A stretch of DNA of 64,000 bases, from contig NZ_JALM01000020.1 of the NCBI RefSeq assembly GCF_000737195.2, positions 186,001-250,000 of the forward strand, in the 5' to 3' direction. Positions 1-64,000 of this stretch are shown piece after piece. The notes under the pieces were generated by a model. It was not told where the DNA came from and searched no databases. It saw nothing but the letters and a program-made list of their open reading frames with translations. A program made the position numbers and the translations under genes. Each line of letters starts with the position of its first letter. Position 1 is the first letter of the stretch. This stretch comes from Sciscionella sediminilitoris. Lineage in GTDB: Bacteria > Actinomycetota > Actinomycetes > Mycobacteriales > Pseudonocardiaceae.

Positions 1-202
1 CGCGGACATCCCGGTGCTCATCATCGCGGGCGAGGAGGACAGCCAGTTCCCGGTTCCCGCGGTCCGGAAAATGGCCGATGCCATTCCGAACGGCACCTTC
101 CGCTTGCTCCCGCACACCGCGCACCTGGCCGCACGGGAGAACCCGCGCGCGGTGAACGCGGAGATCGACACCTTCCTGGCCGCTGTCGAAAAGGAGCACT
201 GA
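1..202 (+). CDS. alpha/beta hydrolase, C-terminal fragment (cut by window edge)
   Basis: Only the last 66 residues are inside the window; the reading frame is open from base 2 and stops at 200-202. The visible part matches the C-terminal end of an alpha/beta hydrolase of the enol-lactonase type: a strand followed by GEEDSQFPV, which would carry the charge-relay Asp, then LLPHTAHLAARENP, which would carry the catalytic His, and a final helix that ends such domains. The nucleophile elbow lies outside the window, so substrate and exact class cannot be told. The next gene starts 2 bases after its stop, so the two were probably co-transcribed. Confidence 0.75.
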   Translation, partial: ADIPVLIIAGEEDSQFPVPAVRKMADAIPNGTFRLLPHTAHLAARENPRAVNAEIDTFLAAVEKEH

Positions 203-204
203 GC

Positions 205-590
205 ATGCACGCCGCGGAGACCCCGGACTGGGTCCGGCAGTTCATGCACGAGACGACACCCTGGAATTCGGCGAAGGATTCGCGAACCTGACCGAGGAGA
301 CCGAGATGTTCTTCGGCACCGCGCACCTCGTGGGTGCCGAGGCCATCAAGGCATTCTTCGTGCAGATCGACGAACCACTCGATATCACCCACGAGGTGCT
401 CGAATTCTGGACCACCGGGGAGGGCAGCTGCTTCCTGCGCGGCGAGGCCCGGATGGCCAAGAAGACCGAACCGGACACCATCGTGCGGGCCCCGTTCATG
501 CACCTGTTCACCTTCACCGAAGGCGAATCCCGGCGCATCCGGACATTGCGGATCACCGCGGGCCCGCTGCGCACCGATGCCGTGCTCTAG
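205..590 (+). pseudogene. NTF2/SnoaL-like small protein, apparently frameshifted near base 250
   Basis: ATG at 205 sits 8 bases after AAGGAG and opens MHAAETPDWVRQFMHE, a normal start for a SnoaL/NTF2-fold protein. That frame hits a stop at 289-291. From about base 249 the family-like sequence continues one frame over (DDTLEFGEGFANLTEE, then MFFGTAHLVGAEAIKAFF and LTFTEGESRRI) and runs to the stop at 588-590. Joining the two frames gives one coherent product of about 128 residues, so a single base appears lost in 245-258. Such proteins are small cone-shaped barrels, either enzymes or ligand binders; the role here is unknown. It follows the hydrolase by 2 bases. It could be real decay or a sequencing error. 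Confidence 0.7.
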
Positions 591-877
591 AAATCGTGCG
601 CGGCGGCGTGCTCCCGGTCCGGGGCGATGCGGCGCAGGTGCACCCTGCGGGTCAGCCGGATCAGCGGCCGGACGAGCATCTCGATGCTGCCGAGCACGAA
701 CAGCCAGGTGCCCGCATAGGTGGTGGTTCCGGAGAGGAACAGGAAACTGCCCACCAGGAACCAGATCCCGATCAGGATGTCGTTGACGATGCTCGCGACC
801 TCGTAGCGCTGCCGGATCACCAGTTCGTCATGTCCGAAATGCACCACGATCGGCCGCTCGCCTGCGGATGAAGCCAT
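587..877 (-). CDS. YrhK-like small membrane protein
   Basis: The 96-residue product carries the YrhK-type pattern: HFGHDELVIRQRYE near the N-terminus, then two hydrophobic stretches (about residues 30-50 and 55-72: GIWFLVGSFLFLSG and TWLFVLGSIEMLVRP) and a basic end with RLTRRVHLRR. It is predicted to be an inner-membrane protein with two passes; the biochemical role of this family is not known. The start at 877 gives the usual family length; the frame stays open far upstream, but that sequence is antisense to nothing conserved and looks non-coding. The stop overlaps the end of the convergent NTF2-like gene by 4 bases. Confidence 0.72.
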   Translation of the reverse strand: MASSAGERPIVVHFGHDELVIRQRYEVASIVNDILIGIWFLVGSFLFLSGTTTYAGTWLFVLGSIEMLVRPLIRLTRRVHLRRIAPDREHAAAHDF

Positions 878-902
878 GCCCCGGAAGTTATCGCGCGCCG
901 GA

Positions 903-1793
903 TCAGGCCACCGGATCGGCCGCACAGCGGAAACCGAGGTTGCCACTGGAACTGTCCGGGGTGTTCGCGGTGCGCGCCGCGACCCGGTATCGGTTGCAGT
1001 AGGACTCGTGGCACAGATAGGAACCACCGCGCATCGCGCGGGCGCCCTGGCTGCCGTCGAACCAGTCGGCGCACCATTCCCAGACGTTGCCGGAGGTGTT
1101 GTAGAGACCGAAACCGTTGGGGGAGAACGCATCCACTGGTGCGGTTCCGCGGTACCCGTCCTCGCCGGTGTCCCGGACCGGGAACTTGCCCTGCCAGATA
1201 TTGCACCGGTGTTCCCCGCCCGGGGTCAGTTCCTCGCCCCAGGGATACCGGGCCTGGCTCAGCCCGCCGCGCGCCGCGTACTCCCATTCGGCCTCGGTGG
1301 GCAGCCGCCGGCCAGCCCAGGCGCAGTAGGCCTGCGCGTCCTGCCAGGAGATGTGCACCACCGGGTGGTCCCAGCGGCCGTCGAGTTCGCTGCCCGGGCC
1401 CTCCGGGTACCGCCAGTACGCCCCGGCGACCCCGCACCACCACGGTGTCTGCTCCGGCCGCGGGGATTCCTTGCGCAGCGCCCCTGGCAGGAACCGGGCG
1501 AACACATAGCTCCAGCCGAACCGTTCCGCCTCCGTCCGGTACCCGCTCGCGTCCACGAACTCGGCGAACCGCGCATTGGTCACGCAGTAGGGCTCGATCG
1601 CGAATGCCGCCACCGATACCTCGCGCACCGGTCCCTCGGCATCGTCGGGAAAGCCGTCGGTGTCCTCGGTGCCCATCAGGAAGGTGCCACCGGGCAGCGA
1701 GACCAGCTCTCCCCCGGAACCGCCGCCCGGGAACGCGGGGGTCTCCGCTTCCGCCGCTCCCGAGGCACGGGACGGCGGACAGCACTCCGACAT
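903..1793 (-). CDS. formylglycine-generating enzyme (sulfatase-modifying factor)
   Basis: The 296-residue cytoplasmic protein has the whole FGE-sulfatase fold signature: GGTFLMGTEDTDGFPDDAEGP, then VTNARFAEFV, PVVHISWQDAQAYCAWAG, RLPTEAEWEYAARGG, SGNVWEWCADWF and the C-terminal GGSYLCHESYCNRYRVAAR. The Cys pair is at residues 261 and 266, spaced as in characterised copper-dependent bacterial FGEs, so it should be active. It oxidises a Cys in a CxPxR motif of type I sulfatases to formylglycine. No sulfatase gene is in the window. The start at 1793 is chosen because GGAGG lies 10 bases upstream; an ATG at 1838 is possible but has no site. A perfect 20-bp palindrome lies 65 bases upstream. Confidence 0.93.
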   Translation of the reverse strand: MSECCPPSRASGAAEAETPAFPGGGSGGELVSLPGGTFLMGTEDTDGFPDDAEGPVREVSVAAFAIEPYCVTNARFAEFVDASGYRTEAERFGWSYVFARFLPGALRKESPRPEQTPWWCGVAGAYWRYPEGPGSELDGRWDHPVVHISWQDAQAYCAWAGRRLPTEAEWEYAARGGLSQARYPWGEELTPGGEHRCNIWQGKFPVRDTGEDGYRGTAPVDAFSPNGFGLYNTSGNVWEWCADWFDGSQGARAMRGGSYLCHESYCNRYRVAARTANTPDSSSGNLGFRCAADPVA

Positions 1794-1857
1794 GGCTTCG
1801 GCACCTCCTACGGCGATGGACCGGTTCCATCCTGCCATCCGGGCTCAGGTAACCAAT

Positions 1858-1877
1858 CCTGCCCGATATCGGGCAGG
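1858..1877. promoter_or_regulatory. perfect 20-bp palindrome in a divergent promoter region
   Basis: CCTGCCCGATATCGGGCAGG reads identically on both strands with no mismatch. It lies in the 126-base gap between the FGE gene (leftward) and a small gene upstream of glmS (rightward), the position of an operator for a dimeric repressor. No regulator gene adjoins it, so the binding protein would act in trans. It has no T-run, so it does not look like a terminator. Confidence 0.6.
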
Positions 1878-1919
1878 AAACTTGTCCCGGCACCCGCATC
1901 GGTGTCAGGCTTCGCCGAT

Positions 1920-2189
1920 GTGAGCAGCTGGACGTCCCCGGAGCTGGTTCGCCATCTCGTCGCCTCGACCGGGCTACCCGCATCCGTCGCGGAACGTGTC
2001 CTCGCGGATGTGATCGGTTACTTCGGTGAGACGGCCGAGGAGTACGTGCGGCGCAGGCATGCCGAACTCAAACGCCGCGGCAGGCGCAATCCGGAGATCT
2101 GGCGCAGCCTCGCGGCCGAGATGTCGGGACGCCCGTTCACCGCGCCCACGCTGAGCGAGCGCCAGCTGCGCCGGATCGTCTACGGCTGA
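1920..2189 (+). CDS. small conserved-looking protein upstream of glmS, unknown function
   Basis: An 89-residue basic, helical product without signal peptide or membrane segment. It begins SSWTSPELVRHLVAS, contains ETAEEYVRRRHAELKRRGRRN and ends SERQLRRIVYG. The alternation of short amphipathic helices with a basic middle could suit nucleic-acid or protein binding, but no named family is recognised. GTG at 1920 is proposed as start; another in-frame GTG at 1902 would add 6 residues and neither has a strong ribosome site. It ends 25 bases before glmS on the same strand, so the two may share a transcript. Confidence 0.6.
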   Translation: MSSWTSPELVRHLVASTGLPASVAERVLADVIGYFGETAEEYVRRRHAELKRRGRRNPEIWRSLAAEMSGRPFTAPTLSERQLRRIVYG

Positions 2190-2214
2190 ACCTACTGATG
2201 GGAGCACCGGAACC

Positions 2215-4044
2215 ATGTGCGGAATCGTCGGTTACATCGGGTTTCGCGAGGCCACTCCACTGCTGCTGGAGGGCCTGCGGCGGCTGGAATACCGCGGCTA
2301 CGACTCGGCGGGCCTCGCGGTCTCCGGGCGCCGGGGCAAACCGCGGATCGCGAAGGTGGCCGGGCGGGTCGCGGATCTGCGCGATGCCGTGGACCCGGCC
2401 AGGACCGGCGGCACCGGGATCGCGCACACCCGGTGGGCGACCCACGGCGAGGCCACCGATGCGAACGCGCACCCGCACACCGATCCCGGCGGCCGGATCG
2501 CGGTGGTGCACAACGGCATCTTCGAGAACGCGGAATCCCTGCGCGCCCAGCTCACCGCCGAGGGCGCGGTGTTCGCCTCGGAGACCGACACCGAGGTGCT
2601 GACCCATCTGATCGCCGCGGCACTCGAGGCCGGGGCGAGCTCGCTCGAGGATGCGGTCCGCACGGCGCTGCGCCCGGTCGAGGGTGCCTACGGCATCGCG
2701 GTGCTCGACGGACAGCGCCCGGACGAGCTCGTGGTGGCCCGCCAGGGCAGCCCGCTGGTGCTCGGGGTCGGCGAGAAGGAGATGTTCATCGCCTCCGATG
2801 TGGCCGCGCTCGTCCGGCACACCCAGCGCGCGGTCTTCCTCGACGACGGGGAACTGGCCACCGTGAACGCCGAGGGCTACCGCACCTCGACCCTGGACGC
2901 GCGGCCCACGGACAAGCAACCGGTCACCGTCGGCGTCGTGGAGGAGGACTATCAGCTCGGCGAGTTCCCGGACTTCATGCGCAAGGAGATCGCCGAGCAG
3001 CCGGACGCGGTCACCCGGGCGCTGCGCGGTCGCCTCGACGAACGCTTCGCCACGGTGCGCCTGGACGGGACCGGCCTGGACGCGCGCGACCTGCGCTCGA
3101 TCCGCCGGGTGAAGTTCCTCGGCTGCGGATCCGCCTACTACGCGGGCGAGCTCGGCGCCAACCTGGTCGAGGAACTGGCCAGGATTCCCGCGGACGCCGA
3201 ACCCGCATCGGAATTCCGGTACCGCAATCCGGTCGTGGAGTCCGACACCCTCTACATCGCGGTGAGCCAGTCCGGGGAGACCCTGGACACGCTCGCCGCC
3301 GTGGAAGAGCTCAACCGCAAGGGCGGGCGGGTCATCGGCGCGGTCAACGGAGTCGGCAGCGCGATCGCACGGGCCTGCGGGGCGGGGCTGCTGCTGCACG
3401 CCGGTCCGGAGATCTCCGTCGCCTCCACCAAGGCGGTCACGAACATGTCGGTCTCGTTCGCCATGCTCGCGCTGCTACTCGGCAGGGTTCGTGATCTCTC
3501 CACCGCGAACGGCCAGCGCATCGTCACCGCGCTGCGCTCGCTTCCCGGGCAGATCGAGGAGATCCTGCGCGCCGAAGAACAGATCGCCGAGGCCGCACGG
3601 CGTTACGCGGACGCGCGGAACATGTTCTTCATCGGGCGCACCCGCTGCTGGCCGACCGCGCGCGAGGGAGCCCAGAAACTCAAGGAGATCTCCTATGTGC
3701 ACGCCGAGGCCTACCACGCGGCCGAGCTCAAACACGGGCCGCTTGCGCTGATCGACGAGTCCATGCCCAGTGTCGTACTGGCCCCGGACGACGAACTTTT
3801 CGCCAAGAACATCAGCGCGATGGAACAGATCAAGGCCCGCGGCGGCCCGATCATCGCGGTCACCAACACCACGCTGCCGCACGGTCTCACCGATACCGTC
3901 ATCCGGGTGCCGCACAACTCACCGGAACTCGACCCGATCCTGCTCAGTGTTCCGCTGCAGCTGTTCGCCTACCACTTCGCGTCCACTTTGGACCGGGATA
4001 TCGACAAACCGAGAAATCTCGCGAAAAGCGTCACGGTCGAATGA
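2215..4044 (+). CDS. glmS: glutamine--fructose-6-phosphate aminotransferase (isomerizing)
   Basis: The 609-residue enzyme makes glucosamine 6-phosphate from fructose 6-phosphate and glutamine, the entry step to UDP-GlcNAc and the cell wall. The N-terminus is MCGIVGYIG, in which Cys2 becomes the N-terminal nucleophile of the glutaminase domain; RRLEYRGYDSAG, THGEATDANAHPH and VHNGIFEN are typical of that domain. The C-terminal half holds two SIS domains (CGSAYYAGE, SQSGETLDTLAAVEE, KELKHGPLALID-like AELKHGPLALIDESMP) and ends AKSVTVE as usual for GlmS. GGGAG lies 11 bases before the ATG. No glmS-type riboswitch is seen, as the upstream gap is only 25 bases. Its 3' end overlaps the convergent SDR gene by 14 bases. 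Confidence 0.97.
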   Translation: MCGIVGYIGFREATPLLLEGLRRLEYRGYDSAGLAVSGRRGKPRIAKVAGRVADLRDAVDPARTGGTGIAHTRWATHGEATDANAHPHTDPGGRIAVVHNGIFENAESLRAQLTAEGAVFASETDTEVLTHLIAAALEAGASSLEDAVRTALRPVEGAYGIAVLDGQRPDELVVARQGSPLVLGVGEKEMFIASDVAALVRHTQRAVFLDDGELATVNAEGYRTSTLDARPTDKQPVTVGVVEEDYQLGEFPDFMRKEIAEQPDAVTRALRGRLDERFATVRLDGTGLDARDLRSIRRVKFLGCGSAYYAGELGANLVEELARIPADAEPASEFRYRNPVVESDTLYIAVSQSGETLDTLAAVEELNRKGGRVIGAVNGVGSAIARACGAGLLLHAGPEISVASTKAVTNMSVSFAMLALLLGRVRDLSTANGQRIVTALRSLPGQIEEILRAEEQIAEAARRYADARNMFFIGRTRCWPTAREGAQKLKEISYVHAEAYHAAELKHGPLALIDESMPSVVLAPDDELFAKNISAMEQIKARGGPIIAVTNTTLPHGLTDTVIRVPHNSPELDPILLSVPLQLFAYHFASTLDRDIDKPRNLAKSVTVE

Positions 4045-4978
4045 GCCCGGCCGAGTACTCCTCCAGACGCTGCGCGGCGGCGGGATCGAGCGCATAGGAA
4101 CGCACCCCGCGCAGCGTGCCGTCCTGCGGGGCGGGTTCGGCGATCTCGCAGTCCTCGCAGTACACCCCGCCGATTTCGCGCAGTCGCGGCGCGGTGGCCG
4201 CCCACACCTGCGTCGCCGCGCCCTGTTCCGGCGTCTTGAAATCCGGGTCCACCACGGTTCCCTCGGCGTCCACCCAGCCGCGCTCGATCATCTCGGCGCG
4301 GCTGAGATGGCGCTGCAGACCGGTCAGGATGGGGCCGGGATGTACGGCGAAGGCACGGATCCCGTGCTCGGCACCGATCGCGTCGAACCGCACCGCGCAC
4401 AGGACGTTCGCGGTCTTGGCCTGTCCGTAGGCAAGCGTGCGGTCATAGCCGGTGGTGAACTGCGGATCCGCCCACCGGATGTCCGAGAAATGGTGTGCCA
4501 GCGAGGAAACCAGCACCACCCGCGCTCCCCCGCCCCTGGCCAGCGCGGGCCAGAGCAGGCCGAACAAAGCGAAATGACCGAGGTGGTTGACCGCGAACTG
4601 GGCCTCCCATCCCGGACCCACGCGGGTTTCCGGGCATTCCATCAGTCCCGCGCTGCCGATGGCGATGTCGATCCCGCGCCCCTGTGCCAGGAAACCTTCG
4701 GCGAACGCGCGGATATCGCGCTGCTCCGCCAGATCCAGCGCGGCGATCTCGACCCGGTCGAGCCCGGCCAGTGCCCGCCGCGCCTGTTCCGGGCGGCGCG
4801 CGGGAACCAGCACCGTGGCACCGGCCTCGTGCAGCGCGCGGCTCGTAGCGAGCCCGATACCCGAATAGCCGCCCGTGACGAGGGCGAGCCGACCGGAAAG
4901 ATCCAGCCCGCGCAACACTTCCGCCGCGGTGCTCCGATAACCGAATCCCGAACCGATCGGCCGCTGTCTTTTCGTCAT
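4031..4978 (-). CDS. short-chain dehydrogenase/reductase (SDR)
   Basis: A 315-residue classical SDR: cofactor motif TGGYSGIGLA near residue 35, NNAG region replaced by IGSAGLM, catalytic Ser in VVLVSSLAHH, and YGQAK giving the Tyr-Lys pair. The long insertion between Ser and Tyr (HFSDIRWADPQF) is typical of the retinol-dehydrogenase/WWOX-like SDR branch, which reduce or oxidise lipophilic alcohols and carbonyls with NADP(H); the substrate is unknown. The start overlaps the stop of the upstream MFS gene as ATGA, so the two are translationally coupled: export or uptake and modification of the same compound is plausible but unproven. Confidence 0.88.
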   Translation of the reverse strand: MTKRQRPIGSGFGYRSTAAEVLRGLDLSGRLALVTGGYSGIGLATSRALHEAGATVLVPARRPEQARRALAGLDRVEIAALDLAEQRDIRAFAEGFLAQGRGIDIAIGSAGLMECPETRVGPGWEAQFAVNHLGHFALFGLLWPALARGGGARVVLVSSLAHHFSDIRWADPQFTTGYDRTLAYGQAKTANVLCAVRFDAIGAEHGIRAFAVHPGPILTGLQRHLSRAEMIERGWVDAEGTVVDPDFKTPEQGAATQVWAATAPRLREIGGVYCEDCEIAEPAPQDGTLRGVRSYALDPAAAQRLEEYSAGLIRP

Positions 4979-6204
4979 ACCCGCACGCTAGGGGCTGGAG
5001 CACCCTCCAGGTCAACTGTCCGTGCGGCGCGCAGGATCCCGAGCACACCGAGCAGCGCGAGGCAGCCGATCACCACCGCGAACACCAGCACCGCGATGAA
5101 CAGCGAGCTGAGGTCCGCCACGATCCCCACCCCGAGCACCGGCAGCGCGACCCCGAGATACAGGCAGATGTTGAACGCGGCGGCGAGCTCCGCGCGGTTG
5201 TTCCCCGCCGCGAGCCGGTTCAACCGCGCCTGAGCGCCGAGGAAACCGAGCCCGAGACCGGTCCCGTCCAAGACCGCGCTGGCGGACAACCACAGCACCG
5301 AGCGTTCCGGAAACGCGAGCACGAGCGCGGCCAGCCCGCACCCGAGCAGCAGCAACCCGCCCAGCTGGGCACGGTTCTCGTCGAGGGTGCGGCACAGATA
5401 CTGGGTGAGCGCGGCGATCGCGAGCATCGCGAAGGGCACCGAACCGAGTACCGCGAGATCGGCCGTGCCCAGCAGCGCGGCGGCATAGCTCGGCACCACG
5501 GAGGTGTAGAGCGCGCCGACCGACCACACCGTGAAGACCACGAGCCCGGTTCGCGCGAAGGCCCGGCGCGCACCGACCGGGACGGCGGGGATCCGGATCC
5601 GGTAGCGCTGTGTCCCGCGCGGTGGCTCCGGCCAGTTCCGCACCAGCAGCAGCCCGGCGGCGATCCCGAGGAGTGCCACGGTTTCCACCGCATAGCTGAG
5701 CCAGTACGGTCCGGGAGCGTACTGCGCGAGCACCCCGGCGAGCAGTGGACCGCCCGCCCCGCCGCCCGCGACCGCGATCGTCGCCCATGCCGCGGCCCGG
5801 TGCGGTTTCCCGTGCGGTTCCGTTTCCACGAGCGCCGCGGTCGCCGCTCCGGTCGCGGTACCGACCGCGAGGCCCTGTACCGCGCGGCCCGCCAGCAGCC
5901 AGCCGAAATCCGGGGCCACCGCGAGCAGCAGCGATCCGGCCGCGGCCGCGAGGAGGCCGAGCATCAGGGTCCGCCTGCGCCCGAAGAGATCGGCGAACCG
6001 GCCGAACACGATCAGCGCGGGAATCAGGGCGACGGCGTAGGTGGCGAAGACCAGGGTGAGCAGCGTGGCGCTCAGCGCGAACCGGGAATGGTAGAGAACA
6101 TACAGCGGGGTGGGTATCTCGGTGCCCGCGATGAGGGCGAACAAGGCCGCCGCGGTCAGCCGGAAACCGGCGCCGGACACACGTTTCCTCGAAAGGGTAT
6201 ACAT
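4975..6204 (-). CDS. MFS transporter
   Basis: A 409-residue integral membrane protein with about 12 hydrophobic segments. The loop after TM2 reads FGRFADLFGRRRTLMLG, the MFS motif A (G-x-L-a-D-r-x-G-R-R). TM1 carries GTEIPTPLYVLYHSRF, a start seen in drug- or sugar-exporter-like MFS proteins of actinobacteria. The start at 6204 is preferred: GAGGAAA precedes it by 4 bases and the upstream 28 codons are poor in hydrophobic residues. It is first in a two-gene operon with the SDR gene (4-base overlap). Substrate not predictable. Confidence 0.85.
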   Translation of the reverse strand: MYTLSRKRVSGAGFRLTAAALFALIAGTEIPTPLYVLYHSRFALSATLLTLVFATYAVALIPALIVFGRFADLFGRRRTLMLGLLAAAAGSLLLAVAPDFGWLLAGRAVQGLAVGTATGAATAALVETEPHGKPHRAAAWATIAVAGGGAGGPLLAGVLAQYAPGPYWLSYAVETVALLGIAAGLLLVRNWPEPPRGTQRYRIRIPAVPVGARRAFARTGLVVFTVWSVGALYTSVVPSYAAALLGTADLAVLGSVPFAMLAIAALTQYLCRTLDENRAQLGGLLLLGCGLAALVLAFPERSVLWLSASAVLDGTGLGLGFLGAQARLNRLAAGNNRAELAAAFNICLYLGVALPVLGVGIVADLSSLFIAVLVFAVVIGCLALLGVLGILRAARTVDLEGAPAPSVRV

Positions 6205-6229
6205 TCGCTTTCCTCGAAAAGGAGTTGTT

Positions 6230-7654
6230 TCAGGCGATACAAGCGGACGGATCGCTGTCGGCGAGCGACCACAGGGACAACTGCGCATACGAGCGCCAGG
6301 GCCGCAGTCCTTCGGTGGATATCCGGTTCTTACCCAGCGCAGCCCTGGTAAACGGGTGCTCCGGCAGGAACACGTCGGGGTCCTTGGTTCCGGTCAACAG
6401 CACATAATCGGTATCCGCGGCAGCAAGATAGCGACCGGATCGCAATTCCTCGGCCCAGCGGTGCGGATTCACCGACGGATCCAGGGCACCGGAACGAATT
6501 CCCGCGCAGATCCGCCGGACGCGGTCCCGGAATTCCTCGGCGCCGGGCCAGGATCGCTCGCAGGCGCGCAGGATCGCGGCGGCTCCGGGGAAGGCGTGCG
6601 TGACCGTTCCGGGCGGCGCGCCGAGCACCGGCCCGGACTCGGCCAGCAAGCGCGCCGCCATCCGGGCGCTGCGCTCGGGATCGGTGGCCTCGCCGAGGGC
6701 CGCGCGCACCAGCAGCTCGGCCGGGTCGACGTGACACGGCACCCGGACTCCGGGGCGGGCGAGCGCGGCGATGAGCGGATTCCCGCGCAGCACCTCCCAG
6801 ACGGCCACGGGATCGGCGTCCAGATCGAACAGTCGTCGGCACCGGCTGATCGCGGCGGTGAGGTCGCGCGGATCGTCCAGATACAGCCGCGCCGTGACCT
6901 GGTCCGCCGCGACGTCCAGCTCGGCGAGCGCGTACCCGTTCGGTAGGGTCAGCGCCCTGCGATACCGGTTCCCGGTGACCTCCTCGAGCCCCGGGATCGC
7001 CCGCGCGGCAAGGAAAGCGAGTACCCCGGCCCCGTCGAAGGGTGCGCGGGCCGCGAGTTTCACCGTGAGACAGCCCGCGTTGTCGCCCACGCGACCGGGC
7101 GCTTGCGAGCGGATCGCGGTCGGGGTGCGCGCGTAGACGTCCCTGATCGTCTCGTTGAACTGGCGCAGGGTGGAGAATCCCGCGGCCTCGGCGACCCCGG
7201 TGACCGGGATATCCGTGGTCTCGAGCAGGATCCGGGCGGTGTGCGCGCGTTGCGCCCTGGCCACCGCACGCGGCCCGACCCCGAGCTCGGCCACCATCTG
7301 CCGGTGCAGATGCCGCGCCGAATAGCCGAGACCGGCCGCGAGCCCGCCGACCCCGATCCGGTCCACCACGCCGTCGGCGATCAGCCGCATTGCCCGCCCG
7401 ACCACATCGGTGCGGATGTCCCACTCCGGCGAGCCGGGGCTCGCGTCCGGACGGCAGCGTTTGCAGGCGCGGAACCCGGCCGCCTGGGCGGCAGCCGCAC
7501 TGCGGTAGAAGGTCACGTTCTCCCGCCGTGGCGCACCGGGACAACTGGGACGGCAGTAGATGCCGGTGGTGCGCACCGCGGAGTAGAAGAGCCCGTCGAA
7601 GCGGGTATCGCGGCTCACCACCGCGCGCCAGCAACGTTCGAAGTCCAGGGGCAC
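6230..7654 (-). CDS. Ada/AraC/AlkA-like fusion with a degenerate glycosylase centre
   Basis: The 474-residue protein is built as Ada metal-binding domain (residues 1-75), AraC-type helix-turn-helix (about 85-180) and AlkA N- and HhH-GPD-like domains (200-474). The Ada part looks intact: zinc and methyl-acceptor cysteines at 34, 38, 64 and 67 (GIYCRPSC and CKRC). The glycosylase part does not: where AlkA proteins have a helix-hairpin-helix of the LPGIGPWTA type, this one reads SGRYLAAADTDYVLL, and the catalytic Asp after FLP is replaced (FLPEHPF, residues 429-435). The downstream RPWRSYA is kept. It may sense methyl phosphotriesters and regulate, without base excision. GTG start at 7654. Confidence 0.85.
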   Translation of the reverse strand: MPLDFERCWRAVVSRDTRFDGLFYSAVRTTGIYCRPSCPGAPRRENVTFYRSAAAAQAAGFRACKRCRPDASPGSPEWDIRTDVVGRAMRLIADGVVDRIGVGGLAAGLGYSARHLHRQMVAELGVGPRAVARAQRAHTARILLETTDIPVTGVAEAAGFSTLRQFNETIRDVYARTPTAIRSQAPGRVGDNAGCLTVKLAARAPFDGAGVLAFLAARAIPGLEEVTGNRYRRALTLPNGYALAELDVAADQVTARLYLDDPRDLTAAISRCRRLFDLDADPVAVWEVLRGNPLIAALARPGVRVPCHVDPAELLVRAALGEATDPERSARMAARLLAESGPVLGAPPGTVTHAFPGAAAILRACERSWPGAEEFRDRVRRICAGIRSGALDPSVNPHRWAEELRSGRYLAAADTDYVLLTGTKDPDVFLPEHPFTRAALGKNRISTEGLRPWRSYAQLSLWSLADSDPSACIA

Positions 7655-7783
7655 GCGTTCAGCCTGGCACCGCGGACCGCACCGTGACTAGCGGCTATCG
7701 GACGCGCACAACTTTGCGTTTTCAGCAACAGAACTTGCTCGTTCTCCACTCGCGTCCGCATGCTGGCCGTGGAGGTGGTCGAG

Positions 7784-8800
7784 GTGACCGGAGAGCTGAA
7801 CAACAGCTATGACGTGGTGGTGATCGGCGGAGGGGCCGCGGGTCTGAACGGTGCCCTGATGCTGGCGCGAGCCCGGCGTTCGGTGCTGGTGATCGATGCG
7901 GGAACGCCGCGCAACGCACCGGCGGCCGGGGTGCACGGGCTGCTCGGCCTGGACGGGACCCCGCCCGCGGAACTGCTCGCCCGCGGCCGCGCGGAGGTGC
8001 GCGGCTACGGCGGCGAGGTGACAACCGGCGAGGTGTCCGCGGTGTCCACAACGGACAGCGGGTTCGCGGTGACGCTCACCGACGGCCGCCGGGTACGGGC
8101 ACGGCGGCTGCTGGTCACCACCGGACTGGTGGACGAGCTCCCCGAGGTGACCGGGCTGCGGGACCGCTGGGGCCGGGATGTGCTGCACTGCCCGTACTGC
8201 CACGGATGGGAGGTACGCGACCGGGCAATCGGGATCCTCGGCGGGCCGATGGGCATGCATCAGGCGCTGTTGCTGCGCCAGTGGAGTTCCGAGGTCACCC
8301 TGTTCACCCACACCATGCCGGAGCCGGACGCGGAACAGGCCGAACGCCTTGCCGCGCGCGGGATCGCGGTGGTGCCCGGCCGGGTTCGCGCGCTCGAGGT
8401 GCACGAGGACCGGCTCACCGGGGTCCGCATCGAGGACGGCACGGTGATCGAGCGCGAGGCGCTGGTGGTCGGTCCGCGAATGGTGGCGCGCGCCGGATTC
8501 CTCGCCGGACTCGGACTGCACCCGGTGGAACACCCTTCGGGGGCGGGCGAGCACATCCGCACCGATGCGAGCGGGCGCACCGAGGTACCGGGCGTCTGGG
8601 CCGCGGGCAATGTCACCGAGCTGACGGCGCAGGTGGGCGCCGCCGCGACGGCCGGGGCCGGGGCGGGCGCGCAGATCAATGCCGACCTGATCACCGAGGA
8701 CACCGAGCGCGAACTACGGGTCTACCGGGACCCGTTCTCCGCCGAGTCCGAAGCGCAGCTGTGCGCGCAGGTGATGGGCGACCGCAGGCACGGAATGTGA
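7784..8800 (+). CDS. FAD-dependent pyridine nucleotide-disulfide oxidoreductase, thioredoxin-reductase-like
   Basis: A 338-residue flavoprotein: FAD-binding VVVIGGGAAGLNGALMLARA at the N-terminus, redox pair CPYC in DVLHCPYCHGWEVRD, a weak NAD(P) motif (ILGGPMGMHQ, less glycine-rich than GxGxxA) and C-terminal FAD motif GVWAAGNVTE. Length and order fit the low-molecular-weight thioredoxin reductase family, but CPYC with HGWE is typical of the branch found beside regulators rather than of housekeeping TrxB, so the partner is uncertain. The GTG at 7784 is chosen since GGAGG lies 8 bases upstream; an ATG at 7760 is in frame. It is divergent from the Ada-like gene, 129 bases away. Confidence 0.85.
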   Translation: MTGELNNSYDVVVIGGGAAGLNGALMLARARRSVLVIDAGTPRNAPAAGVHGLLGLDGTPPAELLARGRAEVRGYGGEVTTGEVSAVSTTDSGFAVTLTDGRRVRARRLLVTTGLVDELPEVTGLRDRWGRDVLHCPYCHGWEVRDRAIGILGGPMGMHQALLLRQWSSEVTLFTHTMPEPDAEQAERLAARGIAVVPGRVRALEVHEDRLTGVRIEDGTVIEREALVVGPRMVARAGFLAGLGLHPVEHPSGAGEHIRTDASGRTEVPGVWAAGNVTELTAQVGAAATAGAGAGAQINADLITEDTERELRVYRDPFSAESEAQLCAQVMGDRRHGM

Positions 8801-8832
8801 GGTAGAGCAAGTTTAGTGCGTACCTCCAATTG

Positions 8833-8870
8833 TAGTTATAAGCTCTAACTAGCGAGAGAGTCTATAACTA
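8833..8870. promoter_or_regulatory. AT-rich inverted repeat, likely operator-promoter
   Basis: TAGTTATA (8833-8840) and TATAACTA (8863-8870) are perfect inverted copies, and a third half-site TAACTA lies between them at 8846-8851. The whole stretch is far more AT-rich than its surroundings and ends 2 bases before the GGAGG of the next gene. Such nested half-sites fit binding by a winged-helix regulator of the HxlR or MarR kind, which would come from elsewhere. Confidence 0.55.
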
Positions 8871-8881
8871 TGGAGGACGGT

Positions 8882-9823
8882 ATGACGAACGATGTGCACG
8901 TGGTACTCGGCGCGGGCCCCGCGGGGACGACACTGGCCACCGAACTCGCCGGACGCGGGCACCGGGTACGGCTCGGTGCCCGCACCCACCGGGGCGCGCC
9001 GATCGAGGGCGTGCAGCGGGTGACCGTGGACGTGTCCGATCGCGAGCAGTTGCGCGCGGCGGTGGCCGGGGCGGCGGTGCTGTATCACTGCGTGAACGTG
9101 CCCTATCAGGATCAGGTGGCGCTGATGCCCGGGATCCAGGAGGCGATCCTGGACGCGGCGGGCGAGGCCGGGGCGCGGCTGGTGGTGCTGGACACGCTCT
9201 ACCCGTACGGGGACACGCAGGGCGCCCCGATGACCGAGCGGACCCCGATGACCGCCACCACCGCGAAGGGCCGGATGCGGGCCGAACTGGACCGCGTCTA
9301 TCTCGCCGCGCACGAACAGGGGCGGGTTTCGGTAGCACTGGGCAGGGCCGCGGACTTCTTCGGTCCCGGGGTGCTCAACTCCACCCTCGGCGGCGGTGTG
9401 TTTCCCGGGGCGATCACCGGCGGCGAGATCGTCACGCTCGGGAACATCGAGCTGCCGCACAGCTACAGCTTCATCGAGGATGTGGCCGCGGGGCTGGCCA
9501 CCCTCGGCGAGAATCCGCGCGGGGACGGACTGGTGTGGCATCTGCCCGCGGCGCCCGCCGTCTCGACCAGGGAGATTCTGGATCGCATCGGCACGCTGCT
9601 CGGCACCCGACTCGAGCCGGCCGTGCTCACCGAACCGCGCCCCGCGGGCCCGTTCGACGCGACCCTGATGTCCGAGTACGCCGAGCTCTTCTACCAGAAC
9701 ACGACGAGCCAGATCATGGTCACCGAGGCGTTCACCGAGGCCTTCGGCGTGACCGCGACCCCGCTCACCACGGCCCTGGACCGCACCATCGCGTGGTACC
9801 GCGCATTCCTCTCCGGGGCCTAG
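8882..9823 (+). CDS. NAD(P)-binding Rossmann-fold reductase, NAD-epimerase-like
   Basis: A 313-residue protein of the extended, atypical SDR group. It opens HVVLGAGPAGTTLATELAGRG, a Rossmann motif, and continues with VDVSDREQLRAAVAGAAVLYHCVN as in NAD-dependent epimerases and NmrA-like proteins. A YxxxK pair is not clear, so it may be a non-canonical reductase or an NAD(P)-sensing protein. GGAGG ends 5 bases before the ATG at 8882, which is preferred over the ATG at 8870. It follows the flavoprotein on the same strand but the AT-rich repeat between them suggests its own promoter. Confidence 0.8.
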   Translation: MTNDVHVVLGAGPAGTTLATELAGRGHRVRLGARTHRGAPIEGVQRVTVDVSDREQLRAAVAGAAVLYHCVNVPYQDQVALMPGIQEAILDAAGEAGARLVVLDTLYPYGDTQGAPMTERTPMTATTAKGRMRAELDRVYLAAHEQGRVSVALGRAADFFGPGVLNSTLGGGVFPGAITGGEIVTLGNIELPHSYSFIEDVAAGLATLGENPRGDGLVWHLPAAPAVSTREILDRIGTLLGTRLEPAVLTEPRPAGPFDATLMSEYAELFYQNTTSQIMVTEAFTEAFGVTATPLTTALDRTIAWYRAFLSGA

Positions 9824-9839
9824 CGGAGTTCGGCTGGTT

Positions 9840-11771
9840 TCACCGGCCGCAGCGGTACAGCGTGTCCGGAGCGGGACCGGACACGCGTCGCTGTTTCCGT
9901 TCCGCAGCGCCGTAGGCGCGCGGATCGACCACGGTGCAGTGCCCGGTGATCCAGTCCTGGCGGCGTTGCTGGGCGGGGCTGCTCATCCCGCCGCGCGTCC
10001 GCTTCGGGGACTGGGCGAGCACATAGCGCAGCGCCCCGGTGCGCACCCAGTCCCGCAGCCGCGCCACGGACGGCACTTCATCGCTGCCCATGAATCCGCC
10101 CATGCCGATCACGGTGGCCCCGGTTCCGGTGATGAACTCCGCGGCCGGGACAGCTCCGCTGTTGATCGCGAGATCGATCGCCGCGCCCTCGCCGTGCCGC
10201 ACCGCGTAGTCGAGCATCCGGCGCTGTACCGGGCTCAGTCCGCCGTCGCCGGGCCCCATTCCGCCGGTCACCACGATTCCGTTCCCGGTCTTGCTCACCT
10301 GCGGTGCGTTGCTGTTCGGCCCGGCCGCCGGAATGCCACCGCTCGTGGTGCCGATGGCCGCGGCCCCCGCCCAGCTCGCGGGGGCCAGCAGCATCGCGAG
10401 CAGGCCGAGCACCAGGGCGGGCCGGATGATCCGCCGCGGCCGTACCGTGCCGAACCGGGCACCCACCAGTCCGGTGACCGCGAGGGCACCCGCCGCGAGC
10501 ACCACCCAGCGCACCCAGCCGTGCCAGTCCGGTTCCCGTGCGGCCACGGTGAACGCCCAGGCCGTGGTGAGCGCGACCGCCACCGGAAGCAGCGCCCAGG
10601 AACCGGTGTGCGCCCGGCGGTAGCGGCGCCACATCCAGGCGAGCCCGGCCGCGCTGATCGCGGCGACCGCGGGGGCGAGCATGGTCGTGTAGTAGGGATG
10701 GAAGATGCCCTGGGTGTAGCTGAACACCAGACAGCTCAGCAGCAGCCAGCTCGCCCACAGCAGCCAGCCGGACAGCGCCGCACGCGGGATGCGCCCGCGC
10801 ACCGCGGCAACCGCGATCACCAGCAGCACGAACAGGCTCAGCGGGAGCAGCCAGGAGATCTGCCCGCCCACGGCCTCGTTGAACATCCGCAGCAGTCCCG
10901 GATCGTCGGAGGTCATGATGGCACCGGGCGGCACCGGCATCCCCGCTCCGCCCGGTCCCCCTGGTCCGGGCGCGCCACCCGGAACGGCACCACCCCCGCC
11001 ACCGAAGAGCCTGCCGAAACCGTTGTAGCCGAACACCAGGTTCCACGCGCTGCCGTCGGTGCTGCCGCCCATATAGGGTTTGCGGCCCGGCCACCAGTCG
11101 TGCAGCGCGACCCACCATAACGAGGACACGAACAGCACCACGGCCGCACCGAGCAGGCCGAGCAACCGTCGCCGCATCGGCACCGGCGCCCCGAGCAGGT
11201 ACACCAGCGCGAAGCCCGGAACGAGAATCCAGGCCTGCAGCATCTTGGCCAGGAACCCGCAGCCGAGCAGGAAAGCGCACAGCAGCAACCATTTCGTGCC
11301 CGCGCTCTCCGGCTCCAGCGCCCTGGTCAGCGCGTAGGCCGCGGCCACGAGCAACAGCACGAGCAGGGTGTCCGGGTTGTTGAATCCGTTGATCGCCACC
11401 GTGATCGGGGTGAGCGCGAGGATCACGGCAGCGAGCAGCGCGGCCCGTTCCCCCGCCCAGCGCCGCACGGTGCGGTGCAGCAGGAAGACCGTGGCCACCC
11501 CGGCGAGCAGCTGCGGCAGCATCAGCGCGAACCCGTGGAAACCGAACAGCCACACCGAAATCGCTTGCGGCCACAGGGAAAGCGGTGGTTTGTCCACGGT
11601 GACCAGGCCGTGCGGATCGAAGGTTCCGAAGAGGAAATCGGTGCAGCCGCGGGTCATCGATTTCGCCGCGGCGGCATAGTACGAGTTGCCGAGCCCTGCC
11701 CCACCGGCCCGCCAGCCGTACAACGCGGCGGCGAGCGCGCAGATCACCGCGATCGCCGGAATTCTCGGCAT
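9840..11771 (-). CDS. membrane glycosyltransferase, GT39/ArnT-like (YkcB type)
   Basis: A 643-residue integral membrane enzyme with about 11-12 hydrophobic segments in the first 500 residues. The early loop has NSYYAAAAKSM and GTFDPHGLVTVDKPPLSLWPQ, with the acidic residue and DKPPL pattern of PMT/ArnT-like transferases that use polyprenyl-phosphate sugars. A Gly/Pro-rich low-complexity loop (about residues 265-290) and an outward soluble C-terminal part follow, ending in YVLAQSPKRT and DWITGHCTVVD. It probably glycosylates a lipid or surface protein outside the membrane. Start uncertain: ATG 11771 (GGGGA 10 bases upstream) or GTG 11801. It is divergent from the two-component pair. Confidence 0.85.
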   Translation of the reverse strand: MPRIPAIAVICALAAALYGWRAGGAGLGNSYYAAAAKSMTRGCTDFLFGTFDPHGLVTVDKPPLSLWPQAISVWLFGFHGFALMLPQLLAGVATVFLLHRTVRRWAGERAALLAAVILALTPITVAINGFNNPDTLLVLLLVAAAYALTRALEPESAGTKWLLLCAFLLGCGFLAKMLQAWILVPGFALVYLLGAPVPMRRRLLGLLGAAVVLFVSSLWWVALHDWWPGRKPYMGGSTDGSAWNLVFGYNGFGRLFGGGGGAVPGGAPGPGGPGGAGMPVPPGAIMTSDDPGLLRMFNEAVGGQISWLLPLSLFVLLVIAVAAVRGRIPRAALSGWLLWASWLLLSCLVFSYTQGIFHPYYTTMLAPAVAAISAAGLAWMWRRYRRAHTGSWALLPVAVALTTAWAFTVAAREPDWHGWVRWVVLAAGALAVTGLVGARFGTVRPRRIIRPALVLGLLAMLLAPASWAGAAAIGTTSGGIPAAGPNSNAPQVSKTGNGIVVTGGMGPGDGGLSPVQRRMLDYAVRHGEGAAIDLAINSGAVPAAEFITGTGATVIGMGGFMGSDEVPSVARLRDWVRTGALRYVLAQSPKRTRGGMSSPAQQRRQDWITGHCTVVDPRAYGAAERKQRRVSGPAPDTLYRCGR

Positions 11772-11903
11772 GCGCAACCGGTCCCCGATGGCTATAGTCA
11801 CCCGGTCACCGTGCCGGGCGGCGGCTAAGAGAAGGCTTGCCGCACGCTGTGGAGATCGTGAGAGAACCCGGCTCGCCGCGGATCCGGTAGTAGCCTCGGG
11901 AGA

Positions 11904-12584
11904 ATGCGGGTGCTCGTGGTTGACGATGATCCGGATGTGCGCGAAAGCCTGCGGCACAGCCTGGAATTCGAGGGGTACGAGGTGGAGACGGCCAGCGATG
12001 GCGCGCAGGCGCTCGATCGGCTCGCCGGGCTGGACGCACCGGTTCGCCCGGACATCGCGATCATCGACATCCTGATGCCGGGCACCGACGGGCTGGAGAC
12101 CTGCCGCCGGATGCGCGCGAGCGGAGAACGGATGCCGGTGCTCATGCTCACCGCACGGGACGCGCTCGGCGATCGGATCACCGGACTGGACGCGGGTGCG
12201 GACGATTATCTGCCGAAGCCGTTCGCGCTCGAGGAGCTGCTGGCCCGGCTGCGCGCGCTGCTGCGGCAGAACCGCGGCCACCGGCAGCCCTCCGTGCTGC
12301 GGTTCGCCGATCTGGAACTGGTTCCCGGCACCCGCGAGGTGCACCGCGGCGGCCACCCGGTCTCGCTGACCCCGACCGAGTTCGACCTGTTGCGGTGTTT
12401 CCTGGAGACGCCGGGTCGAGTGCTCGGCCGCGCACACCTGCACCAGCGGGTGTGGGGCTATGACTACGGAACCAACAATCTCGACGTGTACATCGGCTAT
12501 CTGCGGCGCAAGACCGAGGTGGACGGGGCGCAGCGGCTACTGCACACGGTGCGCGGCGTCGGCTTCATCCTGCGACTGCCCTGA
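11904..12584 (+). CDS. OmpR/MprA-family response regulator
   Basis: The 226-residue protein has a receiver domain with acidic pocket DDD at 7-9, phospho-acceptor Asp55 ([11 protein letters not shown]), Thr in MLTARD and Lys in LPKPFALEE, followed by a winged-helix OmpR DNA-binding domain ([45 protein letters not shown]). It would bind DNA when phosphorylated by the kinase encoded next. GGGAG lies only 1 base from the ATG, and TAGCCT at 11891-11896 could be a -10 that yields a leaderless message. The neighbouring divergent GT39 gene may be a target; this is inferred from position only. Confidence 0.94.
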
Positions 12585-13972
12585 TGCGCGACCGGGAACG
12601 GAAACTGTTGCTGCGCAACAGGATCGCGATCACCGGTGCCTGTATCGTCGCGGTCGCGCTGATCGGGGTGAGCCTGACGACCTGGCTGGTCACCGAACAC
12701 AACCTGCGCGATCAGCTGGACCGCACCCTGGTGGAGAAGACCACCCGGCAGCGCATGGTGCTCAGCGATGGCAGCGATTCACCCCCGCAACCGCGCGAAG
12801 CCCCGGAAACCGCCATGCTCTGCGGTACCACCCCGGTCGACAAATCGCTGCGCAACTTCATCGAGGACATCGAGCTGTTGCGCGCCGACGGACGCAGTTG
12901 CGGACCCGAGAAGTCCCGGATCCAGGAGCTGCCGGGCGATCGCGGCGTGGACCGGCTCACCCTGCGCGATGGCAGCACGCTGTCCGGCATCCCGGTGCGG
13001 CTGGCGCTGCGCCCGCTCGAGAACGGGGATGTGCTCGTCTACAGCCGTCCGCTCGCCGATATCGAGGACACCCTCGCCGGGCTGCGGGATGTGCTGATCG
13101 CGGTCTGTTTCCTCGGCATCGTCGGCGCCGCGGTCACCGGCCTGGTGCTGACCAGGCGCGCACTGTCCCCGATGCAGCGGCTGACCACCGCGGCCGAACA
13201 CATCGCGCGCACCCAGGACCTGAACACCCCGATCGAGGTCTCCGGGCGGGACGAGACGGGCAGGCTGGCCACGGCGTTCGCCGCGATGACCGCGGCACTG
13301 CGCGATTCCCGGCAACGCCAGCGCAGGCTGGTCACCGATGCCGCGCACGAGCTGCGCACCCCACTGACCAGTCTGCGCACCAATATCGAACTGCTCGGGC
13401 GCAGCGCGCGCACCGGGAAGGCCATTCCCGCCGAGCGGCACACCGAGATCCTCGACCGGCTCACCGCGCAGGCCACCGAATTCGGCGAGCTGATCGGGGA
13501 ACTCGTGGAGCTCGCCAGGGACGAGACCGAGCTCGCCAGGACGCCGGTGGCCATACACGAGGTCGTGGAGCGCGCGGTGCACCGGGCGACCATCCGCGCC
13601 CCCGAGCACGAGTTCGATGTGGACAGTGCGGAGTGGACGGTGCTCGGTGATGCGGCCGCACTGGAACGGGCCGTGCTGAACCTGTTGGACAACGCGGTGA
13701 AATTCGCCCCGCCCGGTTCGGTGATCACCGTCCGATCGGTGCCCGGCGAGATCACGGTCACCGATCAGGGACCGGGAATCGCCGCGGCACAACGGTCCAA
13801 GGTGTTCGAGCGGTTCTGGCGCGCCCCCGAGGCCCGCGCCCTTCCCGGATCCGGGCTGGGCCTGGCCATCGTGGCCACCGTCGCCGGCGCGCACGGTGGC
13901 AGCGCGGAGTTCGTGGAACCACCGCAGAGCCGCGGAGCCCGGGCGCGGATCAGCCTGCCTATTTCAGGTTGA
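12584..13972 (+). CDS. sensor histidine kinase, MprB/PrrB-like
   Basis: A 462-residue membrane sensor. TM1 is at about residues 14-37, an extracytoplasmic sensor region with two Cys (MLCGTT and GRSCGPE) runs to about 165, TM2 follows (DVLIAVCFLGIVGAAVTGLVL), then a HAMP linker, the dimerisation helix with His255 in TDAAHELRTPL, and the ATPase domain with N box LLDNAVKFAP and G boxes TDQGPGIA and GSGLGLAIV. The start codon overlaps the regulator's stop by 1 base (TGATG), the standard coupling of cognate pairs. The end overlaps the convergent MFS gene by 14 bases. Confidence 0.94.
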   Translation: MRDRERKLLLRNRIAITGACIVAVALIGVSLTTWLVTEHNLRDQLDRTLVEKTTRQRMVLSDGSDSPPQPREAPETAMLCGTTPVDKSLRNFIEDIELLRADGRSCGPEKSRIQELPGDRGVDRLTLRDGSTLSGIPVRLALRPLENGDVLVYSRPLADIEDTLAGLRDVLIAVCFLGIVGAAVTGLVLTRRALSPMQRLTTAAEHIARTQDLNTPIEVSGRDETGRLATAFAAMTAALRDSRQRQRRLVTDAAHELRTPLTSLRTNIELLGRSARTGKAIPAERHTEILDRLTAQATEFGELIGELVELARDETELARTPVAIHEVVERAVHRATIRAPEHEFDVDSAEWTVLGDAAALERAVLNLLDNAVKFAPPGSVITVRSVPGEITVTDQGPGIAAAQRSKVFERFWRAPEARALPGSGLGLAIVATVAGAHGGSAEFVEPPQSRGARARISLPISG

Positions 13973-15293
13973 GGTCCCTGGTCTCCGGTGCCATGGCGAC
14001 CGTGGTGACGGTGCCGATCAGCAGGATCGCGGTCAGGCACAGCATCGAGGCACCGAAGCCGATCCCGGAGATCGCGATCGGCAGCAGGAAGGTCCCCGCG
14101 GCGGAACCGAGCCTGCTCGCGCCGTTGAGCAGGCCGACCCCGGAACCGCGCAGTTCGGTGGGGAACAGCTCGGGCGGGTAGACCTGGTCCAGGTTCGAGG
14201 AGGCGGACATGACGAAGGTGAAGATCAGGAACAGCCCGAAGATGAGTGGGATCGGCCCGTCCGGCCACAGCGAGATCACCCCGAGGCTGGCAGTCAGCAC
14301 CACGAACGACCAGATGAGCAGCCTGCGCCTGGACAGTTTCGCGACCAGCCACAGCCCGCCGATCCCACCGGCCAGCAGGAAGAGGTTCAGCAGGGCGTTG
14401 CCGAAGAATTCGTCCTCCCCGAAGCCGACCTTCACCAGCATGATGGGCAGGAAGGTGTAGATCGCGAAGTACGGGATCACCTGGCAGTTGTAGAACACGA
14501 TGCCGAACACGGTCTTCTTCAGATGCGCACGGCCGAACAGTTCCCGGTATCCGCCCGCGTTCTCGTTCGGTTCCGCGGCGATCGCCTCGATGTCCACGCC
14601 CTTGCCGATGTATTTGGCGATGATCGCGCGCGCCTCGTCGATGCGGCCCTTGCTGATCAGCCAGCGCGGGGATTCCGGGGTACCGATCCGCAGCACCAGT
14701 ACGAGCACCGCGGGCACCGCCCCGGTCATGAGCAGCCAGCGCCACGCGTCCGGGCCCAGGTTCACCAGATAGTTCCCGAGGAAGTACGCGGCGACATAAC
14801 CGACGGTCCACAGCACGGTCAGCGAGGCGAGCATGCCGCCGCGGTGTTTGCGTGGCACGAATTCCGCGACCAGTGTCGGCCCGAGCGCGTAGTCCGCACC
14901 GATCCCGATCCCGATGAGCAGCCGGAGCACGAACAGTTCCACCGGACCGGTCACGAAGAACTGCAGCACCGAGGCGATCGCGATCAGCAGGAAATCCAGC
15001 AGATAGAGCAATTGGCGCCCGATCCGGTCGCCGAGCCAGCCGAGCGCGATACTCCCGGCGAAGATCCCGATCAGCGCCGAGGCACCGAGCAGCCCCTGCC
15101 AGGCGGCACCGAGATGCATCTGCGGGGCGATGGCCGCGAGCGCGATCCCGATCGTGCCGAGGTGATAGCCGTCGGAGAAGTTCGCGCCGAAGGTCAGCGC
15201 GGTGATCTTGAGGTGGAACCGGTTCAGCGGTACATCGTCGAAACCGGTGCTCACCTGGCTATCGCTCGGTGAAGATTTCTTGCTCGGCAGCAT
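13959..15293 (-). CDS. MFS transporter, metabolite:proton symporter type
   Basis: A 444-residue 12-TM transporter of the sugar-porter/SLC22-like branch: GWLGDRIGRQ between TM2 and TM3, VAEFVPRKHRGG after TM4, GTPESPRWLISKGR at the central loop and PELFPTELRGSGVG near TM9-10. These branches take up organic anions, aromatic acids or sugars by proton symport. Start ATG 15293. Its first 35 bases overlap the 3' end of the upstream RpiR gene, so the two form one operon. Across the regulator lie two ammonia-lyase-like genes on the other strand, so the transporter probably imports their substrate or exports their product. Confidence 0.88.
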   Translation of the reverse strand: MLPSKKSSPSDSQVSTGFDDVPLNRFHLKITALTFGANFSDGYHLGTIGIALAAIAPQMHLGAAWQGLLGASALIGIFAGSIALGWLGDRIGRQLLYLLDFLLIAIASVLQFFVTGPVELFVLRLLIGIGIGADYALGPTLVAEFVPRKHRGGMLASLTVLWTVGYVAAYFLGNYLVNLGPDAWRWLLMTGAVPAVLVLVLRIGTPESPRWLISKGRIDEARAIIAKYIGKGVDIEAIAAEPNENAGGYRELFGRAHLKKTVFGIVFYNCQVIPYFAIYTFLPIMLVKVGFGEDEFFGNALLNLFLLAGGIGGLWLVAKLSRRRLLIWSFVVLTASLGVISLWPDGPIPLIFGLFLIFTFVMSASSNLDQVYPPELFPTELRGSGVGLLNGASRLGSAAGTFLLPIAISGIGFGASMLCLTAILLIGTVTTVAMAPETRDLNLK

Positions 15294-16122
15294 AACGGTC
15301 GAAGCCTTCCAATCGTTGCCGTGCGCGCGGTCCCGCGGCGTCGGCGATGGTCTCCAGGAGCGCGACCGAGAGCGAGACGATCGCGGCATGCGAGTCGAAC
15401 ACGAGTTCCGAGCCGACCCCCACGTGCAGCACATCCCCGGCGTGCTCGGTGATCGCCGAGACCGGTTCGTCGGTTATCAGCACGACGCGCATGCCGAGTT
15501 CCCCGGCGAACCGCATCGCGGCCGCGGTTTCCCGCGGATAACGGGGCATCGCGAAGAACACCGCCTCGCTTGCCCCCGCCGCGCGCGCGTGCCCGAGCTG
15601 GTCGAGCAGCACGGTGCCGCCGTTGGTGAGCACGCGGACATCGGGATGGATCTTGGCGGCCAGATACCCGAACAGGCCCGCGACGTGCGCGGAGACCCGG
15701 AGTCCGGAAACCACGAGCGGGACCGAGGCGTACAGCCGCTCGGCGATCCCGGCAAGGCGTTCCTGCCCGGCGAGTTCGGCGTGCAGCGTCTCCAGCCGCG
15801 CGATGTCCTCGCGCACCCCGAGCTGCAGCTTGTTGCCCTCCTCGGCGGGTTCGGCGGCCTCCAGGAAGCCGCGCATCGCGCGCCGGAACTGCGGGAACCC
15901 GTCGAAGCCGAGCAGGGAGACGAACCTGGTCACCGAGGGCTGGCTGACCCCGGCCCGCTCGGCGAGCTCGCCACTGGTGAGTGCCGCCGCCTCGCCGATG
16001 TTCGCGAGCAGGTACTGCGCGATCCGCCGCTGCGCCGGGGTCAGCGTCCGGCCGGCGAGCAGCTCGTGCAGCGCCCGCGACGGTGTCGAGGCGCCCGTTC
16101 GCGGCTGCCGGGACACCGCCAT
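15259..16122 (-). CDS. MurR/RpiR-family transcriptional regulator
   Basis: The 287-residue protein has the N-terminal HTH of RpiR proteins (TPAQRRIAQYLLANIGEAAALTSGELAERAGVSQPSVTRFVS, in which SQPSVTRF is the recognition helix) and a C-terminal SIS domain (about residues 115-260: VVSGLRVSAHVAG, FFAMPRYPRETAAA, LITDEPVSAI). SIS domains usually bind phosphosugars, but members near amino-acid ammonia-lyase or hydantoin genes also exist. ATG at 16122 is preferred: AAGGG lies 8 bases upstream; ATG 16128 and 16161 are alternatives. It faces the lyase-like genes across an inverted repeat and most likely controls both directions. Confidence 0.92.
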   Translation of the reverse strand: MAVSRQPRTGASTPSRALHELLAGRTLTPAQRRIAQYLLANIGEAAALTSGELAERAGVSQPSVTRFVSLLGFDGFPQFRRAMRGFLEAAEPAEEGNKLQLGVREDIARLETLHAELAGQERLAGIAERLYASVPLVVSGLRVSAHVAGLFGYLAAKIHPDVRVLTNGGTVLLDQLGHARAAGASEAVFFAMPRYPRETAAAMRFAGELGMRVVLITDEPVSAITEHAGDVLHVGVGSELVFDSHAAIVSLSVALLETIADAAGPRARQRLEGFDRYAAEQEIFTER

Positions 16123-16154
16123 GGTCATCACCCTTGATTCGTGCCGAAGAATGT

Positions 16155-16185
16155 GTTTCATTCAAAATGGTCAATGAATGGAAAC
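16155..16185. promoter_or_regulatory. inverted repeat between RpiR and lyase-like genes, likely operator
   Basis: CATTCA (16159-16164) and TGAATG (16175-16180) are perfect inverted copies, and the flanks extend the symmetry to GTTTCATTC (16155-16163) against GAATGGAAAC (16176-16185) with one extra base on the right. The site is AT-rich in a GC-rich setting and sits between the starts of the divergent regulator and lyase-like gene, as expected for an RpiR-type operator. Confidence 0.6.
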
Positions 16186-16205
16186 TTGTCAAGATGGAGA
16201 TCGCC

Positions 16206-17696
16206 GTGGATGAGGCGCAGGCAGGAACGGGCGCGGACGACTTCCCGACCTCGGCGACCCGGATCACCGTGAATGGGATCGGCCTGCGGTGCGCGGACGT
16301 GGTGCGCATCGCCCGCTCACAGGCCTCGGTCGAACTGGCCGAGGACGCGATCGAACGGGCCCGCGAGGCCAGCGAGATCGCCGAGCGGACCGGTGCCGAA
16401 CGCGCGGTCTACGGGCGGACCACCGGTGTCGGGGCCAATCGCGACCACATCGTGGACAGCGGGTCCGCCGTCGAGCACGGGCTGCGCCTGCTGCGCAGTC
16501 ACGCCGGGGGAACCGGGGAACCGCGCAGCCCCGAATCGGTGCGCGCCTGCATGGCGATCCGGCTCAACCAGCTGGCCGCGGGCGGCAGCGGGGTGCACCC
16601 CAGGGTGTTGCGTGCCCTGTCCAGCGCGCTCGGGGTCGGGGCGCTGCCCACGGTGCACACCCGCGGGGCCATCGGCACCGGGGACCTCACCGCGCTCGCC
16701 GAGGTCGGGCTGACCCTGGCGGGCGAGAATCCCTGGTCGATCGGGGGCATCCCGCCGATCGTGATCAATCCCGGCGACGCGCTCGCGTTCATCAGCAGCA
16801 ACGCGGCCACCCTCGCCTCGGTCACCCTCGCCTGGCACGACCTGCGCAGGCTGCTGCGAGCCAGCCATGTGGTGACCGCGCTGTCCTTCCTCGCGCTCGG
16901 CGGTTCCCCGGAGGCCTACGCGGCCGAGGTGCACGCCGCGCGCCCGCATCCCGGTTCGGTGGAATGCGCGGCCGCCATGCGCCGGGTGCTCGGCCTCGAG
17001 GAGCACCCGGTCAGCGGGCGGCGGCTGCAGGATCCGTTCGGGCTGCGCGCCTTCCCGCAGGTGCAGGGGCCCGCGCTGGAGGCGATCGACGCACTGGAAT
17101 CGGTGCTGGCCATCGACATCAACGCCGCGGCCGAGAACCCGCTCATCTCCAGGGAAACCGGGACCGTGTTCCACCACGGGCACTTCTCCACCGCGCACCT
17201 GGCCCTCGCGCTGGACCGGGTGCGCGCCGCGCTGCACCATGTCGCCGAACTGTCCGCGACCCGGCTCGGCGATCTGGTCGAACCCGAGCAGACCGGGTTG
17301 CCCGCCTTCCTGGCGAGCGGGCCATCGGGCAGTTCCGGGATCATGATCCTGGAATACGTCACCCATGACGCGCTCGCCGAACTGCGGCACGCCGCCGCCC
17401 CGGTCACGCTCGGCACCGCGGTGATCTCCCGTGGCCTCGAGGACCACGCCAGTTTCACCACCGAGGCCGCGCGCAGCACGGCGACCGCGATCGACGCCTA
17501 TCGCACGATGCTCGCCTGCGAACTGCTCGCCGCGGTGCGCGCCCTGTGGCTGGCCGATGCCCAGTTGCCCGATGTCCCCGCGGGGCGCGCCTATGCGGCC
17601 GCCCGCGACACGATCGCCCTCACCGCGCCCGACCACCAGCTCACCGGCGAGATCGCGCGCGCGAGCACGGTCATCGACCGGCTCGCCGACTACTGA
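16206..17696 (+). CDS. histidine/aromatic ammonia-lyase-fold protein lacking the MIO triad (paralogue 1)
   Basis: About 496 residues with the HAL/PAL fold landmarks: VYGRTTGVGANRD near residue 65 (Tyr-Gly-x-Thr-Thr-Gly), NPWSIGGIPP, LQDPFGLRAFPQVQG, AAAENPLIS and SRGLEDHASF. The region that should hold the MIO-forming Ala-Ser-Gly reads RGAIGTGDLTALAE (bases 16662-16703): one residue shorter than the usual R-G-S-x-G-A-S-G-D-L, leaving Thr158-Gly159 in place of the triad. The usual NGTQ region reads SSNAAT and the YSLR Tyr is Phe. MIO chemistry is therefore unlikely. GTG 16206 has GGAG 6 bases upstream; ATG 16194 is possible. Followed after 10 bases by a second paralogue. Confidence 0.87.
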   Translation: MDEAQAGTGADDFPTSATRITVNGIGLRCADVVRIARSQASVELAEDAIERAREASEIAERTGAERAVYGRTTGVGANRDHIVDSGSAVEHGLRLLRSHAGGTGEPRSPESVRACMAIRLNQLAAGGSGVHPRVLRALSSALGVGALPTVHTRGAIGTGDLTALAEVGLTLAGENPWSIGGIPPIVINPGDALAFISSNAATLASVTLAWHDLRRLLRASHVVTALSFLALGGSPEAYAAEVHAARPHPGSVECAAAMRRVLGLEEHPVSGRRLQDPFGLRAFPQVQGPALEAIDALESVLAIDINAAAENPLISRETGTVFHHGHFSTAHLALALDRVRAALHHVAELSATRLGDLVEPEQTGLPAFLASGPSGSSGIMILEYVTHDALAELRHAAAPVTLGTAVISRGLEDHASFTTEAARSTATAIDAYRTMLACELLAAVRALWLADAQLPDVPAGRAYAAARDTIALTAPDHQLTGEIARASTVIDRLADY

Positions 17697-17706
17697 AAGG
17701 CAGGCA

Positions 17707-19245
17707 ATGTTCGCGAACGAGATCTCCTCGGTGGCACTCGGGGAGAAACCGGTGACGATCACCGAATTCGTGGCAGTGGCCCGGTATCACGCCCGGGTCG
17801 AGTTCACCGAGTCCTATGTGGACAGGGTGCGCGCCTCCCGTGCGCTCATCGAGCGGTTCCTCGCGGAGAACCGGTTGATCTACGGGGTGACGACCGGATT
17901 CGGGGACAACTTCACCGAGGTGATCGCTCCCGAGGACGCTGCGGAACTGCAGGCGAACATCGTGCGCTCGCACGCGGTCTCGGTCGGCGAACCGCTGCCC
18001 GGGGAAGTGGTGCGGGCGATCTGGCTGATGGAACTGATCGGGCTCGGCAAGGGGTACTCCGGAACCGGGCCGGAAACCCTGGAGCTGATCCGCACCCTGC
18101 TCAACGCGGACGTGCTCCCGTACGTTCCCGGTGAAGGCTCGGTCGGCTATCTCGGTCCCGAGGCGCACATGGCGCTGCTGCTGATCGGTGAGGGAAGGGC
18201 ATGGCTCGACGGGGAACTGCTGGACGGCGCCGAGGTGCTGCGCCGGGTGGGTGCGCGGCCGATCCGGTTCGGCTGCAAGGAAGGGCTGAGCCTGACCAAC
18301 GGAACCCATTCGGTGACCGCGATCGGGGTGCTCGCCGCACACGACGCGAACCTCGCCGGGCAGACAGCGGACATCGCCGCCGGGCTGAGCCTGCAGGCGC
18401 TCAAGGGCACGGTGCGCGCGCTCGATCCCCGGCTGCACGCGGTGAAACGGCATCCGGAGCAGGCCGGTGTCGCGGCCAATCTGCGCCGGATCACCGAGAA
18501 CAGCCCGCTCAGCGAGGAATTCCTGGACTACCGCCTGCAGGACACCTACAGCCTGCGCGGGATCCCGCAGATGCACGGCGGCGCGAAACGCGCGCTGCAC
18601 CAGGCCTGGACCGTGGTCGAGGAGGAGCTGGACTCGGTCGGGGACAATCCGATCATCGTGCCCGAGGACGGGGACGGCATCGCGCTCATGGGCGCGAACT
18701 TCGACAGCACCTATGTCGGCATCCAGTCCGATGCCATGACGAACGCGCTGACCGTGCTCGCGAAGATCGCCGAACGCCGGACCGACCGGATGGTCAACAG
18801 CAACTTCAGCGAACTGCCCGCCTTCCTCGCCCCGGATCCCGGTCTGCACAACGGGTTCATGATCGCCCAGTACACCTCGGCGGCGCTGAGCATGGAACTG
18901 CAGGGAATGGCCAGTCCCGCCTCCGCGCGCACCGTGCCGACCTCGGCCAACCAGGAGGACCCGGTCAGCAACGCCTACTCAGCGGCGCTGTCCGCCTACC
19001 GCGCGGCCGGGAAACTCGGCTACATCCTCGCGATCGAGCTGCTGTGCGCGGCACAGGCTTTCGATCTACTCGCCCCGCGCAGGCCCTCCCCGGTCAGCGA
19101 GGCGGTCAAGGAACTGATCCGCTCCGCGGCCCCCGAGGTCACCGGGGACCGGGTCTTCCACGGGGACATCGAAGCCATCCGGGAATTCGTGCGCCACGGC
19201 GAGGTGTTGCGCACCGTGGAGGCGCGAACCGGCCCGCTGGAATAG
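17707..19245 (+). CDS. histidine/aromatic ammonia-lyase-fold protein with YLG in place of the MIO triad (paralogue 2)
   Basis: The 512-residue protein is a clear HAL/PAL relative: LIYGVTTGFGDNF with Tyr59, CKEGLSLTNGTHSVTA (the NGT loop), LQDTYSLRGIPQMHG, DNPIIVPEDG and TSANQEDPVSN. The MIO loop reads GEGSVGYLGPEAHMALLLIG: Tyr148-Leu149-Gly150 (bases 18148-18156) stand where Ala-Ser-Gly belongs, and the DLAPLAH that follows is shortened to PEAH. Other catalytic positions (Tyr59, Asn of NGT, the YSLR Tyr, Gln-Glu of NQED) are kept, so a binding or catalytic role without MIO is likely. AAGG precedes the ATG by 6 bases and the stop of paralogue 1 lies 10 bases upstream, so they are co-translated and may form a hetero-oligomer. 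Confidence 0.9.
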   Translation: MFANEISSVALGEKPVTITEFVAVARYHARVEFTESYVDRVRASRALIERFLAENRLIYGVTTGFGDNFTEVIAPEDAAELQANIVRSHAVSVGEPLPGEVVRAIWLMELIGLGKGYSGTGPETLELIRTLLNADVLPYVPGEGSVGYLGPEAHMALLLIGEGRAWLDGELLDGAEVLRRVGARPIRFGCKEGLSLTNGTHSVTAIGVLAAHDANLAGQTADIAAGLSLQALKGTVRALDPRLHAVKRHPEQAGVAANLRRITENSPLSEEFLDYRLQDTYSLRGIPQMHGGAKRALHQAWTVVEEELDSVGDNPIIVPEDGDGIALMGANFDSTYVGIQSDAMTNALTVLAKIAERRTDRMVNSNFSELPAFLAPDPGLHNGFMIAQYTSAALSMELQGMASPASARTVPTSANQEDPVSNAYSAALSAYRAAGKLGYILAIELLCAAQAFDLLAPRRPSPVSEAVKELIRSAAPEVTGDRVFHGDIEAIREFVRHGEVLRTVEARTGPLE

Positions 19246-19492
19246 GCCCGCGGCGGCGCACGGTTACCTCGCCCTGCCACCCGCTGGCCGGGCCGGGGTG
19301 CTCGTCATCCAGGGCGAGCTCCCCGGCTTCTCCCGCGCCCGCGTGCACGAACGCCCTCGAATTCCCGCACGGTGAACTCGGCTGAGCGAGCTGATTGGCG
19401 CGGCATGAGCCGGCGCTCGTTGTTCTAGTCCATTCCGGCGATACCCGATCGAGCCACTTAATTCTGATCGCTTTTCTGCTATTATTCATGGC
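19246..19492. other. 247-base intergenic region with an AT-rich promoter at its right end
   Basis: No credible gene is seen. The left half is GC-rich and could hold the terminator of the lyase-like genes, though no hairpin with a T-run is evident. The last 60 bases turn AT-rich, with TATTAT at 19480-19485, 7 bases before the ATG at 19493, which would give a leaderless message for the HNH gene. Confidence 0.4.
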
Positions 19493-20821
19493 ATGAACAC
19501 TGGGGATAGTTCGACGATGCCACCGATCGGAGCATCGTCGAACAGAGAAATGCTCACCGAACTCGGCGAACGGTTCACATTGTTACGTCGAACCGAAGCC
19601 GAGATCCTGAATCTTGTTGCACTGCTTGATAAACACGGTGCTCCGGTGGAGTTCGGCTATCGTGGTTCACCTGCGCGAATGGTCGAGGATGTGGCGCGGG
19701 TCGGTTTGGGCGAGGCGCGCCGGATTGCGGATCGCGCGCGAGCGCTTTTCGGAGCGCTGGGAATCAGCGGTGAGCCACTGTCGCCGGAGTTGCCGAATAC
19801 CGCGGAAACCTATGCACGCGGGGAACTCGGCAGTGAGCATGTGGATCGGATCCGGAAGTTCGCCGCGGAGTTGCCCGCGGATGTGTTGACCGGAGAATCC
19901 TGGCCGGTCGCGGAAAACTGCCTGGCGCAGATCGCCGCTGAAACTGGTCCGCGTGAGTTGAGCCGCCCGATCCGGGAACTGCACGCCCGCCTCGATCCGG
20001 ATGGTCACCCACCAAACGATCGGGACCCCTCGCGACCACGACGGGAGATCTGGCTGCGGCAGCACAACCACGATTGGCGCATCGAAGGCCACCTGGACCA
20101 GGAAAACGGCTTGAAACTACGCAGTGTCCTCGATGTGCTGAGCAAAACCCGCGGCCCGGAGCTTCGACGGCCGAGTGAACGGGATGCCGATGCGTTCGCC
20201 GACATCGTCCAGCTCGCTGCGAGCCCGGAGAATCTCCCCGAAAACGGAGGAGAACCGTTCACCGTCATGGTCACCATGACCGAAGAATCCCTGCGCGAAG
20301 GCATCGGCCACGGCACCACCATGGACGGCACTACCATCCCCGCCACCCGACTACGCCGCATCGCCTGCGACGCCGGAATCATCCCCACCGTCCTCGGTAG
20401 TGACGGCGAAGTACTCGACATGGGATGCCGGGACCGCACCGCACCACCGAAACTCCGACGCCGACTCATCGCAAGAGACCGCGGCTGCGCCCACCCCGAC
20501 TGCGACAAGCCGCCCGCCCTCACCGAGGCACACCACATTCGGCATCACGCCAACGGCGGACTCACCACCGAGGACAACATGCTGCTGCTGTGCGCCTACC
20601 ACCACACAGCGATCCACAACACCGAATGGGAAGTCCGCATCCGCAACGGCAAACCAGAGTTCGCTCCACCCAGCTACCGCCACGACACCGAACACTCCGC
20701 GCAGCACGCGGTCAGCCGATCTCGACGAGGATCTTTCCGCGCACCCCACCGGATTCCAGGTCCTGGTGCGCTTTCGCGATGTCGGCGAGCGGATGCACCC
20801 GGTCCACCACCGGGGCGATGA
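19493..20821 (+). CDS. DUF222 / HNH endonuclease-domain protein (13E12-like)
   Basis: The 442-residue protein has the two-part layout of the mycobacterial 13E12 family: an N-terminal DUF222 helical domain (about 20-290) and a C-terminal HNH domain with CAHPDCDKPPALTEAHHI, HANGGLTTEDNMLLLCAYHH. These are multicopy, lineage-specific genes of uncertain biology, sometimes targets of phage-like excision. Recognisable sequence stops near residue 405 (base 20711); the last 36 codons are antisense to the convergent oxidoreductase gene, so the natural end has probably been lost or displaced. Its codon use and base composition are less GC-rich than the neighbours. No ribosome site is seen; a leaderless start is possible. 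Confidence 0.85.
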   Translation: MNTGDSSTMPPIGASSNREMLTELGERFTLLRRTEAEILNLVALLDKHGAPVEFGYRGSPARMVEDVARVGLGEARRIADRARALFGALGISGEPLSPELPNTAETYARGELGSEHVDRIRKFAAELPADVLTGESWPVAENCLAQIAAETGPRELSRPIRELHARLDPDGHPPNDRDPSRPRREIWLRQHNHDWRIEGHLDQENGLKLRSVLDVLSKTRGPELRRPSERDADAFADIVQLAASPENLPENGGEPFTVMVTMTEESLREGIGHGTTMDGTTIPATRLRRIACDAGIIPTVLGSDGEVLDMGCRDRTAPPKLRRRLIARDRGCAHPDCDKPPALTEAHHIRHHANGGLTTEDNMLLLCAYHHTAIHNTEWEVRIRNGKPEFAPPSYRHDTEHSAQHAVSRSRRGSFRAPHRIPGPGALSRCRRADAPGPPPGR

Positions 20822-21671
20822 GGCCGTTCTCGGTGAGCCGGGTCAGTTCGGCCAGATCCGCCTGGTACGGGTTCCCGCTGAAGAACCGCACCCGCTGTTT
20901 GCCGAACACCGTGGAACCGAGGATGTAGCCGATCGAGGACACCGGCCGTTCCGTGTCGAACGCGATCGAGACCATCCGCCCGCCCGGTGCCAGGGCGGCC
21001 CGGGAACCGCGCAGATCGGTGCCGACGGTATCGAGGACCACGTCGAACCTGCCGAGCTCGGCCACCCCGGTCTTGCGGTAGTCGACGGCTTCCGCGGCAC
21101 CCAGTTCCCGGACGAGGTCCAGGTTGCGCGTCCCGGCGAGCCCGGTCACCCGAGCGCCGAGTGCCGCGCCCAGCTGCACGGCGATGCTGCCGACCCCGCC
21201 GCTGGCCCCGCGCACCAGCAGCCGCTCCCCCGCGCGGAGTTTCGCCTTGTCCCGCAGCGCGGTCACCGCGGTCGTCCCGACGGGCAGCGCGGCCGCCTGC
21301 ACCAGGTCCAGCTCCCGCGGGGCATGGGCGACACGATTCGCGGGCACGGCGAGGAATTCCGCAACGCTGCCCATCGCACGCCCGAGCACTCCCCATACCC
21401 GGTCCCCCGGCGCGAACCCGGAAACCCCCGGTCCCACCGCCGCGATCTCCCCGGTGAAGTCGATTCCGGTCCGCTTCGGGCCCTGTTCACCTCGAGCCCA
21501 CAGTCCGGTGAGGAACCTTATCCGGCCCGACCGCGCGTGCAGCTCGCCGCCGTTCACACTCGTCGCGGCGACCCGCACCAGGACCTGACCCGGTCCGGCC
21601 TCGGGTTTCGGTACGTTCCCCACATAGAGCACATCCGGTGTTCCGTATTCGTCGTACAGTGCGGCGCGCAT
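20712..21671 (-). CDS. zinc-independent quinone oxidoreductase / NADP-dependent MDR enzyme
   Basis: A 319-residue medium-chain reductase of the quinone-oxidoreductase type: GIDFTGEIAAVGPGVSGFAPGDRVWG in the catalytic domain, AAALPVGTTAVTALRDKA, and the NADPH motif LVRGASGGVGSIAVQLG. The zinc-binding Cys/His set of alcohol dehydrogenases is absent. It likely reduces quinones or activated alkenes in the cytoplasm. ATG 21671 is chosen from the family start MRAALYDEYG and the AAGGGAAA site upstream. A divergent TetR gene 85 bases away with an inverted repeat between them suggests substrate-inducible repression. Confidence 0.92.
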   Translation of the reverse strand: MRAALYDEYGTPDVLYVGNVPKPEAGPGQVLVRVAATSVNGGELHARSGRIRFLTGLWARGEQGPKRTGIDFTGEIAAVGPGVSGFAPGDRVWGVLGRAMGSVAEFLAVPANRVAHAPRELDLVQAAALPVGTTAVTALRDKAKLRAGERLLVRGASGGVGSIAVQLGAALGARVTGLAGTRNLDLVRELGAAEAVDYRKTGVAELGRFDVVLDTVGTDLRGSRAALAPGGRMVSIAFDTERPVSSIGYILGSTVFGKQRVRFFSGNPYQADLAELTRLTENGLIAPVVDRVHPLADIAKAHQDLESGGVRGKILVEIG

Positions 21672-21693
21672 TGGCTTTCCCTTCCCATCGGTC

Positions 21694-21718
21694 GTTACGA
21701 TCACGCTAACGCCGTAAC
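21694..21718. promoter_or_regulatory. inverted repeat, likely TetR operator
   Basis: GTTACG (21694-21699) and CGTAAC (21713-21718) are perfect inverted copies separated by 13 bases in the gap between the divergent oxidoreductase and TetR genes. Spacing and position suit a TetR dimer that represses both promoters. Confidence 0.5.
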
Positions 21719-21756
21719 CGGATGGCACCATCCACATAGCGCCGAGGTGAGAGACG

Positions 21757-22437
21757 ATGCCCGCACAGCACTCTCAGATAACCCGTTCTCAGGTAGCTCA
21801 GGACTCTCCGCCGACCGAGAACGAGCTGCGGGCCGACGCGCAGCGCAACCGGGATCGCATCCTCGAGGCCGCGAGCGAGGCGTTCGCGGCGCGTGGGCTC
21901 GACGTACCGCTGGCCGCGATCGCGCGCCGGGCCGGGGTCGGCGCGGCCACCCTCTACCGGCGGTTTCCCACCCGCGAGGCACTGGTCACCGAGGTCCTCT
22001 GCGAACAGCTCGCCGAATGCCGCGCGGAGCTGGAGCGGGCACTCGCCGATCCCGATCCCTGGCGCGGATTCCGCCGGGCACTGGAGCAGGTGTGCGCGAC
22101 CCAGGCCACCGATCGCGGATTCACCGCCGCCCTGCTGACCAGTTTCCCGGACGCGACCGAGTTCGAGGAGCAACGCGTGCGCGCCGAGCAGATACTGGAC
22201 GAACTGATGCGCCGCGCCAAGGAATCCGGTCGGCTGCGCCCGGAGTTCACCCGATCCGACATCACCCTGTTGCTCATGGCCAACAGCGGCCTCGCCACCG
22301 AGGAACCCGAAGCGGCGATCGCGGCCTCGCACCGGCTCGTCGCCTATCTCATGCAGGCCTTCCAGACCGGTTCCGGGGAACCGCTACCGCCACCGGCCCC
22401 GCTGGGCCTCTACAGTTTCGTGCGCGAGGCCCGCTAG
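21757..22437 (+). CDS. TetR/AcrR-family regulator
   Basis: The 226-residue repressor has a TetR HTH at about 30-75: RDRILEAASEAFAARG, PLAAIARRAGVGAATLYRRFPTREAL, with ATLYRRFP as recognition helix and the typical aromatic-Phe turn. The C-terminal helical ligand domain is not informative. GAGG lies 9 bases before the ATG. It is divergent from the quinone oxidoreductase, the likely target along with itself. Its stop overlaps the end of the convergent hydrolase gene by 4 bases. Confidence 0.93.
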   Translation: MPAQHSQITRSQVAQDSPPTENELRADAQRNRDRILEAASEAFAARGLDVPLAAIARRAGVGAATLYRRFPTREALVTEVLCEQLAECRAELERALADPDPWRGFRRALEQVCATQATDRGFTAALLTSFPDATEFEEQRVRAEQILDELMRRAKESGRLRPEFTRSDITLLLMANSGLATEEPEAAIAASHRLVAYLMQAFQTGSGEPLPPPAPLGLYSFVREAR

Positions 22438-23255
22438 CCGGTGACCGAGCCGAGCCAGCGGTGCAGCGCGATCGCGAGCTCCACGGGGGCGTCGAGCTGG
22501 ATCAGGTGCCCGGCCCCCTCGATGATCGTGGCCCTGGCCCCGGGAATGCATTCGGCGAGCCGGTGCGCCCGGTCCACCGGAATCCAGGAGTCCTGGGCAC
22601 CCCAGATCACCGTGACCGGGATGGCGATTTCACCGTAGCGGTCCTGGATTTCGTTGGTGTAGCACTCGTCGGCTTCCTCGATCTGCCGGTAGAAGGCCGG
22701 TTTCCCTTCGTCGCCGCACCAGGGGCCGGTCAGCGCGTCCAGCTGCGTGGCGGTCAGCCCGCGATGACTCGCAGTCGCGATGTACGACTCGACCGCCGCC
22801 TTGTGGATATTGCCGGGCAGTTGCTCGAACACCTCCGCGTTCTCGGCCACCAGACGGAAGAACGCCGATCCCCACGGACGCAGTGCGACGACATCGACCA
22901 GGGCGAGCGAAGCGAATTCCTTGCCGTGCACCAGATGCGCGCGCAGCGAGACCGCGCCCCCGTAGTCGTGCGCGATCACGTGCGGGCGCTCGAGGCCCCA
23001 GTGTTCGAGCAGCTCGGCGAACAACTCGCCCTGCACACCGAGGTCGACGTCGTGCTCCGGGTCCTTCGAGGAGCTGCCGTATCCGGGCATGTCCCACAGA
23101 AAGACCTGGTATTCCTCGGCAAGCGCCGTGGCGAACGGTTCCCACAGCCATGCGGACCACGGCGTACCGTGACACAGCACGACCGGGGTTCCACTGCCGA
23201 ACGTCTCCCAGGCGACCGTGCGGCCCCGCCAGGAGAATTGCCGGGTCAACTCCAT
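22434..23255 (-). CDS. alpha/beta hydrolase, epoxide hydrolase/haloalkane dehalogenase-like
   Basis: A 273-residue alpha/beta-fold enzyme. CHGTPWSAWLW supplies the oxyanion-side HG, the nucleophile elbow is AHDYGGAVSL with Asp instead of Ser, the acid is likely Asp in WGAQDSWIPVD and the base His in GAGHLIQLDAP. An Asp nucleophile with HDYGG is the pattern of epoxide hydrolases and dehalogenases rather than esterases. ATG 23255 follows AAGGGG by 6 bases. It begins 2 bases after the stop of the upstream glycosyltransferase gene, so the two are an operon; whether the substrates are linked is not clear. Confidence 0.87.
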   Translation of the reverse strand: MELTRQFSWRGRTVAWETFGSGTPVVLCHGTPWSAWLWEPFATALAEEYQVFLWDMPGYGSSSKDPEHDVDLGVQGELFAELLEHWGLERPHVIAHDYGGAVSLRAHLVHGKEFASLALVDVVALRPWGSAFFRLVAENAEVFEQLPGNIHKAAVESYIATASHRGLTATQLDALTGPWCGDEGKPAFYRQIEEADECYTNEIQDRYGEIAIPVTVIWGAQDSWIPVDRAHRLAECIPGARATIIEGAGHLIQLDAPVELAIALHRWLGSVTG

Positions 23256-23257
23256 GC

Positions 23258-24403
23258 TCACCCCTTCGAATAGGTGCGGCCCTTCCACCGCGCGCCCGCC
23301 CCAGAATAGTGCCGTCGCGCGGAATCCAGGGTCATCAGCGTGTACAGCACGGCGACGGCGGGCAGCAGCGGGCCGATCCACACCGGTTGCCGGTAGTACC
23401 GGAGCATGGGCGCGAAGGTGGCGGCCAGCAGCAGCCAGGCCGCGCCGCCGAGCAGGGCAGGAAGCGGCGCACCGAGCACCGCACCGGCGATCGTGGCCGC
23501 GGGCGGGCCGAGGAAGATCAGCGCCAGTCCGAGCACGGTTCCGGCGAGCAGCAGTGGCGAATAACGCAGCTGGGTGTAGGCGCTGCGGGCGATCATCTGC
23601 CACAGATCGGCCAGCCGCGGATAGGGCCGGACACTGCGCACCCGTTGGGCGAGGCCGAGCCAGATCCGCCCGCCGGCGCCCTTGATCAGCCGGGCGAGCG
23701 CCACATCGTCGATCACCGCGCCCCGGATCGCGGCCACCCCACCGGCCTCGGCGAGCGCCGCGCGGCGCACGAGCACGCAACCGCCCGCGCCCGCGGCCGC
23801 CCGCGAGGACATCCGGTTGACCCAGCGGAACGGGTAGAGCATCGCGAAGAAGTACACGAAGGCGGGCACGATCAGCCGTTCCCACCCGGTATCGGTGCGC
23901 AGCCGCGCCATCTGGGAGACGAGATCCCGCCCCTCGTGCGCCGCGGCGACCAGCCGGGCAAGCGAATCCGGTTCGTGTGCGATATCCGCATCGGTGAGCA
24001 GCAGGTAGTCCACCGCCCCGGCCGCGGTGATGCCGTGGTCGAGGGCCCACAGCTTGCCCGCCCAGCCGGGCGGTGGTTCGCCCGGTGTGCCGACCCGCAA
24101 CGGCAGTCCACCGTGCTCGGCGGCCATCCGGCTCGCGAGCGCGCCGGTGCCGTCCGTGCTGCCGTCGTCGACCAGGATCACCTCGACCCGGCCCGGGTAC
24201 CGTTGATCGAGCAGGCTCGGCAGGCTCTCCGGGAGTACGGCGGCCTCGTCCCTCGCGGGCACCACGATCGCCACCGATGGCCAGTGCCGTGGCTCGCCAC
24301 CCCGCGGAAGCCGCTGGCCGGTACGCCAGAAGAACCCGCGGCACAACAGCAACCACAACCACGCGGCGAGGCTCACCCCGCCGATCACGAGCCAGGCGAT
24401 CAC
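23258..24403 (-). CDS. hpnB: family 2 glycosyltransferase, hopanoid-associated HpnB type
   Basis: The 381-residue membrane-anchored GT2 begins with a TM helix (AWLVIGGVSLAAWLWLLL), then the catalytic domain: VAIVVPARDEAAVLPESL, VILVDDGSTDGTG, LLLTDADIAHEPDSL (metal DxD-like) and GAVIDDVALARLIK. The features GAGGCVLVRRAAL, PFRWVNRMSSRAAAG and the C-terminal TM pair match the HpnB group found in hopanoid gene clusters. No squalene-hopene cyclase or other hpn gene is in the window, so the acceptor is uncertain and the symbol is by similarity. GTG start at 24403. Confidence 0.83.
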   Translation of the reverse strand: MIAWLVIGGVSLAAWLWLLLCRGFFWRTGQRLPRGGEPRHWPSVAIVVPARDEAAVLPESLPSLLDQRYPGRVEVILVDDGSTDGTGALASRMAAEHGGLPLRVGTPGEPPPGWAGKLWALDHGITAAGAVDYLLLTDADIAHEPDSLARLVAAAHEGRDLVSQMARLRTDTGWERLIVPAFVYFFAMLYPFRWVNRMSSRAAAGAGGCVLVRRAALAEAGGVAAIRGAVIDDVALARLIKGAGGRIWLGLAQRVRSVRPYPRLADLWQMIARSAYTQLRYSPLLLAGTVLGLALIFLGPPAATIAGAVLGAPLPALLGGAAWLLLAATFAPMLRYYRQPVWIGPLLPAVAVLYTLMTLDSARRHYSGAGARWKGRTYSKG

Positions 24404-24440
24404 CCGGCGAGCCTGTCACGGCGCATCATCGGCGGGACGC

Positions 24441-24701
24441 TCAGGTCTGGTCGCGCAGCCAGCGCTCCACTTCCTCGGCACCCGCTTTGCTCTGCCGTTC
24501 CTCGGCCCGCTCGGCACGGGCGGAACGGCGCAGCACGAAGAACAGCGTCGCGAGGATGCCCAGCACCGCGACCGCGATCAGGATCTGCCCGATCAACCGC
24601 GGCCCGTTCTCCACGAGCACGATCAGCTCGATCAGGACCAGCCCGCCGAGCCCGAGACCGAGCAGTTCACGGGAAAACCTCGGCGCACTTCGCGCAGCCA
24701 T
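24441..24701 (-). CDS. small two-pass membrane protein, unknown
   Basis: An 86-residue product with two hydrophobic segments (about 14-31, LLGLGLGGLVLIELIVLV; about 37-56, QILIAVAVLGILATLFFVL) and a charged C-terminal tail rich in Arg/Glu ending WLRDQT. GGGAG lies 8 bases before the ATG at 24701. No family recognised. It starts at the left side of the MerR-type promoter region and runs away from it; the HpnB-like gene follows after 37 bases, so they could share a transcript. Confidence 0.68.
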   Translation of the reverse strand: MAARSAPRFSRELLGLGLGGLVLIELIVLVENGPRLIGQILIAVAVLGILATLFFVLRRSARAERAEERQSKAGAEEVERWLRDQT

Positions 24702-24735
24702 GTACAGCTCCCTTCGCAGACCGGCCCGAGAATAG

Positions 24736-24766
24736 TTGACCTCCACCGCGGTGGAGCTCGCAGGAT
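24736..24766 (+). promoter_or_regulatory. candidate MerR-type promoter with 19-bp spacer and 16-bp palindrome
   Basis: TTGACC (24736-24741) and CAGGAT (24761-24766) form a -35/-10 pair 19 bases apart, longer than the usual 17. The spacer is filled by the perfect palindrome CTCCACCGCGGTGGAG (24741-24756). A stretched spacer with an embedded dyad is the hallmark of promoters activated by MerR-family proteins. The +1 would fall at or next to the ATG at 24773, so the message would be leaderless. No merR gene is in the window. Confidence 0.55.
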
Positions 24767-24772
24767 CGGAGC

Positions 24773-25147
24773 ATGGTGTTCACTCAGGCACAACTGCGCT
24801 ATCTACGCGGCCAGGAGATCGGCAGGCTGGCCACGATCGGTCCCGGCGGCCCACAGAATCATCCGGTCTGGTTCCGGGTCACCCCGGTCGGCGTGGACAT
24901 CGGCGGCACGCAGCTGAGCGACTCCCGCAAATACCGCAACGTGCTCGCCGATCCGCGGGTGTCCTTCGTGGTCGACGATGTCCTCGACGGGCACGGCCGT
25001 GGGGTGGAACTGCGCGGCTGCGCCACGATCCACCGGCTGGATTCGCCGCTGTTTCCCGGATTCGAGCTCGAGGTGCTGCGGATCAGGGCGCGCCGGGTCA
25101 TAGCCTGGAGCATCGACGTTCCCGGGTACCACCGCCGGGACAGGTGA
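24773..25147 (+). CDS. PPOX-class split-barrel flavin/F420-binding protein
   Basis: The 124-residue protein fits the pyridoxamine-phosphate-oxidase-like split barrel, in the small actinobacterial group annotated as F420-dependent oxidoreductase: QLRYLRGQEIGRLATIGPGGPQNHPVWFRV, then SRKYRNVLADPRVSFVVDD and a C-terminal IRARRVIAWSID. These enzymes bind FMN or F420 at the dimer interface and reduce small substrates. There is no ribosome site; a candidate MerR-type promoter would start the transcript at the ATG. The last 50 bases overlap a convergent hypothetical gene. Confidence 0.85.
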   Translation: MVFTQAQLRYLRGQEIGRLATIGPGGPQNHPVWFRVTPVGVDIGGTQLSDSRKYRNVLADPRVSFVVDDVLDGHGRGVELRGCATIHRLDSPLFPGFELEVLRIRARRVIAWSIDVPGYHRRDR

Positions 25148-25475
25148 TCAGCCCGCCCGCCGCGATGAGCGCGTTGTCCATCGGCCGCGCCGTACCGGCC
25201 GCGAGCAGGAAACCGGTGCGCCGCAACCACATCCGTGCGGTCTCCGCGGCCTCTCGCGCGTCCGGGGCGAACGGCCCGTCCACCGCGGCGAACCGTTCGG
25301 GGCGGTCCAGCCCTTCCGCGAGGCGGTCCACGACCGGGCCCAGCGCGGCGAGCACATCCCGCAGGGCACACAGGGTCTGGCACACATCCCGGTCCAGCAC
25401 CGCATCCGGCGGTTTCCCGGCAAGCGCCACGAGTGCGGCGCGGGCCTGATCGAGCAGTTCTCGGCTGTCTTGCAC
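25098..25475 (-). CDS. hypothetical protein
   Basis: A 125-residue, mostly helical product without signal or membrane segment: SRELLDQARAALVALAG, then DVCQTLCALRDVLAALGPVVDRLAEGL, and a segment ETARMWLRRTGFLLAAGT. The first 105 residues read like a real helical bundle; the last 15 are antisense to the end of the split-barrel gene and look non-conserved. GTG start at 25475 with only a weak site. No family is recognised, and a shadow reading frame cannot be ruled out. Confidence 0.5.
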   Translation of the reverse strand: MQDSRELLDQARAALVALAGKPPDAVLDRDVCQTLCALRDVLAALGPVVDRLAEGLDRPERFAAVDGPFAPDAREAAETARMWLRRTGFLLAAGTARPMDNALIAAGGLITCPGGGTRERRCSRL

Positions 25476-25501
25476 CCTGTCACTATGACCGGGAGCCGGA
25501 G

Positions 25502-25516
25502 TTCAGTGTTAGTGAA
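25502..25516. promoter_or_regulatory. LysR-type T-N11-A site
   Basis: TTCAGTGTTAGTGAA has TTCA/TGAA arms around 7 bases, matching the T-N11-A dyad bound by LysR regulators. It lies 30 bases upstream of the broken LysR gene and 27 bases from the divergent hypothetical gene, in a locally AT-rich stretch. Confidence 0.5.
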
Positions 25517-25546
25517 ATGATTTGAACTGGTATGTAGTCTGAGTGA

Positions 25547-26438
25547 ATGACCGTGGATCCCCGGCGGCTGCTGATCCTGCGCGCGGTGCGCCGCGGCCCG
25601 GATGCTGCACCTGACCCCGTCCGGGGTTTCCCAGCAGCTGACCAAACTGGAGGCGGAGACCGGGATCGCGCTGATCGACCGGGGCAGCCGTGGCGGTGGG
25701 CGCGCGGCAGAGTTCACCAGGGCCGGTCACGCCCTCGCCGAGCACGCCGAGACGCTCGCGGACACGCTCGCCGCGGTGGATGCCACGGTCAGCGAATTCC
25801 GCGAACAACCCGTGGCCCAGGTGCGGATCGGCGGGTTCTCGGTGGTGCTCAGTGAACTGCTCGCCCCGGTGGTCCTGCGACTGGCCACCACGAATCCCGG
25901 CCTGAACGTGTGCATCTGGGAGACCACCGAGACCGAGGGCGTCGAAGCGCTGCGCGAAGGACGGCTCGATCTGCTGCTGAGCCAGCGGCCCGGGCCCGGG
26001 GAACCCGCCCGCGCGCCGGATCTGGTGGAGACCAGTCTGTTCGAGGACCCGCTCCGGGTGCTGGTGCCGCGCTCCTGGCCGGTCGGCGACGAACCCGCCG
26101 AACTGCTCGCCCGCCCGTGGTTCACCTCCTCGCTCGACCCGGCGAGCCAGCGCGAACTGCGCACGCTGAGCCGCGAGCACGGGATCACCCTCGACGAACG
26201 CGATATCGGTGCGGCCAACGCGCCGACGCTGCTCTCCCTCGTCGCGAACGGGCTCGGCGCCACGATCGTCCCCGAGCTCACCCTCGGCACCCGCCCGAAC
26301 CCGAACATCCGGGTCAGTGAAGGAATTCTCACCCTCGGCTCGCGCACCCTCTCCGTGCTGCGCCTGCCCTCGGTGCACCATCCCGGCATCGAGGAACTGC
26401 TGCGCGAACTCCGCAGCGAGGGGCGCTCACGCCGCTGA
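25547..26438 (+). pseudogene. LysR-family regulator with out-of-frame deletion in the HTH
   Basis: ATG 25547 opens MTVDPRRLLILRAVRRG, a textbook LysR start. In the same frame the sequence then becomes nonsense. The continuation LHLTPSGVSQQLTKLEAETGIALI, the second half of the HTH, is read in another frame from about base 25602 and runs intact through the substrate-binding domain (VRIGGFSVVLSELLAP, LLLSQRPGPGEP, LLSLVANGLGATIVPE) to the stop at 26438. Comparison with ordinary LysR proteins suggests about 20 bases, not a multiple of 3, are missing between the two halves. The DNA-binding domain is therefore probably destroyed unless a sequence error is involved. The end overlaps the ROK kinase gene by 12 bases. 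Confidence 0.75.
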
Positions 26439-27338
26439 CCGCGCGTGCAGCGCGGCGCCGACCGCGATACCGAGCTCGCCGAGCCGCGCGGGCCGGACCT
26501 GCACCGGGCGACCGGTCAGCAGCGGACGTTCGGCGAGTGACCGCGTCATCGCGGGTTCGAGCAGCCGCCAGGCCCCGGCGACCCCGCCGCCGAGCACCGC
26601 GAGCTCGATTCCGAGCAGCCCGCACGCGTCCGCGATCGCCGCGCCCACATGGGTTCCCGCCTCGGCGAACACCCGGACGGCAACCGGATCCCCCGCCCCG
26701 GCGCGCACCGCGACCTCGGCCGCGTCCGCCTGTTCCCCGCTGCCCTCGGCATAGCGCCGCGCGATGGACCGGCCCGAGGCGTAGGACTCCAGGTGCCCGA
26801 TCTGGCCGCAGGTGCACGGCGCATCGCCGAACCGGCCGATGTGCCCGATCTCGCCCGCGCCCGGCCCTCCGCCGTGCAACAGGGAGCCGTCCACCAGCAG
26901 CGCGCCGCCGACCCCGGTACCGAGCGCGACCGCGAGCGCGTGCCGCACCGGAGTGTCCCCGCCCGCGAAGATCTCCCCGAGCAGCAACATGTTCACATCG
27001 TTGTCGGTGGCCACGGGCAGCCCCTCGCACCGCGCGGAAAGCTCCGGGGTGATCTTGGTGCCCGTCCAGCCGGGAAACGACCCGCTCGCCGCGACCACGG
27101 TCCCGGCCTCGGGATCGATCACCCCGGCCGCGCCGACACCGATCCCCCGGCAGGTTCCGCCCGCGCGGGCGAGCACCACGCGCACCGCTTCGGCGGCGGC
27201 GTCCAGGATCGCCGCGGCACCGTGCGCCGCGGGGCTCGGGAACTGGGCGCGCGCGAGCACGTTCGCGTGCTCGTCCACACCCACCGCGAGGATCTTCGAG
27301 CCACCGATGTCCACCCCGGCCCAGATCTGCTCGGTCAT
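26427..27338 (-). CDS. ROK-family sugar kinase
   Basis: A 303-residue ROK kinase: N-terminal ATP-binding VDIGGSKILAVGVD, VATDNDVNMLLLGE with the catalytic-base Asp, ALGTGVGGALLVDG, and GEIGHIGRFGDAPCTCGQIGHLE. In this last motif the usual CxCGxxGCxE has His for the third Cys; His of GHIG and the remaining Cys could still bind zinc. It likely phosphorylates a hexose or amino sugar in the cytosol. The start overlaps the stop of the ABC ATPase gene as ATGA, so it is the fifth gene of the importer operon and probably acts on the imported compound. Confidence 0.9.
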   Translation of the reverse strand: MTEQIWAGVDIGGSKILAVGVDEHANVLARAQFPSPAAHGAAAILDAAAEAVRVVLARAGGTCRGIGVGAAGVIDPEAGTVVAASGSFPGWTGTKITPELSARCEGLPVATDNDVNMLLLGEIFAGGDTPVRHALAVALGTGVGGALLVDGSLLHGGGPGAGEIGHIGRFGDAPCTCGQIGHLESYASGRSIARRYAEGSGEQADAAEVAVRAGAGDPVAVRVFAEAGTHVGAAIADACGLLGIELAVLGGGVAGAWRLLEPAMTRSLAERPLLTGRPVQVRPARLGELGIAVGAALHARSAA

Positions 27339-28957
27339 TTCTCCCCTGTCCTCGCGCGCCTGCGTTCGGCCTGCGCGACCGGATCGGGCACCGGTGAAGC
27401 GAGCACGAGCCTGCGCGTGTAGTCCTCGCTCGGGTGCCCGAGCACCGCGGTGCGCTCGCCCTGCTCCACGACCCGGCCCCGGTTGAGCACCGCGACCCGG
27501 TCGCAGACATTGTCCACCACGGCGAGGTCATGGCTGATGAACAGGCAGCCGAAGGAGAGTTCCCGGTGCAGCCGCGCGAGCAGTTCGAGCACCGTGGCCT
27601 GCACCGAGACATCGAGCGCACTGGTCGGTTCGTCGGCGATGAGCAGATCCGGGCCGAGCACGAGCGCCCGCGCGAGGCTCACCCGCTGGCGCTGGCCACC
27701 GGAGAGTTCGTGCGGGAACCGGTCGGCCACGCCCGCGCCGAGTTCCACCGCGTCGAGCAGTTCGGCGATCCGCTTGGCACGCGCGGACTTCGTGCCCTCG
27801 CCGTGCACCTGCAGCGGTTCGGCGATGCACTGCCCGATGGTCATCCGCGGATCGAGCGAGGAGCCCGGATCCTGGAACACCACCCCGATCCTGCGGCGCA
27901 GCGCCAGTGCCTCACGGCGCTTGGCCCGGTGCGGATCGGTGCCGAACAGGCGCACCGCACCGGAATCCGGCCGGACAAGGCCGAGCGCGCAGCCACCGAT
28001 CGTGGACTTCCCCGATCCGGATTCGCCGACCAGTCCGAGCAGTTCCCCGCGCCCGACGCGCAGCGAGACCTCGTCCACCGCCTTGACCCCGCCGCCGTAG
28101 CGCACGGTGACCCGTTCCAGTTCGAGCGCAGGGCCGTTGTCGTCCACAGTGGACGGTTCGGCACGCCCGCCGAGCAGTGGCACCGCCTCCAGCAGCTCGC
28201 GGGTGTACTCCTGCTCCGGGGCGGCGAACAGCTGCACGGAACTCGCCTGTTCCACCAGCTTTCCCGCACGCAGCACGAGAATCCGGTCGGCGATGTCGGC
28301 GACCACGCCCATGTTGTGCGTGATGAGCAGGATCGCGGTCCCGGATTCGTCCCGGATGCGGCGCAACAGGTCCAGGATTCCGGCCTGCACGGTCACATCG
28401 AGGGCCGTGGTGGGTTCATCGGCGATCAGCAGCCGCGGTTCACAGCCGATCGCCATCGCGATGAGCACCCGCTGGCGCTGCCCTCCGGAGAGCTGATGCG
28501 GGTACTGGCGCATCCTCCGGTCCGGATCGTCGATCTCCACCCGCTCGAGCAGTTCGCGCACCCGGTCCCGGTAGTGCGTGAGCCGCTTGGGTTCCGGATC
28601 GTGGTTGCGCAGCGCCTCGGCGATCTGCGCGCCGATACGCTGCAGCGGGTTCAGCGCGGTCATCGGCTCCTGGAAGATCATCGCGGCCCGCTTGCCCCGC
28701 ACCCTGCGCAGTTGTTCACCGCGCAGCGCCAGCACATCCTCGCCGTCGAGCTCCACCGAACCGGAAACCGTGGCCGCGCCGCCGAGCAGCCGCAGCACCG
28801 ACATGGCCATGGTGCTCTTGCCCGAGCCGGATTCCCCGACCACGGCCAGGATCTCCCGCTCGCCGAGACTGAAGCTCAGCCCGTCCAGCGCGGTGACCTC
28901 GCCCGCCTCGGTGTCGAACCGGACCCCGAGGTCGCGCACCCTGAGAACATCGTTCAC
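27335..28957 (-). CDS. fused double ABC ATPase of a peptide-type importer (DppD-DppF)
   Basis: The 540-residue protein joins two ATPase modules. Each has Walker A (GESGSGKSTMA and GESGSGKSTIGG), signature LSGGQRQRV and Walker B (LLIADEPTTALD and LLIADEPTSALD). The linker around residue 265 and the second module's start VTVRYGGGVKAVDEVSL match fused DppD/DppF or OppD/OppF proteins of actinobacteria. It powers uptake through the two permeases encoded upstream. GTG 28957 overlaps the permease stop as GTGA; the downstream ROK kinase overlaps by 4 bases. Confidence 0.94.
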   Translation of the reverse strand: MNDVLRVRDLGVRFDTEAGEVTALDGLSFSLGEREILAVVGESGSGKSTMAMSVLRLLGGAATVSGSVELDGEDVLALRGEQLRRVRGKRAAMIFQEPMTALNPLQRIGAQIAEALRNHDPEPKRLTHYRDRVRELLERVEIDDPDRRMRQYPHQLSGGQRQRVLIAMAIGCEPRLLIADEPTTALDVTVQAGILDLLRRIRDESGTAILLITHNMGVVADIADRILVLRAGKLVEQASSVQLFAAPEQEYTRELLEAVPLLGGRAEPSTVDDNGPALELERVTVRYGGGVKAVDEVSLRVGRGELLGLVGESGSGKSTIGGCALGLVRPDSGAVRLFGTDPHRAKRREALALRRRIGVVFQDPGSSLDPRMTIGQCIAEPLQVHGEGTKSARAKRIAELLDAVELGAGVADRFPHELSGGQRQRVSLARALVLGPDLLIADEPTSALDVSVQATVLELLARLHRELSFGCLFISHDLAVVDNVCDRVAVLNRGRVVEQGERTAVLGHPSEDYTRRLVLASPVPDPVAQAERRRARTGEK

Positions 28958-29823
28958 TGTGCCGCTCGCTTCCTGACTTCGAAGGCGTCCCGCAGTCCAT
29001 CGCCGATGAAGTTGAACGCGGCGACGACGAGGATGATCGCGATACCCGGCGGCACGATCAACCACCAGGCCCCGTCATAGGTGTAGGTTATGCCCTTGCT
29101 CAGCATGGCGCCCCAGTCGGTCTGCGGTGGCGCGACGCCGAGGCCGAGGAAGCTGACGTAGGCGACCAGCAGGATCGCGTCGGCGATCTGGAAGGTCACG
29201 TTCACCATCACCGTGCCGATCGCGTTCGGGATGATGTGCCGGAACACCGCGCGGGTCCGGCTGCCCCCGATCGCCCGCAGCGCCCGGATGTAATCGCGCT
29301 CGGCGATGGTCACCGTCTCGGCGCGCATCAGCCGCGCGGGCACCAGCCAGGACACCACGCCGATCAGCACGGCGAGGATGCCCACGCTCGGCGTGACCAG
29401 GGTCGCGGCCACCAGGAGCAGGAACAGCGCCGGGATCGCGACCCCGGTGTCCACGATGCGCATCAGCACCAGGTCCAGCCAGCCGCCGCTGTATCCGGCG
29501 ACCGCGCCCCACACCGCGCCGATCGCGGTCCCGATCAGCCCGGCGATCACCCCGATGATCAGCGAGACCTGCCCGGCGACCATGAGCCGCCCGAGCACAT
29601 CGTGGCCGAGCTCGTCGGTGCCGAGTGGATGCCCCGCCCCCGGGGGAAGCCGCACCGCGCCCAGATCGGTGTGCACCTGATCGGTGCCGTAGATCAGCGG
29701 ACCGAGGAAGGAGAACAGCAGCATCAGCACCAGGATCACCAGGCCGACCAGTGCCAGCCGGTGCCGGATCAGCCTGCGCAGCACCCCGCTGCGGGTGCGT
29801 TCCGGAGTCTCTGTGGTGGTCAT
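28954..29823 (-). CDS. ABC importer permease, DppC/OppC type
   Basis: The 289-residue permease has an N-terminal TM (LALVGLVILVLMLLFSFLG), then HPLGTDELGHDVLGRLMVAG, the standard DppC lead into the transmembrane domain, and the EAA coupling loop ERDYIRALRAIGGSRTRAVFRHIIPNA. It pairs with the DppB-like protein encoded just upstream. The start overlaps that gene's stop as ATGA and its own stop overlaps the ATPase start as GTGA, so translation is coupled along the operon. Confidence 0.94.
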   Translation of the reverse strand: MTTTETPERTRSGVLRRLIRHRLALVGLVILVLMLLFSFLGPLIYGTDQVHTDLGAVRLPPGAGHPLGTDELGHDVLGRLMVAGQVSLIIGVIAGLIGTAIGAVWGAVAGYSGGWLDLVLMRIVDTGVAIPALFLLLVAATLVTPSVGILAVLIGVVSWLVPARLMRAETVTIAERDYIRALRAIGGSRTRAVFRHIIPNAIGTVMVNVTFQIADAILLVAYVSFLGLGVAPPQTDWGAMLSKGITYTYDGAWWLIVPPGIAIILVVAAFNFIGDGLRDAFEVRKRAAQ

Positions 29824-30782
29824 CGTTTCGCCGTCCTCACCCGTGGATCGATGAACAACTGCGCGAGATCGGCGAGCAGCGAGCCGACCACCGTCGCCAC
29901 GGCGATCAGCAGCACCACGCCGAGCAGCACCGGATAGTCCTGCTCCTGGGCCGCGGACCAGAACAGCAGCCCGATGCCCGGATAGTTGAACATCGACTCG
30001 ATCACCAGCGCACCGCCGAAGATGACCGGAATGTAGTAGCCGAGCATGGAGACCACGGAGGTGAGCGAGTTCCGGAACACGTGCCGAACGATGATCCGGC
30101 GCTCCGAGGTGCCCTTGGCCCGCGCGGTGCGTACGTAGTCCTGCGCCAGGTTGTCCAATGTGGACGATCGCATGTACCGGCTGAACGCGGCGACCACCGT
30201 GGCCGCGCCCGCCACGATGGGCAGCACGAGCGAGCCGGGATCGGCGAGCACCGAACCGAAACTCTCGTCCTGCGCGGCCTGCGCCGGGAACCACGGCAAC
30301 ACCTGGGAGAACAGGATGATCAGCAGCAGCGAGAGGAAGAACACCGGCGTCGCGTAGAGCAGGAAGCTCAGCGTGGTCAGGATGTGGTCGGCAGCGCGGT
30401 TGCGCCGCACCGCCTGCCAGATCCCGGCAGGCAGCGCGATGATGATCCCGATCAGCGTGTAGATCACGGTCAGCAGCAGGGTTTTCGGCAGCCGCTGCGC
30501 CAGCAGTGCGGACACCGGTTCGTTCTTGGTGTACGAGTCGCCGAGATCGCCGTGCAGCAGCCGGACGAGATAGTCCCAGTACTGGGTGTACAGCGGCTGG
30601 TCGAATCCCTTCTCCTGGTTGAACCGCGCGATCTGGTCCGGGGTCGCCTCCATACCCAGGATCCCGCGCGCCGGACCGCCGGGCAGCAGGTGCAGCAGCA
30701 CGAAGGTCAGCACGGTGACCAGGAAGACCACGAGGATCGCGAACACGAGCCTTCGCGTGATATAGCGCAGCATCACCCTCAC
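29820..30782 (-). CDS. ABC importer permease, DppB/OppB type
   Basis: The 320-residue permease begins LRYITRRLVFAILVVFLVTV and has LLHLLPGGPARGI, the periplasmic DppB signature, GDLGDSYTKNEPVSALLAQRLPKT, and the EAA loop LAQDYVRTARAKGTSERRIIVRHVFRNSL. It forms the channel with the DppC-like partner. GTG 30782 overlaps the stop of the binding-protein gene by 4 bases (GTGA). Substrates of this importer class range from peptides to nickel and oligosaccharides. Confidence 0.94.
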   Translation of the reverse strand: MRVMLRYITRRLVFAILVVFLVTVLTFVLLHLLPGGPARGILGMEATPDQIARFNQEKGFDQPLYTQYWDYLVRLLHGDLGDSYTKNEPVSALLAQRLPKTLLLTVIYTLIGIIIALPAGIWQAVRRNRAADHILTTLSFLLYATPVFFLSLLLIILFSQVLPWFPAQAAQDESFGSVLADPGSLVLPIVAGAATVVAAFSRYMRSSTLDNLAQDYVRTARAKGTSERRIIVRHVFRNSLTSVVSMLGYYIPVIFGGALVIESMFNYPGIGLLFWSAAQEQDYPVLLGVVLLIAVATVVGSLLADLAQLFIDPRVRTAKR

Positions 30783-32590
30783 CTCGTCCAGTACCAGCGC
30801 TGCGGATACAGATCGGCGAGCGGATCCTGGGTGACCCCGTGCAGCGCCGAATCGATCGCCGAGACCTGATAGGCCGGGTTGGGCACCCAGATCACCGGAA
30901 GGTCCTCGGCGAGGAACGCGCTGTACTCGCGCATCGCAAACTGGTCATCGGACTCGTTCGTCTTGGCGATCAGCTCGTCCGCGTACGGATTCGAGTAGCT
31001 GCCCAGGTTCGAGGTCCCGTTCGTGCCGAACAGCCGCTCCCCGCTCGGATCGGCGTCGTAGTACCAGCTGCCCTGGGTACCGAAGAAGGACAGCTGCCAG
31101 CCGCAGGAGGGATCCGCGGGCTTGCACTGGGCGGTGGCGGCGAGCACCGAGTTCAGCGGGCGCTGGCTGATCTCCAGGTCCACCCCGATACGCGAGAGCG
31201 AGGACTTGAGCTCCTGGATCATCCCGGTGGTCTCGTCCGAACCCGATTCGGAGAGCACGGTCATCGAAAGCCTCGTGCCCTTCCCGATCCCGGGACCGCA
31301 GGCGTGCGCGTCCGCACAGTAGGCCACCCCATCGGATCCGGTACGCCAGCCGTGCTGTTCGAGCTGCCGCTTCGCCTTCGCCAGATCGAAGGGGTAGGGA
31401 TTGTGCTGCTGTCGCGGGGAAAGATACTTCGAGGCGGTGCCCTGCGGGATCGGTCCGTAGGTCTTGGTCGCCGCCTTGCGCCAGATCACGTCCGCGATAC
31501 CGTCCTGGTTCACCGAACGCTGGATCGCCTCGCGCACATAGCGTTGCTTGAACACCGCGCCGAGTGCCGGATTGTTGAAGTTGTAGGGGATGTAGCTGAC
31601 CGCCCAGCCGTCCCATGGCGTGATCCGGTACCCGAGCCCTTCCAGTTTGGCGCGCTGGCCGAGATCGGAGGTCGGCACATAGCCGTAGTCGACCCCGCCC
31701 GCGAGCAGCACGTTGTACTCCGCCGCGGAACTGGTGAACGTCTGGAAGCGCACCATGTCCAGATGGGCCGGATCGGGCCCGGTGTAGTGCGGATTCCTGC
31801 GCAACGTGACCTGGCCGCGGGTGGAGAATTCCTGAATGGCGAACGGACCGTCGACCACCTTGAACAGCGGGTTGGTGCTGAATTTCCCGAGTTGCTTTCC
31901 CTGGTCGACCAGGTAGTCGAAGACCTTTTCCGCGGTTTTCGGGTTCCGGTCGAAATCACCGACCGGGCCGTTGTCGCTGGTTTTGTCCCATACCGCCTGC
32001 GGCATCGGGATGAGCCGGGAGAGCTGGTTCGCGGTGAACCAGTCCTGGTTGTACTTCTTGTCCAGGTGCAGCCGGAACGAGCGCTGCCCGGTGGTCTCGA
32101 ATCCGGTGATGTTGTCCGGGATCCGCCCTTCCGAGTAGATCGACCACTGCTTCTTGCCCGCCTTGACGAGGTTGTAGAAGAACTCCACATCCCGCGCGGT
32201 GACGGGCTTCCCGTTGGACCAGGTCAGGTTCCGCAGGGTGACCGAGACGGTGCGCCCGTCCGGGGAGTAGACCGGTGGCTGCGCCGCGCTCGCCTTCTCG
32301 TCCATGCCGAGTGTGCCGTTCGGGGTCTTGTCGAACAGGTACAGCGGCGGATAGAGCGTGTTCCGGATCGCGCTGTTGTAGGTGGCTCCGTAGCCGGAGA
32401 CCCCGATCGGCAGAATCCAGTTCGGGGTGGCCGAGGGCGGCAGCGCGAAACTCACCGATCCGCCATCGACCATGTGCTCACCGCCACCGCCGTGCTGGCG
32501 CGGGGAAACTCCGCACGCGCTCAGTACTACAAGGGCAACGGCGAGTAACACCGCCACCCGACGCCTTCGCCACATAGATAGATCCGCCAT
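30779..32590 (-). CDS. family 5 ABC substrate-binding lipoprotein
   Basis: The 603-residue secreted lipoprotein starts with a basic n-region (WRRRR), a hydrophobic core (VAVLLAVALVVL) and lipobox LSAC, the Cys at residue 26 being lipidated. The mature part fits the SBP_5 peptide/nickel/oligosaccharide-binding family: SPDGRTVSVTLRNLTWSNGKPVTARDVEFFYN, VDGPFAIQEFSTRGQVTLRRNPHY and ERLFGTNGTSNLGSYSNPYADELI. Four extra Cys in AYCADAHACG and QCKPADPSCG may form disulfides. First gene of the importer operon, so its promoter is in the 121-base gap shared with the ROK repressor. Confidence 0.92.
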   Translation of the reverse strand: MADLSMWRRRRVAVLLAVALVVLSACGVSPRQHGGGGEHMVDGGSVSFALPPSATPNWILPIGVSGYGATYNSAIRNTLYPPLYLFDKTPNGTLGMDEKASAAQPPVYSPDGRTVSVTLRNLTWSNGKPVTARDVEFFYNLVKAGKKQWSIYSEGRIPDNITGFETTGQRSFRLHLDKKYNQDWFTANQLSRLIPMPQAVWDKTSDNGPVGDFDRNPKTAEKVFDYLVDQGKQLGKFSTNPLFKVVDGPFAIQEFSTRGQVTLRRNPHYTGPDPAHLDMVRFQTFTSSAAEYNVLLAGGVDYGYVPTSDLGQRAKLEGLGYRITPWDGWAVSYIPYNFNNPALGAVFKQRYVREAIQRSVNQDGIADVIWRKAATKTYGPIPQGTASKYLSPRQQHNPYPFDLAKAKRQLEQHGWRTGSDGVAYCADAHACGPGIGKGTRLSMTVLSESGSDETTGMIQELKSSLSRIGVDLEISQRPLNSVLAATAQCKPADPSCGWQLSFFGTQGSWYYDADPSGERLFGTNGTSNLGSYSNPYADELIAKTNESDDQFAMREYSAFLAEDLPVIWVPNPAYQVSAIDSALHGVTQDPLADLYPQRWYWTR

Positions 32591-32657
32591 TCATCGGCTA
32601 AAGTCTGCGCTTGTTGAGACGGCGATGATTGAAGCACGCGAAAGCCATCAGAGATAG

Positions 32658-32665
32658 TCACGTGA
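32658..32665. promoter_or_regulatory. TCACGTGA palindrome in the importer/repressor divergent promoter
   Basis: The 8-bp palindrome lies inside an AT-rich stretch (ATAG on the left, AAAATAACAACATAAT on the right) in the gap between the binding-protein and ROK-repressor genes. ROK repressors such as NagC and Mlc bind AT-rich sites with a short central dyad, so this is the best operator candidate in the gap. Confidence 0.4.
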
Positions 32666-32711
32666 AAATAACAACATAATTCCTACTTCAACCAAGATCG
32701 AAGGAAGTGGC

Positions 32712-33896
32712 GTGGTCGACAGCGAATCCCCCTCGGCGGCACGGGTGCTCCAGCTCGTCGCGAGCGGAGCGGCCAGTTCACGCACCGAACTCGCCACGGC
32801 ACTCGGCGTCGCACAGTCCACGGTCTCGCTGCGGGTACAGGAACTGCTACGCGCCGGAGTGCTCACCGAGACCGGGCACGGGCGCTCCCAGGGCGGCAGG
32901 CGACCGCGCACCCTCGCCGTGGCCGCCGAGGCCGGATACGTGTGCATGGCCGATCTCGGCGGGGCGCACACCCGGATCGGGGTGCTGGACATCGGCGGGC
33001 GGTTGCTGCATTCCGAGGAGATCCCGCTCGGCGCCGGGGAGAGTCCACAAGCGACACTCGACGCGCTGCACGATGCGGTGCACACGATGCTGGACACCGT
33101 GCGCCCGAGCGGGGTCCTGCTCGGCGCCGGGATCGGATTGCCCGGACCGGTCCAGGACGGTGCGGTCACCCTGCCGTCCAGAATGCCCGGCTGGCGCGGA
33201 TTCGACGCGGCACACGCGCTGCGGCGCACCTTCGACTGCCCGGTCGTGGTGGACAACGATGCGAACCTGATGGCGATCGGCGAGGCCCGGGTCACCAACC
33301 GCGGCAAGGAGAACCTCGTCGTGGTCAAGGCGGGAAGCGGAATCGGCTCCGGGGTGATCGTCGGTGGCGCGCTGTACCGGGGCAACGACAACGCCTCGGG
33401 CGATATCAGCCATATGCGCGTCGCCGCGGGCGCCGATCTGCCGTGCAGCTGCGGGATCCGGGGCTGTTTCGCCGCGGTGGCCAGCGGCGCTGCACTGGTG
33501 GAACAGTTGCGCGCCAAGGGAATGGCCGTCGAGTCCACCTCGGATGTGGTGCGCGCCGCGGAAAACGCCGAACCCGAGGTGATCACCACGGTCCGCGCGG
33601 CGGGCTCCCTGCTCGGCGAGGTGCTCGCCACCATCGTGAACTTCTTCAATCCGGACGCGGTGCTGCTCGGCGGCGCACTGTCCACTTCGGAGGCTTATGT
33701 GGCCGCGGTCCGCGCCGGGCTCTACGACCGCTGCCTTCCGTTGAGTACCCGGAACCTCGAGATTTCCCGGGTACGCACCGGGGCCGACGCCGGACTGTTC
33801 GGCGCCGGACTGCTCGTACTCGACACGGTGCTCGACGAACGGCTCGCGGCACTGGCCGACTCCCGAACCGAACCCGATGAGAAAGCAGGAGTATGA
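32712..33896 (+). CDS. ROK-family transcriptional repressor (NagC/XylR-like)
   Basis: The 394-residue protein has an N-terminal winged HTH (ARVLQLVASGAASSRTELATALGVAQSTVSLRVQELLRAGVLTE, residues about 9-53) and a ROK sugar-binding core with CMADLGGAHTRIGVLD, VVVDNDANLMAIGE, GSGIGSGVIVGG, DISHMRV and CSCGIRGCFAAVASG. The zinc motif is complete except that the final Glu is Ala. It should sense a sugar or sugar phosphate and repress the divergent importer operon. GTG 32712 has AAGGAAG 5 bases upstream. The stop overlaps the next gene as ATGA. Confidence 0.92.
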   Translation: MVDSESPSAARVLQLVASGAASSRTELATALGVAQSTVSLRVQELLRAGVLTETGHGRSQGGRRPRTLAVAAEAGYVCMADLGGAHTRIGVLDIGGRLLHSEEIPLGAGESPQATLDALHDAVHTMLDTVRPSGVLLGAGIGLPGPVQDGAVTLPSRMPGWRGFDAAHALRRTFDCPVVVDNDANLMAIGEARVTNRGKENLVVVKAGSGIGSGVIVGGALYRGNDNASGDISHMRVAAGADLPCSCGIRGCFAAVASGAALVEQLRAKGMAVESTSDVVRAAENAEPEVITTVRAAGSLLGEVLATIVNFFNPDAVLLGGALSTSEAYVAAVRAGLYDRCLPLSTRNLEISRVRTGADAGLFGAGLLVLDTVLDERLAALADSRTEPDEKAGV

Positions 33897-35356
33897 CCAC
33901 CGAACTGCCCAGGATCGCGATCGCCGGGATCGCGATCGAGTCGAGCACCTTCTCCCCGCACCGCGCCACGATGGACGATTTCCTGACCCAGCGCGGTGCC
34001 GAACTGCTGGACCGCTACCCCTTCCTCGGCGCGGAGGACGAGCTGCGCACCCGAGCCGAATGGGTGCCGATCCTGCGCGCTACCTCGCTGCCCGGTGGCG
34101 CGGTCACCCCGGAGACGTATGAGTCGCTCACCGAGGAGATCCTGAGCGGGCTGCGCGAAGCGGGCCCGCTCGACGGGTTGTTCTTCGACATCCACGGCGC
34201 GATGAGCGTGGTGGGCCGCACCGATGTGGAGGCCGATCTCATCGAGCGCATCCGCGCGGTGATCGGTTCCGATGTGCTGGTCTCCGCCTCGATGGACCTG
34301 CACGGCAACGTTTCCCGGCGGCTGGCGAGCGCGCTCGATCTGCTCACCGCCTACCGCAAGGCCCCGCACACCGATGCCTGGCAGACCCGCGAGCGCGCGG
34401 TGCGCAATCTGCTCGACCGGCTCGCCGACGGCGGTAAACCGCTGATGAGCTGGACCCAGGTTCCGGTGCTGCTGCCCGGGGAGAAGACCAGTACCCGCAT
34501 CGAACCGGCCAAGAGCGTCTACGCGCGCATCGACGAGATCGAGCAGCTGCCGGGAGTTCTCGACGCGGCGCTGCTCGTCGGCTACGCCTGGGCGGACGAA
34601 CCCCGCTGCCAGGCCTCGGTGATCGTGACCGGCGACGATGAGGCCGTGATCACCGAGCAGACCAGGCTGCTCGCCGAGGCCTACTGGCAGGCGCGCGCCG
34701 AATTCGCCTTCGTGGCCCCGGCCGAGGGCCTGGAACGCTGCCTGGAAACGGCCGCGGCATCCACCGCGCGGCCGTACTTCATCAGCGATTCCGGCGACAA
34801 TCCGACCGCGGGCGGTGCCGGGGATGTCTCGGCGACCCTGGCCACCCTGCTGGCCACCCCGTCCGTTGTGGACAGTCCGAACGGGACGATCTACGCGGCG
34901 ATCACCGATCCGGACGCGGTCGCCGCCGCCGTGGCCGCCGGAGTCGGCGAGACGGTCACCGTGGAGATCGGCGGCCGGATCGACACCATCCATCCCCCGG
35001 TGCGCATGACCGCGCGGGTGGCCGCGATCGACGCCGAGGATCCCGTCGCCGGGACCGCGGTGGTGTTCGCCGATCGCGGGCTGCGCGTGATCGTCACCGC
35101 CCGGCGTAAGCCGTACCACCTCGAATCCGATTTCACCGCGCTCGGCCTGGATCCGCGCTCGGCCGATCTGGTCGTGGTCAAGATCGGTTATCTGGAACCG
35201 GAGCTCTACGCGATGGCCGCCGACTGGATGCTCGCACTCACCAAGGGCGGAGTGGACCAGGACCTGCTCCGGCTCGGGCACCGCGCCATCGAGCGGCCGA
35301 TGTTCCCCTTCGACGAGTCCATGCCCGAGCCCGCACTCGATCCGGAGCTGCTGTGA
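33893..35356 (+). CDS. M81-family metallopeptidase (MlrC-like)
   Basis: The 487-residue protein matches the DUF1485/MlrC family: RIAIAGIAIESSTFSPHRAT at the N-terminus, FFDIHGAMSVVGRTDVEADL and SASMDLHGNVS carrying the likely metal ligands, AYRKAPHTDAWQTRERA, then a C-terminal MlrC domain with SDSGDNPTAGGAGDVSATL. The founding member cleaves linearised microcystin; in soil actinobacteria the substrate is unknown. It is translationally coupled to the ROK repressor before it and to CutC after it (GTGA), and faces a peptide-type importer, so it probably acts on the imported compound in the cytosol. Confidence 0.9.
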   Translation: MTTELPRIAIAGIAIESSTFSPHRATMDDFLTQRGAELLDRYPFLGAEDELRTRAEWVPILRATSLPGGAVTPETYESLTEEILSGLREAGPLDGLFFDIHGAMSVVGRTDVEADLIERIRAVIGSDVLVSASMDLHGNVSRRLASALDLLTAYRKAPHTDAWQTRERAVRNLLDRLADGGKPLMSWTQVPVLLPGEKTSTRIEPAKSVYARIDEIEQLPGVLDAALLVGYAWADEPRCQASVIVTGDDEAVITEQTRLLAEAYWQARAEFAFVAPAEGLERCLETAAASTARPYFISDSGDNPTAGGAGDVSATLATLLATPSVVDSPNGTIYAAITDPDAVAAAVAAGVGETVTVEIGGRIDTIHPPVRMTARVAAIDAEDPVAGTAVVFADRGLRVIVTARRKPYHLESDFTALGLDPRSADLVVVKIGYLEPELYAMAADWMLALTKGGVDQDLLRLGHRAIERPMFPFDESMPEPALDPELL

Positions 35357-36084
35357 TCCTCGAACTCTCGGTCGACTCGCTCCCCTGCGCACGCGTCGCC
35401 GACACGATCGGCGCCGACCGCGTCGAACTGTGCGCGGCGGGCAGTGAAGGCGGGCTCACCCCGAGCATCGGCACCGTCCGCGCGGCCGCCCGCGTCTGCC
35501 GGAGCGCGGGCGTACACGTGCTCGTCCGCCCGCGCGGCGGGGAATTCGTCTACACGGCGGCGGAAATCGACGCCATGGCCGAGGACATCGCCACCTGCGC
35601 GGAAGCCGGGGCGGACGGGATCGTCACCGGCGTGCTCCGCGCGGACGGCCGGCTCGACCGCGCCGCCCTCGCCGCACTGCACGCCGCCGCCCAGGGCCGG
35701 GAGTTCACCTTCCACCGGGCCATCGACGTCTGCGCCGAACCACACCGGGCTCTGGACAGCCTGGCCGAGCTCGGTGTCACCCGGGTACTCACCTCCGGTG
35801 GCGCCGACCGGGCCGAGGACGGTGCCGAACGGATCGCGGCCTTCGTCGCCCAGGCGGGAACCGCGGTGCAGATCCTCGCCTGCGGCGGGGTCCGCACGCA
35901 CAACGCGCGCGCGATCGCCGAGCGCACCGGGGTCTCCCAGTTGCACGCCGCCCCGCGCAGGCCGCGCCCGCCCGCGATGGCCGATACCGGGACGCGGGTG
36001 AGTTTCGCGCTCGCCCCGGATGGCGCCGACCGCTACGAACTGGACGCCGACACGGCCGCCGAGCTGCGCGCCGTGCTGCGCTGA
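35353..36084 (+). CDS. cutC: CutC-family TIM-barrel protein
   Basis: The 243-residue protein has the CutC pattern: LELSVDSLPCARVADTIGADRVELCAAGSEGGLTPSIG, VLVRPRGGEFVYTAAE, ADGIVTGVLRADGRLD, FTFHRAIDVCAEP and VLTSGGADRAEDG, with the C-terminal strand ILACGGVRTHNAR. CutC was named for copper homeostasis but often lies in sugar or amino-sugar catabolic operons, and its reaction is unsettled. GTG 35353 overlaps the M81 stop as GTGA; here it is the last gene of a repressor-peptidase-CutC operon. Confidence 0.92.
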   Translation: MILELSVDSLPCARVADTIGADRVELCAAGSEGGLTPSIGTVRAAARVCRSAGVHVLVRPRGGEFVYTAAEIDAMAEDIATCAEAGADGIVTGVLRADGRLDRAALAALHAAAQGREFTFHRAIDVCAEPHRALDSLAELGVTRVLTSGGADRAEDGAERIAAFVAQAGTAVQILACGGVRTHNARAIAERTGVSQLHAAPRRPRPPAMADTGTRVSFALAPDGADRYELDADTAAELRAVLR

Positions 36085-36090
36085 CCGGGC

Positions 36091-36441
36091 CTATCGGGGC
36101 GCCATGCTGCGATAGGCCCGGTAGGCGGGGCGGAGCATGAGCCGGTTCTGTAGCGCGTGAATATCCTGCGGGAGCTCGGTCTCATCGCTGGGATGCAGGC
36201 GGGGCAGGGCGATCAGGGCGGCACCGGCCCGGTTGAGCAGTAACCAGGCGTCCGCCTCCTGCTCGGTGAACCCGGCGGCGAGCACCCGTTCCCGGTCCGC
36301 GCGCTCCTCGGGTGTCCAGTCGCCCTTCGGTGGTTCGGTGTTCTCCGGTGCCGCCGCGTTCGCCTGGCTCGCCGCCATGGGCACCGCGGCGCCCGCCATC
36401 GCGGTACCGCGCAGCATGGTGCGCCTGTTCAGCTCGTCCAT
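36091..36441 (-). CDS. small Tat-exported protein, unknown
   Basis: The 116-residue product starts with a twin-arginine signal: NRRTMLRGTAMAGAAVPMA followed by ASQANA, with likely cleavage after ANA near residue 29. The mature part is small and acidic-to-neutral (DWTPEERADRERVLAAGF, EQEADAWLLLNRAGAALIALPRLHP). GAGGAGG lies 7 bases before the ATG. It follows the lipase gene by 15 bases on the same strand, so both may be one secreted system. No named domain is recognised. Confidence 0.72.
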   Translation of the reverse strand: MDELNRRTMLRGTAMAGAAVPMAASQANAAAPENTEPPKGDWTPEERADRERVLAAGFTEQEADAWLLLNRAGAALIALPRLHPSDETELPQDIHALQNRLMLRPAYRAYRSMAPR

Positions 36442-36456
36442 CCCGGGTCCTCCTCG

Positions 36457-37215
36457 CTAGCCGACCTGCTTTCCGATTCCGCTACATCGTCCGTGCGCGG
36501 ACAGTATGCGCAACACCAGTGCGCTGATACTCGGGGAACCGGGCTGCTGACCGTGCCCGATGCCGTGCGTGGTGATGTCGCAGTGCGGTCCGGGCATCGG
36601 CAGGGCCGTCGAGGGGAAATCGCCGGTATCGTGCACGGTCCAGTAGTCGACCTCGCGCGGCGGTGGCTCGGCGTTGAGCGCGCGGATGAACCTGCTGCCC
36701 GCGCACACGTCGATATCGGGGAACGGTTTGCAGTAGGCGAACGACGGGTCGTTCGGATCCGCGCCCTGCTGCGGGGTGCCGACCGAGATGTAGTTGCGTA
36801 CCCGGTCCGCGCCGCCGAGCCGTTCGATGAAGTAGCGCGCCGACTGACCGCCCATGCTGTGCGCGACGATGTCCACCCGGCCACGGCCCTTGCCGACGAT
36901 CTCGTCCACCTTCTTCTTGACCGTGCCGGCGTTGGCGGTGTTGCTCGCCCCGAGATTGCCCATCCCGAACCGGACCACCTGGCTCGGGATGCCGTGTTCG
37001 GACAGCCGCTTGCGCATCGGTTCGAAGGCGCCGTCCGGTTCGGCGAAACCGGGGACGAGCACCACCGGAGTCGCCCGGTGTTCCGGGGCGGTCGTGTCCG
37101 GTCCACCCGGGGATGGCTGGCCGGAGCGGTTGTTGCGGATGCCGATGATGATCAGGACCGCGACGACCAGTATCACGCCGAGCAACAGCCAGCCTCTGCC
37201 CCTGCGCCGCGCCAT
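36457..37215 (-). CDS. membrane-anchored or secreted triacylglycerol lipase/esterase
   Basis: The 252-residue protein begins with a basic tip and a hydrophobic helix (WLLLGVILVVAVLIIIGI, about 9-26), acting as anchor or uncleaved signal. The enzyme domain has VVLVPGFAEPDGAFEPMRKRL (oxyanion strand), nucleophile elbow VDIVAHSMGGQSARYFIERLGG with Ser in AHSMGG, VRNYISVGTPQQG, and a C-terminal CDITTHGIGHG with the likely catalytic His. This is the class 2-like bacterial lipase pattern. The active site would face outside the membrane. It heads a two-gene operon with the Tat-exported protein. Confidence 0.86.
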   Translation of the reverse strand: MARRRGRGWLLLGVILVVAVLIIIGIRNNRSGQPSPGGPDTTAPEHRATPVVLVPGFAEPDGAFEPMRKRLSEHGIPSQVVRFGMGNLGASNTANAGTVKKKVDEIVGKGRGRVDIVAHSMGGQSARYFIERLGGADRVRNYISVGTPQQGADPNDPSFAYCKPFPDIDVCAGSRFIRALNAEPPPREVDYWTVHDTGDFPSTALPMPGPHCDITTHGIGHGQQPGSPSISALVLRILSAHGRCSGIGKQVG

Positions 37216-37324
37216 CGCCTCACCTCCTCGGCCACACTCATTGTGAGTGGGTGTGCTCGTTCAGGAAACGACCGAACAGCCGCTTCTGTCCGCCTGCACC
37301 GATCCCGAGGGTTGCAGAGCCGGT

Positions 37325-37358
37325 TTTGCAGAACTTTCTCTGCAAAGAGAGTTCTGCA
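37325..37358. promoter_or_regulatory. nested inverted repeats upstream of the ArsC-like gene
   Basis: Two overlapping dyads share sequence. TTTGCAGA (37325-37332) pairs with TCTGCAAA (37339-37346). Alternatively TGCAGAACT plus TCTCT (37327-37341) pairs with AGAGAGTTCTGCA (37346-37358) around a GCAA loop with a 2-base bulge. The stretch is AT-rich in a GC-rich gap of 243 bases. A GC-rich dyad, GCGCCGG-AA-CCGGCGC (37392-37407), and TAGAAT (37412-37417, a possible -10) follow before the gene at 37459. It could be an operator or a switchable RNA hairpin. Confidence 0.5.
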
Positions 37359-37458
37359 CAGAAACCTCCGCAGTGCCACCGGCATCCGGGGGCGCCGGAA
37401 CCGGCGCGCCCTAGAATCGGTGCGCCCACCCGACCGCGCGAGACCCCAAGTGAGTGCC

Positions 37459-37830
37459 ATGGAGATCTGGATCAACCCGGAATGCTCGAAGTGCGCCTCG
37501 GCGCTCGAACAGCTCGACGCGGCGGGCGCGGACTACACGGTGCGGCGCTATCTGGACTCCCCGCCGACGGCGGCCGAACTGGCCGCGGTACTCGACCGGC
37601 TCGGCCTCGAACCGTGGGACATCGCCCGCACCAAGGAAGCGGTCGCCGGTGAACTGCGGCTCGAGCAGTGGGACCGCACCCCGGCCGAGCGGGATCGCTG
37701 GCTCGAAGCGCTCGCCACGCATCCGATACTGATCCAGCGGCCGATCATCACCGCGGACGACGGCACGACGGTGCTCGGCAGGTCGACGGAGGCGGTGCAG
37801 CGCACCCTCGGCCAGGACGACCGGGACTGA
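37459..37830 (+). CDS. ArsC/Spx-family protein (glutaredoxin-type arsenate reductase-like)
   Basis: The 123-residue protein has the thioredoxin-like ArsC fold: EIWINPECSKCASALEQLDAAG, in which Cys9 aligns with the catalytic Cys of NPxCSKS proteins, YLDSPPTAAELAAVLDRLGL, and LIQRPIITADDGTTVLGRS, with the cis-Pro turn RPI. The second Cys (CSKC) is unusual for arsenate reductases and would allow an intramolecular disulfide. No ars efflux or arsR gene is near, so the substrate may not be arsenate. ATG 37459 is chosen by homology; no strong ribosome site is seen. Confidence 0.85.
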   Translation: MEIWINPECSKCASALEQLDAAGADYTVRRYLDSPPTAAELAAVLDRLGLEPWDIARTKEAVAGELRLEQWDRTPAERDRWLEALATHPILIQRPIITADDGTTVLGRSTEAVQRTLGQDDRD

Positions 37831-37838
37831 CCACACCC

Positions 37839-38381
37839 CTAGTCCGCGAGGATCGCGCGGAAGCCCGGCTCCGGATCGAACGGTTCGCCGGGAAAAGTGA
37901 GCCGGTGCAACACGATTCCGTCCAGATGACCGATCAGCCGCCGGTACCGCGCCCGCGGATCGGGAAGACCGAGACCGGCGAGCCAGGTTTCGCCCCAGTC
38001 GAGGATCGCGGCACGCCCCTCGCGCAGCAACCCGGCGAGCTCGGGATGTGTCGTCGCCTCGAGAAAGAGCGCGTACCGGGCCAGGGTGCGTTCCCCGCTC
38101 TCCCCGCTGAGCCGGTTCGCCAGCGCGGCAAGGGTGTCCGCCGCTTCGCCGAGGCTCGCCGGAGGTCGTCCGGTGAACCGTTCCCACTCGGCGCGATCCC
38201 GGTCGAGCTGGTGGGCGAGCACACCGTGCAGCAGCGCGGCCCGATTGCGGAACCAGTTGGACGTGGTCCCCGCGGGAACCCCGGCGCGCGCATCGATCGC
38301 CTGATAGGTGAGGCCACGGACCCCCGCCGTGCCGATCACGGCGAGCGCGGCATCGAGGACCTGGGCTCGCCTGCGGCTCAT
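37839..38381 (-). CDS. TetR-family regulator
   Basis: The 180-residue repressor has an N-terminal TetR HTH: RAQVLDAALAVIGTAGVRGLTYQAIDARAGVPAGTTSNWFRNRAALL, with GTTSNWFR as recognition helix. The C-terminal domain (about 75-180) resembles other TetR dimer domains but gives no ligand clue. It is convergent with the ArsC-like gene (8-base gap) and follows the chorismate mutase on the same strand. A target cannot be assigned. Confidence 0.88.
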   Translation of the reverse strand: MSRRRAQVLDAALAVIGTAGVRGLTYQAIDARAGVPAGTTSNWFRNRAALLHGVLAHQLDRDRAEWERFTGRPPASLGEAADTLAALANRLSGESGERTLARYALFLEATTHPELAGLLREGRAAILDWGETWLAGLGLPDPRARYRRLIGHLDGIVLHRLTFPGEPFDPEPGFRAILAD

Positions 38382-38429
38382 GGGATCACGGTAGTCATCG
38401 CCGTCCCGGTGCGGTTCCGGTCCCCGGGC

Positions 38430-38720
38430 TCAGCCTTCCCGTGTCCTGCGGTGCCCCACCACGACCTCGGACACGATGAGCCGGTACAGCGATTCCACGA
38501 GCTCCGGGCTGATTCCCTTGTCCCGTGCGCGATCCCGTAACCGCGCGAACATCTCCCGCTCCCGCTCGTGGTCCACGGCCGCCGCATCCGCGTCCCGTTT
38601 GAGCACGCCGACCCTGCCGGTGACCTCGAACCGCTTGGCGAGCAGATCGATGATCGACGTGTCCAGTTCATCCAGTTCTCGGCGTAATGCTTCGAGTTCG
38701 TCCAGATAACACGCCTGCAT
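38430..38720 (-). CDS. chorismate mutase, AroQ family
   Basis: The 96-residue all-helical protein shows the AroQ pattern: LDELEALRRELDELDTSIIDLLAKRFEVTGRVGVLKRDAD, then DHEREREMFARLRDRARDKGISPELVESLYRLIV. The N-terminal Arg, the Lys of VLKR, and the Arg/Glu of the second helix would form the site that turns chorismate into prephenate. Two possibilities remain: housekeeping aromatic biosynthesis, or a pathway-specific isochorismate-pyruvate-lyase-like role. It is transcribed away from the TetR-P450 operon; a 10-bp inverted repeat begins 4 bases upstream of its start codon. Confidence 0.88.
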   Translation of the reverse strand: MQACYLDELEALRRELDELDTSIIDLLAKRFEVTGRVGVLKRDADAAAVDHEREREMFARLRDRARDKGISPELVESLYRLIVSEVVVGHRRTREG

Positions 38721-38723
38721 GAC

Positions 38724-38750
38724 GACCGATATTACCGCGCAATATCGGTC
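38724..38750. promoter_or_regulatory. perfect 10-bp inverted repeat upstream of chorismate mutase
   Basis: GACCGATATT (38724-38733) and AATATCGGTC (38741-38750) are exact inverted copies around the 7 bases ACCGCGC. The element starts 4 bases in front of the leftward chorismate mutase start codon and could be its operator, blocking transcription or ribosome access. It is distinct from the second palindrome 21 bases further right. Confidence 0.6.
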
Positions 38751-38770
38751 ATCGGCACTTGCATAGCAGC

Positions 38771-38786
38771 CGCTATTCGAATAGCG
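38771..38786. promoter_or_regulatory. perfect 16-bp palindrome upstream of TetR-P450 operon
   Basis: CGCTATTCGAATAGCG is fully symmetric. It lies just before TATGTG (38792-38797), a possible -10 that would start the message at about the ATG at 38807. A palindrome across the -35/-10 spacer of a tetR gene is the usual autoregulatory operator. Confidence 0.6.
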
Positions 38787-38806
38787 TTGACTATGTGAAT
38801 CGCCGG

Positions 38807-39406
38807 ATGAGCCGAGCCGAGGCCAAGATCCGCACCCGGGAGCTGCTGCTGGACGCGGCCGCGCTCACCTTCGCCCGCAAGGGATTCCACGGCGCCACGG
38901 TGGAGGAGATCGCCGAGGCGGCGGGGTTCACGATCGGCGCGCTGTACGCCAACTTCGGCGGCAAGGAACAACTGTTCCTCGAACTGCTCTCCACCCGGGC
39001 GAGCAGTCAGATCGCGGCCGCCGAGGAGATGGTGCGCGAGGGCGCGGTGACGGCGACCGATCCGTTGCGGGCGATCAGCCAATACCTGGTGGACCTCGCG
39101 GACAAGGACGCGGATTTCGCGCCGCTGCAGGCCGAGTTCTGGCTCTACGCGGTGCGCAATCCGCACGTGCTGGACACCATGGCCGAGCAGATGCGCGAAC
39201 CGCACGCCGCGCTCGCCCGGCTGATCACCGAATCCGTGGACACTCACGGGGTCCCCCCGGACACCGTGGCCACGGTGGTCTTCGCGTTGTTCCAAGGGCT
39301 CGTGCGACGGCGCAGGGTGGATCCGGCGAGCACGCCACCCGAACTGTTCGCCAGCGCCCTGCAGTGGTTGTTCACCGGCATCGAGCACACGGAGGGCACA
39401 GCATGA
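38807..39406 (+). CDS. TetR-family regulator of the P450-monooxygenase operon
   Basis: The 199-residue repressor has its HTH at residues 8-55 (TRELLLDAAALTFARKGFHGATVEEIAEAAGFTIGALYANFGGKEQLF), with GALYANFGGKEQLF typical of the AcrR subgroup. The C-terminal helices (PLRAISQYLVDLADKD, FALFQGLVRRRRVDP) would bind an inducer. ATG 38807 is preferred; a GTG at 38795 is in frame. The stop overlaps the P450 start as ATGA, so the regulator, P450 and flavin monooxygenase form one transcript that it probably represses. Confidence 0.92.
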   Translation: MSRAEAKIRTRELLLDAAALTFARKGFHGATVEEIAEAAGFTIGALYANFGGKEQLFLELLSTRASSQIAAAEEMVREGAVTATDPLRAISQYLVDLADKDADFAPLQAEFWLYAVRNPHVLDTMAEQMREPHAALARLITESVDTHGVPPDTVATVVFALFQGLVRRRRVDPASTPPELFASALQWLFTGIEHTEGTA

Positions 39407-40620
39407 CCGCCACCCAGGACACGGCACTGCAGGCACTCTTCGATCCGGCCCGGCGCGCCGATCCCTACCCGGGATACCGGTCGCTGCGGGAGAATTCCCC
39501 GATCCTCGAGGCCGCGGACGCCCTGTTCGTACTCACCAGGCAAACCGACTGCGCCGCGGTGATGCGGGACAACAGGTTCGGGCACGCGGAACCGGATCAG
39601 GCGCTCGCACTGCGCCGAAGCCCCGACGAGCTCCCGGAATCCCTGCTCGACGAGCACGGCAGGCCGGTGCGCTCATTCCTCGTGCAGAACCCGCCCGAGC
39701 ACACCCGGTTGCGCAAACTGGTCAGCAAGGCGTTCACTCGTGGCACGGTCGCCGAGCTCGCCCCGCGCATCGAGGAGATCACCGCACGGCTGCTGGACGG
39801 GATCCTCGAGCGCGGCGAACCGTTCGACCTGATCGACGAGCTCGCCTATCCGCTCCCGGTCGCGGTGATCAGCGAACTGCTCGGCATTCCCGATGCGGAC
39901 CGGGAACAGTTCGTGCGCTGGTCGCATGCCATGGCCAGGGGCCTGGACCCGGATTTCCTCATGCCCGAAGGGCTCCGCGAGAAACAACTCGCGGCCCGGC
40001 TCGAATTCGGCGAGTATCTGCGCTCGCTCGCGGCCGAGCGCCGCGCGCATCCCGGCGAGGACCTGATCTCCGGACTGCTCGCCGTTCCCGGGCTCGCCGA
40101 GCACGACCTGATCGCGACCTGCATTCTGCTGCTGATCGCCGGGCACGAGACCACGGTGAACCTCATCGGGAACGGAACACTCGCGCTGCTGCGCCATCCG
40201 GACCAGCTCGCCCTGCTGCGCGCGGAACCCGAACGGGCCGAGGCCGCGGTCGAGGAACTGCTGCGGTACGACTCCCCCGTGCAGATGACCATGCGCCTCG
40301 CCAGGGAGGACGCCGAGGTCGGCGAGGTGCCGATTCCGCGTGGTGCGGCGATGATCCTGCTCGTCGGCTCGGCCAACCGCGATCCGGATGTGTTCGCCGA
40401 ACCCGAGAACTTCGACATCGCCCGCAATCCTGCGAAGCATCTCGCGTTCGGCCAGGGCGTGCACTTCTGCCTCGGCGCACCGCTGGCCCGGCTGGAGGGC
40501 CGGATCGTGCTCCGCACCCTGCTCGAACGCGTTCCCGGGCTCCGGCTCGCCGGTACCCCGGCATGGAAGGACAACATCGTGCTGCGCGGTCTCCGGGAAC
40601 TCCCCGTGGCGGTCCGGTGA
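39403..40620 (+). CDS. cytochrome P450
   Basis: The 405-residue soluble bacterial P450 has the I-helix oxygen-binding motif LLIAGHETTVNLI, ExxR in AVEELLRYDSPVQ, the WxxxR-like C-helix HTRLRKLVSKAF and the heme loop FGQGVHFCLGAPLARLE with axial Cys356. Length and motifs fit the CYP107/CYP105-like actinobacterial families that hydroxylate polyketides, terpenes or xenobiotics. Ferredoxin and reductase partners are not in the window. It lies between TetR and a Baeyer-Villiger-type monooxygenase with 4- and 1-base overlaps, so two oxidations of one substrate are likely. Confidence 0.95.
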   Translation: MTATQDTALQALFDPARRADPYPGYRSLRENSPILEAADALFVLTRQTDCAAVMRDNRFGHAEPDQALALRRSPDELPESLLDEHGRPVRSFLVQNPPEHTRLRKLVSKAFTRGTVAELAPRIEEITARLLDGILERGEPFDLIDELAYPLPVAVISELLGIPDADREQFVRWSHAMARGLDPDFLMPEGLREKQLAARLEFGEYLRSLAAERRAHPGEDLISGLLAVPGLAEHDLIATCILLLIAGHETTVNLIGNGTLALLRHPDQLALLRAEPERAEAAVEELLRYDSPVQMTMRLAREDAEVGEVPIPRGAAMILLVGSANRDPDVFAEPENFDIARNPAKHLAFGQGVHFCLGAPLARLEGRIVLRTLLERVPGLRLAGTPAWKDNIVLRGLRELPVAVR

Positions 40621-42065
40621 TGGCAGTGGACGAACACGTCGACGTGCTCATCATCGGTGCCGGGCTTTCCGGGATCGGCGCGGCCTGCCGCCTGCGCGCC
40701 ACGCATCCGGGCAAGAGTTTCGCGGTGCTCGAGGCGCGTTCGGCGATCGGCGGAACCTGGGACCTGTTCCGTTATCCGGGAGTGCGCTCGGATTCGGACA
40801 TGTTCACCCTCGGCTACGGATTCGCGCCCTGGCCGTCCGCGCGTTCGCTCGCCGACGGGGAATCCATCCGGGAATACGTGCGGCACACCGCGGACGAACA
40901 CGGGATCACCGGACACATCCGGTTCGGCCACCGCGCGGTGCGCGCCGAATGGTCCACGAGCACGGCGCGCTGGACGGTCGAGGTACAGCACGCGGGCGAG
41001 ACGACCAGGATCAGCTGCGGATTCCTGTTCGCCAACACCGGGTATTACCGCTACGACAAGGGATTCACCCCGGAGTTCCCCGGTGTCCAGCAGTACACCG
41101 GAACGCTCGTGCACCCGCAGCACTGGCCGGAAGACCTGGACCACGCGGGAAAACGGGTGCTGGTGATCGGCAGCGGGGCCACCGCGGTGACCCTGGTCCC
41201 GGAACTGGCCGAGACCGCGGAACAGGTGACCATGCTGCAGCGGTCGCCGAGCTATGTGCTCCCGCTGCCGTCCACCGACAACACCGCGGTCCGGCTCACC
41301 CGGCTGCTCGGCACCCGGCTGGCCTATCCGCTCGTGCGGTGGAAACACATCCTGACCGCGCTGGCCTTCTTCAAGCTGAGCAGGCTGCGCCCCGGATTCG
41401 TGCGCGGGCTCATCCGTACCGCGAACCAGCGCGCGCTCGGCGCCGATTACCCGGTCGACACGCACTTCAATCCCCGCTACCAGCCCTGGGACCAGCGGTT
41501 GTGCTTCGCGGGCGACGGGGACCTGTTCGCCGCGCTGCGCTGCGGAACCGCGAAGGTGCACACCGACACCATCGAGACGTTCACCGCCGGCGGGGTGCGG
41601 CTGTCCTCGGGCACCGAGCTCGCCGCCGATATCGTGATCACCGCGACCGGGCTGAATCTCCAGCTGCTCGGCGGGATGGAACTGCTCGTGGACTCCCGGC
41701 CGGTGCACCCGGGGAATGCCTTGGCGTACAAGGGAATGATGTTGTCCGGTGTGCCGAACTTCGCACTCACCATCGGGTACACGAACGCCTCCTGGACGCT
41801 CAAGGCCGATCTGGTCGCGAACTACGTCTGCCGCCTGATCGGGCACATGGACGCCCGCGGCTACCGGATGGGCACCCCGCACGCGCCCGGGCGGGTGACG
41901 CGCACGACGCCGCTGATCGACCTGCACTCCGGCTACGTGCGCCGTAGTATCGACGAGTTGCCCATGCAGGGGCCGAAGAAACCCTGGCGGCTGAACCAGA
42001 ACTACCTGCGCGATGTGCTGCTACTGCGGCACGGGCGGATCGAGGACGGTATGCGCTTCGCCTAG
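40620..42065 (+). CDS. flavin monooxygenase, Baeyer-Villiger type (EthA-like)
   Basis: The 481-residue enzyme has two Rossmann motifs (VLIIGAGLSGIGAACRL for FAD near residue 10 and VLVIGSGATAVTLVPEL for NADPH near 180) and the BVMO fingerprint YTGTLVHPQHWPED, where Tyr replaces the usual first Phe of FxGxxxHxxxW. GTWDLFRYPGVRSDSDMFTLG is shared with EthA and cyclohexanone-type monooxygenases. It would insert oxygen next to a ketone or oxidise S/N. The start overlaps the P450 stop by 1 base (TGATG). Substrate unknown. Confidence 0.93.
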   Translation: MAVDEHVDVLIIGAGLSGIGAACRLRATHPGKSFAVLEARSAIGGTWDLFRYPGVRSDSDMFTLGYGFAPWPSARSLADGESIREYVRHTADEHGITGHIRFGHRAVRAEWSTSTARWTVEVQHAGETTRISCGFLFANTGYYRYDKGFTPEFPGVQQYTGTLVHPQHWPEDLDHAGKRVLVIGSGATAVTLVPELAETAEQVTMLQRSPSYVLPLPSTDNTAVRLTRLLGTRLAYPLVRWKHILTALAFFKLSRLRPGFVRGLIRTANQRALGADYPVDTHFNPRYQPWDQRLCFAGDGDLFAALRCGTAKVHTDTIETFTAGGVRLSSGTELAADIVITATGLNLQLLGGMELLVDSRPVHPGNALAYKGMMLSGVPNFALTIGYTNASWTLKADLVANYVCRLIGHMDARGYRMGTPHAPGRVTRTTPLIDLHSGYVRRSIDELPMQGPKKPWRLNQNYLRDVLLLRHGRIEDGMRFA

Positions 42066-42095
42066 GAATGATCGTGGCGGGCTCCGGGTGGCGAA

Positions 42096-42110
42096 AGCGG
42101 TTACGCCGCT
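42096..42110. terminator. possible weak bidirectional terminator
   Basis: AGCGG (42096-42100) pairs with CCGCT (42106-42110) across a 5-base loop in the 55-base gap between convergent genes, with GAGAAAAG on the right that would be CTTTTCTC on the leftward transcript. The stem is short, so this is tentative. Confidence 0.3.
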
Positions 42111-42120
42111 GAGAAAAGAG

Positions 42121-43362
42121 CTAGCAGATCGAGTCGCTCGGTTTCGGGTTCGTCAGGCCGAATGCCGGACGCAGCAGGATGCCCGCGTAGGTACCGCCGA
42201 CCGCCATGATCCCCCACAGCCAGCCGTGCAGGCTGAACGAGGCGATACCGGAGAAGTAGGCACCGATATTGCAGCCGCCCGCCATGCGCGCGCCGAAACC
42301 CATCAGGATCCCGCCGAGCACGGCCCCGAGCGCGGTACGCCAGGGCACATTGCGGTGCAGGATGAACGCACCGGCCAGCGCGGAGGCGATCAGCGCGCCG
42401 ATCATGATCCCGAAGTCCATCACCGAGGTCTTGTCCGCGAGCACCGAGGCGTCCAGTTTCGCGGCGTGCTCGGGCACCCGCCAGTACGCGGAGCCGGAGA
42501 TGTCGATGCCGAGCCAGCCGGACAGTTTGGCGCCCCACAGGCTGAACGCGGAGGTGATGCCCCACGGTCCCCCGGAGACGAACAGGGTCGCCGCGTTGAG
42601 CACGGCGAGTACGACCGCGCCAGCCCACAGCGGCCAGGAACCGCGCAGCACTCGCGCGATCCCGCGGGCCGAGGGCGGCCGCCCCGCGGGCGGTGGATTG
42701 CGCTTACGCTGCACCAGAATCGAGATCCCGACGATCACGCCGATGATCGCGAACGAGATCAGCACCGCGCCCGGATAACCGAGCGGAGTGTCGGCGAACG
42801 AGACCGTCGGGCCGATCTTCTGCAGCGTGGTGATCCAGTTCGCCGCGAAGGCGCTCGCGATCGAGCCGAGGATGAACCCGCCGAGCGTGTAGATGATCGC
42901 GGTCTGCCCGCTGCCCACCGCGAACAGGGTGCCGGACGCGCAGGAACCGCCGATCTGCATGCCCACCCCGAACAGGAAGGCGCCGAGCGCGACACCGACA
43001 CCCGCGGGAAGCACATTCCCCTCCGGTGCCCCGGAAAGACTCGTCCCGGTGCCGAGCACCACGGAGAACAGCACGCAGGCGATCGCGAGCATCAGCATGT
43101 GCGCACGCAGCGCCGTGCCCTGTCCCACCGTCGCCAGCTGCCGCCAGGCCGAGGTGAACCCGAACCGCGAGTGGAACAGCGCCAGCCCGAGCAGCAGCCC
43201 GAACACGTAGAGCAGGGTGAGCTTCCAGCCCGCCGCGTTGAACACCGCGGCGCCGAGGGCGACCGCGAGGAGAACACCGACCGCGACCACTCCGGCCCGT
43301 GCCGCGGGTGCGCGCTCGATCACCGGTCGCTGGGCCGATCGCACGGCCTCGATTACCGCCAT
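42121..43362 (-). CDS. YeeE/YedE-family sulfur-compound transporter (TsuA-like)
   Basis: The 413-residue membrane protein has two internally similar halves and about 10-12 TM segments. The pore cysteines are present in GGSCASGTLFAVGSG and in AGGCNIGAYFSGI, the positions that relay thiosulfate in the characterised TsuA. GGAGG lies 4 bases before ATG 43362. Partner TusA-like sulfurtransferase genes often adjoin this family but none is seen here. It is divergent from a phosphotransferase gene 92 bases away. Confidence 0.9.
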   Translation of the reverse strand: MAVIEAVRSAQRPVIERAPAARAGVVAVGVLLAVALGAAVFNAAGWKLTLLYVFGLLLGLALFHSRFGFTSAWRQLATVGQGTALRAHMLMLAIACVLFSVVLGTGTSLSGAPEGNVLPAGVGVALGAFLFGVGMQIGGSCASGTLFAVGSGQTAIIYTLGGFILGSIASAFAANWITTLQKIGPTVSFADTPLGYPGAVLISFAIIGVIVGISILVQRKRNPPPAGRPPSARGIARVLRGSWPLWAGAVVLAVLNAATLFVSGGPWGITSAFSLWGAKLSGWLGIDISGSAYWRVPEHAAKLDASVLADKTSVMDFGIMIGALIASALAGAFILHRNVPWRTALGAVLGGILMGFGARMAGGCNIGAYFSGIASFSLHGWLWGIMAVGGTYAGILLRPAFGLTNPKPSDSIC

Positions 43363-43454
43363 CCGTCCTCCGTTCAGCTCACTGTCCGGCAGCGTAATGC
43401 GCGCCCGCGCCCGGTTTCCCGGATGTCCATTCCTCGGGACGCTATCCTTGCCCC

Positions 43455-44402
43455 ATGGAGGCGATCCAGTCACCGGACGAGTACGCGGAGCTACGGAATT
43501 CGCTCGAATTCTGGGAACCGCACGCGCGCACCGCGCTCGACTCGGCCGGGCTGGACCAGCCGGAACGGTTCACCGTCCCCGGGGAGAGCACGAACCCGGT
43601 ATTGGTCGGCGACAACGGTTTCGTGGTGAAGTTCTACGGGGAGCACTGGTGCGGACCCGACAGCCTGGCCACCGAGACCGAGGCCTACCAGGTGCTCGCC
43701 GGGTCGGGGCTGCCGGTGCCCGAACCGGTGGCCAACGGCAGCCTCTTCCCCGGCGGCGAGCACTGGCACTGGCCGTTCCTGGTGTGCACCGCCGTACCGG
43801 GGCGGCCGTGGCCCGAGGCGGCCGGAAAAGCGGACAGGACAACCGAACTCGCCCTCGCCGCCCAGGCAGGCACCCTGCTGCGCCGGCTCAGCGCGCTCCC
43901 ACTGAATGGGAACTCGCTGCTGCGCCCGGAATCCCCGGTGTTCGCCGAACTGCTCGCCGAGCGCCGCGCGGTCACCGTCGCCGAACACCGGGAATGGGGG
44001 TACCTCGCCCCGGAACTGCTCGATTCACTCGCCGAACAGCTGCCGGAGGTCCGGGAACTGCTCGGTGCGCCCGCCTTCGTGCACGGCGATCTGCACGGGC
44101 GCAACCTGTTCGTGGACACCGAGCGCGCCGAGCTCACCGGGCTGGTCGACTTCAACGACGTGTACGCGGGAAACCCGTACTACGGGCTGGTCCAGCTGCA
44201 CCTGAACACCTTCCGCGCCGACCGCGAACTGCTCGGCACAGCACTGGACGCAGCAGGGTGGGCCCGCGGGACGGACTTCGCGCGCACCATGCTGGGATTC
44301 ACCCTGCTGCACGATTTCGACGTGTTCGAAGAGGTCCCGCTCGATCTGACCGGGATCACCGATTACCCCGAGCTCGCCGAAGTGTTGTGGGGACCCGAAT
44401 GA
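43455..44402 (+). CDS. aminoglycoside phosphotransferase-fold (APH) kinase
   Basis: The 315-residue protein has the APH catalytic core: FVVKFYGEHWCGPDSLATETEAYQVL (nucleotide-binding Lys and Glu), FVHGDLHGRNLFV with catalytic Asp and Asn, and LTGLVDFNDVYAGNPYYG with the metal-binding Asp. Such enzymes phosphorylate antibiotics, amino sugars, choline or other small alcohols; resistance cannot be claimed from sequence alone. TATCCT at 43443-43448 lies 7 bases before the ATG, and no ribosome site exists, so the message is probably leaderless. Confidence 0.88.
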   Translation: MEAIQSPDEYAELRNSLEFWEPHARTALDSAGLDQPERFTVPGESTNPVLVGDNGFVVKFYGEHWCGPDSLATETEAYQVLAGSGLPVPEPVANGSLFPGGEHWHWPFLVCTAVPGRPWPEAAGKADRTTELALAAQAGTLLRRLSALPLNGNSLLRPESPVFAELLAERRAVTVAEHREWGYLAPELLDSLAEQLPEVRELLGAPAFVHGDLHGRNLFVDTERAELTGLVDFNDVYAGNPYYGLVQLHLNTFRADRELLGTALDAAGWARGTDFARTMLGFTLLHDFDVFEEVPLDLTGITDYPELAEVLWGPE

Positions 44403-44409
44403 GCGTGTT

Positions 44410-44428
44410 CCGGCAGGCGCCATGCCGG
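44410..44428. terminator. hairpin between convergent genes, likely bidirectional terminator
   Basis: CCGGCA (44410-44415) and TGCCGG (44423-44428) form a perfect 6-bp stem with a 7-base loop, in the 27-base gap between the stops of the phosphotransferase and the secreted-protein genes. There is no T-run, as is common in actinobacteria. Confidence 0.5.
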
Positions 44429-44429
44429 T

Positions 44430-44822
44430 TCAGTCGGCGCATTCGCCGCGCCAGACCAGACTGGTCAGGATGAGGTCCCGGGTGAGGGTGACGCGGTAGT
44501 CGCCGGGTCCCGGGTTGTTGTGCAGGCACCGGCCGAAAGTCTTCCCGTCCGAGATCCAGGTCGCCTGGACATGATCCAGCCCCGGCTGCGGTGCGCCGTT
44601 GTTGAACACCACGGAACCGCTCGGCCCGACGGTATAGGAGCCGGACCAGTTTCCGGTCGTCTTGATCACTGCCGGTCCCTGGACGTCGTCGACCGAGAAC
44701 ACGCAGACGTTCCCTTTCGGACAGTCGGGCGGGTCCGGCTCGGCGGATGCGGGCACGGTTGCGACGAGCAGCCCTACAGCGACAACGGAGGCGCCCGCGG
44801 CCATGGCAGTCAATGTGCGCAT
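44430..44822 (-). CDS. small secreted protein, peptidase-inhibitor-like
   Basis: A 130-residue Sec-secreted protein: signal MRTLTAMAAGASVVAVGLLV with cleavage after ASA near residue 28, then a compact Cys-containing domain (DCPKGNVCVFSVDDVQGPA, GSVVFNNGAPQPG, GRCLHNNPGPGDY, SLVWRGECAD). Four Cys would form two disulfides. The CPxGxVCxF start is shared with I36-type peptidase inhibitor and related small exoproteins of streptomycetes, but the match is short. AGGAGG lies 8 bases before ATG 44822. Confidence 0.8.
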   Translation of the reverse strand: MRTLTAMAAGASVVAVGLLVATVPASAEPDPPDCPKGNVCVFSVDDVQGPAVIKTTGNWSGSYTVGPSGSVVFNNGAPQPGLDHVQATWISDGKTFGRCLHNNPGPGDYRVTLTRDLILTSLVWRGECAD

Positions 44823-44905
44823 CGTGTTTCCTCCTGAGCTATCCGTTCGGACTCGATGGCACCGATCAGGAGAACACGTCCCGGCGGGGACCGGTCCCGA
44901 TCCGC

Positions 44906-45487
44906 TCAGGCGCTCGATTCGAGCGCGGCGCGCAGGGTGCGCAAACAGGTGGCGCGCACTTCCTCCTTGCTGATCTCCTTGCTCCGCAACCATTCCACGC
45001 ACATCGCGCGGATGAATTCCAGCCAGGCCAGCAGCGCGGCCGAGGCGAGTTCGCGTTCGTGCCCGGTGTAACCGTACGCATCGAGCATGCGGGCGCGCAG
45101 TTCGTTCAGCTCCGCCGAGATGATGCCCTGCACGACGGGATCGCGCGCGGGCTCGCCGGTGTTCGCCTCAAGTACGAGCCCGGGATGCGCGGCGAAGAAT
45201 TCGATGTGCGCGTCCAGCCCGGCGGTGATCTGTTCGTCCAGCCCGGCACCGGACTCGAGCGCGATACCGGCGAGCAACCGATCGGCGGCACGCTGGTACA
45301 CGGCGGCGAAGTACTCCGCCTTGCCGGGGAAGTAGTGATACAGCAGCGCGCGGGACACCCCGGCGTGTTCGGCAGCACCGTCCATCGAGACCTCGGTATA
45401 GGGGTGCGTGGTGAACAGCTCGGCACCCACCTCGAGCAGGTGCTCGCGGCGCTGCTGCGGGGAAAGCCGTTTCCGTGGTGCGGGCAC
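44906..45487 (-). CDS. TetR-family regulator
   Basis: The 193-residue repressor has the HTH at about 10-55 (SPQQRREHLLEVGAELFTTHPYTEVSMDGAAEHAGVSRALLYHYFPGKAEYF). The ALLYHYFPGK recognition helix is typical. The C-terminal domain contains LEANTGEPARDPVVQGI, seen in many actinobacterial TetR proteins. GTG 45487 has GGAG 5 bases upstream; GTG 45493 is an alternative. It is divergent from the DUF2867-like gene across an inverted repeat, so that gene is the likely target. Confidence 0.92.
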   Translation of the reverse strand: MPAPRKRLSPQQRREHLLEVGAELFTTHPYTEVSMDGAAEHAGVSRALLYHYFPGKAEYFAAVYQRAADRLLAGIALESGAGLDEQITAGLDAHIEFFAAHPGLVLEANTGEPARDPVVQGIISAELNELRARMLDAYGYTGHERELASAALLAWLEFIRAMCVEWLRSKEISKEEVRATCLRTLRAALESSA

Positions 45488-45532
45488 GAACACTCCAAGT
45501 TCAGCGATGGTTGACCGAAGCCGCCTGTCCGC

Positions 45533-45554
45533 TTATTGTACATGAATCCAATAA
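45533..45554. promoter_or_regulatory. inverted repeat, likely TetR operator
   Basis: TTATTG (45533-45538) and CAATAA (45549-45554) are exact inverted copies 10 bases apart, in the gap between the divergent TetR and DUF2867-like genes and just upstream of the latter's GGAGG. Confidence 0.5.
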
Positions 45555-45566
45555 CGGAGGTGTTCG

Positions 45567-46034
45567 ATGACCGTGCGCAGGATCGAGGTGCCGGAACGGT
45601 TGCACGCGCTCGCCGCGCTGCCCGGCTGCGATGACACGGTGGCGTTCACCGCGCGGACCGCCGAGCAGCGCACCCCGGAACAGTGGGCCCGCGCGGTCTT
45701 CGAGGGCGGTTCCCCGGTCATGCGTGCCTTCCTGCGCACCGGCTGGTCGCTGGCCCTGGGTTTCCGGCTCGGCCCCAACGGTTCAGCGCGGCACGTGCTC
45801 GGCTGGCGCCTGGTTTCGGCGGACGGCACCGCCGCGGTTGTCGAACAGGAATCGGGCCTGATGCTCGCCCGCAACGTGTTCTGGCCGGACGGGGACCGCA
45901 TCGTGTGGGGCACCTTCGTGCGCTATCGCACCGGTGCGGCACGGCTGATCTGGCCGCCGGTCTCGCTGGTGCACGTGCTCACCGCGCATCCCCTGTTGCG
46001 CAGGGCCGCACTCAGCCCGCGCGCGAGGAGCTGA
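45567..46034 (+). CDS. DUF2867-like protein
   Basis: A 155-residue soluble protein: [45 protein letters not shown], then [36 protein letters not shown]. This matches proteins annotated DUF2867 in mycobacteria and relatives, whose fold suggests a polyketide-cyclase-like ligand pocket; function is unknown. GGAGG lies 6 bases before the ATG. It is probably controlled by the divergent TetR gene. Its 3' end overlaps the convergent decarboxylase gene by 23 bases. Confidence 0.78.
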
Positions 46035-47382
46035 CCAGTTCTTCTATCCGTCCGCACAGCCAATCGCTGTACGGTTCGTGTTCGGGTTTCATCAGCACGC
46101 TGCGCAGGATGCGCCCGCTCGGCCGATCGGCCCGCACCGGGTGCCCGCGCGCGGCCAGTGCCTCGGCGCTGACCCCGTAGGTGGCGAGGAAAACCGAGTC
46201 CTCGGGTTCGGCGGTCATCCCCTTCTCCAGCACCTCGGCACTGATCCGGTCCACATCGGAGAGTAGCTCCGCACGCGGGAGGTAGCCGAGGATGTCCAGC
46301 TCGGGGCGTTGGTAGGGGGCGAGCACTTCGGACTCGGCGAGCAGTTCGTGCCAGTGCAGCGCGGCGCGCCTGCCGGGCCGCAGCACCGCGCCGAGCCCGT
46401 CGGCGGTGAGCGGGAGCAGCCGCATGGTCAGCCACAGCGCGGCGGCCGCGGCCCCGGCGCGCGAGCACTCCAGCGAGATCTCGCCCAGATGCAGCTCGTC
46501 CGAGGTGAAGTAGGTATAGGGCGAATCGTGCCGGTAGAACCGGCCGACCGAGGGATCGGCGTGCAGTACGGCACCGCAGCCATAGGGTTGCAGGCCGTGT
46601 TTGTGCGGGTCCACGACGACCGAATCGCAGGAGGCGATCGCGGCGTACGGGGCGGCGGCCACGCCATCGGGTCCGTCATCGGCGATCAGGATGAAGAATC
46701 CGCCGTACGCGGCGTCCACATGCAGCCGCACCCCGTAGCGCTCCCGCAGTTCGAGCGCTTCGTGGACCGGGTCGATCGCGCCCAGCCCGGTGGTGCCCGC
46801 GGTGAGCACGACGGTGCCGATGTTCTCGGTACGCAGCACGGATTCCAGCGCGTCGAGGTCCATCCGGCCTGCCGCGTCGGTGGCCACCGGATGGGCGGGC
46901 ACGCCGAGCAGATGCGCCATCCGCGCGTGCGTGTAGTGCGCGTCCGCGCTGTAGGCGATCGCGGTGCCCGGGCGCAGTTCACGCGCCACGAAAAGGGCCT
47001 CGAGATTCGCGATGGTGCCACTGGTGGTGAGGTGGCCGAGATGGGTGCCGAAGCCGAACATGACGGCGAGCCCGGCGATCACCTCGCGTTCCATCGCCGC
47101 GGTCGCCGGTCCCCCGTCCAGCGCGTGGTTGTTGGGATTGATCAGCATCGCGGCCAGCTGCCCGGCTACCGCGGCCGGGTGCGGCGGTTTGAGCATCTGG
47201 CCCGCGTACCGGGGATGGAAGAACGGGTAGTTGTCTCGCAGCCGGGCCAGCAGTTCGCCGAACGCGGCACCGAACTCGCCGTCGCCGACCTCGAGCGCGG
47301 GGTGGGCGGCGAAGCCGCCGTACTCCGCCTCCCACTTCCCGATCTCGTCGATACCGTGCGCGAGCCAGTGCTTGAGGTCCAT
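46012..47382 (-). CDS. PLP-dependent group II decarboxylase-like enzyme
   Basis: The 456-residue fold-type I PLP protein has [19 protein letters not shown] (cofactor phosphate cup), [27 protein letters not shown] with the pyridine-nitrogen Asp and [19 protein letters not shown] with the Schiff-base Lys. The group includes aromatic amino acid, glutamate and tyrosine decarboxylases; the substrate loop is not diagnostic. ATG 47382 is chosen over 47403 since AGGA precedes it by 9 bases. It starts 29 bases after the acyl-CoA dehydrogenase stop on the same strand and may be the last gene of the beta-oxidation operon. Confidence 0.88.
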
Positions 47383-47411
47383 GGCGGCAATCCTGCCATC
47401 CACGGAGCCCG

Positions 47412-48644
47412 CTATTTGCCGAGCAGCCCCTTGGCGATGTGGGTGACCTGTATTTCGTTACTGCCCGCGTAGATCATCAGCGACTTGGCGTCCCTGGCGA
47501 GCTGTTCCACCCGGTATTCGGTCATGTATCCGTTGCCACCGAACAGTTGCACGGCCTCCATGGCGACCTCGGTCGCCGCCTGGGAGGAGTACAGCTTCAT
47601 CGCCGAGGCCTCGGCGAGGCTCGGGGATTTGCCCGCGCGGCCGGCCTCCAGGGCGTGGAAGACCATATTGCGCACGTTGATCCGGGCGACTTCCATGTTC
47701 GCCAGCTTGAGCTGGACGAGCTGGAAACTGCCGATGTCCCGGCCCCACAGGGTGCGGTTGTTCGCGTAGTCCACGCACAACCGCACGCATTCCTCGATGA
47801 TGCCCAGCGACAGCGCGGCCACCCCGACCCGTTCGAGGGTGAAGCTGGACTTCACCTCGCTGGTGGTGTCCTCCCCGCTCGCCCGGTCCTCGGTCTCGCC
47901 GAGCAGGTGCTCGCGCCCGAGCCGGACGTTGTCGAAGAACAGTTCCCCGGTCGGGGAGGACATGATGCCCATCTTCTTGAACGGTTTGCCCTGGGTCAGG
48001 CCCGGCATCCCGGATTCGAGCACGAAGGAGAGCACCTTGCGGTCCCGCATCGGGGTTCCGTCGCCCTCGTCGAGCTTGGCGTAGACCACGAGCACATCGG
48101 CGTACGGGCCGTTGGTGATGAAGGTCTTTTGTCCATTGAGGACATAACCCTCCCCGTCCCTGCGGACCACGGTCTTCATCCCGCCGAGCGCGTCCGAGCC
48201 CGAGTCCGGCTCGGTGATCGCCCAGGCGCCGACGTGTTCGAAGGTGGACAGCTTCGGCAGCCAGCGCTCCTGCTGGGCCAGGGTGCCCTTGCTCATGATG
48301 GTCTGCGCGGTGAGCCCGATCGAGACGCCCATGGAGACCACGATGCCCAGGCTCACCCCGGCGAGCTCGCTGATCGCGATCATCGCCATGGACTCGTTGC
48401 CACCGAAGGCCGATCCGCCACCGGAGCCGGAGCTTTTCTTGCCCTGCTTGCGTTTCTCCAGCAGCTTGGTGGTCTGCTCGCGGGCCAGCGCGTCGATCCC
48501 GAAGGCGGCGAACATCTTCCGGATGACCTCGTACGGGGGAAGCTCCCCGGATTCGAGTTCATCGGTGCGCGGGCGGACCTCCTTGTCGATGAACTCGCGG
48601 ATCGAGTCCCGGATCAGGAGTTCGGTTTCCGACCATTCGATCAT
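47412..48644 (-). CDS. acyl-CoA dehydrogenase
   Basis: The 410-residue flavoenzyme shows WAITEPDSGSDALGGMKT, YVLNGQKTFITNG, FKKMGIMSSPTGELFFDNVRL and VQLFGGNGYMTEYRVEQLARDAK. In the C-terminal IYAGSNEIQ the catalytic Glu of short/medium-chain enzymes is Ala; instead LERVGVAALSLG places a Glu where isovaleryl-CoA and long-chain dehydrogenases have theirs. It should catalyse the first step of a beta-oxidation round. A Lys/Ser/Gly-rich insert (KRKQGKKSSGSGGGSAFGG, about 60-80) is unusual. Starts 4 bases after the SDR stop. Confidence 0.92.
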   Translation of the reverse strand: MIEWSETELLIRDSIREFIDKEVRPRTDELESGELPPYEVIRKMFAAFGIDALAREQTTKLLEKRKQGKKSSGSGGGSAFGGNESMAMIAISELAGVSLGIVVSMGVSIGLTAQTIMSKGTLAQQERWLPKLSTFEHVGAWAITEPDSGSDALGGMKTVVRRDGEGYVLNGQKTFITNGPYADVLVVYAKLDEGDGTPMRDRKVLSFVLESGMPGLTQGKPFKKMGIMSSPTGELFFDNVRLGREHLLGETEDRASGEDTTSEVKSSFTLERVGVAALSLGIIEECVRLCVDYANNRTLWGRDIGSFQLVQLKLANMEVARINVRNMVFHALEAGRAGKSPSLAEASAMKLYSSQAATEVAMEAVQLFGGNGYMTEYRVEQLARDAKSLMIYAGSNEIQVTHIAKGLLGK

Positions 48645-48648
48645 GCGA

Positions 48649-49527
48649 TCAGGCCCATTCCCCGAGCCGCGAGGCGACATCGGTGATCGTCCACGGCCCC
48701 TCGGTCTCGGTGGTCTTGTCCACCGACCAGCCCTGCAGCTTCTGGATGGATCCGCCCTGCACGGCGAAAACCTGCCCGGTGTGCGGGCATTTCTCGGTCG
48801 CCAGGTAGGCCACGAGCGGGGAGATGTTCGCCGGGGAGAACGCGTCGAACTCGCCCTCGGGGACCTCCTGGCCGAAGATCGCGCCCATGCCGGGGGTGGC
48901 CAGGGTGAGCCGGGTGCGGGCGATCGGGGCGATCGCATTGGCCCGGACCCCGTAGCGTTCGAGTTCCTGTGCCGCGACAAGGGTCATGGCCGCGATCCCG
49001 GCCTTCGCCGCCCCGTAGTTGACCTGACCGGCGTTCGGCAGCGTGGTCCCGGAGGCCGAGGCCGTGTTGACCACCGCGGCGGAAAGTTGTTCGCCCGCCT
49101 TGGATTTGGCCTTCCAGTACGCCGCCGCGTGGTGCAGTACCGCGGCATGTCCCTTCAGGTGCACCGCGATCACCGCGTCCCACTGGGATTCCTCGATCCC
49201 GGCGATGAACGCATCGCGCAGGATGCCCGCGTTGTTCACCAGCACATCGAGCTTGCCGAACTCCGCGACCGCCTGCTCGACGAGGTTCTTCGCGCCCGCC
49301 CATTCGGCGATGTTGTCCGTGTTCGCGGCCGCTTTCCCGCCCGCGGCGCGGATTTCGTCCACCACCTCCTGGGCGGGACCGGCGTCGGTGCCCGATCCGT
49401 CATTGGCCCCGCCGAGGTCGTTGACCACGACGCTGGCGCCCTCCTTGGCGAACAGCAGCGCGTGCTCGCGGCCGATACCCCGGCCGGCCCCGGTGATGAC
49501 GGCGACCCGTCCGTCGAGTTCTCCCAT
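48649..49527 (-). CDS. SDR-family 3-hydroxyacyl-CoA dehydrogenase-like enzyme
   Basis: The 292-residue SDR has VAVITGAGRGIGREHALLFAKEGASVVVNDLGG, VLVNNAGILRD, and the catalytic set with Ser in NTASASG, then YGAAKAG (Tyr-x-x-x-Lys). The long loop after the cofactor motif (NDGSGTDAGPAQEVVDEIRAAGG) is typical of the multifunctional-enzyme type 2 (HSD17B4-like) dehydrogenases that oxidise 3-hydroxyacyl-CoA. Together with the MaoC hydratase upstream it would perform the middle two steps of beta-oxidation. The stop lies 4 bases before the dehydrogenase gene. Confidence 0.92.
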   Translation of the reverse strand: MGELDGRVAVITGAGRGIGREHALLFAKEGASVVVNDLGGANDGSGTDAGPAQEVVDEIRAAGGKAAANTDNIAEWAGAKNLVEQAVAEFGKLDVLVNNAGILRDAFIAGIEESQWDAVIAVHLKGHAAVLHHAAAYWKAKSKAGEQLSAAVVNTASASGTTLPNAGQVNYGAAKAGIAAMTLVAAQELERYGVRANAIAPIARTRLTLATPGMGAIFGQEVPEGEFDAFSPANISPLVAYLATEKCPHTGQVFAVQGGSIQKLQGWSVDKTTETEGPWTITDVASRLGEWA

Positions 49528-49540
49528 GAAATCTTCGCTC

Positions 49541-50401
49541 CTATCCGGTGATCTCGGCGAGGCCGTCGGAGATGACCACGGTCTCGCCCACTGTCGTCTC
49601 GAAGGCGTAGCTCGTCACGCCGTCCTGCTCGCCTGCTCGCCACATCCGCGTCGTGATGTCCTGCCCGGGAAGCACCGGCTTCGCGAATCGCACCGCGAGC
49701 CTGCGCAGCCGCGCGGTCTCCGAACCGGCGAGTTCGGTGAGCACCGCCCAGGAGGTGAACGCCTGGGTGCACAGTCCGTGCACGATGATCCCGGGCAGCC
49801 CGGCCTGTTTGGCGACCTCCTCGTCCAGGTGGATCGGCATCGGGTCACCCGCGGCCGGGCTGTACCGGAAGGTCTGGTCCTCGTCCACGTGCGCGACCAC
49901 CTTCGCCACCGGCGCGGAATCCCGCAGTCCCTCGGGGAAGCGGTGCTCCGGTGCCTGTTCGCCGACCGTGTTCCCGGCGTTGAACCCGCGCACGAAGAAG
50001 GTCACGTACTGCTCGGTGACCAGTTCTCCCTCCGGGGTGCGGCTTTCCAGGTACACGCAGGCGGGGGTGCCCTTCTCGGTCCCGTGCCAGCCGGTCATCT
50101 TCCCCCTGGAGACCAGCTGGTCCCCGGGCCGGATCGGGCGGTGGAACCGGAAATCCTGTTCCCCGTGCACCACGCGGCCGATGGTGCTCGGCGGAACCAC
50201 CCCGAGCACCGGCTCCAGCAACGATTCGAAGACCGGCACGATCGCGAACACCGGAGGCGCGAGGTCCCCGGCGCGGTGCGCGGGAACGGGATCGTTGGTG
50301 GCCTCCGCGTACTGCGCGATCCGTTCCCTGGTGACCTCGAAGGTCTTCGGCTCGTTCCAGGTGTCCAGCCCGGACTCGTCGAATGTCAGCTCTTCGCTCA
50401 T
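49541..50401 (-). CDS. MaoC-type (R)-enoyl-CoA hydratase 2, double hotdog
   Basis: The 286-residue protein has two hotdog halves. The N-terminal half (FEVTRERIAQYAEATNDPVP, FRFHRPIRPGDQLVSRG) is the non-catalytic one. The C-terminal half carries the hydratase-2 motif YSPAAGDPMPIHLDEEVAKQAGLPGIIVHG, with catalytic Asp and His; Met takes the place of the usual Asn after Asp-x. It hydrates a trans-2-enoyl-CoA to the 3-hydroxyacyl-CoA used by the SDR encoded next. It lies 6 bases after the SRPBCC gene. Confidence 0.92.
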   Translation of the reverse strand: MSEELTFDESGLDTWNEPKTFEVTRERIAQYAEATNDPVPAHRAGDLAPPVFAIVPVFESLLEPVLGVVPPSTIGRVVHGEQDFRFHRPIRPGDQLVSRGKMTGWHGTEKGTPACVYLESRTPEGELVTEQYVTFFVRGFNAGNTVGEQAPEHRFPEGLRDSAPVAKVVAHVDEDQTFRYSPAAGDPMPIHLDEEVAKQAGLPGIIVHGLCTQAFTSWAVLTELAGSETARLRRLAVRFAKPVLPGQDITTRMWRAGEQDGVTSYAFETTVGETVVISDGLAEITG

Positions 50402-50407
50402 CGCTCC

Positions 50408-50839
50408 TCAATCAAGCAGTTCGGCGAATTTCGCCATGGATTCGTCGAGGTTGTTCTTGCCGTCTTTCTCCACGGCCTTGCCGAGCGCCCCGGTGAGCAT
50501 CTGCCCCTCGAATTCGGCGTCGATCGTGGCCAGCGTGCCACCTTCGGACGCGGCCACGCTCAGGTCGAAGCGGACCTTGACTCCCGCCATTCCGGTCCCG
50601 GAGATGGACAGTTTGCTCGGTGCCTCGAATTCGTCCACGGTCCAGGTGATGGTGTTCGGCATGCCGAGCATGGTCACCACCTCGGTCGCCTGTGCCCCCT
50701 TGGCGAACTCACCGGGCACCTCGCCCTTCCATTTCGTGTGGATCGTCAGCCACTTCTCGAAATTGTTCGGATCCGAGAACTGTGCCCACACCTTGTCCGG
50801 AGAGGCGTTCAGCTGCACCGACGCGTTGATCTTGCCCAT
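50408..50839 (-). CDS. SRPBCC/START-fold lipid-binding-like protein
   Basis: A 143-residue protein with the Bet v1/SRPBCC pattern: INASVQLNASPDKVWAQFSDPNNFEKWL at the N-terminus, a run of beta strands (ATEVVTMLGMPNTITWTVDEF) and a C-terminal helix (KAVEKDGKNNLDESMAKFAELL) closing a hydrophobic pocket. It lacks obvious catalytic residues and may bind the hydrophobic acyl chain processed by the operon. It follows the thiolase by 11 bases. Confidence 0.87.
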   Translation of the reverse strand: MGKINASVQLNASPDKVWAQFSDPNNFEKWLTIHTKWKGEVPGEFAKGAQATEVVTMLGMPNTITWTVDEFEAPSKLSISGTGMAGVKVRFDLSVAASEGGTLATIDAEFEGQMLTGALGKAVEKDGKNNLDESMAKFAELLD

Positions 50840-50850
50840 GCGTTACTCCT

Positions 50851-52038
50851 TCACCGTTGTGCGCGCTGGTAGGCGGTGACCACGGCGGCCCCGCCGAGAC
50901 CGATGTTGTGCTGCAGTGCCGCCGAGACCTCGGGAACCTGGCGCGCCTGGGATTCTCCGCGCAGCTGCCAGGAAAGCTCGGCGCACTGGGCGAGACCGGT
51001 CGCGCCGAGCGGGTGCCCCTTGGAGATCAGCCCGCCGGAGGGGTTCACCACCCAGCGGCCGCCGTAGGTCGTCGCGCCGTCGTCCACGAGTTTCCCGCCC
51101 TCGCCCGGGGCGCAGAGGCCGAGCGCCTCGTAGGTCAGCAACTCGTTGACCGAGAAGCAGTCGTGCAGCTCGATCACCTGGAAGTCCTCGGGGCCGAGCC
51201 CGCTCTGCTCGTACACCTCCCGCGCGGCCTGCACGGTCATATCGCAGCCGACGATGTTCTTCGCGGTGCCGTCGAAGGTGGAGGCGAAGTCGGTGGTCAT
51301 GGACTGCCCGACGATCTCCACCGCCTGATCGGCGAGGTCGTGCTCGGCGACGAAGGCCTCGCTGGCCAGCACCGCGGCCGCGGACCCGTCCGAGGTCGGC
51401 GAGCACTGCAGCTTGGTCAGCGGTTCGTAGACCTCCCGCGAACCGAGGATGTCCTCGAGCGAGTACTCGTCCTGGAACTGCGAATAGGGATTGTTCACCG
51501 AATGCTTGTGGTTCTTCAGGCCGATCCTGGCGAACTGCTCGGCCGTGGTGCCGTGCTCGCTCATGTGTTCCCGGCCCGCGGCGCCGAACATCCACGGCGC
51601 GGGCGGGAAAACCGGATCGTAGAGCTCGCACAGCGCCTGGATGTGGCGCATCATCGGCTGCTCGCGATCGTCGAAGGTGGTGCCCAGCGATCCCGATTTC
51701 ATCTTCTCGAAACCGAGCGCGAGCACGCAGTCGGCGAGCCCGCCGCGCACCGTCTCGGCCGCCATGTAGAGCGCCGTGGAACCGGTCGAGCAGTTGTTGT
51801 TCACGTTCACGATCGGGATACCGCTGAGCCCGAGCTCATACACCGCGCGCTGCCCGGAGGTGGATTCCCCGTACACATAACCGACGAACGCGCGCCGTAC
51901 GGATTCGTAGGACACCCCCGCGTCCTCGAGCGCGCGCGTTCCCGACTGGCGCGCCATTTCCGGGTAGTCCCATTCCACCCGGCCGGGCTTTTCGAACTTC
52001 GTCATCCCGACACCGATGACGTACACCTTGTTCGCCAC
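50851..52038 (-). CDS. SCP-x/lipid-transfer-type thiolase
   Basis: The 395-residue enzyme belongs to the thiolase branch used in sterol and branched-chain degradation: [19 protein letters not shown], nucleophile Cys83 in [29 protein letters not shown] and [14 protein letters not shown], where Cys/His of the second site and GHPLGATG complete the catalytic set. The start GTG 52038 is chosen because AGGAG lies 5 bases upstream. It heads the five-gene set and faces a TetR gene; it would carry out the final thiolysis. Confidence 0.92.
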
Positions 52039-52075
52039 GACCACTCCTGATCTGTCGACGCTGACCGGGGCCAGG

Positions 52076-52101
52076 TTACATACTGGCATGCCGGTATGTA
52101 A
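52076..52101. promoter_or_regulatory. 26-bp near-perfect palindrome, likely TetR operator
   Basis: TTACATACTGGCA (52076-52088) faces TGCCGGTATGTAA (52089-52101); a single base breaks the symmetry. The element lies 38 bases upstream of the thiolase start and 50 upstream of the divergent TetR gene, in position to control both. Long dyads of this kind are typical of TetR regulators that bind as a pair of dimers. Confidence 0.7.
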
Positions 52102-52150
52102 ATGGGAAGGTAAGATCCTCCGCCGAGTTGAGGGGAAGGGGATGTGAGTC

Positions 52151-52774
52151 GTGGCTGCTCCGAGGCGGACACAGGCCCAGCGGCGCGCCGAGACGCGGCA
52201 GGCCCTGCTCGAGGCGACGATCGACTGCGTCGTCGAGCACGGCTACGGCAATGTGACGACCGCGCAGATCGCCCTGCGCGCCGGGGTGACGAGAGGCGCG
52301 CAGAACTACCACTTCTCCGCCAAGACCGAACTCGTCGCGGCCGCGCTCGAGCACCTGATGGATCAGCTCATCGAACAGGTGCGGCTGGATCCCCCGCGCG
52401 GGACGGACACCACCGAGCGCGCGCTGCTGCTGCTCGACCGGCTGTGGAACCTGCACGACACCCCCGCGTTCAAGGCGGCGACCGAGATCGCCATCGCCAG
52501 TCGCACCGACCCCGAACTGCGCGCCCGGCTGGCCGGGCTCAACCGCAGGCTGATCGGGATGATCCGGGGAATGCTGGACGAGACCTTCCCCGAGCTGATG
52601 GGCAACGAGGACATCTACCCGATCATGCTGACCGTGCTCTCCGCGGTGCGCGGGGTCGCCGTCGTCGGGCTGATCGGCTCCCCGGAGTCCATCGAGTCGC
52701 TGTGGCGCATCGTGCGCGGTCAGCTGGAGCAGCTCATCGCGCGCGCGGTGGAGAAGGCCTCACTCGCCGGGTAG
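52151..52774 (+). CDS. TetR-family regulator of the beta-oxidation cluster
   Basis: The 207-residue repressor has the HTH at 12-58 ([50 protein letters not shown]). The recognition helix RGAQNYHF is the variant seen in several lipid-metabolism TetR proteins. Helices after residue 75 would bind an acyl-CoA or similar inducer. GTG 52151 is used as start. Divergent orientation and the 26-bp palindrome suggest it represses the thiolase-to-dehydrogenase operon and itself. Confidence 0.92.
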
Positions 52775-52800
52775 CGGCCCGTACTGGAAGACTGCTCGCC

Positions 52801-53817
52801 GTGGAATATCAGCTCATCGCCGAGATCACCGCACCGCAGGGTGCACCCGAACTGGACCCGCTGCAGCAGCTCGGGGTCGTCACGCTGATCGACGAACAAC
52901 TGGACACGCTCGCCGGGGTCGACGGACCCGACGGGGTCGCCGTGGAACCGCTGGATCACCAGGTCAGCGGGCAACCGGACGGCGCGGTGGTCACCATGGT
53001 CGTGGAGGCCCCCGCGCTGGCCTTCGCCGAGGACGGGGCACGCGCGGTGCTCGGTGAACTGCTCGCCGAAACCCCGCTGCTGCCCGGCTGGCAGCTCACC
53101 CGCTGCGCGGTGACCGCCAGCGACGCGGATCTGGTCACCGCGGTACACGGGGACGGCGACCAGACCGCCGAGAAGGAGGAAGAGGCAGCGGAGGAGGGCC
53201 AGGACCTCGCCGAGCGGCGCACCCACCTGCTCTCCTATGCCGAGCGGTTGCGCGCCCTTGGCCCGGAGCTGTTCGGCACCGAGGACGAGGAGGTCACCGA
53301 GGGGCACGCGGCCTACCTGGCCGGGGCACTGCTCGAGGGACTGGAGATCCTCACCGATGAGCTGTTCGCCGACATCCAGATCCTGCGCGAGACCGAGGAA
53401 CCGGTTAGCGAGCAGGACGGTCTGTGGGTGCTCGACCAACTGCCCGGCAGGTACGCGGAGCGGTACACGGCCCTGTTCGCCCAGCAGTTCCTGGTGACCA
53501 CCGCGATCCTGGGGCACCGGCTCTGCGGGCCGGAGTGGCCGGGTCCCTCGTGCCCGGCGGAGGCACTGGCCCTGCATCTGGTCAAATCGCTCGCACTCGG
53601 GCAGCTGGACCTCGCCGGGCTGCTCGACGAGCTCCCGGTGGAGCGCATGCTCGCCGCCTTCGACGCGCGGGTGTTCGCCAATCTCGACCACGAATGGCTC
53701 TACGAACCGGACGAATCACACGGTCCCGCCTTCGAGGACTGGTTCAGCCCGTACCCGGAGCAGGAGGGGATCATCCACCCGTATCTCATCGAGGAGCCCG
53801 CCGAGCAGGACGCATGA
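52801..53817 (+). CDS. large acidic hypothetical protein
   Basis: A 338-residue, strongly acidic soluble protein with no signal peptide or TM segment. A beta-rich first third (YQLIAEITAPQGAPELDPLQQLG, MVVEAPALAFAEDGARAVLGELLAE) leads into a highly charged linker (TAEKEEEAAEEGQDLAERR, about 121-139) and a helical second half (YAERLRALGPELFG, LDQLPGRYAERYTALFAQQFLVTTAIL). No family is recognised. It overlaps the following methyltransferase as ATGA, so the two are coupled, and it begins 26 bases after the TetR gene. Confidence 0.75.
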   Translation: MEYQLIAEITAPQGAPELDPLQQLGVVTLIDEQLDTLAGVDGPDGVAVEPLDHQVSGQPDGAVVTMVVEAPALAFAEDGARAVLGELLAETPLLPGWQLTRCAVTASDADLVTAVHGDGDQTAEKEEEAAEEGQDLAERRTHLLSYAERLRALGPELFGTEDEEVTEGHAAYLAGALLEGLEILTDELFADIQILRETEEPVSEQDGLWVLDQLPGRYAERYTALFAQQFLVTTAILGHRLCGPEWPGPSCPAEALALHLVKSLALGQLDLAGLLDELPVERMLAAFDARVFANLDHEWLYEPDESHGPAFEDWFSPYPEQEGIIHPYLIEEPAEQDA

Positions 53818-54620
53818 ACACCGACGGCAGCGCGGGGGACGCGGACTACGGGCGGATCGGCGCGGGTTATGCGCACTACCGCCGCCCGGATCCGCGCATC
53901 GCCGCGCCCATCGAGGCCGCGCTCGGCGGCGCCCGCACCGTGCTCAACGTGGGCGCGGGCGCCGGTTCCTACGAACCCGCCGATCGGGAGGTCACCGCGG
54001 TCGAGCCCTCGGCGACCATGCGGGCCCAGCGCGCGGATGCCACCGCGGTGGTGGACGCGAGCGCGGAGGAGCTGCCGTTCGCGGACGATTCCTTCGATGC
54101 CGCGATGACCACGTTCAGCGTGCACCAGTGGAGCGATCCGGAGGCGGGGCTGCGCGAGATGCGCCGGGTCAGCAGGGGCCCGGTACTCGTACTGACCTGC
54201 GACCCGGACTTGCTGCACGGGTTCTGGCTCGCCGAGTACGTCCCCGAGGTAATCGAGGTGGAGGCCCGGCGCTACCCCTCGATCGCGCGGCTGCGCGCCG
54301 GGCTCGGCGAACACACCACGAGCACCGTGATCCCCGTGCCGCTGGACTGCGCCGACGGGTTCAACGAGGCCTACTACGGGCGCCCGGAAGCCTTCCTCGA
54401 CCCGCGGGCCCTGCAGGCCTGCTCGGCGTGGAGCTTCGTCCCGGACCAGGCCCGGCAGCGCGGGCTGGAACGACTGCGTGCCGAGCTCGCCGACGGCACC
54501 TGGGACCGGCTGTACGGGCAGCTGCGCACACAGCCGAGCTTCGCCGGTTCACTGGTGCTCGTGACGGCGGCGGAGAAAACCGCGGAGGAAATTCCCGCCA
54601 GGGATGTCGAGAATCGGTGA
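53814..54620 (+). CDS. class I SAM-dependent methyltransferase
   Basis: The 268-residue enzyme matches the Methyltransf_11 type: YGRIGAGYAHYRRPDPRIAAPI lead, motif I VLNVGAGAGSYEP, TAVEPSATMRAQRADATAV, then EELPFADDSFDAAMTTFSVHQWSDPEAGLREMRRV with the post-I acidic residue and motif IV. Substrate not predictable; relatives methylate quinones, natural products or small acids. It is translationally coupled to the acidic hypothetical protein. Its 3' end contains the TGTCGA of the putative promoter for the sigma-factor unit. Confidence 0.88.
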   Translation: MNTDGSAGDADYGRIGAGYAHYRRPDPRIAAPIEAALGGARTVLNVGAGAGSYEPADREVTAVEPSATMRAQRADATAVVDASAEELPFADDSFDAAMTTFSVHQWSDPEAGLREMRRVSRGPVLVLTCDPDLLHGFWLAEYVPEVIEVEARRYPSIARLRAGLGEHTTSTVIPVPLDCADGFNEAYYGRPEAFLDPRALQACSAWSFVPDQARQRGLERLRAELADGTWDRLYGQLRTQPSFAGSLVLVTAAEKTAEEIPARDVENR

Positions 54621-54631
54621 ACGGCTCCGTC
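54605..54631 (+). promoter_or_regulatory. candidate ECF42-dependent promoter of the DGPF-sigma unit
   Basis: TGTCGA (54605-54610) and CGTC (54628-54631) are 17 bases apart, upstream of the DGPF gene at 54684. ECF42 sigma factors are reported to be autoregulated from TGTCGA-type -35 elements, as I recall from Streptomyces work. The element overlaps the end of the methyltransferase gene. Confidence 0.45.
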
Positions 54632-54683
54632 CCCGGGTCGAACGTGGCCAGAATGGGTCACGACCGACACCGAGGAGAACCTC

Positions 54684-55091
54684 ATGGCCAAGTACCTGAT
54701 GCTCAAGCACTACCGGGGCGCTCCGGCCGCGGTGCACAACGTGCCCATGGACCAGTGGACGCCGGAGGAGATCTCGGCGCACATGCGGTACATGGACGAG
54801 TTCGCGGCGCGGCTGGAGCAGACCGGTGAGTTCGTGGACGCCCAGGCGCTCGCCCCGGAGGGCACCTTCGTCCGCTATGACGGCGAGGGTCGCCCGCCGG
54901 TCACCGATGGACCGTTCGCCGAGACCAAGGACCTGATCGCGGGCTGGATGGTCATCGACGTGGACAGCTACGAGCGGGCCGTGGAGCTGGCCGGGGAACT
55001 GTCCGCGGCGCCCGGGGCGGGTGGGAAACCGATCCACGAATGGCTCGAACTGCGCCCGTTCCTGACCGAGCGGCCGGCGGTGACCGAATGA
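54684..55091 (+). CDS. YciI-like DGPF-domain protein linked to ECF42 sigma factor
   Basis: The 135-residue protein carries the DGPF motif: KYLMLKHYRGAP at the N-terminus and TDGPFAETKDLIAGWMVIDVDSYERAVELA in the second half, with FVRYDGEGRPPV before it. Proteins of this YCII-related family accompany ECF42 sigma factors almost everywhere and have no settled function. GAGGAG lies 6 bases before the ATG. The sigma gene follows after 10 bases on the same strand, so one transcript makes both. Confidence 0.93.
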   Translation: MAKYLMLKHYRGAPAAVHNVPMDQWTPEEISAHMRYMDEFAARLEQTGEFVDAQALAPEGTFVRYDGEGRPPVTDGPFAETKDLIAGWMVIDVDSYERAVELAGELSAAPGAGGKPIHEWLELRPFLTERPAVTE

Positions 55092-55101
55092 CGGTGCCCG
55101 A

Positions 55102-56241
<1,140 letters not shown>

Positions 56242-56244
56242 ACG

Positions 56245-58047
56245 TCAGCCCGCGCGCCCGGCGGTGCGGCGGTTGCCGCGCGACTGCGGCGCGCCGCCGC
56301 GCCGGTTACCCTGGCCGCCGCGGTTGCCCTGCGCGGCCCGGTTGCCCTGCGCCGTTCGGTTCCCCTGCGCCGTTCGGCTGCCCTGTGCCGTTCGGTTCCC
56401 CTGCGTGGTCCGGCTGCCCTGCGTGGTCCGGCTGCCCTGTGCGGTTCGATTCCCCTGACCAGCCCAGCTTCCCTGGCCCGCCCGGTTCCCCGTGGCACCG
56501 CGGTTGCCCTGGCCGCTCCGGTTGCCGTGCGCGGTCCGGTTGTCCTGACCGGTCCGATTGCCCTGCGTGGTCCGATTGCCCTGGCCGCTCCAGCCGCCCT
56601 GCGGGCCCCGGTTGCCCTGTCCGGCCCGGTTCCCCTGACCGCGACCGCCGCCCTGGCCGTTCCGGGCGCCCTGGTCACCGCGGTTGTCCTGGGTGCGCTG
56701 ACCGTTCCTGCTCCCCTGGCCACCGCGATTCGGCTGACCGCCCCGGCCCTGGCCGTTGCGGTTACCCGGACCACCCCGGGTGTGCTGCTCGCGCCGGGGT
56801 CGCCGTGCGGGGCCATCGGCCACGGTCTCCTGCTCGGTCGCGGACTCCTTCGGGGCGGAGAACCCGCGCTTGCCCGGCACCAGCTCACTCAGGAACGGGT
56901 GCCCGAGCTGCACCGTCGTGGTCGTGGCATCGATCCCCGCCTTGCGGGTCAGCTTCGCCACATCCGCGGCCTGGTCCGCGGTCATCAGGGTCACGACCGT
57001 CCCGGATGCGCCCGCCCGCGCGGTGCGCCCGGAGCGGTGCACATAGGCCTTGTGCTCGACGGGCGGGTCGGCGTGGATGACGAGGGTGACGTCGTCGACG
57101 TGGATCCCGCGCGCCGCGATGTCGGTCGCGACCAGGGTGCTCGCCTTGCCCCCGGAGAACGCGGCGAGATTGTTCTCCCGCGCCTTCTGCCCGAGGTTGC
57201 CGTGCAGTTCGACCGCGGGAACCCCGGAGGTGACCAGCTTCTTGGCCAGCCGCGCCGCCCCGCGCTTGGTGCGGGTGAACACGACGGTGCGTCCCGGTGC
57301 GGCGGCCAGGTCGGCCACGATCGGCACCCGGTCCTCGTGCCGCACCCGCAGTACGTGGTGATCGACCTCACCCGTGCGCACCTCGGGTTCGGCGATGCTG
57401 TGTGTGACCGGGTCCTGGAGGAAACGCTTGGCGAGCACGTCCACCTCGCCGTCCAGGGTTGCGGAGAACAGCAGCCGCTGCCCCTCGCGCGGGGTCTGCT
57501 CGAGCAGTTTGCGGATCACCGGGAGGAATCCGAGATCGGCCATGTGGTCGGCCTCGTCGAGCACGGTGATCTCGACCGCGTCCAGTTTCGCGTGGCCCGC
57601 GGCGATGTGGTCGTTGAGCCGCCCTGGGCAGGCCACGAGCACATCGGTGCCCGCGCGCAGCCCGTTGATCTGCGGATTGGGGCGCACCCCGCCGAACACG
57701 GTCAGCGTGCGCAGCGCCAGCGCCTCGGCGAGCGGGGCGATCGCGTCGTGGATCTGGGTGGCCAGTTCCCGCGTCGGCGCCAGGATCAGCGCGCGCGGAC
57801 GGCCCCTGCGGCGCGGGGTCGTGCTCTCCGCGAGGCGGGCGAGCACGGCGAGCGCGAAGGCGTAGGTCTTCCCGGAACCGGTCTGCCCCCTGCCGAGCAC
57901 ATCCCGTCCGCCGAGCGAATCGGGCAATGTCGCGGCCTGGATGGGAAACGGCTTGGTCACCCCGCGCGCGGCGAGCGCGTCCACGAGGGTGTCCGGCAGG
58001 CCGAGTTCGGCGAAACCGGGGAGGTCTTCTGGGCGTTGAGACGCCAT
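56245..58047 (-). CDS. DEAD-box RNA helicase with hexapeptide-repeat RGG-like tail
   Basis: The 600-residue helicase has all core motifs: Q motif GVTKPFPIQAATLP (29-42), Walker A GQTGSGKT (54-61), PTRELA, DEAD (164-167), SAT (195-197), and in domain 2 VVFTRTKRGA, ATDIAARGIHVDDV and HRSGRTARAG. It resembles the RhlE/CsdA group used in ribosome assembly and mRNA decay. Residues about 425-600 are low-complexity Gly/Arg/Asn/Gln; 490-585 consist of 16 six-residue units of the GNRTAQ type. Such tails bind RNA and may drive condensates. It is preceded by a 111-base leader gap. Confidence 0.95.
   Translation of the reverse strand: MASQRPEDLPGFAELGLPDTLVDALAARGVTKPFPIQAATLPDSLGGRDVLGRGQTGSGKTYAFALAVLARLAESTTPRRRGRPRALILAPTRELATQIHDAIAPLAEALALRTLTVFGGVRPNPQINGLRAGTDVLVACPGRLNDHIAAGHAKLDAVEITVLDEADHMADLGFLPVIRKLLEQTPREGQRLLFSATLDGEVDVLAKRFLQDPVTHSIAEPEVRTGEVDHHVLRVRHEDRVPIVADLAAAPGRTVVFTRTKRGAARLAKKLVTSGVPAVELHGNLGQKARENNLAAFSGGKASTLVATDIAARGIHVDDVTLVIHADPPVEHKAYVHRSGRTARAGASGTVVTLMTADQAADVAKLTRKAGIDATTTTVQLGHPFLSELVPGKRGFSAPKESATEQETVADGPARRPRREQHTRGGPGNRNGQGRGGQPNRGGQGSRNGQRTQDNRGDQGARNGQGGGRGQGNRAGQGNRGPQGGWSGQGNRTTQGNRTGQDNRTAHGNRSGQGNRGATGNRAGQGSWAGQGNRTAQGSRTTQGSRTTQGNRTAQGSRTAQGNRTAQGNRAAQGNRGGQGNRRGGAPQSRGNRRTAGRAG
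56293..56580 (-). repeat. 18-bp tandem repeat, 16 units, encoding the helicase tail
   Basis: The coding strand repeats an 18-base unit whose translation is GNRTAQ with variants (GSRTTQ, GNRGAT, GSWAGQ and others). The nearest units, in the half closest to the stop codon, are almost identical, which points to recent slippage or unequal crossover. It lies wholly inside the helicase gene. Confidence 0.85.
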
Positions 58048-58158
58048 GTGTTGTGCTCCGGGGGGCGTAGCGGGAAGCCTGCGTACTCGCGGGCTGGTGA
58101 ACCTGGTGAACGATCGCCCTCGTGGGCAACCCTATTGACGGTACACGAACCCGGCGGA

Positions 58159-58752
58159 TCACCCGCGGTCGCGGTAGGACTCGATCACCACACGCGCGGC
58201 GTCGACGGATTTCGCGGCCACCGCGGCAACCCCCGCGCCATAGCGCGGAAACACTCCGTCCAGATAGAACGCGGCGTATCCGTGCGCCTGGGCGAACACC
58301 TGCTCCATCAGCGCGAGCGCCGATTGTGCGTCGGAACTCACCGCGAAGGCCGAATTCAGGAACAGGTCGTTGAACTCGCGGCTGCGCTCGTGCAGCTCGG
58401 GATAGTTGGGCGCCCGCAATTCCTCGGTGACCAGCACGTGCAGCCCGGCCCTGGTGCGCGCGAAGTACTCGGTGTAGGCACCCGCGGCGTGCGCGAGCTT
58501 CTCCACCGGATCGGTCTGCGCCTCGACCGCGGCGCGTACCCGTTCGATGAGCTGGTCGGCGATCACCAGGGCCACGGCGGCGAACAGATCGTCCTTGCTC
58601 GCGAAATGCCGGTACGGGGCGGCCGGGCTCACCCCGGCGCGGCGGGCGAGTTCGGCGACCGAGAATCCCGTGACCCCACGCTCGGCGAGCAGCTCGAGAC
58701 CCGCGCGCACCAGGGCCTCGCGGAGCTGCCCGTGGTGGTACCCACCGGGCAT
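58159..58752 (-). CDS. TetR-family regulator
   Basis: The 197-residue repressor opens MPGGYHHGQLREALVRAGLELLAERG, the common start of a TetR subgroup, with HTH VAELARRAGVSPAAPYRHFASKDDLFAAV. The C-terminal WHG-like domain (LHVLVTEELRAPNYPELHERSREF, VFAQAHGYAAFYLDG) binds unknown ligands. ATG 58752 fits the subgroup; GTG 58764 is an alternative. It is divergent from the alcohol dehydrogenase across a 7-bp inverted repeat and probably represses it. Confidence 0.92.
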   Translation of the reverse strand: MPGGYHHGQLREALVRAGLELLAERGVTGFSVAELARRAGVSPAAPYRHFASKDDLFAAVALVIADQLIERVRAAVEAQTDPVEKLAHAAGAYTEYFARTRAGLHVLVTEELRAPNYPELHERSREFNDLFLNSAFAVSSDAQSALALMEQVFAQAHGYAAFYLDGVFPRYGAGVAAVAAKSVDAARVVIESYRDRG

Positions 58753-58785
58753 GAGCCACACCACCCCATCCCAGCTTGCATCGAT

Positions 58786-58801
58786 GTAAGAGGGCTCTTA
58801 C
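58786..58801. promoter_or_regulatory. inverted repeat, likely TetR operator for the alcohol dehydrogenase
   Basis: GTAAGAG (58786-58792) and CTCTTAC (58795-58801) are exact inverted copies separated by 2 bases, in the 104-base gap between the divergent TetR and dehydrogenase genes. The compact dyad is a usual TetR half-site arrangement. Confidence 0.6.
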
Positions 58802-58856
58802 TCTAGGGGACGGGGAGAACGATCGCAATGTGCGTACTCATGCATGGAGGCAATTC

Positions 58857-59900
58857 GTGTCAGCTACACCTGCCATCGCCGCGCCCGGTGCGGGACAACC
58901 GCTCGGCGTGACCACCATCGAACGGCGAGAACTCCGCCCCGACGACGTGCTGATCGACATCGCCTACGCGGGGATCTGCCACAGCGACATCCACCAGGTG
59001 GACGAGGACTGGGGAGGTTCGATCTTCCCGATGGTCCCCGGGCACGAGATCGCCGGAACGGTGGCCGCGGTCGGCTCCTCGGTCACCAAGTACCAGGTCG
59101 GCGACCGGGTCGGGGTCGGCTGCATGGTCGACTCCTGCGGCGAGTGCGAGCAGTGCCGGGCGGGCCGGGAACAGTTCTGCGTCAAGGGCAATGTGCAGAC
59201 CTACAACGCGCGCGGCTTCGATGGCGAGCCCACCTACGGCGGCTACAGCAAGCAGGTCGTCGTGCGGGACGCGTTCGTCTGCCGTATCCCGGAGGGCATC
59301 GGGCTCGACGTGGCCGCCCCGCTGCTGTGCGCGGGCATCACCACCTACTCCCCGCTGCGGCAGTGGAACGTCGGCCCGGGCAAGAAGGTGGCCGTGATCG
59401 GGCTCGGCGGGCTCGGGCACATGGCGGTGAAGCTCGCGGCGGCCATGGGCGCCGAGGTCACCGTGCTGAGCCAGAGCCTGAAAAAGCGTGAGGACGGGCT
59501 CAAGCTCGGGGCCAGCGACTACTACGCCACCTCCGACGAAGCCACGTTCGACACACTGCGCGGCCGATTCGACGTCATCCTGAACACCGTCTCGGCACAG
59601 CTCCCGCTTGACCGCTACCTCGGCCTGCTCGCCGTGGACGGCACCCTCGCCAATGTCGGCGCGCCCGCGGATCCGATGAGCTTCAACATGTTCTCGCTGC
59701 TCGGCGGGAACAAGAAGCTGGCCGGTTCGATGATCGGCGGGATCCCGGAAACCCAGGAGATGCTCGACTTCTGCGCCGAGCACGGCATCGGGGCCGAGAT
59801 CGAGGTCATCTCCGCGGAGAAGGTGAACGAGGCCTACGAGCGGGTCAAGAACAGCGATGTCCGCTACCGCTTCGTGATCGACACCGCGACCATCGGCTAA
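58857..59900 (+). CDS. zinc-dependent NADP alcohol/aldehyde dehydrogenase (CAD-type MDR)
   Basis: The 347-residue enzyme has the catalytic zinc site [14 protein letters not shown] with [12 protein letters not shown], the structural zinc set [21 protein letters not shown] (four Cys) and the cofactor motif [21 protein letters not shown]. These are the marks of the cinnamyl-alcohol-dehydrogenase/YahK group, which reduces aldehydes with NADPH. GGAGG lies 6 bases before GTG 58857. The divergent TetR gene and operator suggest induction by its substrate, perhaps a toxic aldehyde. Overlaps the convergent esterase by 4 bases. Confidence 0.94.
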
Positions 59901-61153
59901 CCGAAGTGGCGCACCGGTTCGGGCCACGGCGCCCGGCCGGTCGCCACGAACTCGGCGACGGCCCCGGCCAGTTCCTTGTGCAGGGCGTGATCGGCCTCGG
60001 TGACGGGGCCCAGCATCGCGGCGTCCGGATAGGCCTCGAAGGTGCCGAACAGGAACGGCAGCTCGGCACAGTGGGTCGCGCCGAGCGCGCCCGGATCGGG
60101 GTCGGGAACCCGGTCGAAGCGGTAGACGTAGGTCCGGCCGGTGCGGTGCTCGGTGAGCGCATCCGGGCCAGCCGCGCCCAGTCCCGCGGCGGTCACGCCC
60201 GGTTCCCGGATACCGAAGGCGGTCAGCTCGTCGTGCACGGTGCCCACGAGCACGTCGAGACCGGCGAGGGGATCCTCGGCAAGGGCATCCGGCAGTGCGC
60301 GCGCTGCGCCGAATCCGCCGAGCACCGGATACAGCGCCGGGGCGACCTCACCCGGCCGCGCGGTCTCCGCGGCGAGTTCGGCAGCGGCGGCGAGCAGCCC
60401 GGTGACCGGTTCCGCGCGCAGCCCGGCGGCGTCGGTGCCGAGGATTTCCAGATAGCGCGTGGCCCGCTCGGTGGCGAGCTCCGGATCCATCGGGGACAGC
60501 GCCAGCGGACCGCTCTGCAGGATCACCCGGGAACTGAGCGGACGGGTGCGTTCCTCCATGGCGAGCAACAGGCTGGAGTACGCACCGGCGGACTGACCGC
60601 CGACGGTCAACAGCCCGGGATTCCCGCCGAACGCGGCGATGTTCTCGTGCACCCAGTGCAGTACCGCGGCCTGATCGCGCAGTCCGAGGTTGTCCGCGCC
60701 TAGTTCGGGCAGGTGCAGATAGCCGAGCGGGCCGAGCCGGTAGTTGGCGGTCACCACGACGATCCCGCCCAGTTCGGCCAGGCGCGCCCCGTCGTACCAG
60801 TCCCAGCCGCCGCTGCCGCTGCTGAACCCGCCGCCGTGGAACCACACCAGCACCGGCAGATCGCGCGCCCCGGCAGGCGCCCACACGTTCAGGTTCAGGC
60901 AGCCGTCCTCGTCCCAGTCCGGGGTGCGCGGCCCCATCACGGCTTCCAGGCGGGAGGCGTTCTGCGGCACCGCGGGCCCGGGAACCTCCGCCGCGCGCAC
61001 CCCGGTCCAGCCCTCGTGCGGCACCGGCGGGGCCAGCCTGCGCTGCCCGACCGGCGAGGCCGCGTAGGGAATCCCGGTGAACGCGCCCACCTGTCCGAGG
61101 TCGCGCCCCCGCACCTTTCCCGAAGTGGTTTCCACGACCGGTTCACTGCTCAT
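59897..61153 (-). CDS. type-B carboxylesterase family protein
   Basis: The 418-residue hydrolase has [11 protein letters not shown], oxyanion loop [41 protein letters not shown] with nucleophile Ser in GQSAG, the acidic residue likely in [11 protein letters not shown] and His in [11 protein letters not shown]. It is shorter than the usual 480-550 residues of the family: the region between the Ser and His parts is reduced, but the catalytic triad seems complete. AAAGGAG lies 5 bases before ATG 61153. It is divergent from the double-Lrp regulator, which may control it. Confidence 0.9.
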
Positions 61154-61253
61154 CTCGGCTCCTTTCCGCTGCGCCCGTTCTAGGTCCGTATCGCTGCTCG
61201 TGGCCAGTTTCAGGCCGCTGAATCGCGAAAACATGACATCGAGCTGGTCTAGG

Positions 61254-62213
61254 ATGCCGATTGTGCGCCAAGAACTCGACGAGACAGATCGGCGGATCGC
61301 GGCCGCGCTGCTCGCCGCCCCGCGCGCCCCGCTGCGCACCATCGCCACCTGCCTCGGCCTCTCCGAACGCACCGTGGTCCGCAGGACGGGCCCGTTGTTC
61401 GCGGACGGGGTGCTGCGCAGCACCGCCGTGCGCAACCCGTTCGGCGATCACGTGCCGCTCGCATTGCGCGTCCGCTGCCGGCCGAACCGGATCCAGGAGA
61501 TCGCGCGCACCCTCGCGCACCGCGGCGACACCCTGTGGGTGGACATCCTCGGCAGCGGGGACGAGATCAGCATGATCGCCTTCCTGGACGGGCCGGAGGC
61601 GCGCGTCCGGCTGCTGCTGCGCGATCTGCCCGCGACCACGGCGGTGCACTCCTGGCGCGCCTATACGCTGCTGCGCGTGTTCCCGCGGAGTTTCAGCTGG
61701 ACCGCGGGGCTGCTCAGCGCGGCCGAGATGACCGCGCTGTGCCCGGATCTCGGGCAGCCGCGCGGAAAACCGGACCTCGACGCACTGGACGAGAAGCTCA
61801 TCACCGCACTGGCCGAGGACGGGCGGGCGGGCTATACCCGGCTCGCGCACCGGATCGGCAGCACCGCGGTCACCGTGCGCCGCAGGCTGGATGCCTTGGT
61901 GCGGGACCAGGCGATCCGGCTCGCGACCGAGATCGACCTCACCCTGCTCGGCGTGCGCGCGGACGCCCTGCTGTGGCTCAGTGTTCCGCCCGCCAGCGCG
62001 CACCGGACAGGGGAACTGCTCAGCGAACGCCCCGAGGTGCGGTTCGCCGCCGCGACGACCGGGGCCACGAACCTGCTCGTGGCGGCCGCGACCGAAGACC
62101 TGGACACCCTCTACCGGTTCCTCACCGACACCATCGGCGGGATCACCGCGATCACGAACATCGAGACCACCCCGATCCTGGCCACCAGGAAACGGACCGG
62201 CCTGACCTACTGA
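61254..62213 (+). CDS. double AsnC/Lrp-family regulator
   Basis: The 319-residue protein repeats the Lrp layout twice: HTH (ELDETDRRIAAALLAAPRAPLRTIATCLGLSERTVVRR) plus a RAM-like alpha/beta domain, and again HTH (LDALDEKLITALAEDGRAGYTRLAHRIGSTAVTVRRRLDAL) plus RAM-like part (LSVPPASAHRTGELLSERPEVRFAAATTGATNLLV). Fused tandem Lrp proteins are common in actinobacteria. ATG 61254 is chosen; GTG 61263 is possible. It likely senses an amino acid or related ligand and controls the divergent esterase gene. Confidence 0.9.
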   Translation: MPIVRQELDETDRRIAAALLAAPRAPLRTIATCLGLSERTVVRRTGPLFADGVLRSTAVRNPFGDHVPLALRVRCRPNRIQEIARTLAHRGDTLWVDILGSGDEISMIAFLDGPEARVRLLLRDLPATTAVHSWRAYTLLRVFPRSFSWTAGLLSAAEMTALCPDLGQPRGKPDLDALDEKLITALAEDGRAGYTRLAHRIGSTAVTVRRRLDALVRDQAIRLATEIDLTLLGVRADALLWLSVPPASAHRTGELLSERPEVRFAAATTGATNLLVAAATEDLDTLYRFLTDTIGGITAITNIETTPILATRKRTGLTY

Positions 62214-62854
62214 CCGCCGATCAGGCTCTGCTGGCCGACCAGGAAAACGCCGAGCGCGATCACGAAACCGAGCACCGCGCCCGCGCACACCTGCGCGGGC
62301 GTGTGATGCCGGACCACGACCCGGGACCAGCAGATCAGCGCGACCACCAGCAGCCCGAACAGGGCGTAGGGCGAGTACACGAACGCCAGCATCGCTACCG
62401 CGCCCGCCGAGACCGCCGCGTGCATGCTGATCTTCCAGCGCAGCGTGATCGGGAAGACCACGGCCAGCGTGAGCACCATCGCGATCGCCGCGAGGATCAT
62501 GGCCCGGGGCGCGCCGCCGAGGATCAGCACGAGCAGCCCGGCCGCCGCAGAAGCGAAACACACCAGCAGCGGAACGGTGCGCCCGGCGCGATCCCGCACA
62601 TGGTGCCCGTCCCATTTGCCCGCGCGGGCCCCGCGCACGATGAACACCATCGGCAGCAGCGCGCTGAACACCGCCAGTACCGCGGCCCAGAGCAGGGCCG
62701 GGCCGATCCGGTAGTCCGTGGCGCGCAGGCCGATCGCGAACGCGAACAGCACCAGCACCACCCACGGGGCGAGAATCTCCCCGATGGTCCGCGCGATGAA
62801 CAGCACCGGACCGTCTGCCCGCGGCTGCGCGGTCGCGGTGTCGAACCGGCTCAC
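62207..62854 (-). CDS. PAP2-like membrane phosphatase
   Basis: The 215-residue protein has five to six TM segments. A conserved DRAGRTVPLLV loop stands for the first PAP2 motif, KISMHAAVSAGAVAM for the PSGH-like second motif, and WSRVVVRHHTPAQVCAGAVLG for the third with its His. This fits a mycobacterial-type PAP2 subfamily in which PSGH is changed to MHAA; activity on lipid diphosphates is plausible but not assured. GTG 62854 has GGGAGG 6 bases upstream. It is the third of three leftward genes after HxlR. Confidence 0.82.
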   Translation of the reverse strand: MSRFDTATAQPRADGPVLFIARTIGEILAPWVVLVLFAFAIGLRATDYRIGPALLWAAVLAVFSALLPMVFIVRGARAGKWDGHHVRDRAGRTVPLLVCFASAAAGLLVLILGGAPRAMILAAIAMVLTLAVVFPITLRWKISMHAAVSAGAVAMLAFVYSPYALFGLLVVALICWSRVVVRHHTPAQVCAGAVLGFVIALGVFLVGQQSLIGGQ

Positions 62855-62929
62855 CGAATCCTCCCGAATGCCTGAAGCCCCTGCCCTGCAAGGCAAACCA
62901 GCATACCGTGCGTTCGGGTCAGCCGTTAC

Positions 62930-63337
62930 TCACGGGGCGGCCCGGTTGCCGCGGGCGTGTCTGCGCTGCGCGCGTTCGATGAGCCCGGCGTGCTGCTCGG
63001 CCCATTTCGCCGCGGGCCCCAATGCGGCGAGTAATTCCTCGGCGGACGCGGTCAGCGCATAACACACCGATCGCCGCAGAGCGCCCGGCGATTCGATGCG
63101 TTCGACGAGGCCGGCCAGCACCAGTCTGCGCAAGGTGCGTGTCAGCGTCGCCTCGTGCAGTACCCTTGCGCCCGCCGACCAGTTGTTGACGGTCATTTCC
63201 CTGCTGATCACACTGAGCAGTTCGCTGTACTGCAATGGCTTTCCGTACAACGCGGTGAGCACCGTCGAAACCCATTCCCCGGAAATCAGGCGGACGATAT
63301 CATCCACTCCGCGCCACAATTGGAGATCGATTCCCAT
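62930..63337 (-). CDS. HxlR-family winged-helix regulator
   Basis: The 135-residue regulator has the HxlR arrangement: ISGEWVSTVLTALYGKPLQYSELLSVI, then TRTLRRLVLAGLVERIESPGALRRSVCYALTASAEELL. Recognition helix and wing are recognisable, though sequence between them (SREMTVNNWSAGARVLHEAT) is longer than usual. GGGGG lies 9 bases before the ATG. It is transcribed in the same direction as the GAMT-like methyltransferase, separated by an AT-rich region with a palindrome, so it probably has its own autoregulated promoter. Confidence 0.85.
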   Translation of the reverse strand: MGIDLQLWRGVDDIVRLISGEWVSTVLTALYGKPLQYSELLSVISREMTVNNWSAGARVLHEATLTRTLRRLVLAGLVERIESPGALRRSVCYALTASAEELLAALGPAAKWAEQHAGLIERAQRRHARGNRAAP

Positions 63338-63509
63338 CGAAAGGTACCCCCAGCAGAATATTTTTCATACCGCGAACTCCAGAGAATCAGACACGCAGGA
63401 CGCGATATACCGCCATTCAGCTGAATACGAACCATGCAAGCGGTCGAGGCAGGCAGAACTACCTGTTGCCACATGACAAAAGTCCCGCAAACACGCGATC
63501 CGACACCGG
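63338..63509. promoter_or_regulatory. AT-rich control region with a 12-bp palindrome
   Basis: The gap between the methyltransferase stop and HxlR start is much lower in GC than the window. It contains the perfect palindrome ATTCAGCTGAAT (63415-63426), a candidate HxlR operator. Two short leftward reading frames are present (49 codons from 63435; 22 codons from 63368 with GGAG 8 bases upstream), but neither has support beyond being open. Confidence 0.5.
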
Positions 63510-64000
63510 TCAGCGCACGGCGGCGACCACGACCATCGAGTCCGCCCAGTAGTACTGACAGTCGGCGGGCGGCCGGAAACCGGTGACCAGTGTGGTCTCG
63601 ATGCGACTGAAGTACTCGGTGAGGATCCGCTGGTGCATGCGGCTCAGCGAATCGATTTCCACGGTGAAATAGGTGAGCACTCCGCTCTCGACGAGATGTT
63701 CGACGGCCGTCGGGAAGAAGTGCTGCGCATAAACCGGGGCATCGAGCACGTGCTCGGCGATTTCCTGCTCGGTCGAGGGGTAGGTGTCGAAGAAGATCCC
63801 GTCGTAGCGGCCGAGCGCACCGATGGCATCCTGCCAGCGCCCCGGCACGATACGGATGTCGCGGCCGGGGTACCGGGCGCGCCACTGCTCGGCTCGCTCC
63901 CGGACCTCCGGGTTCGCCTCGATCACGGTGTAGCTGCGTACGCCTTCCTCGAGCAGCATCGTCGCGGAAATACCCATGCCGAAACCGATCTCGAGCACAT
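63510..64000 (-). CDS. GAMT-like class I methyltransferase, C-terminal part (cut by window edge)
   Basis: The 163 visible residues include SAM motif I VLEIGFGMGISATMLL, VIEANPEVRERAEQW, then DGIFFDTYPSTEQEIAEH, HLVESGVLTYFTVEI and PPADCQYYWADSMVVVAAV. The order FGMGI, DTYP and PPADCxYY matches guanidinoacetate N-methyltransferase and the related arginine delta-N-methyltransferases, so a guanidino or amide nitrogen acceptor is likely. The N-terminus lies beyond base 64000. It is transcribed toward HxlR. Confidence 0.85.
   Translation of the reverse strand, partial: VLEIGFGMGISATMLLEEGVRSYTVIEANPEVRERAEQWRARYPGRDIRIVPGRWQDAIGALGRYDGIFFDTYPSTEQEIAEHVLDAPVYAQHFFPTAVEHLVESGVLTYFTVEIDSLSRMHQRILTEYFSRIETTLVTGFRPPADCQYYWADSMVVVAAVR

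Follow-up and report, generated by a model that had tools for sequence, protein, structure and literature searches.

MIO-less tandem paralogues of the histidine ammonia-lyase fold in Sciscionella as possible lyases of imidazole amino-acid betaines

Introduction

What reaction could be carried out by two adjacent proteins of the histidine ammonia-lyase (HAL) fold that have both lost the triad of the MIO group? This question is raised by a locus of Sciscionella sediminilitoris, analysed here in a 64,000-nucleotide stretch of its genome (contig NZ_JALM01000020.1, positions 186,001 to 250,000, referred to below as the window). MIO is seen as the defining feature of this fold; in HAL it makes the amino group a leaving group, and it is needed to expel unactivated ammonia. 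The only MIO-less exception of the fold that we found described in open-access papers is ergothionase, a trimethylamine lyase which in Treponema denticola eliminates trimethylamine from ergothioneine (PMC13405746). A previous sequence-only reading of the locus had mentioned no characterised precedent; ergothionase (6S7J) is one. The T. denticola structures, 6S7J and 6S7Q, are reportedly those of Maurer et al. 2019.

Results

The gene pair and its surroundings

The two genes, named P1 and P2 here, lie in tandem with intact reading frames, and both their positions and the spacing of 10 bp agree with the sequence-only reading (Table 1). P1 starts with GTG, an earlier in-frame ATG at 16194 being a possible start, and P2 starts with ATG. 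Both proteins match PF00221 over its full length (cut-off 27.3 bits). On the opposite strand lie genes for an RpiR/MurR-type regulator and an MFS transporter; the upstream start of the latter is uncertain, with an ORF that extends to 15434. Relatives of the regulator were found beside P1 at about 10 loci of the same bacterial family, and also at L190 and L193. The inverted repeat between the divergent genes is a candidate operator that is also present in Sciscionella marina (L123), a kinship too close to prove selection.

Table 1. Features of the P1-P2 locus, in window coordinates
Feature	Position	Strand	Evidence
MFS transporter gene	13959..15272	-	PF00083 190.9 bits; homologues beside P1 alone or P2 alone
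RpiR/MurR-type regulator, divergent from P1	15259..16161	-	PF01418 53.9 bits
Inverted repeat TTTCATTCA-N10-TGAATGGAA, operator candidate, between divergent genes	16156..16183	.	
P1, MIO-less HAL-fold protein, 496 aa	16206..17696	+	PF00221 394.6 bits; fold match ergothionase 6s7j; about 60 same-loop relatives
P1 altered MIO loop GAIGTGDL, residues 154-161	16665..16688	+	T158-G159-D160-L161 invariant in P1-family alignment
Gap with ribosome-binding-like AAAGGCAGG	17697..17706	+	10 bp; identical in S. marina
P2, MIO-less HAL-fold protein, 512 aa	17707..19245	+	PF00221 513.6 bits; P2-family alignment; fold match HAL 6v6h
P2 altered MIO loop GSVGYLGPEAH, residues 144-154	18136..18168	+	G144-M155 invariant in P2-family alignment

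Both MIO loops are altered and conserved

No Ala/Thr/Cys-Ser-Gly triad is present in P1, in P2 or in any of their close relatives, so that the loss proposed for both paralogues from the sequence alone is borne out by the loop alignment (HAL GSVG-ASGD-LAPLAH, P1 GAIG-TGD-LTALAE, P2 GSVG-Y-LGPEAH). The P1 loop reads RGAIGTGDLTALAE and that of HAL, one residue longer, GSVGASGDLAPLAH, which agrees with the earlier description of a shortened loop with Thr-Gly. The P2 loop is three residues shorter than that of HAL, and its LGPEAH pairs with HAL L(A/G)PLxH. Here the claim that Tyr-Leu-Gly replaces the triad stood as to the loss and was slightly misaligned as to the replacement, a single Tyr being found opposite HAL Ala-Ser-Gly-Asp. 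The loop has 13 residues in P1 and ergothionase and 11 in P2. Alignment and a pattern scan of both proteins revealed no displaced intact triad: [ATCGS]SG is absent from the whole of P2, and LASGPSGSSG in P1 (residues 368-377) lies outside the loop and is not conserved among relatives. A triad concealed in another part of the loop or of the protein is thereby ruled out.

Among the relatives of P1, some 60 sequences share the loop G-[AS]-[ILV]-G-T-[GS]-D, with S-S-N-A opposite HAL N-G-T and Glu opposite the Gln of HAL MIAQ. GSVGYLGPEAH is kept by P2 relatives in three phyla, the altered loop being conserved in about 15 of them, an invariance somewhat favoured by the method because YLGPEAHM was among the six peptide patterns used in the search. 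The loop GSVGYLGPEAHM occurs in relatives from Mycobacterium, Scopulibacillus (Firmicutes), Paraburkholderia, Prescottella and a deltaproteobacterium, and further paralogues carry the slightly varied forms GYLSPEAH, GYLAPEAH and GYLAVEGH. The Prescottella gene is split over two frames.

The triad loss is repeated in Sciscionella marina DSM 45152, where the pair recurs with unchanged spacing and loops and with identities of 98% (P1) and 97% (P2). The dN/dS ratios between the two Sciscionella genomes are 0.089 for P1 and 0.084 for P2. With the loops conserved and purifying selection acting on both genes, the loss cannot be put down to decay or to an error of sequencing, and a pseudogene was ruled out on the same grounds.

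Residues kept and residues lost around the active site

Active-site positions (Pseudomonas HAL numbering) were surveyed in 64 MIO-type, 61 P1 and 15 P2 sequences, together with ergothionase. Tyr53, His83, Asn195, Gln277, Tyr280, Arg283 and Glu414 were invariant or nearly so in the MIO-type sequences. The equivalents of Tyr53, His83, Gln277, Arg283 and Glu414 were essentially invariant in both the P1 and P2 families and also kept in ergothionase. For the HutH-type Tyr, His, Arg and Glu these correspond in the window to Y69, H99, R281 and E412 of P1 and to Y59, H89, R284 and E417 of P2. The position of Asn195 is occupied by Ser in all P1 sequences and in 3 of the 15 P2 sequences, and that of Tyr280 varies in both families, with Phe in most P1 proteins; the P2 of the window retains Asn and Tyr at these two positions, at which its family varies. 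We take Asn195 and Tyr280 to be MIO-contacting positions in HAL. Judging from the alignment, the residues that are lost or drift are thus MIO-adjacent, and those that are kept are the ones for binding an imidazole amino acid and for proton uptake, the equivalents of His83 and Glu414 being the HAL-type imidazole residues. For HAL, the functions of Tyr, Glu, Asn, Gln and Arg have been described (PMC11432326).

The division of intact residues between the paralogues that had been read from the sequence was not upheld by this survey, since each family alone keeps Tyr53, His83, Gln277, Arg283 and Glu414 and neither needs the residues of the other. Both families differ from ergothionase at the Lys of its TIQKTF motif, presumably catalytic, which aligns with Tyr in P1 and P2.

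Comparison with ergothionase and HutH

AlphaFold models of P1 and P2 had pLDDT values of 82.6 and 79.1. Foldseek gave T. denticola ergothionase 6s7j as the top PDB match of P1 (TM 0.86, 26% identity) and HAL 6v6h as that of P2, for which HAL is also closest by sequence; these matches are not independent of the sequence comparisons because Foldseek also uses sequence. P1 and ergothionase share a HAL fold without MIO, a 13-residue loop (RGAIGTGD and RSSIGEGD, respectively), Ser in place of HAL Asn195, and the Tyr, His, Arg and Glu residues, yet their identity in the fold alignment is low, as given above. P2 and ergothionase likewise both lack MIO but differ in loop length. In contrast to ergothionase, P1 and P2 have no thiourocanate pathway genes beside them.

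With HutH (TIGR01225 and NF006871), P1 and P2 share fold, length and HAL-type binding residues, whereas the Ala-Ser-Gly triad is missing from both. Their scores against the NCBIfam HAL profiles NF006871 and TIGR01225 (295.6 and 284.7 bits for P1, 498.5 and 497.4 bits for P2) are below the cut-offs of 524 and 539 bits, respectively. Some P2 relatives exceed the NF006871 cut-off (537.3 and 525.3 bits) and are therefore probably misnamed histidine ammonia-lyase, in line with the earlier suggestion that such genes may sit in databases as HAL.

In phylogenetic trees, P1 and the main P2 group each formed a well-supported clade. Ergothionase grouped with P1 after removal of long-branch rows (SH-aLRT 97), a placement that carries a long-branch caveat. 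The first tree needed two changes, as if P1 and P2 had lost MIO separately, but the AU test did not reject a single MIO-less clade (p = 0.71), so that one loss or more may lie behind the two families.

P1 and P2 occur apart from each other

P1 orthologues are frequent within the same bacterial family, and more distant actinobacteria have them too. About 36 loci outside Sciscionella carry a P1 orthologue (48-70% identity) without P2, and at two of them (L036 and L037) the RpiR and MFS neighbours are retained. P2 was found without P1, within 6 kb flanks, in Mycobacterium, Scopulibacillus, Paraburkholderia and a deltaproteobacterium. The search for the same pair in other genomes showed that, among the loci examined, the tandem is limited to Sciscionella. 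The proposal of a hetero-oligomer dividing the active site was consequently not supported, as both families stand alone elsewhere, and this distribution rules out an obligate hetero-oligomer as the general case. Two genomes (G102 and G041) have, close to P1, a MIO-less HAL-like gene other than P2, its loop reading GSIGASDLNQ; a betaine-type ABC transporter separates or flanks the two genes. As the pairing of MIO-less lyases recurs with different partners, two related substrates fit better than one shared active site.

Genomic neighbours

Genes in high-GC neighbour loci were called with a simple composition rule. An OpuAC-type binding-protein gene lies at most 7 kb from P1 in 10 of 26 genomes and in at least four lineages, against 0.34 expected at random; the corresponding probability should not be read at face value because the genomes are related. 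One operon (L193) comprises genes for an RpiR regulator, an SSF symporter, a canonical HutH, an ABC ATPase, permeases, an OpuAC protein and P1. At L072/L188, hutU, an amidohydrolase gene, hutF and hutI are followed by P1 about 30 bp after hutI. At L187, P1 lies beside type III glutamine synthetase, glutamine-amidotransferase, glutamate-synthase-like and sarcosine-oxidase-like genes, a set that resembles what may be the N-methylglutamate pathway. EgtUC, an ergothioneine binder, was the top PDB match of one P1-linked binding protein, by a narrow margin.

OpuAC genes also flank true HutH (G012, G111, G085 and G065), so the transporter alone signals a histidine-like compound or a betaine, and not a trimethyl group. 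Moreover, the binding proteins linked to P1 and to HutH did not separate into two clades, and the OpuAC gene beside P1 is weakened on both counts as proof of a betaine. Many P1 copies lie among housekeeping genes (pyruvate kinase, gltBD) with no informative neighbour; this synteny was judged housekeeping background and discarded as a functional clue. In one P1-containing genome (G042), urocanase and HAL are both absent, which counts against a hercynine-lyase reading.

The neighbours of P2 come from few loci and differ between lineages. They include a BCCT betaine/carnitine/choline transporter (L171), an MttB trimethylamine methyltransferase with an SSF symporter (L136), a sodium:solute symporter (L169) and, in Paraburkholderia, a Rieske oxygenase with its reductase, an M19 dipeptidase and an aldehyde dehydrogenase. 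In Scopulibacillus (L125), P2 is accompanied by an MFS gene and an N-methyl-L-tryptophan oxidase gene above the NCBIfam curated cut-off, the latter of which could indicate another aromatic amine. Homologues of the window MFS gene lie beside P1 without P2 (L036, L037 and L195) and beside P2 without P1 (L125 and L130); a further one (L204) is next to an FAD amine-oxidase-like gene. The alternation of one MFS family between P1 and P2 is the best comparative sign that the two share an imported substrate or use closely related ones.

Substrate clues elsewhere in the genome

The S. sediminilitoris genome encodes a true HutH on contig C13, with an adjoining urocanase, and an egtD (370 bits, cut-off 291), whose product is the hercynine-making enzyme. 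A profile search detected no ert genes (thiourocanate hydratase, ErtD, ErtE) around 13959-21737. The route encoded by ert genes (NCBIfam NF058530, NF058538-NF058540) resembles the pathway proposed below in that a betaine lyase acts first and is succeeded by a urocanase-like hydratase and amidohydrolases; an ergothioneine-utilisation-like cluster of that kind lies elsewhere in the same genome, on contig C90. It has its own MIO-less HAL-like gene and a ProP-like MFS gene; ErtE passes its cut-off, and the genes resembling thiourocanate hydratase and ErtD stay below theirs. Since ergothioneine is seemingly served by contig C90, hercynine would be favoured for P1 and P2.

Discussion

On balance, these comparisons make it somewhat probable that P1 and P2 are lyases that need neither MIO nor each other. 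Each would split an N-methylated amine, in all likelihood trimethylamine, off the betaine of an imidazole amino acid, hercynine being the favoured candidate. That hercynine in particular is the substrate is a tentative assignment. MIO-independent elimination had been among the chemistries proposed from the sequence, and the MIO-less precedent of ergothionase, the kept residues and the neighbours support it as probable. We infer that trimethylamine (or another N-methylated amine) would be eliminated from hercynine to give urocanate or a close analogue. As a trimethylammonium group leaves readily without further activation and can form no MIO adduct, the cofactor would be dispensable. The remaining machinery may act with Tyr as the base, Arg holding the carboxylate, and His and Glu the imidazole. 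The divergent MFS gene would serve substrate import, and the RpiR protein may control the operon.

The same type of amine lyase could act on a compound other than hercynine, such as ergothioneine, an N-methylated histidine or an aromatic betaine, e.g. hypaphorine (tryptophan betaine). The closest characterised homologue is indeed ergothionase, the EgtUC match of the P1-linked binding protein points the same way, and so does the N-methyltryptophan oxidase adjoining P2 in Scopulibacillus. This is nevertheless rather unlikely, given that ergothioneine seems to be served by the separate gene cluster of contig C90, which includes a MIO-less HAL-like gene of its own, and that the residues equivalent to His83 and Glu414 suit an imidazole better than an indole or phenyl ring. 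Much less credible would be histidine ammonia-lyases acting on histidine itself without MIO: the kept HAL-type binding residues, the P1 gene in the hut cluster of L072 and the OpuAC-type uptake genes beside true HutH would suit them, but a canonical HutH is usually also present (on contig C13 in this genome, in the same operon at L193), and the expulsion of unactivated ammonia is precisely what MIO serves.

In the HAL fold several subunits contribute to an active site, and this, with the 10-bp spacing of the tandem in the two Sciscionella genomes examined, is what speaks for an obligate mixed oligomer of P1 and P2 with a shared active site. We regard such an oligomer as very improbable, each family occurring alone in many genomes with its own conserved residue set. 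There is hardly a case for decaying or non-catalytic HAL copies: the lost triad and the split Prescottella gene would fit, against dN/dS values of about 0.09, altered loops that are invariant across phyla, invariant base and substrate residues, and conserved genomic partners.

To the one MIO-less exception that we found described these results add two further families, spread over several phyla, with recurrent uptake and methylamine neighbours. They suggest a rule by which MIO is not needed when the leaving group is quaternary or N-methylated. No hercynine-breakdown gene was found in the open-access papers, and we know of no gene assigned to the opening step of hercynine catabolism. P1 and P2 could, as a tentative proposal, found two MIO-independent HAL-fold families that open this route, and many proteins named HAL could then be trimethylamine-releasing betaine lyases. 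Under the HAL name, databases probably contain unrecognised betaine-degrading enzymes that release trimethylamine, which would bear on the turnover of ergothioneine and hercynine and on the sources of trimethylamine.

MIO-less relatives and neighbouring genes

In a further family of MIO-less proteins resembling histidine ammonia-lyase (HAL), with the loop GSIGASDLNQ, His83 of HAL is replaced by Arg, and the position of the ergothionase Lys is likewise occupied by Lys. These genes lie close to P1 and a betaine-type ABC transporter. Next to the Paraburkholderia HAL-like gene lie genes for a regulator of the GntR/UTRA type and for an ABC transporter. Neither HAL nor urocanase was found in the genome carrying the L187 P1 locus. 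The split in the Prescottella P2 relative comes from a frameshift or else from a fault in the assembly, and the DUF222/HNH gene appears unrelated.

Location of the additional features
Feature	Location	Remarks
DUF222/HNH gene	window 19493-20821	directly after P2
Gene set adjoining P1	L187:5213-10580	type III glutamine synthetase, glutamate-synthase-like, sarcosine-oxidase-like
P2 relative, Prescottella defluvii	L130:5695-7369	reading broken across two frames
Further MIO-less HAL-like family	L054:14258-15778; L061:305-1852	
Ergothioneine-utilisation-like cluster	L074:954-10156	S. sediminilitoris, contig C90
HAL-like protein, Paraburkholderia	L178:7107-8732	loop GSVGYLSHMAH

The C90 cluster includes a third MIO-less HAL-like protein of S. 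sediminilitoris, with the loop GSLGTGDLQP and a signal-peptide-like N-terminus. Also within it are an MFS transporter gene, thiourocanate-hydratase-like and ErtD-like genes (both below the NCBIfam cut-offs) and an ErtE match above its cut-off.
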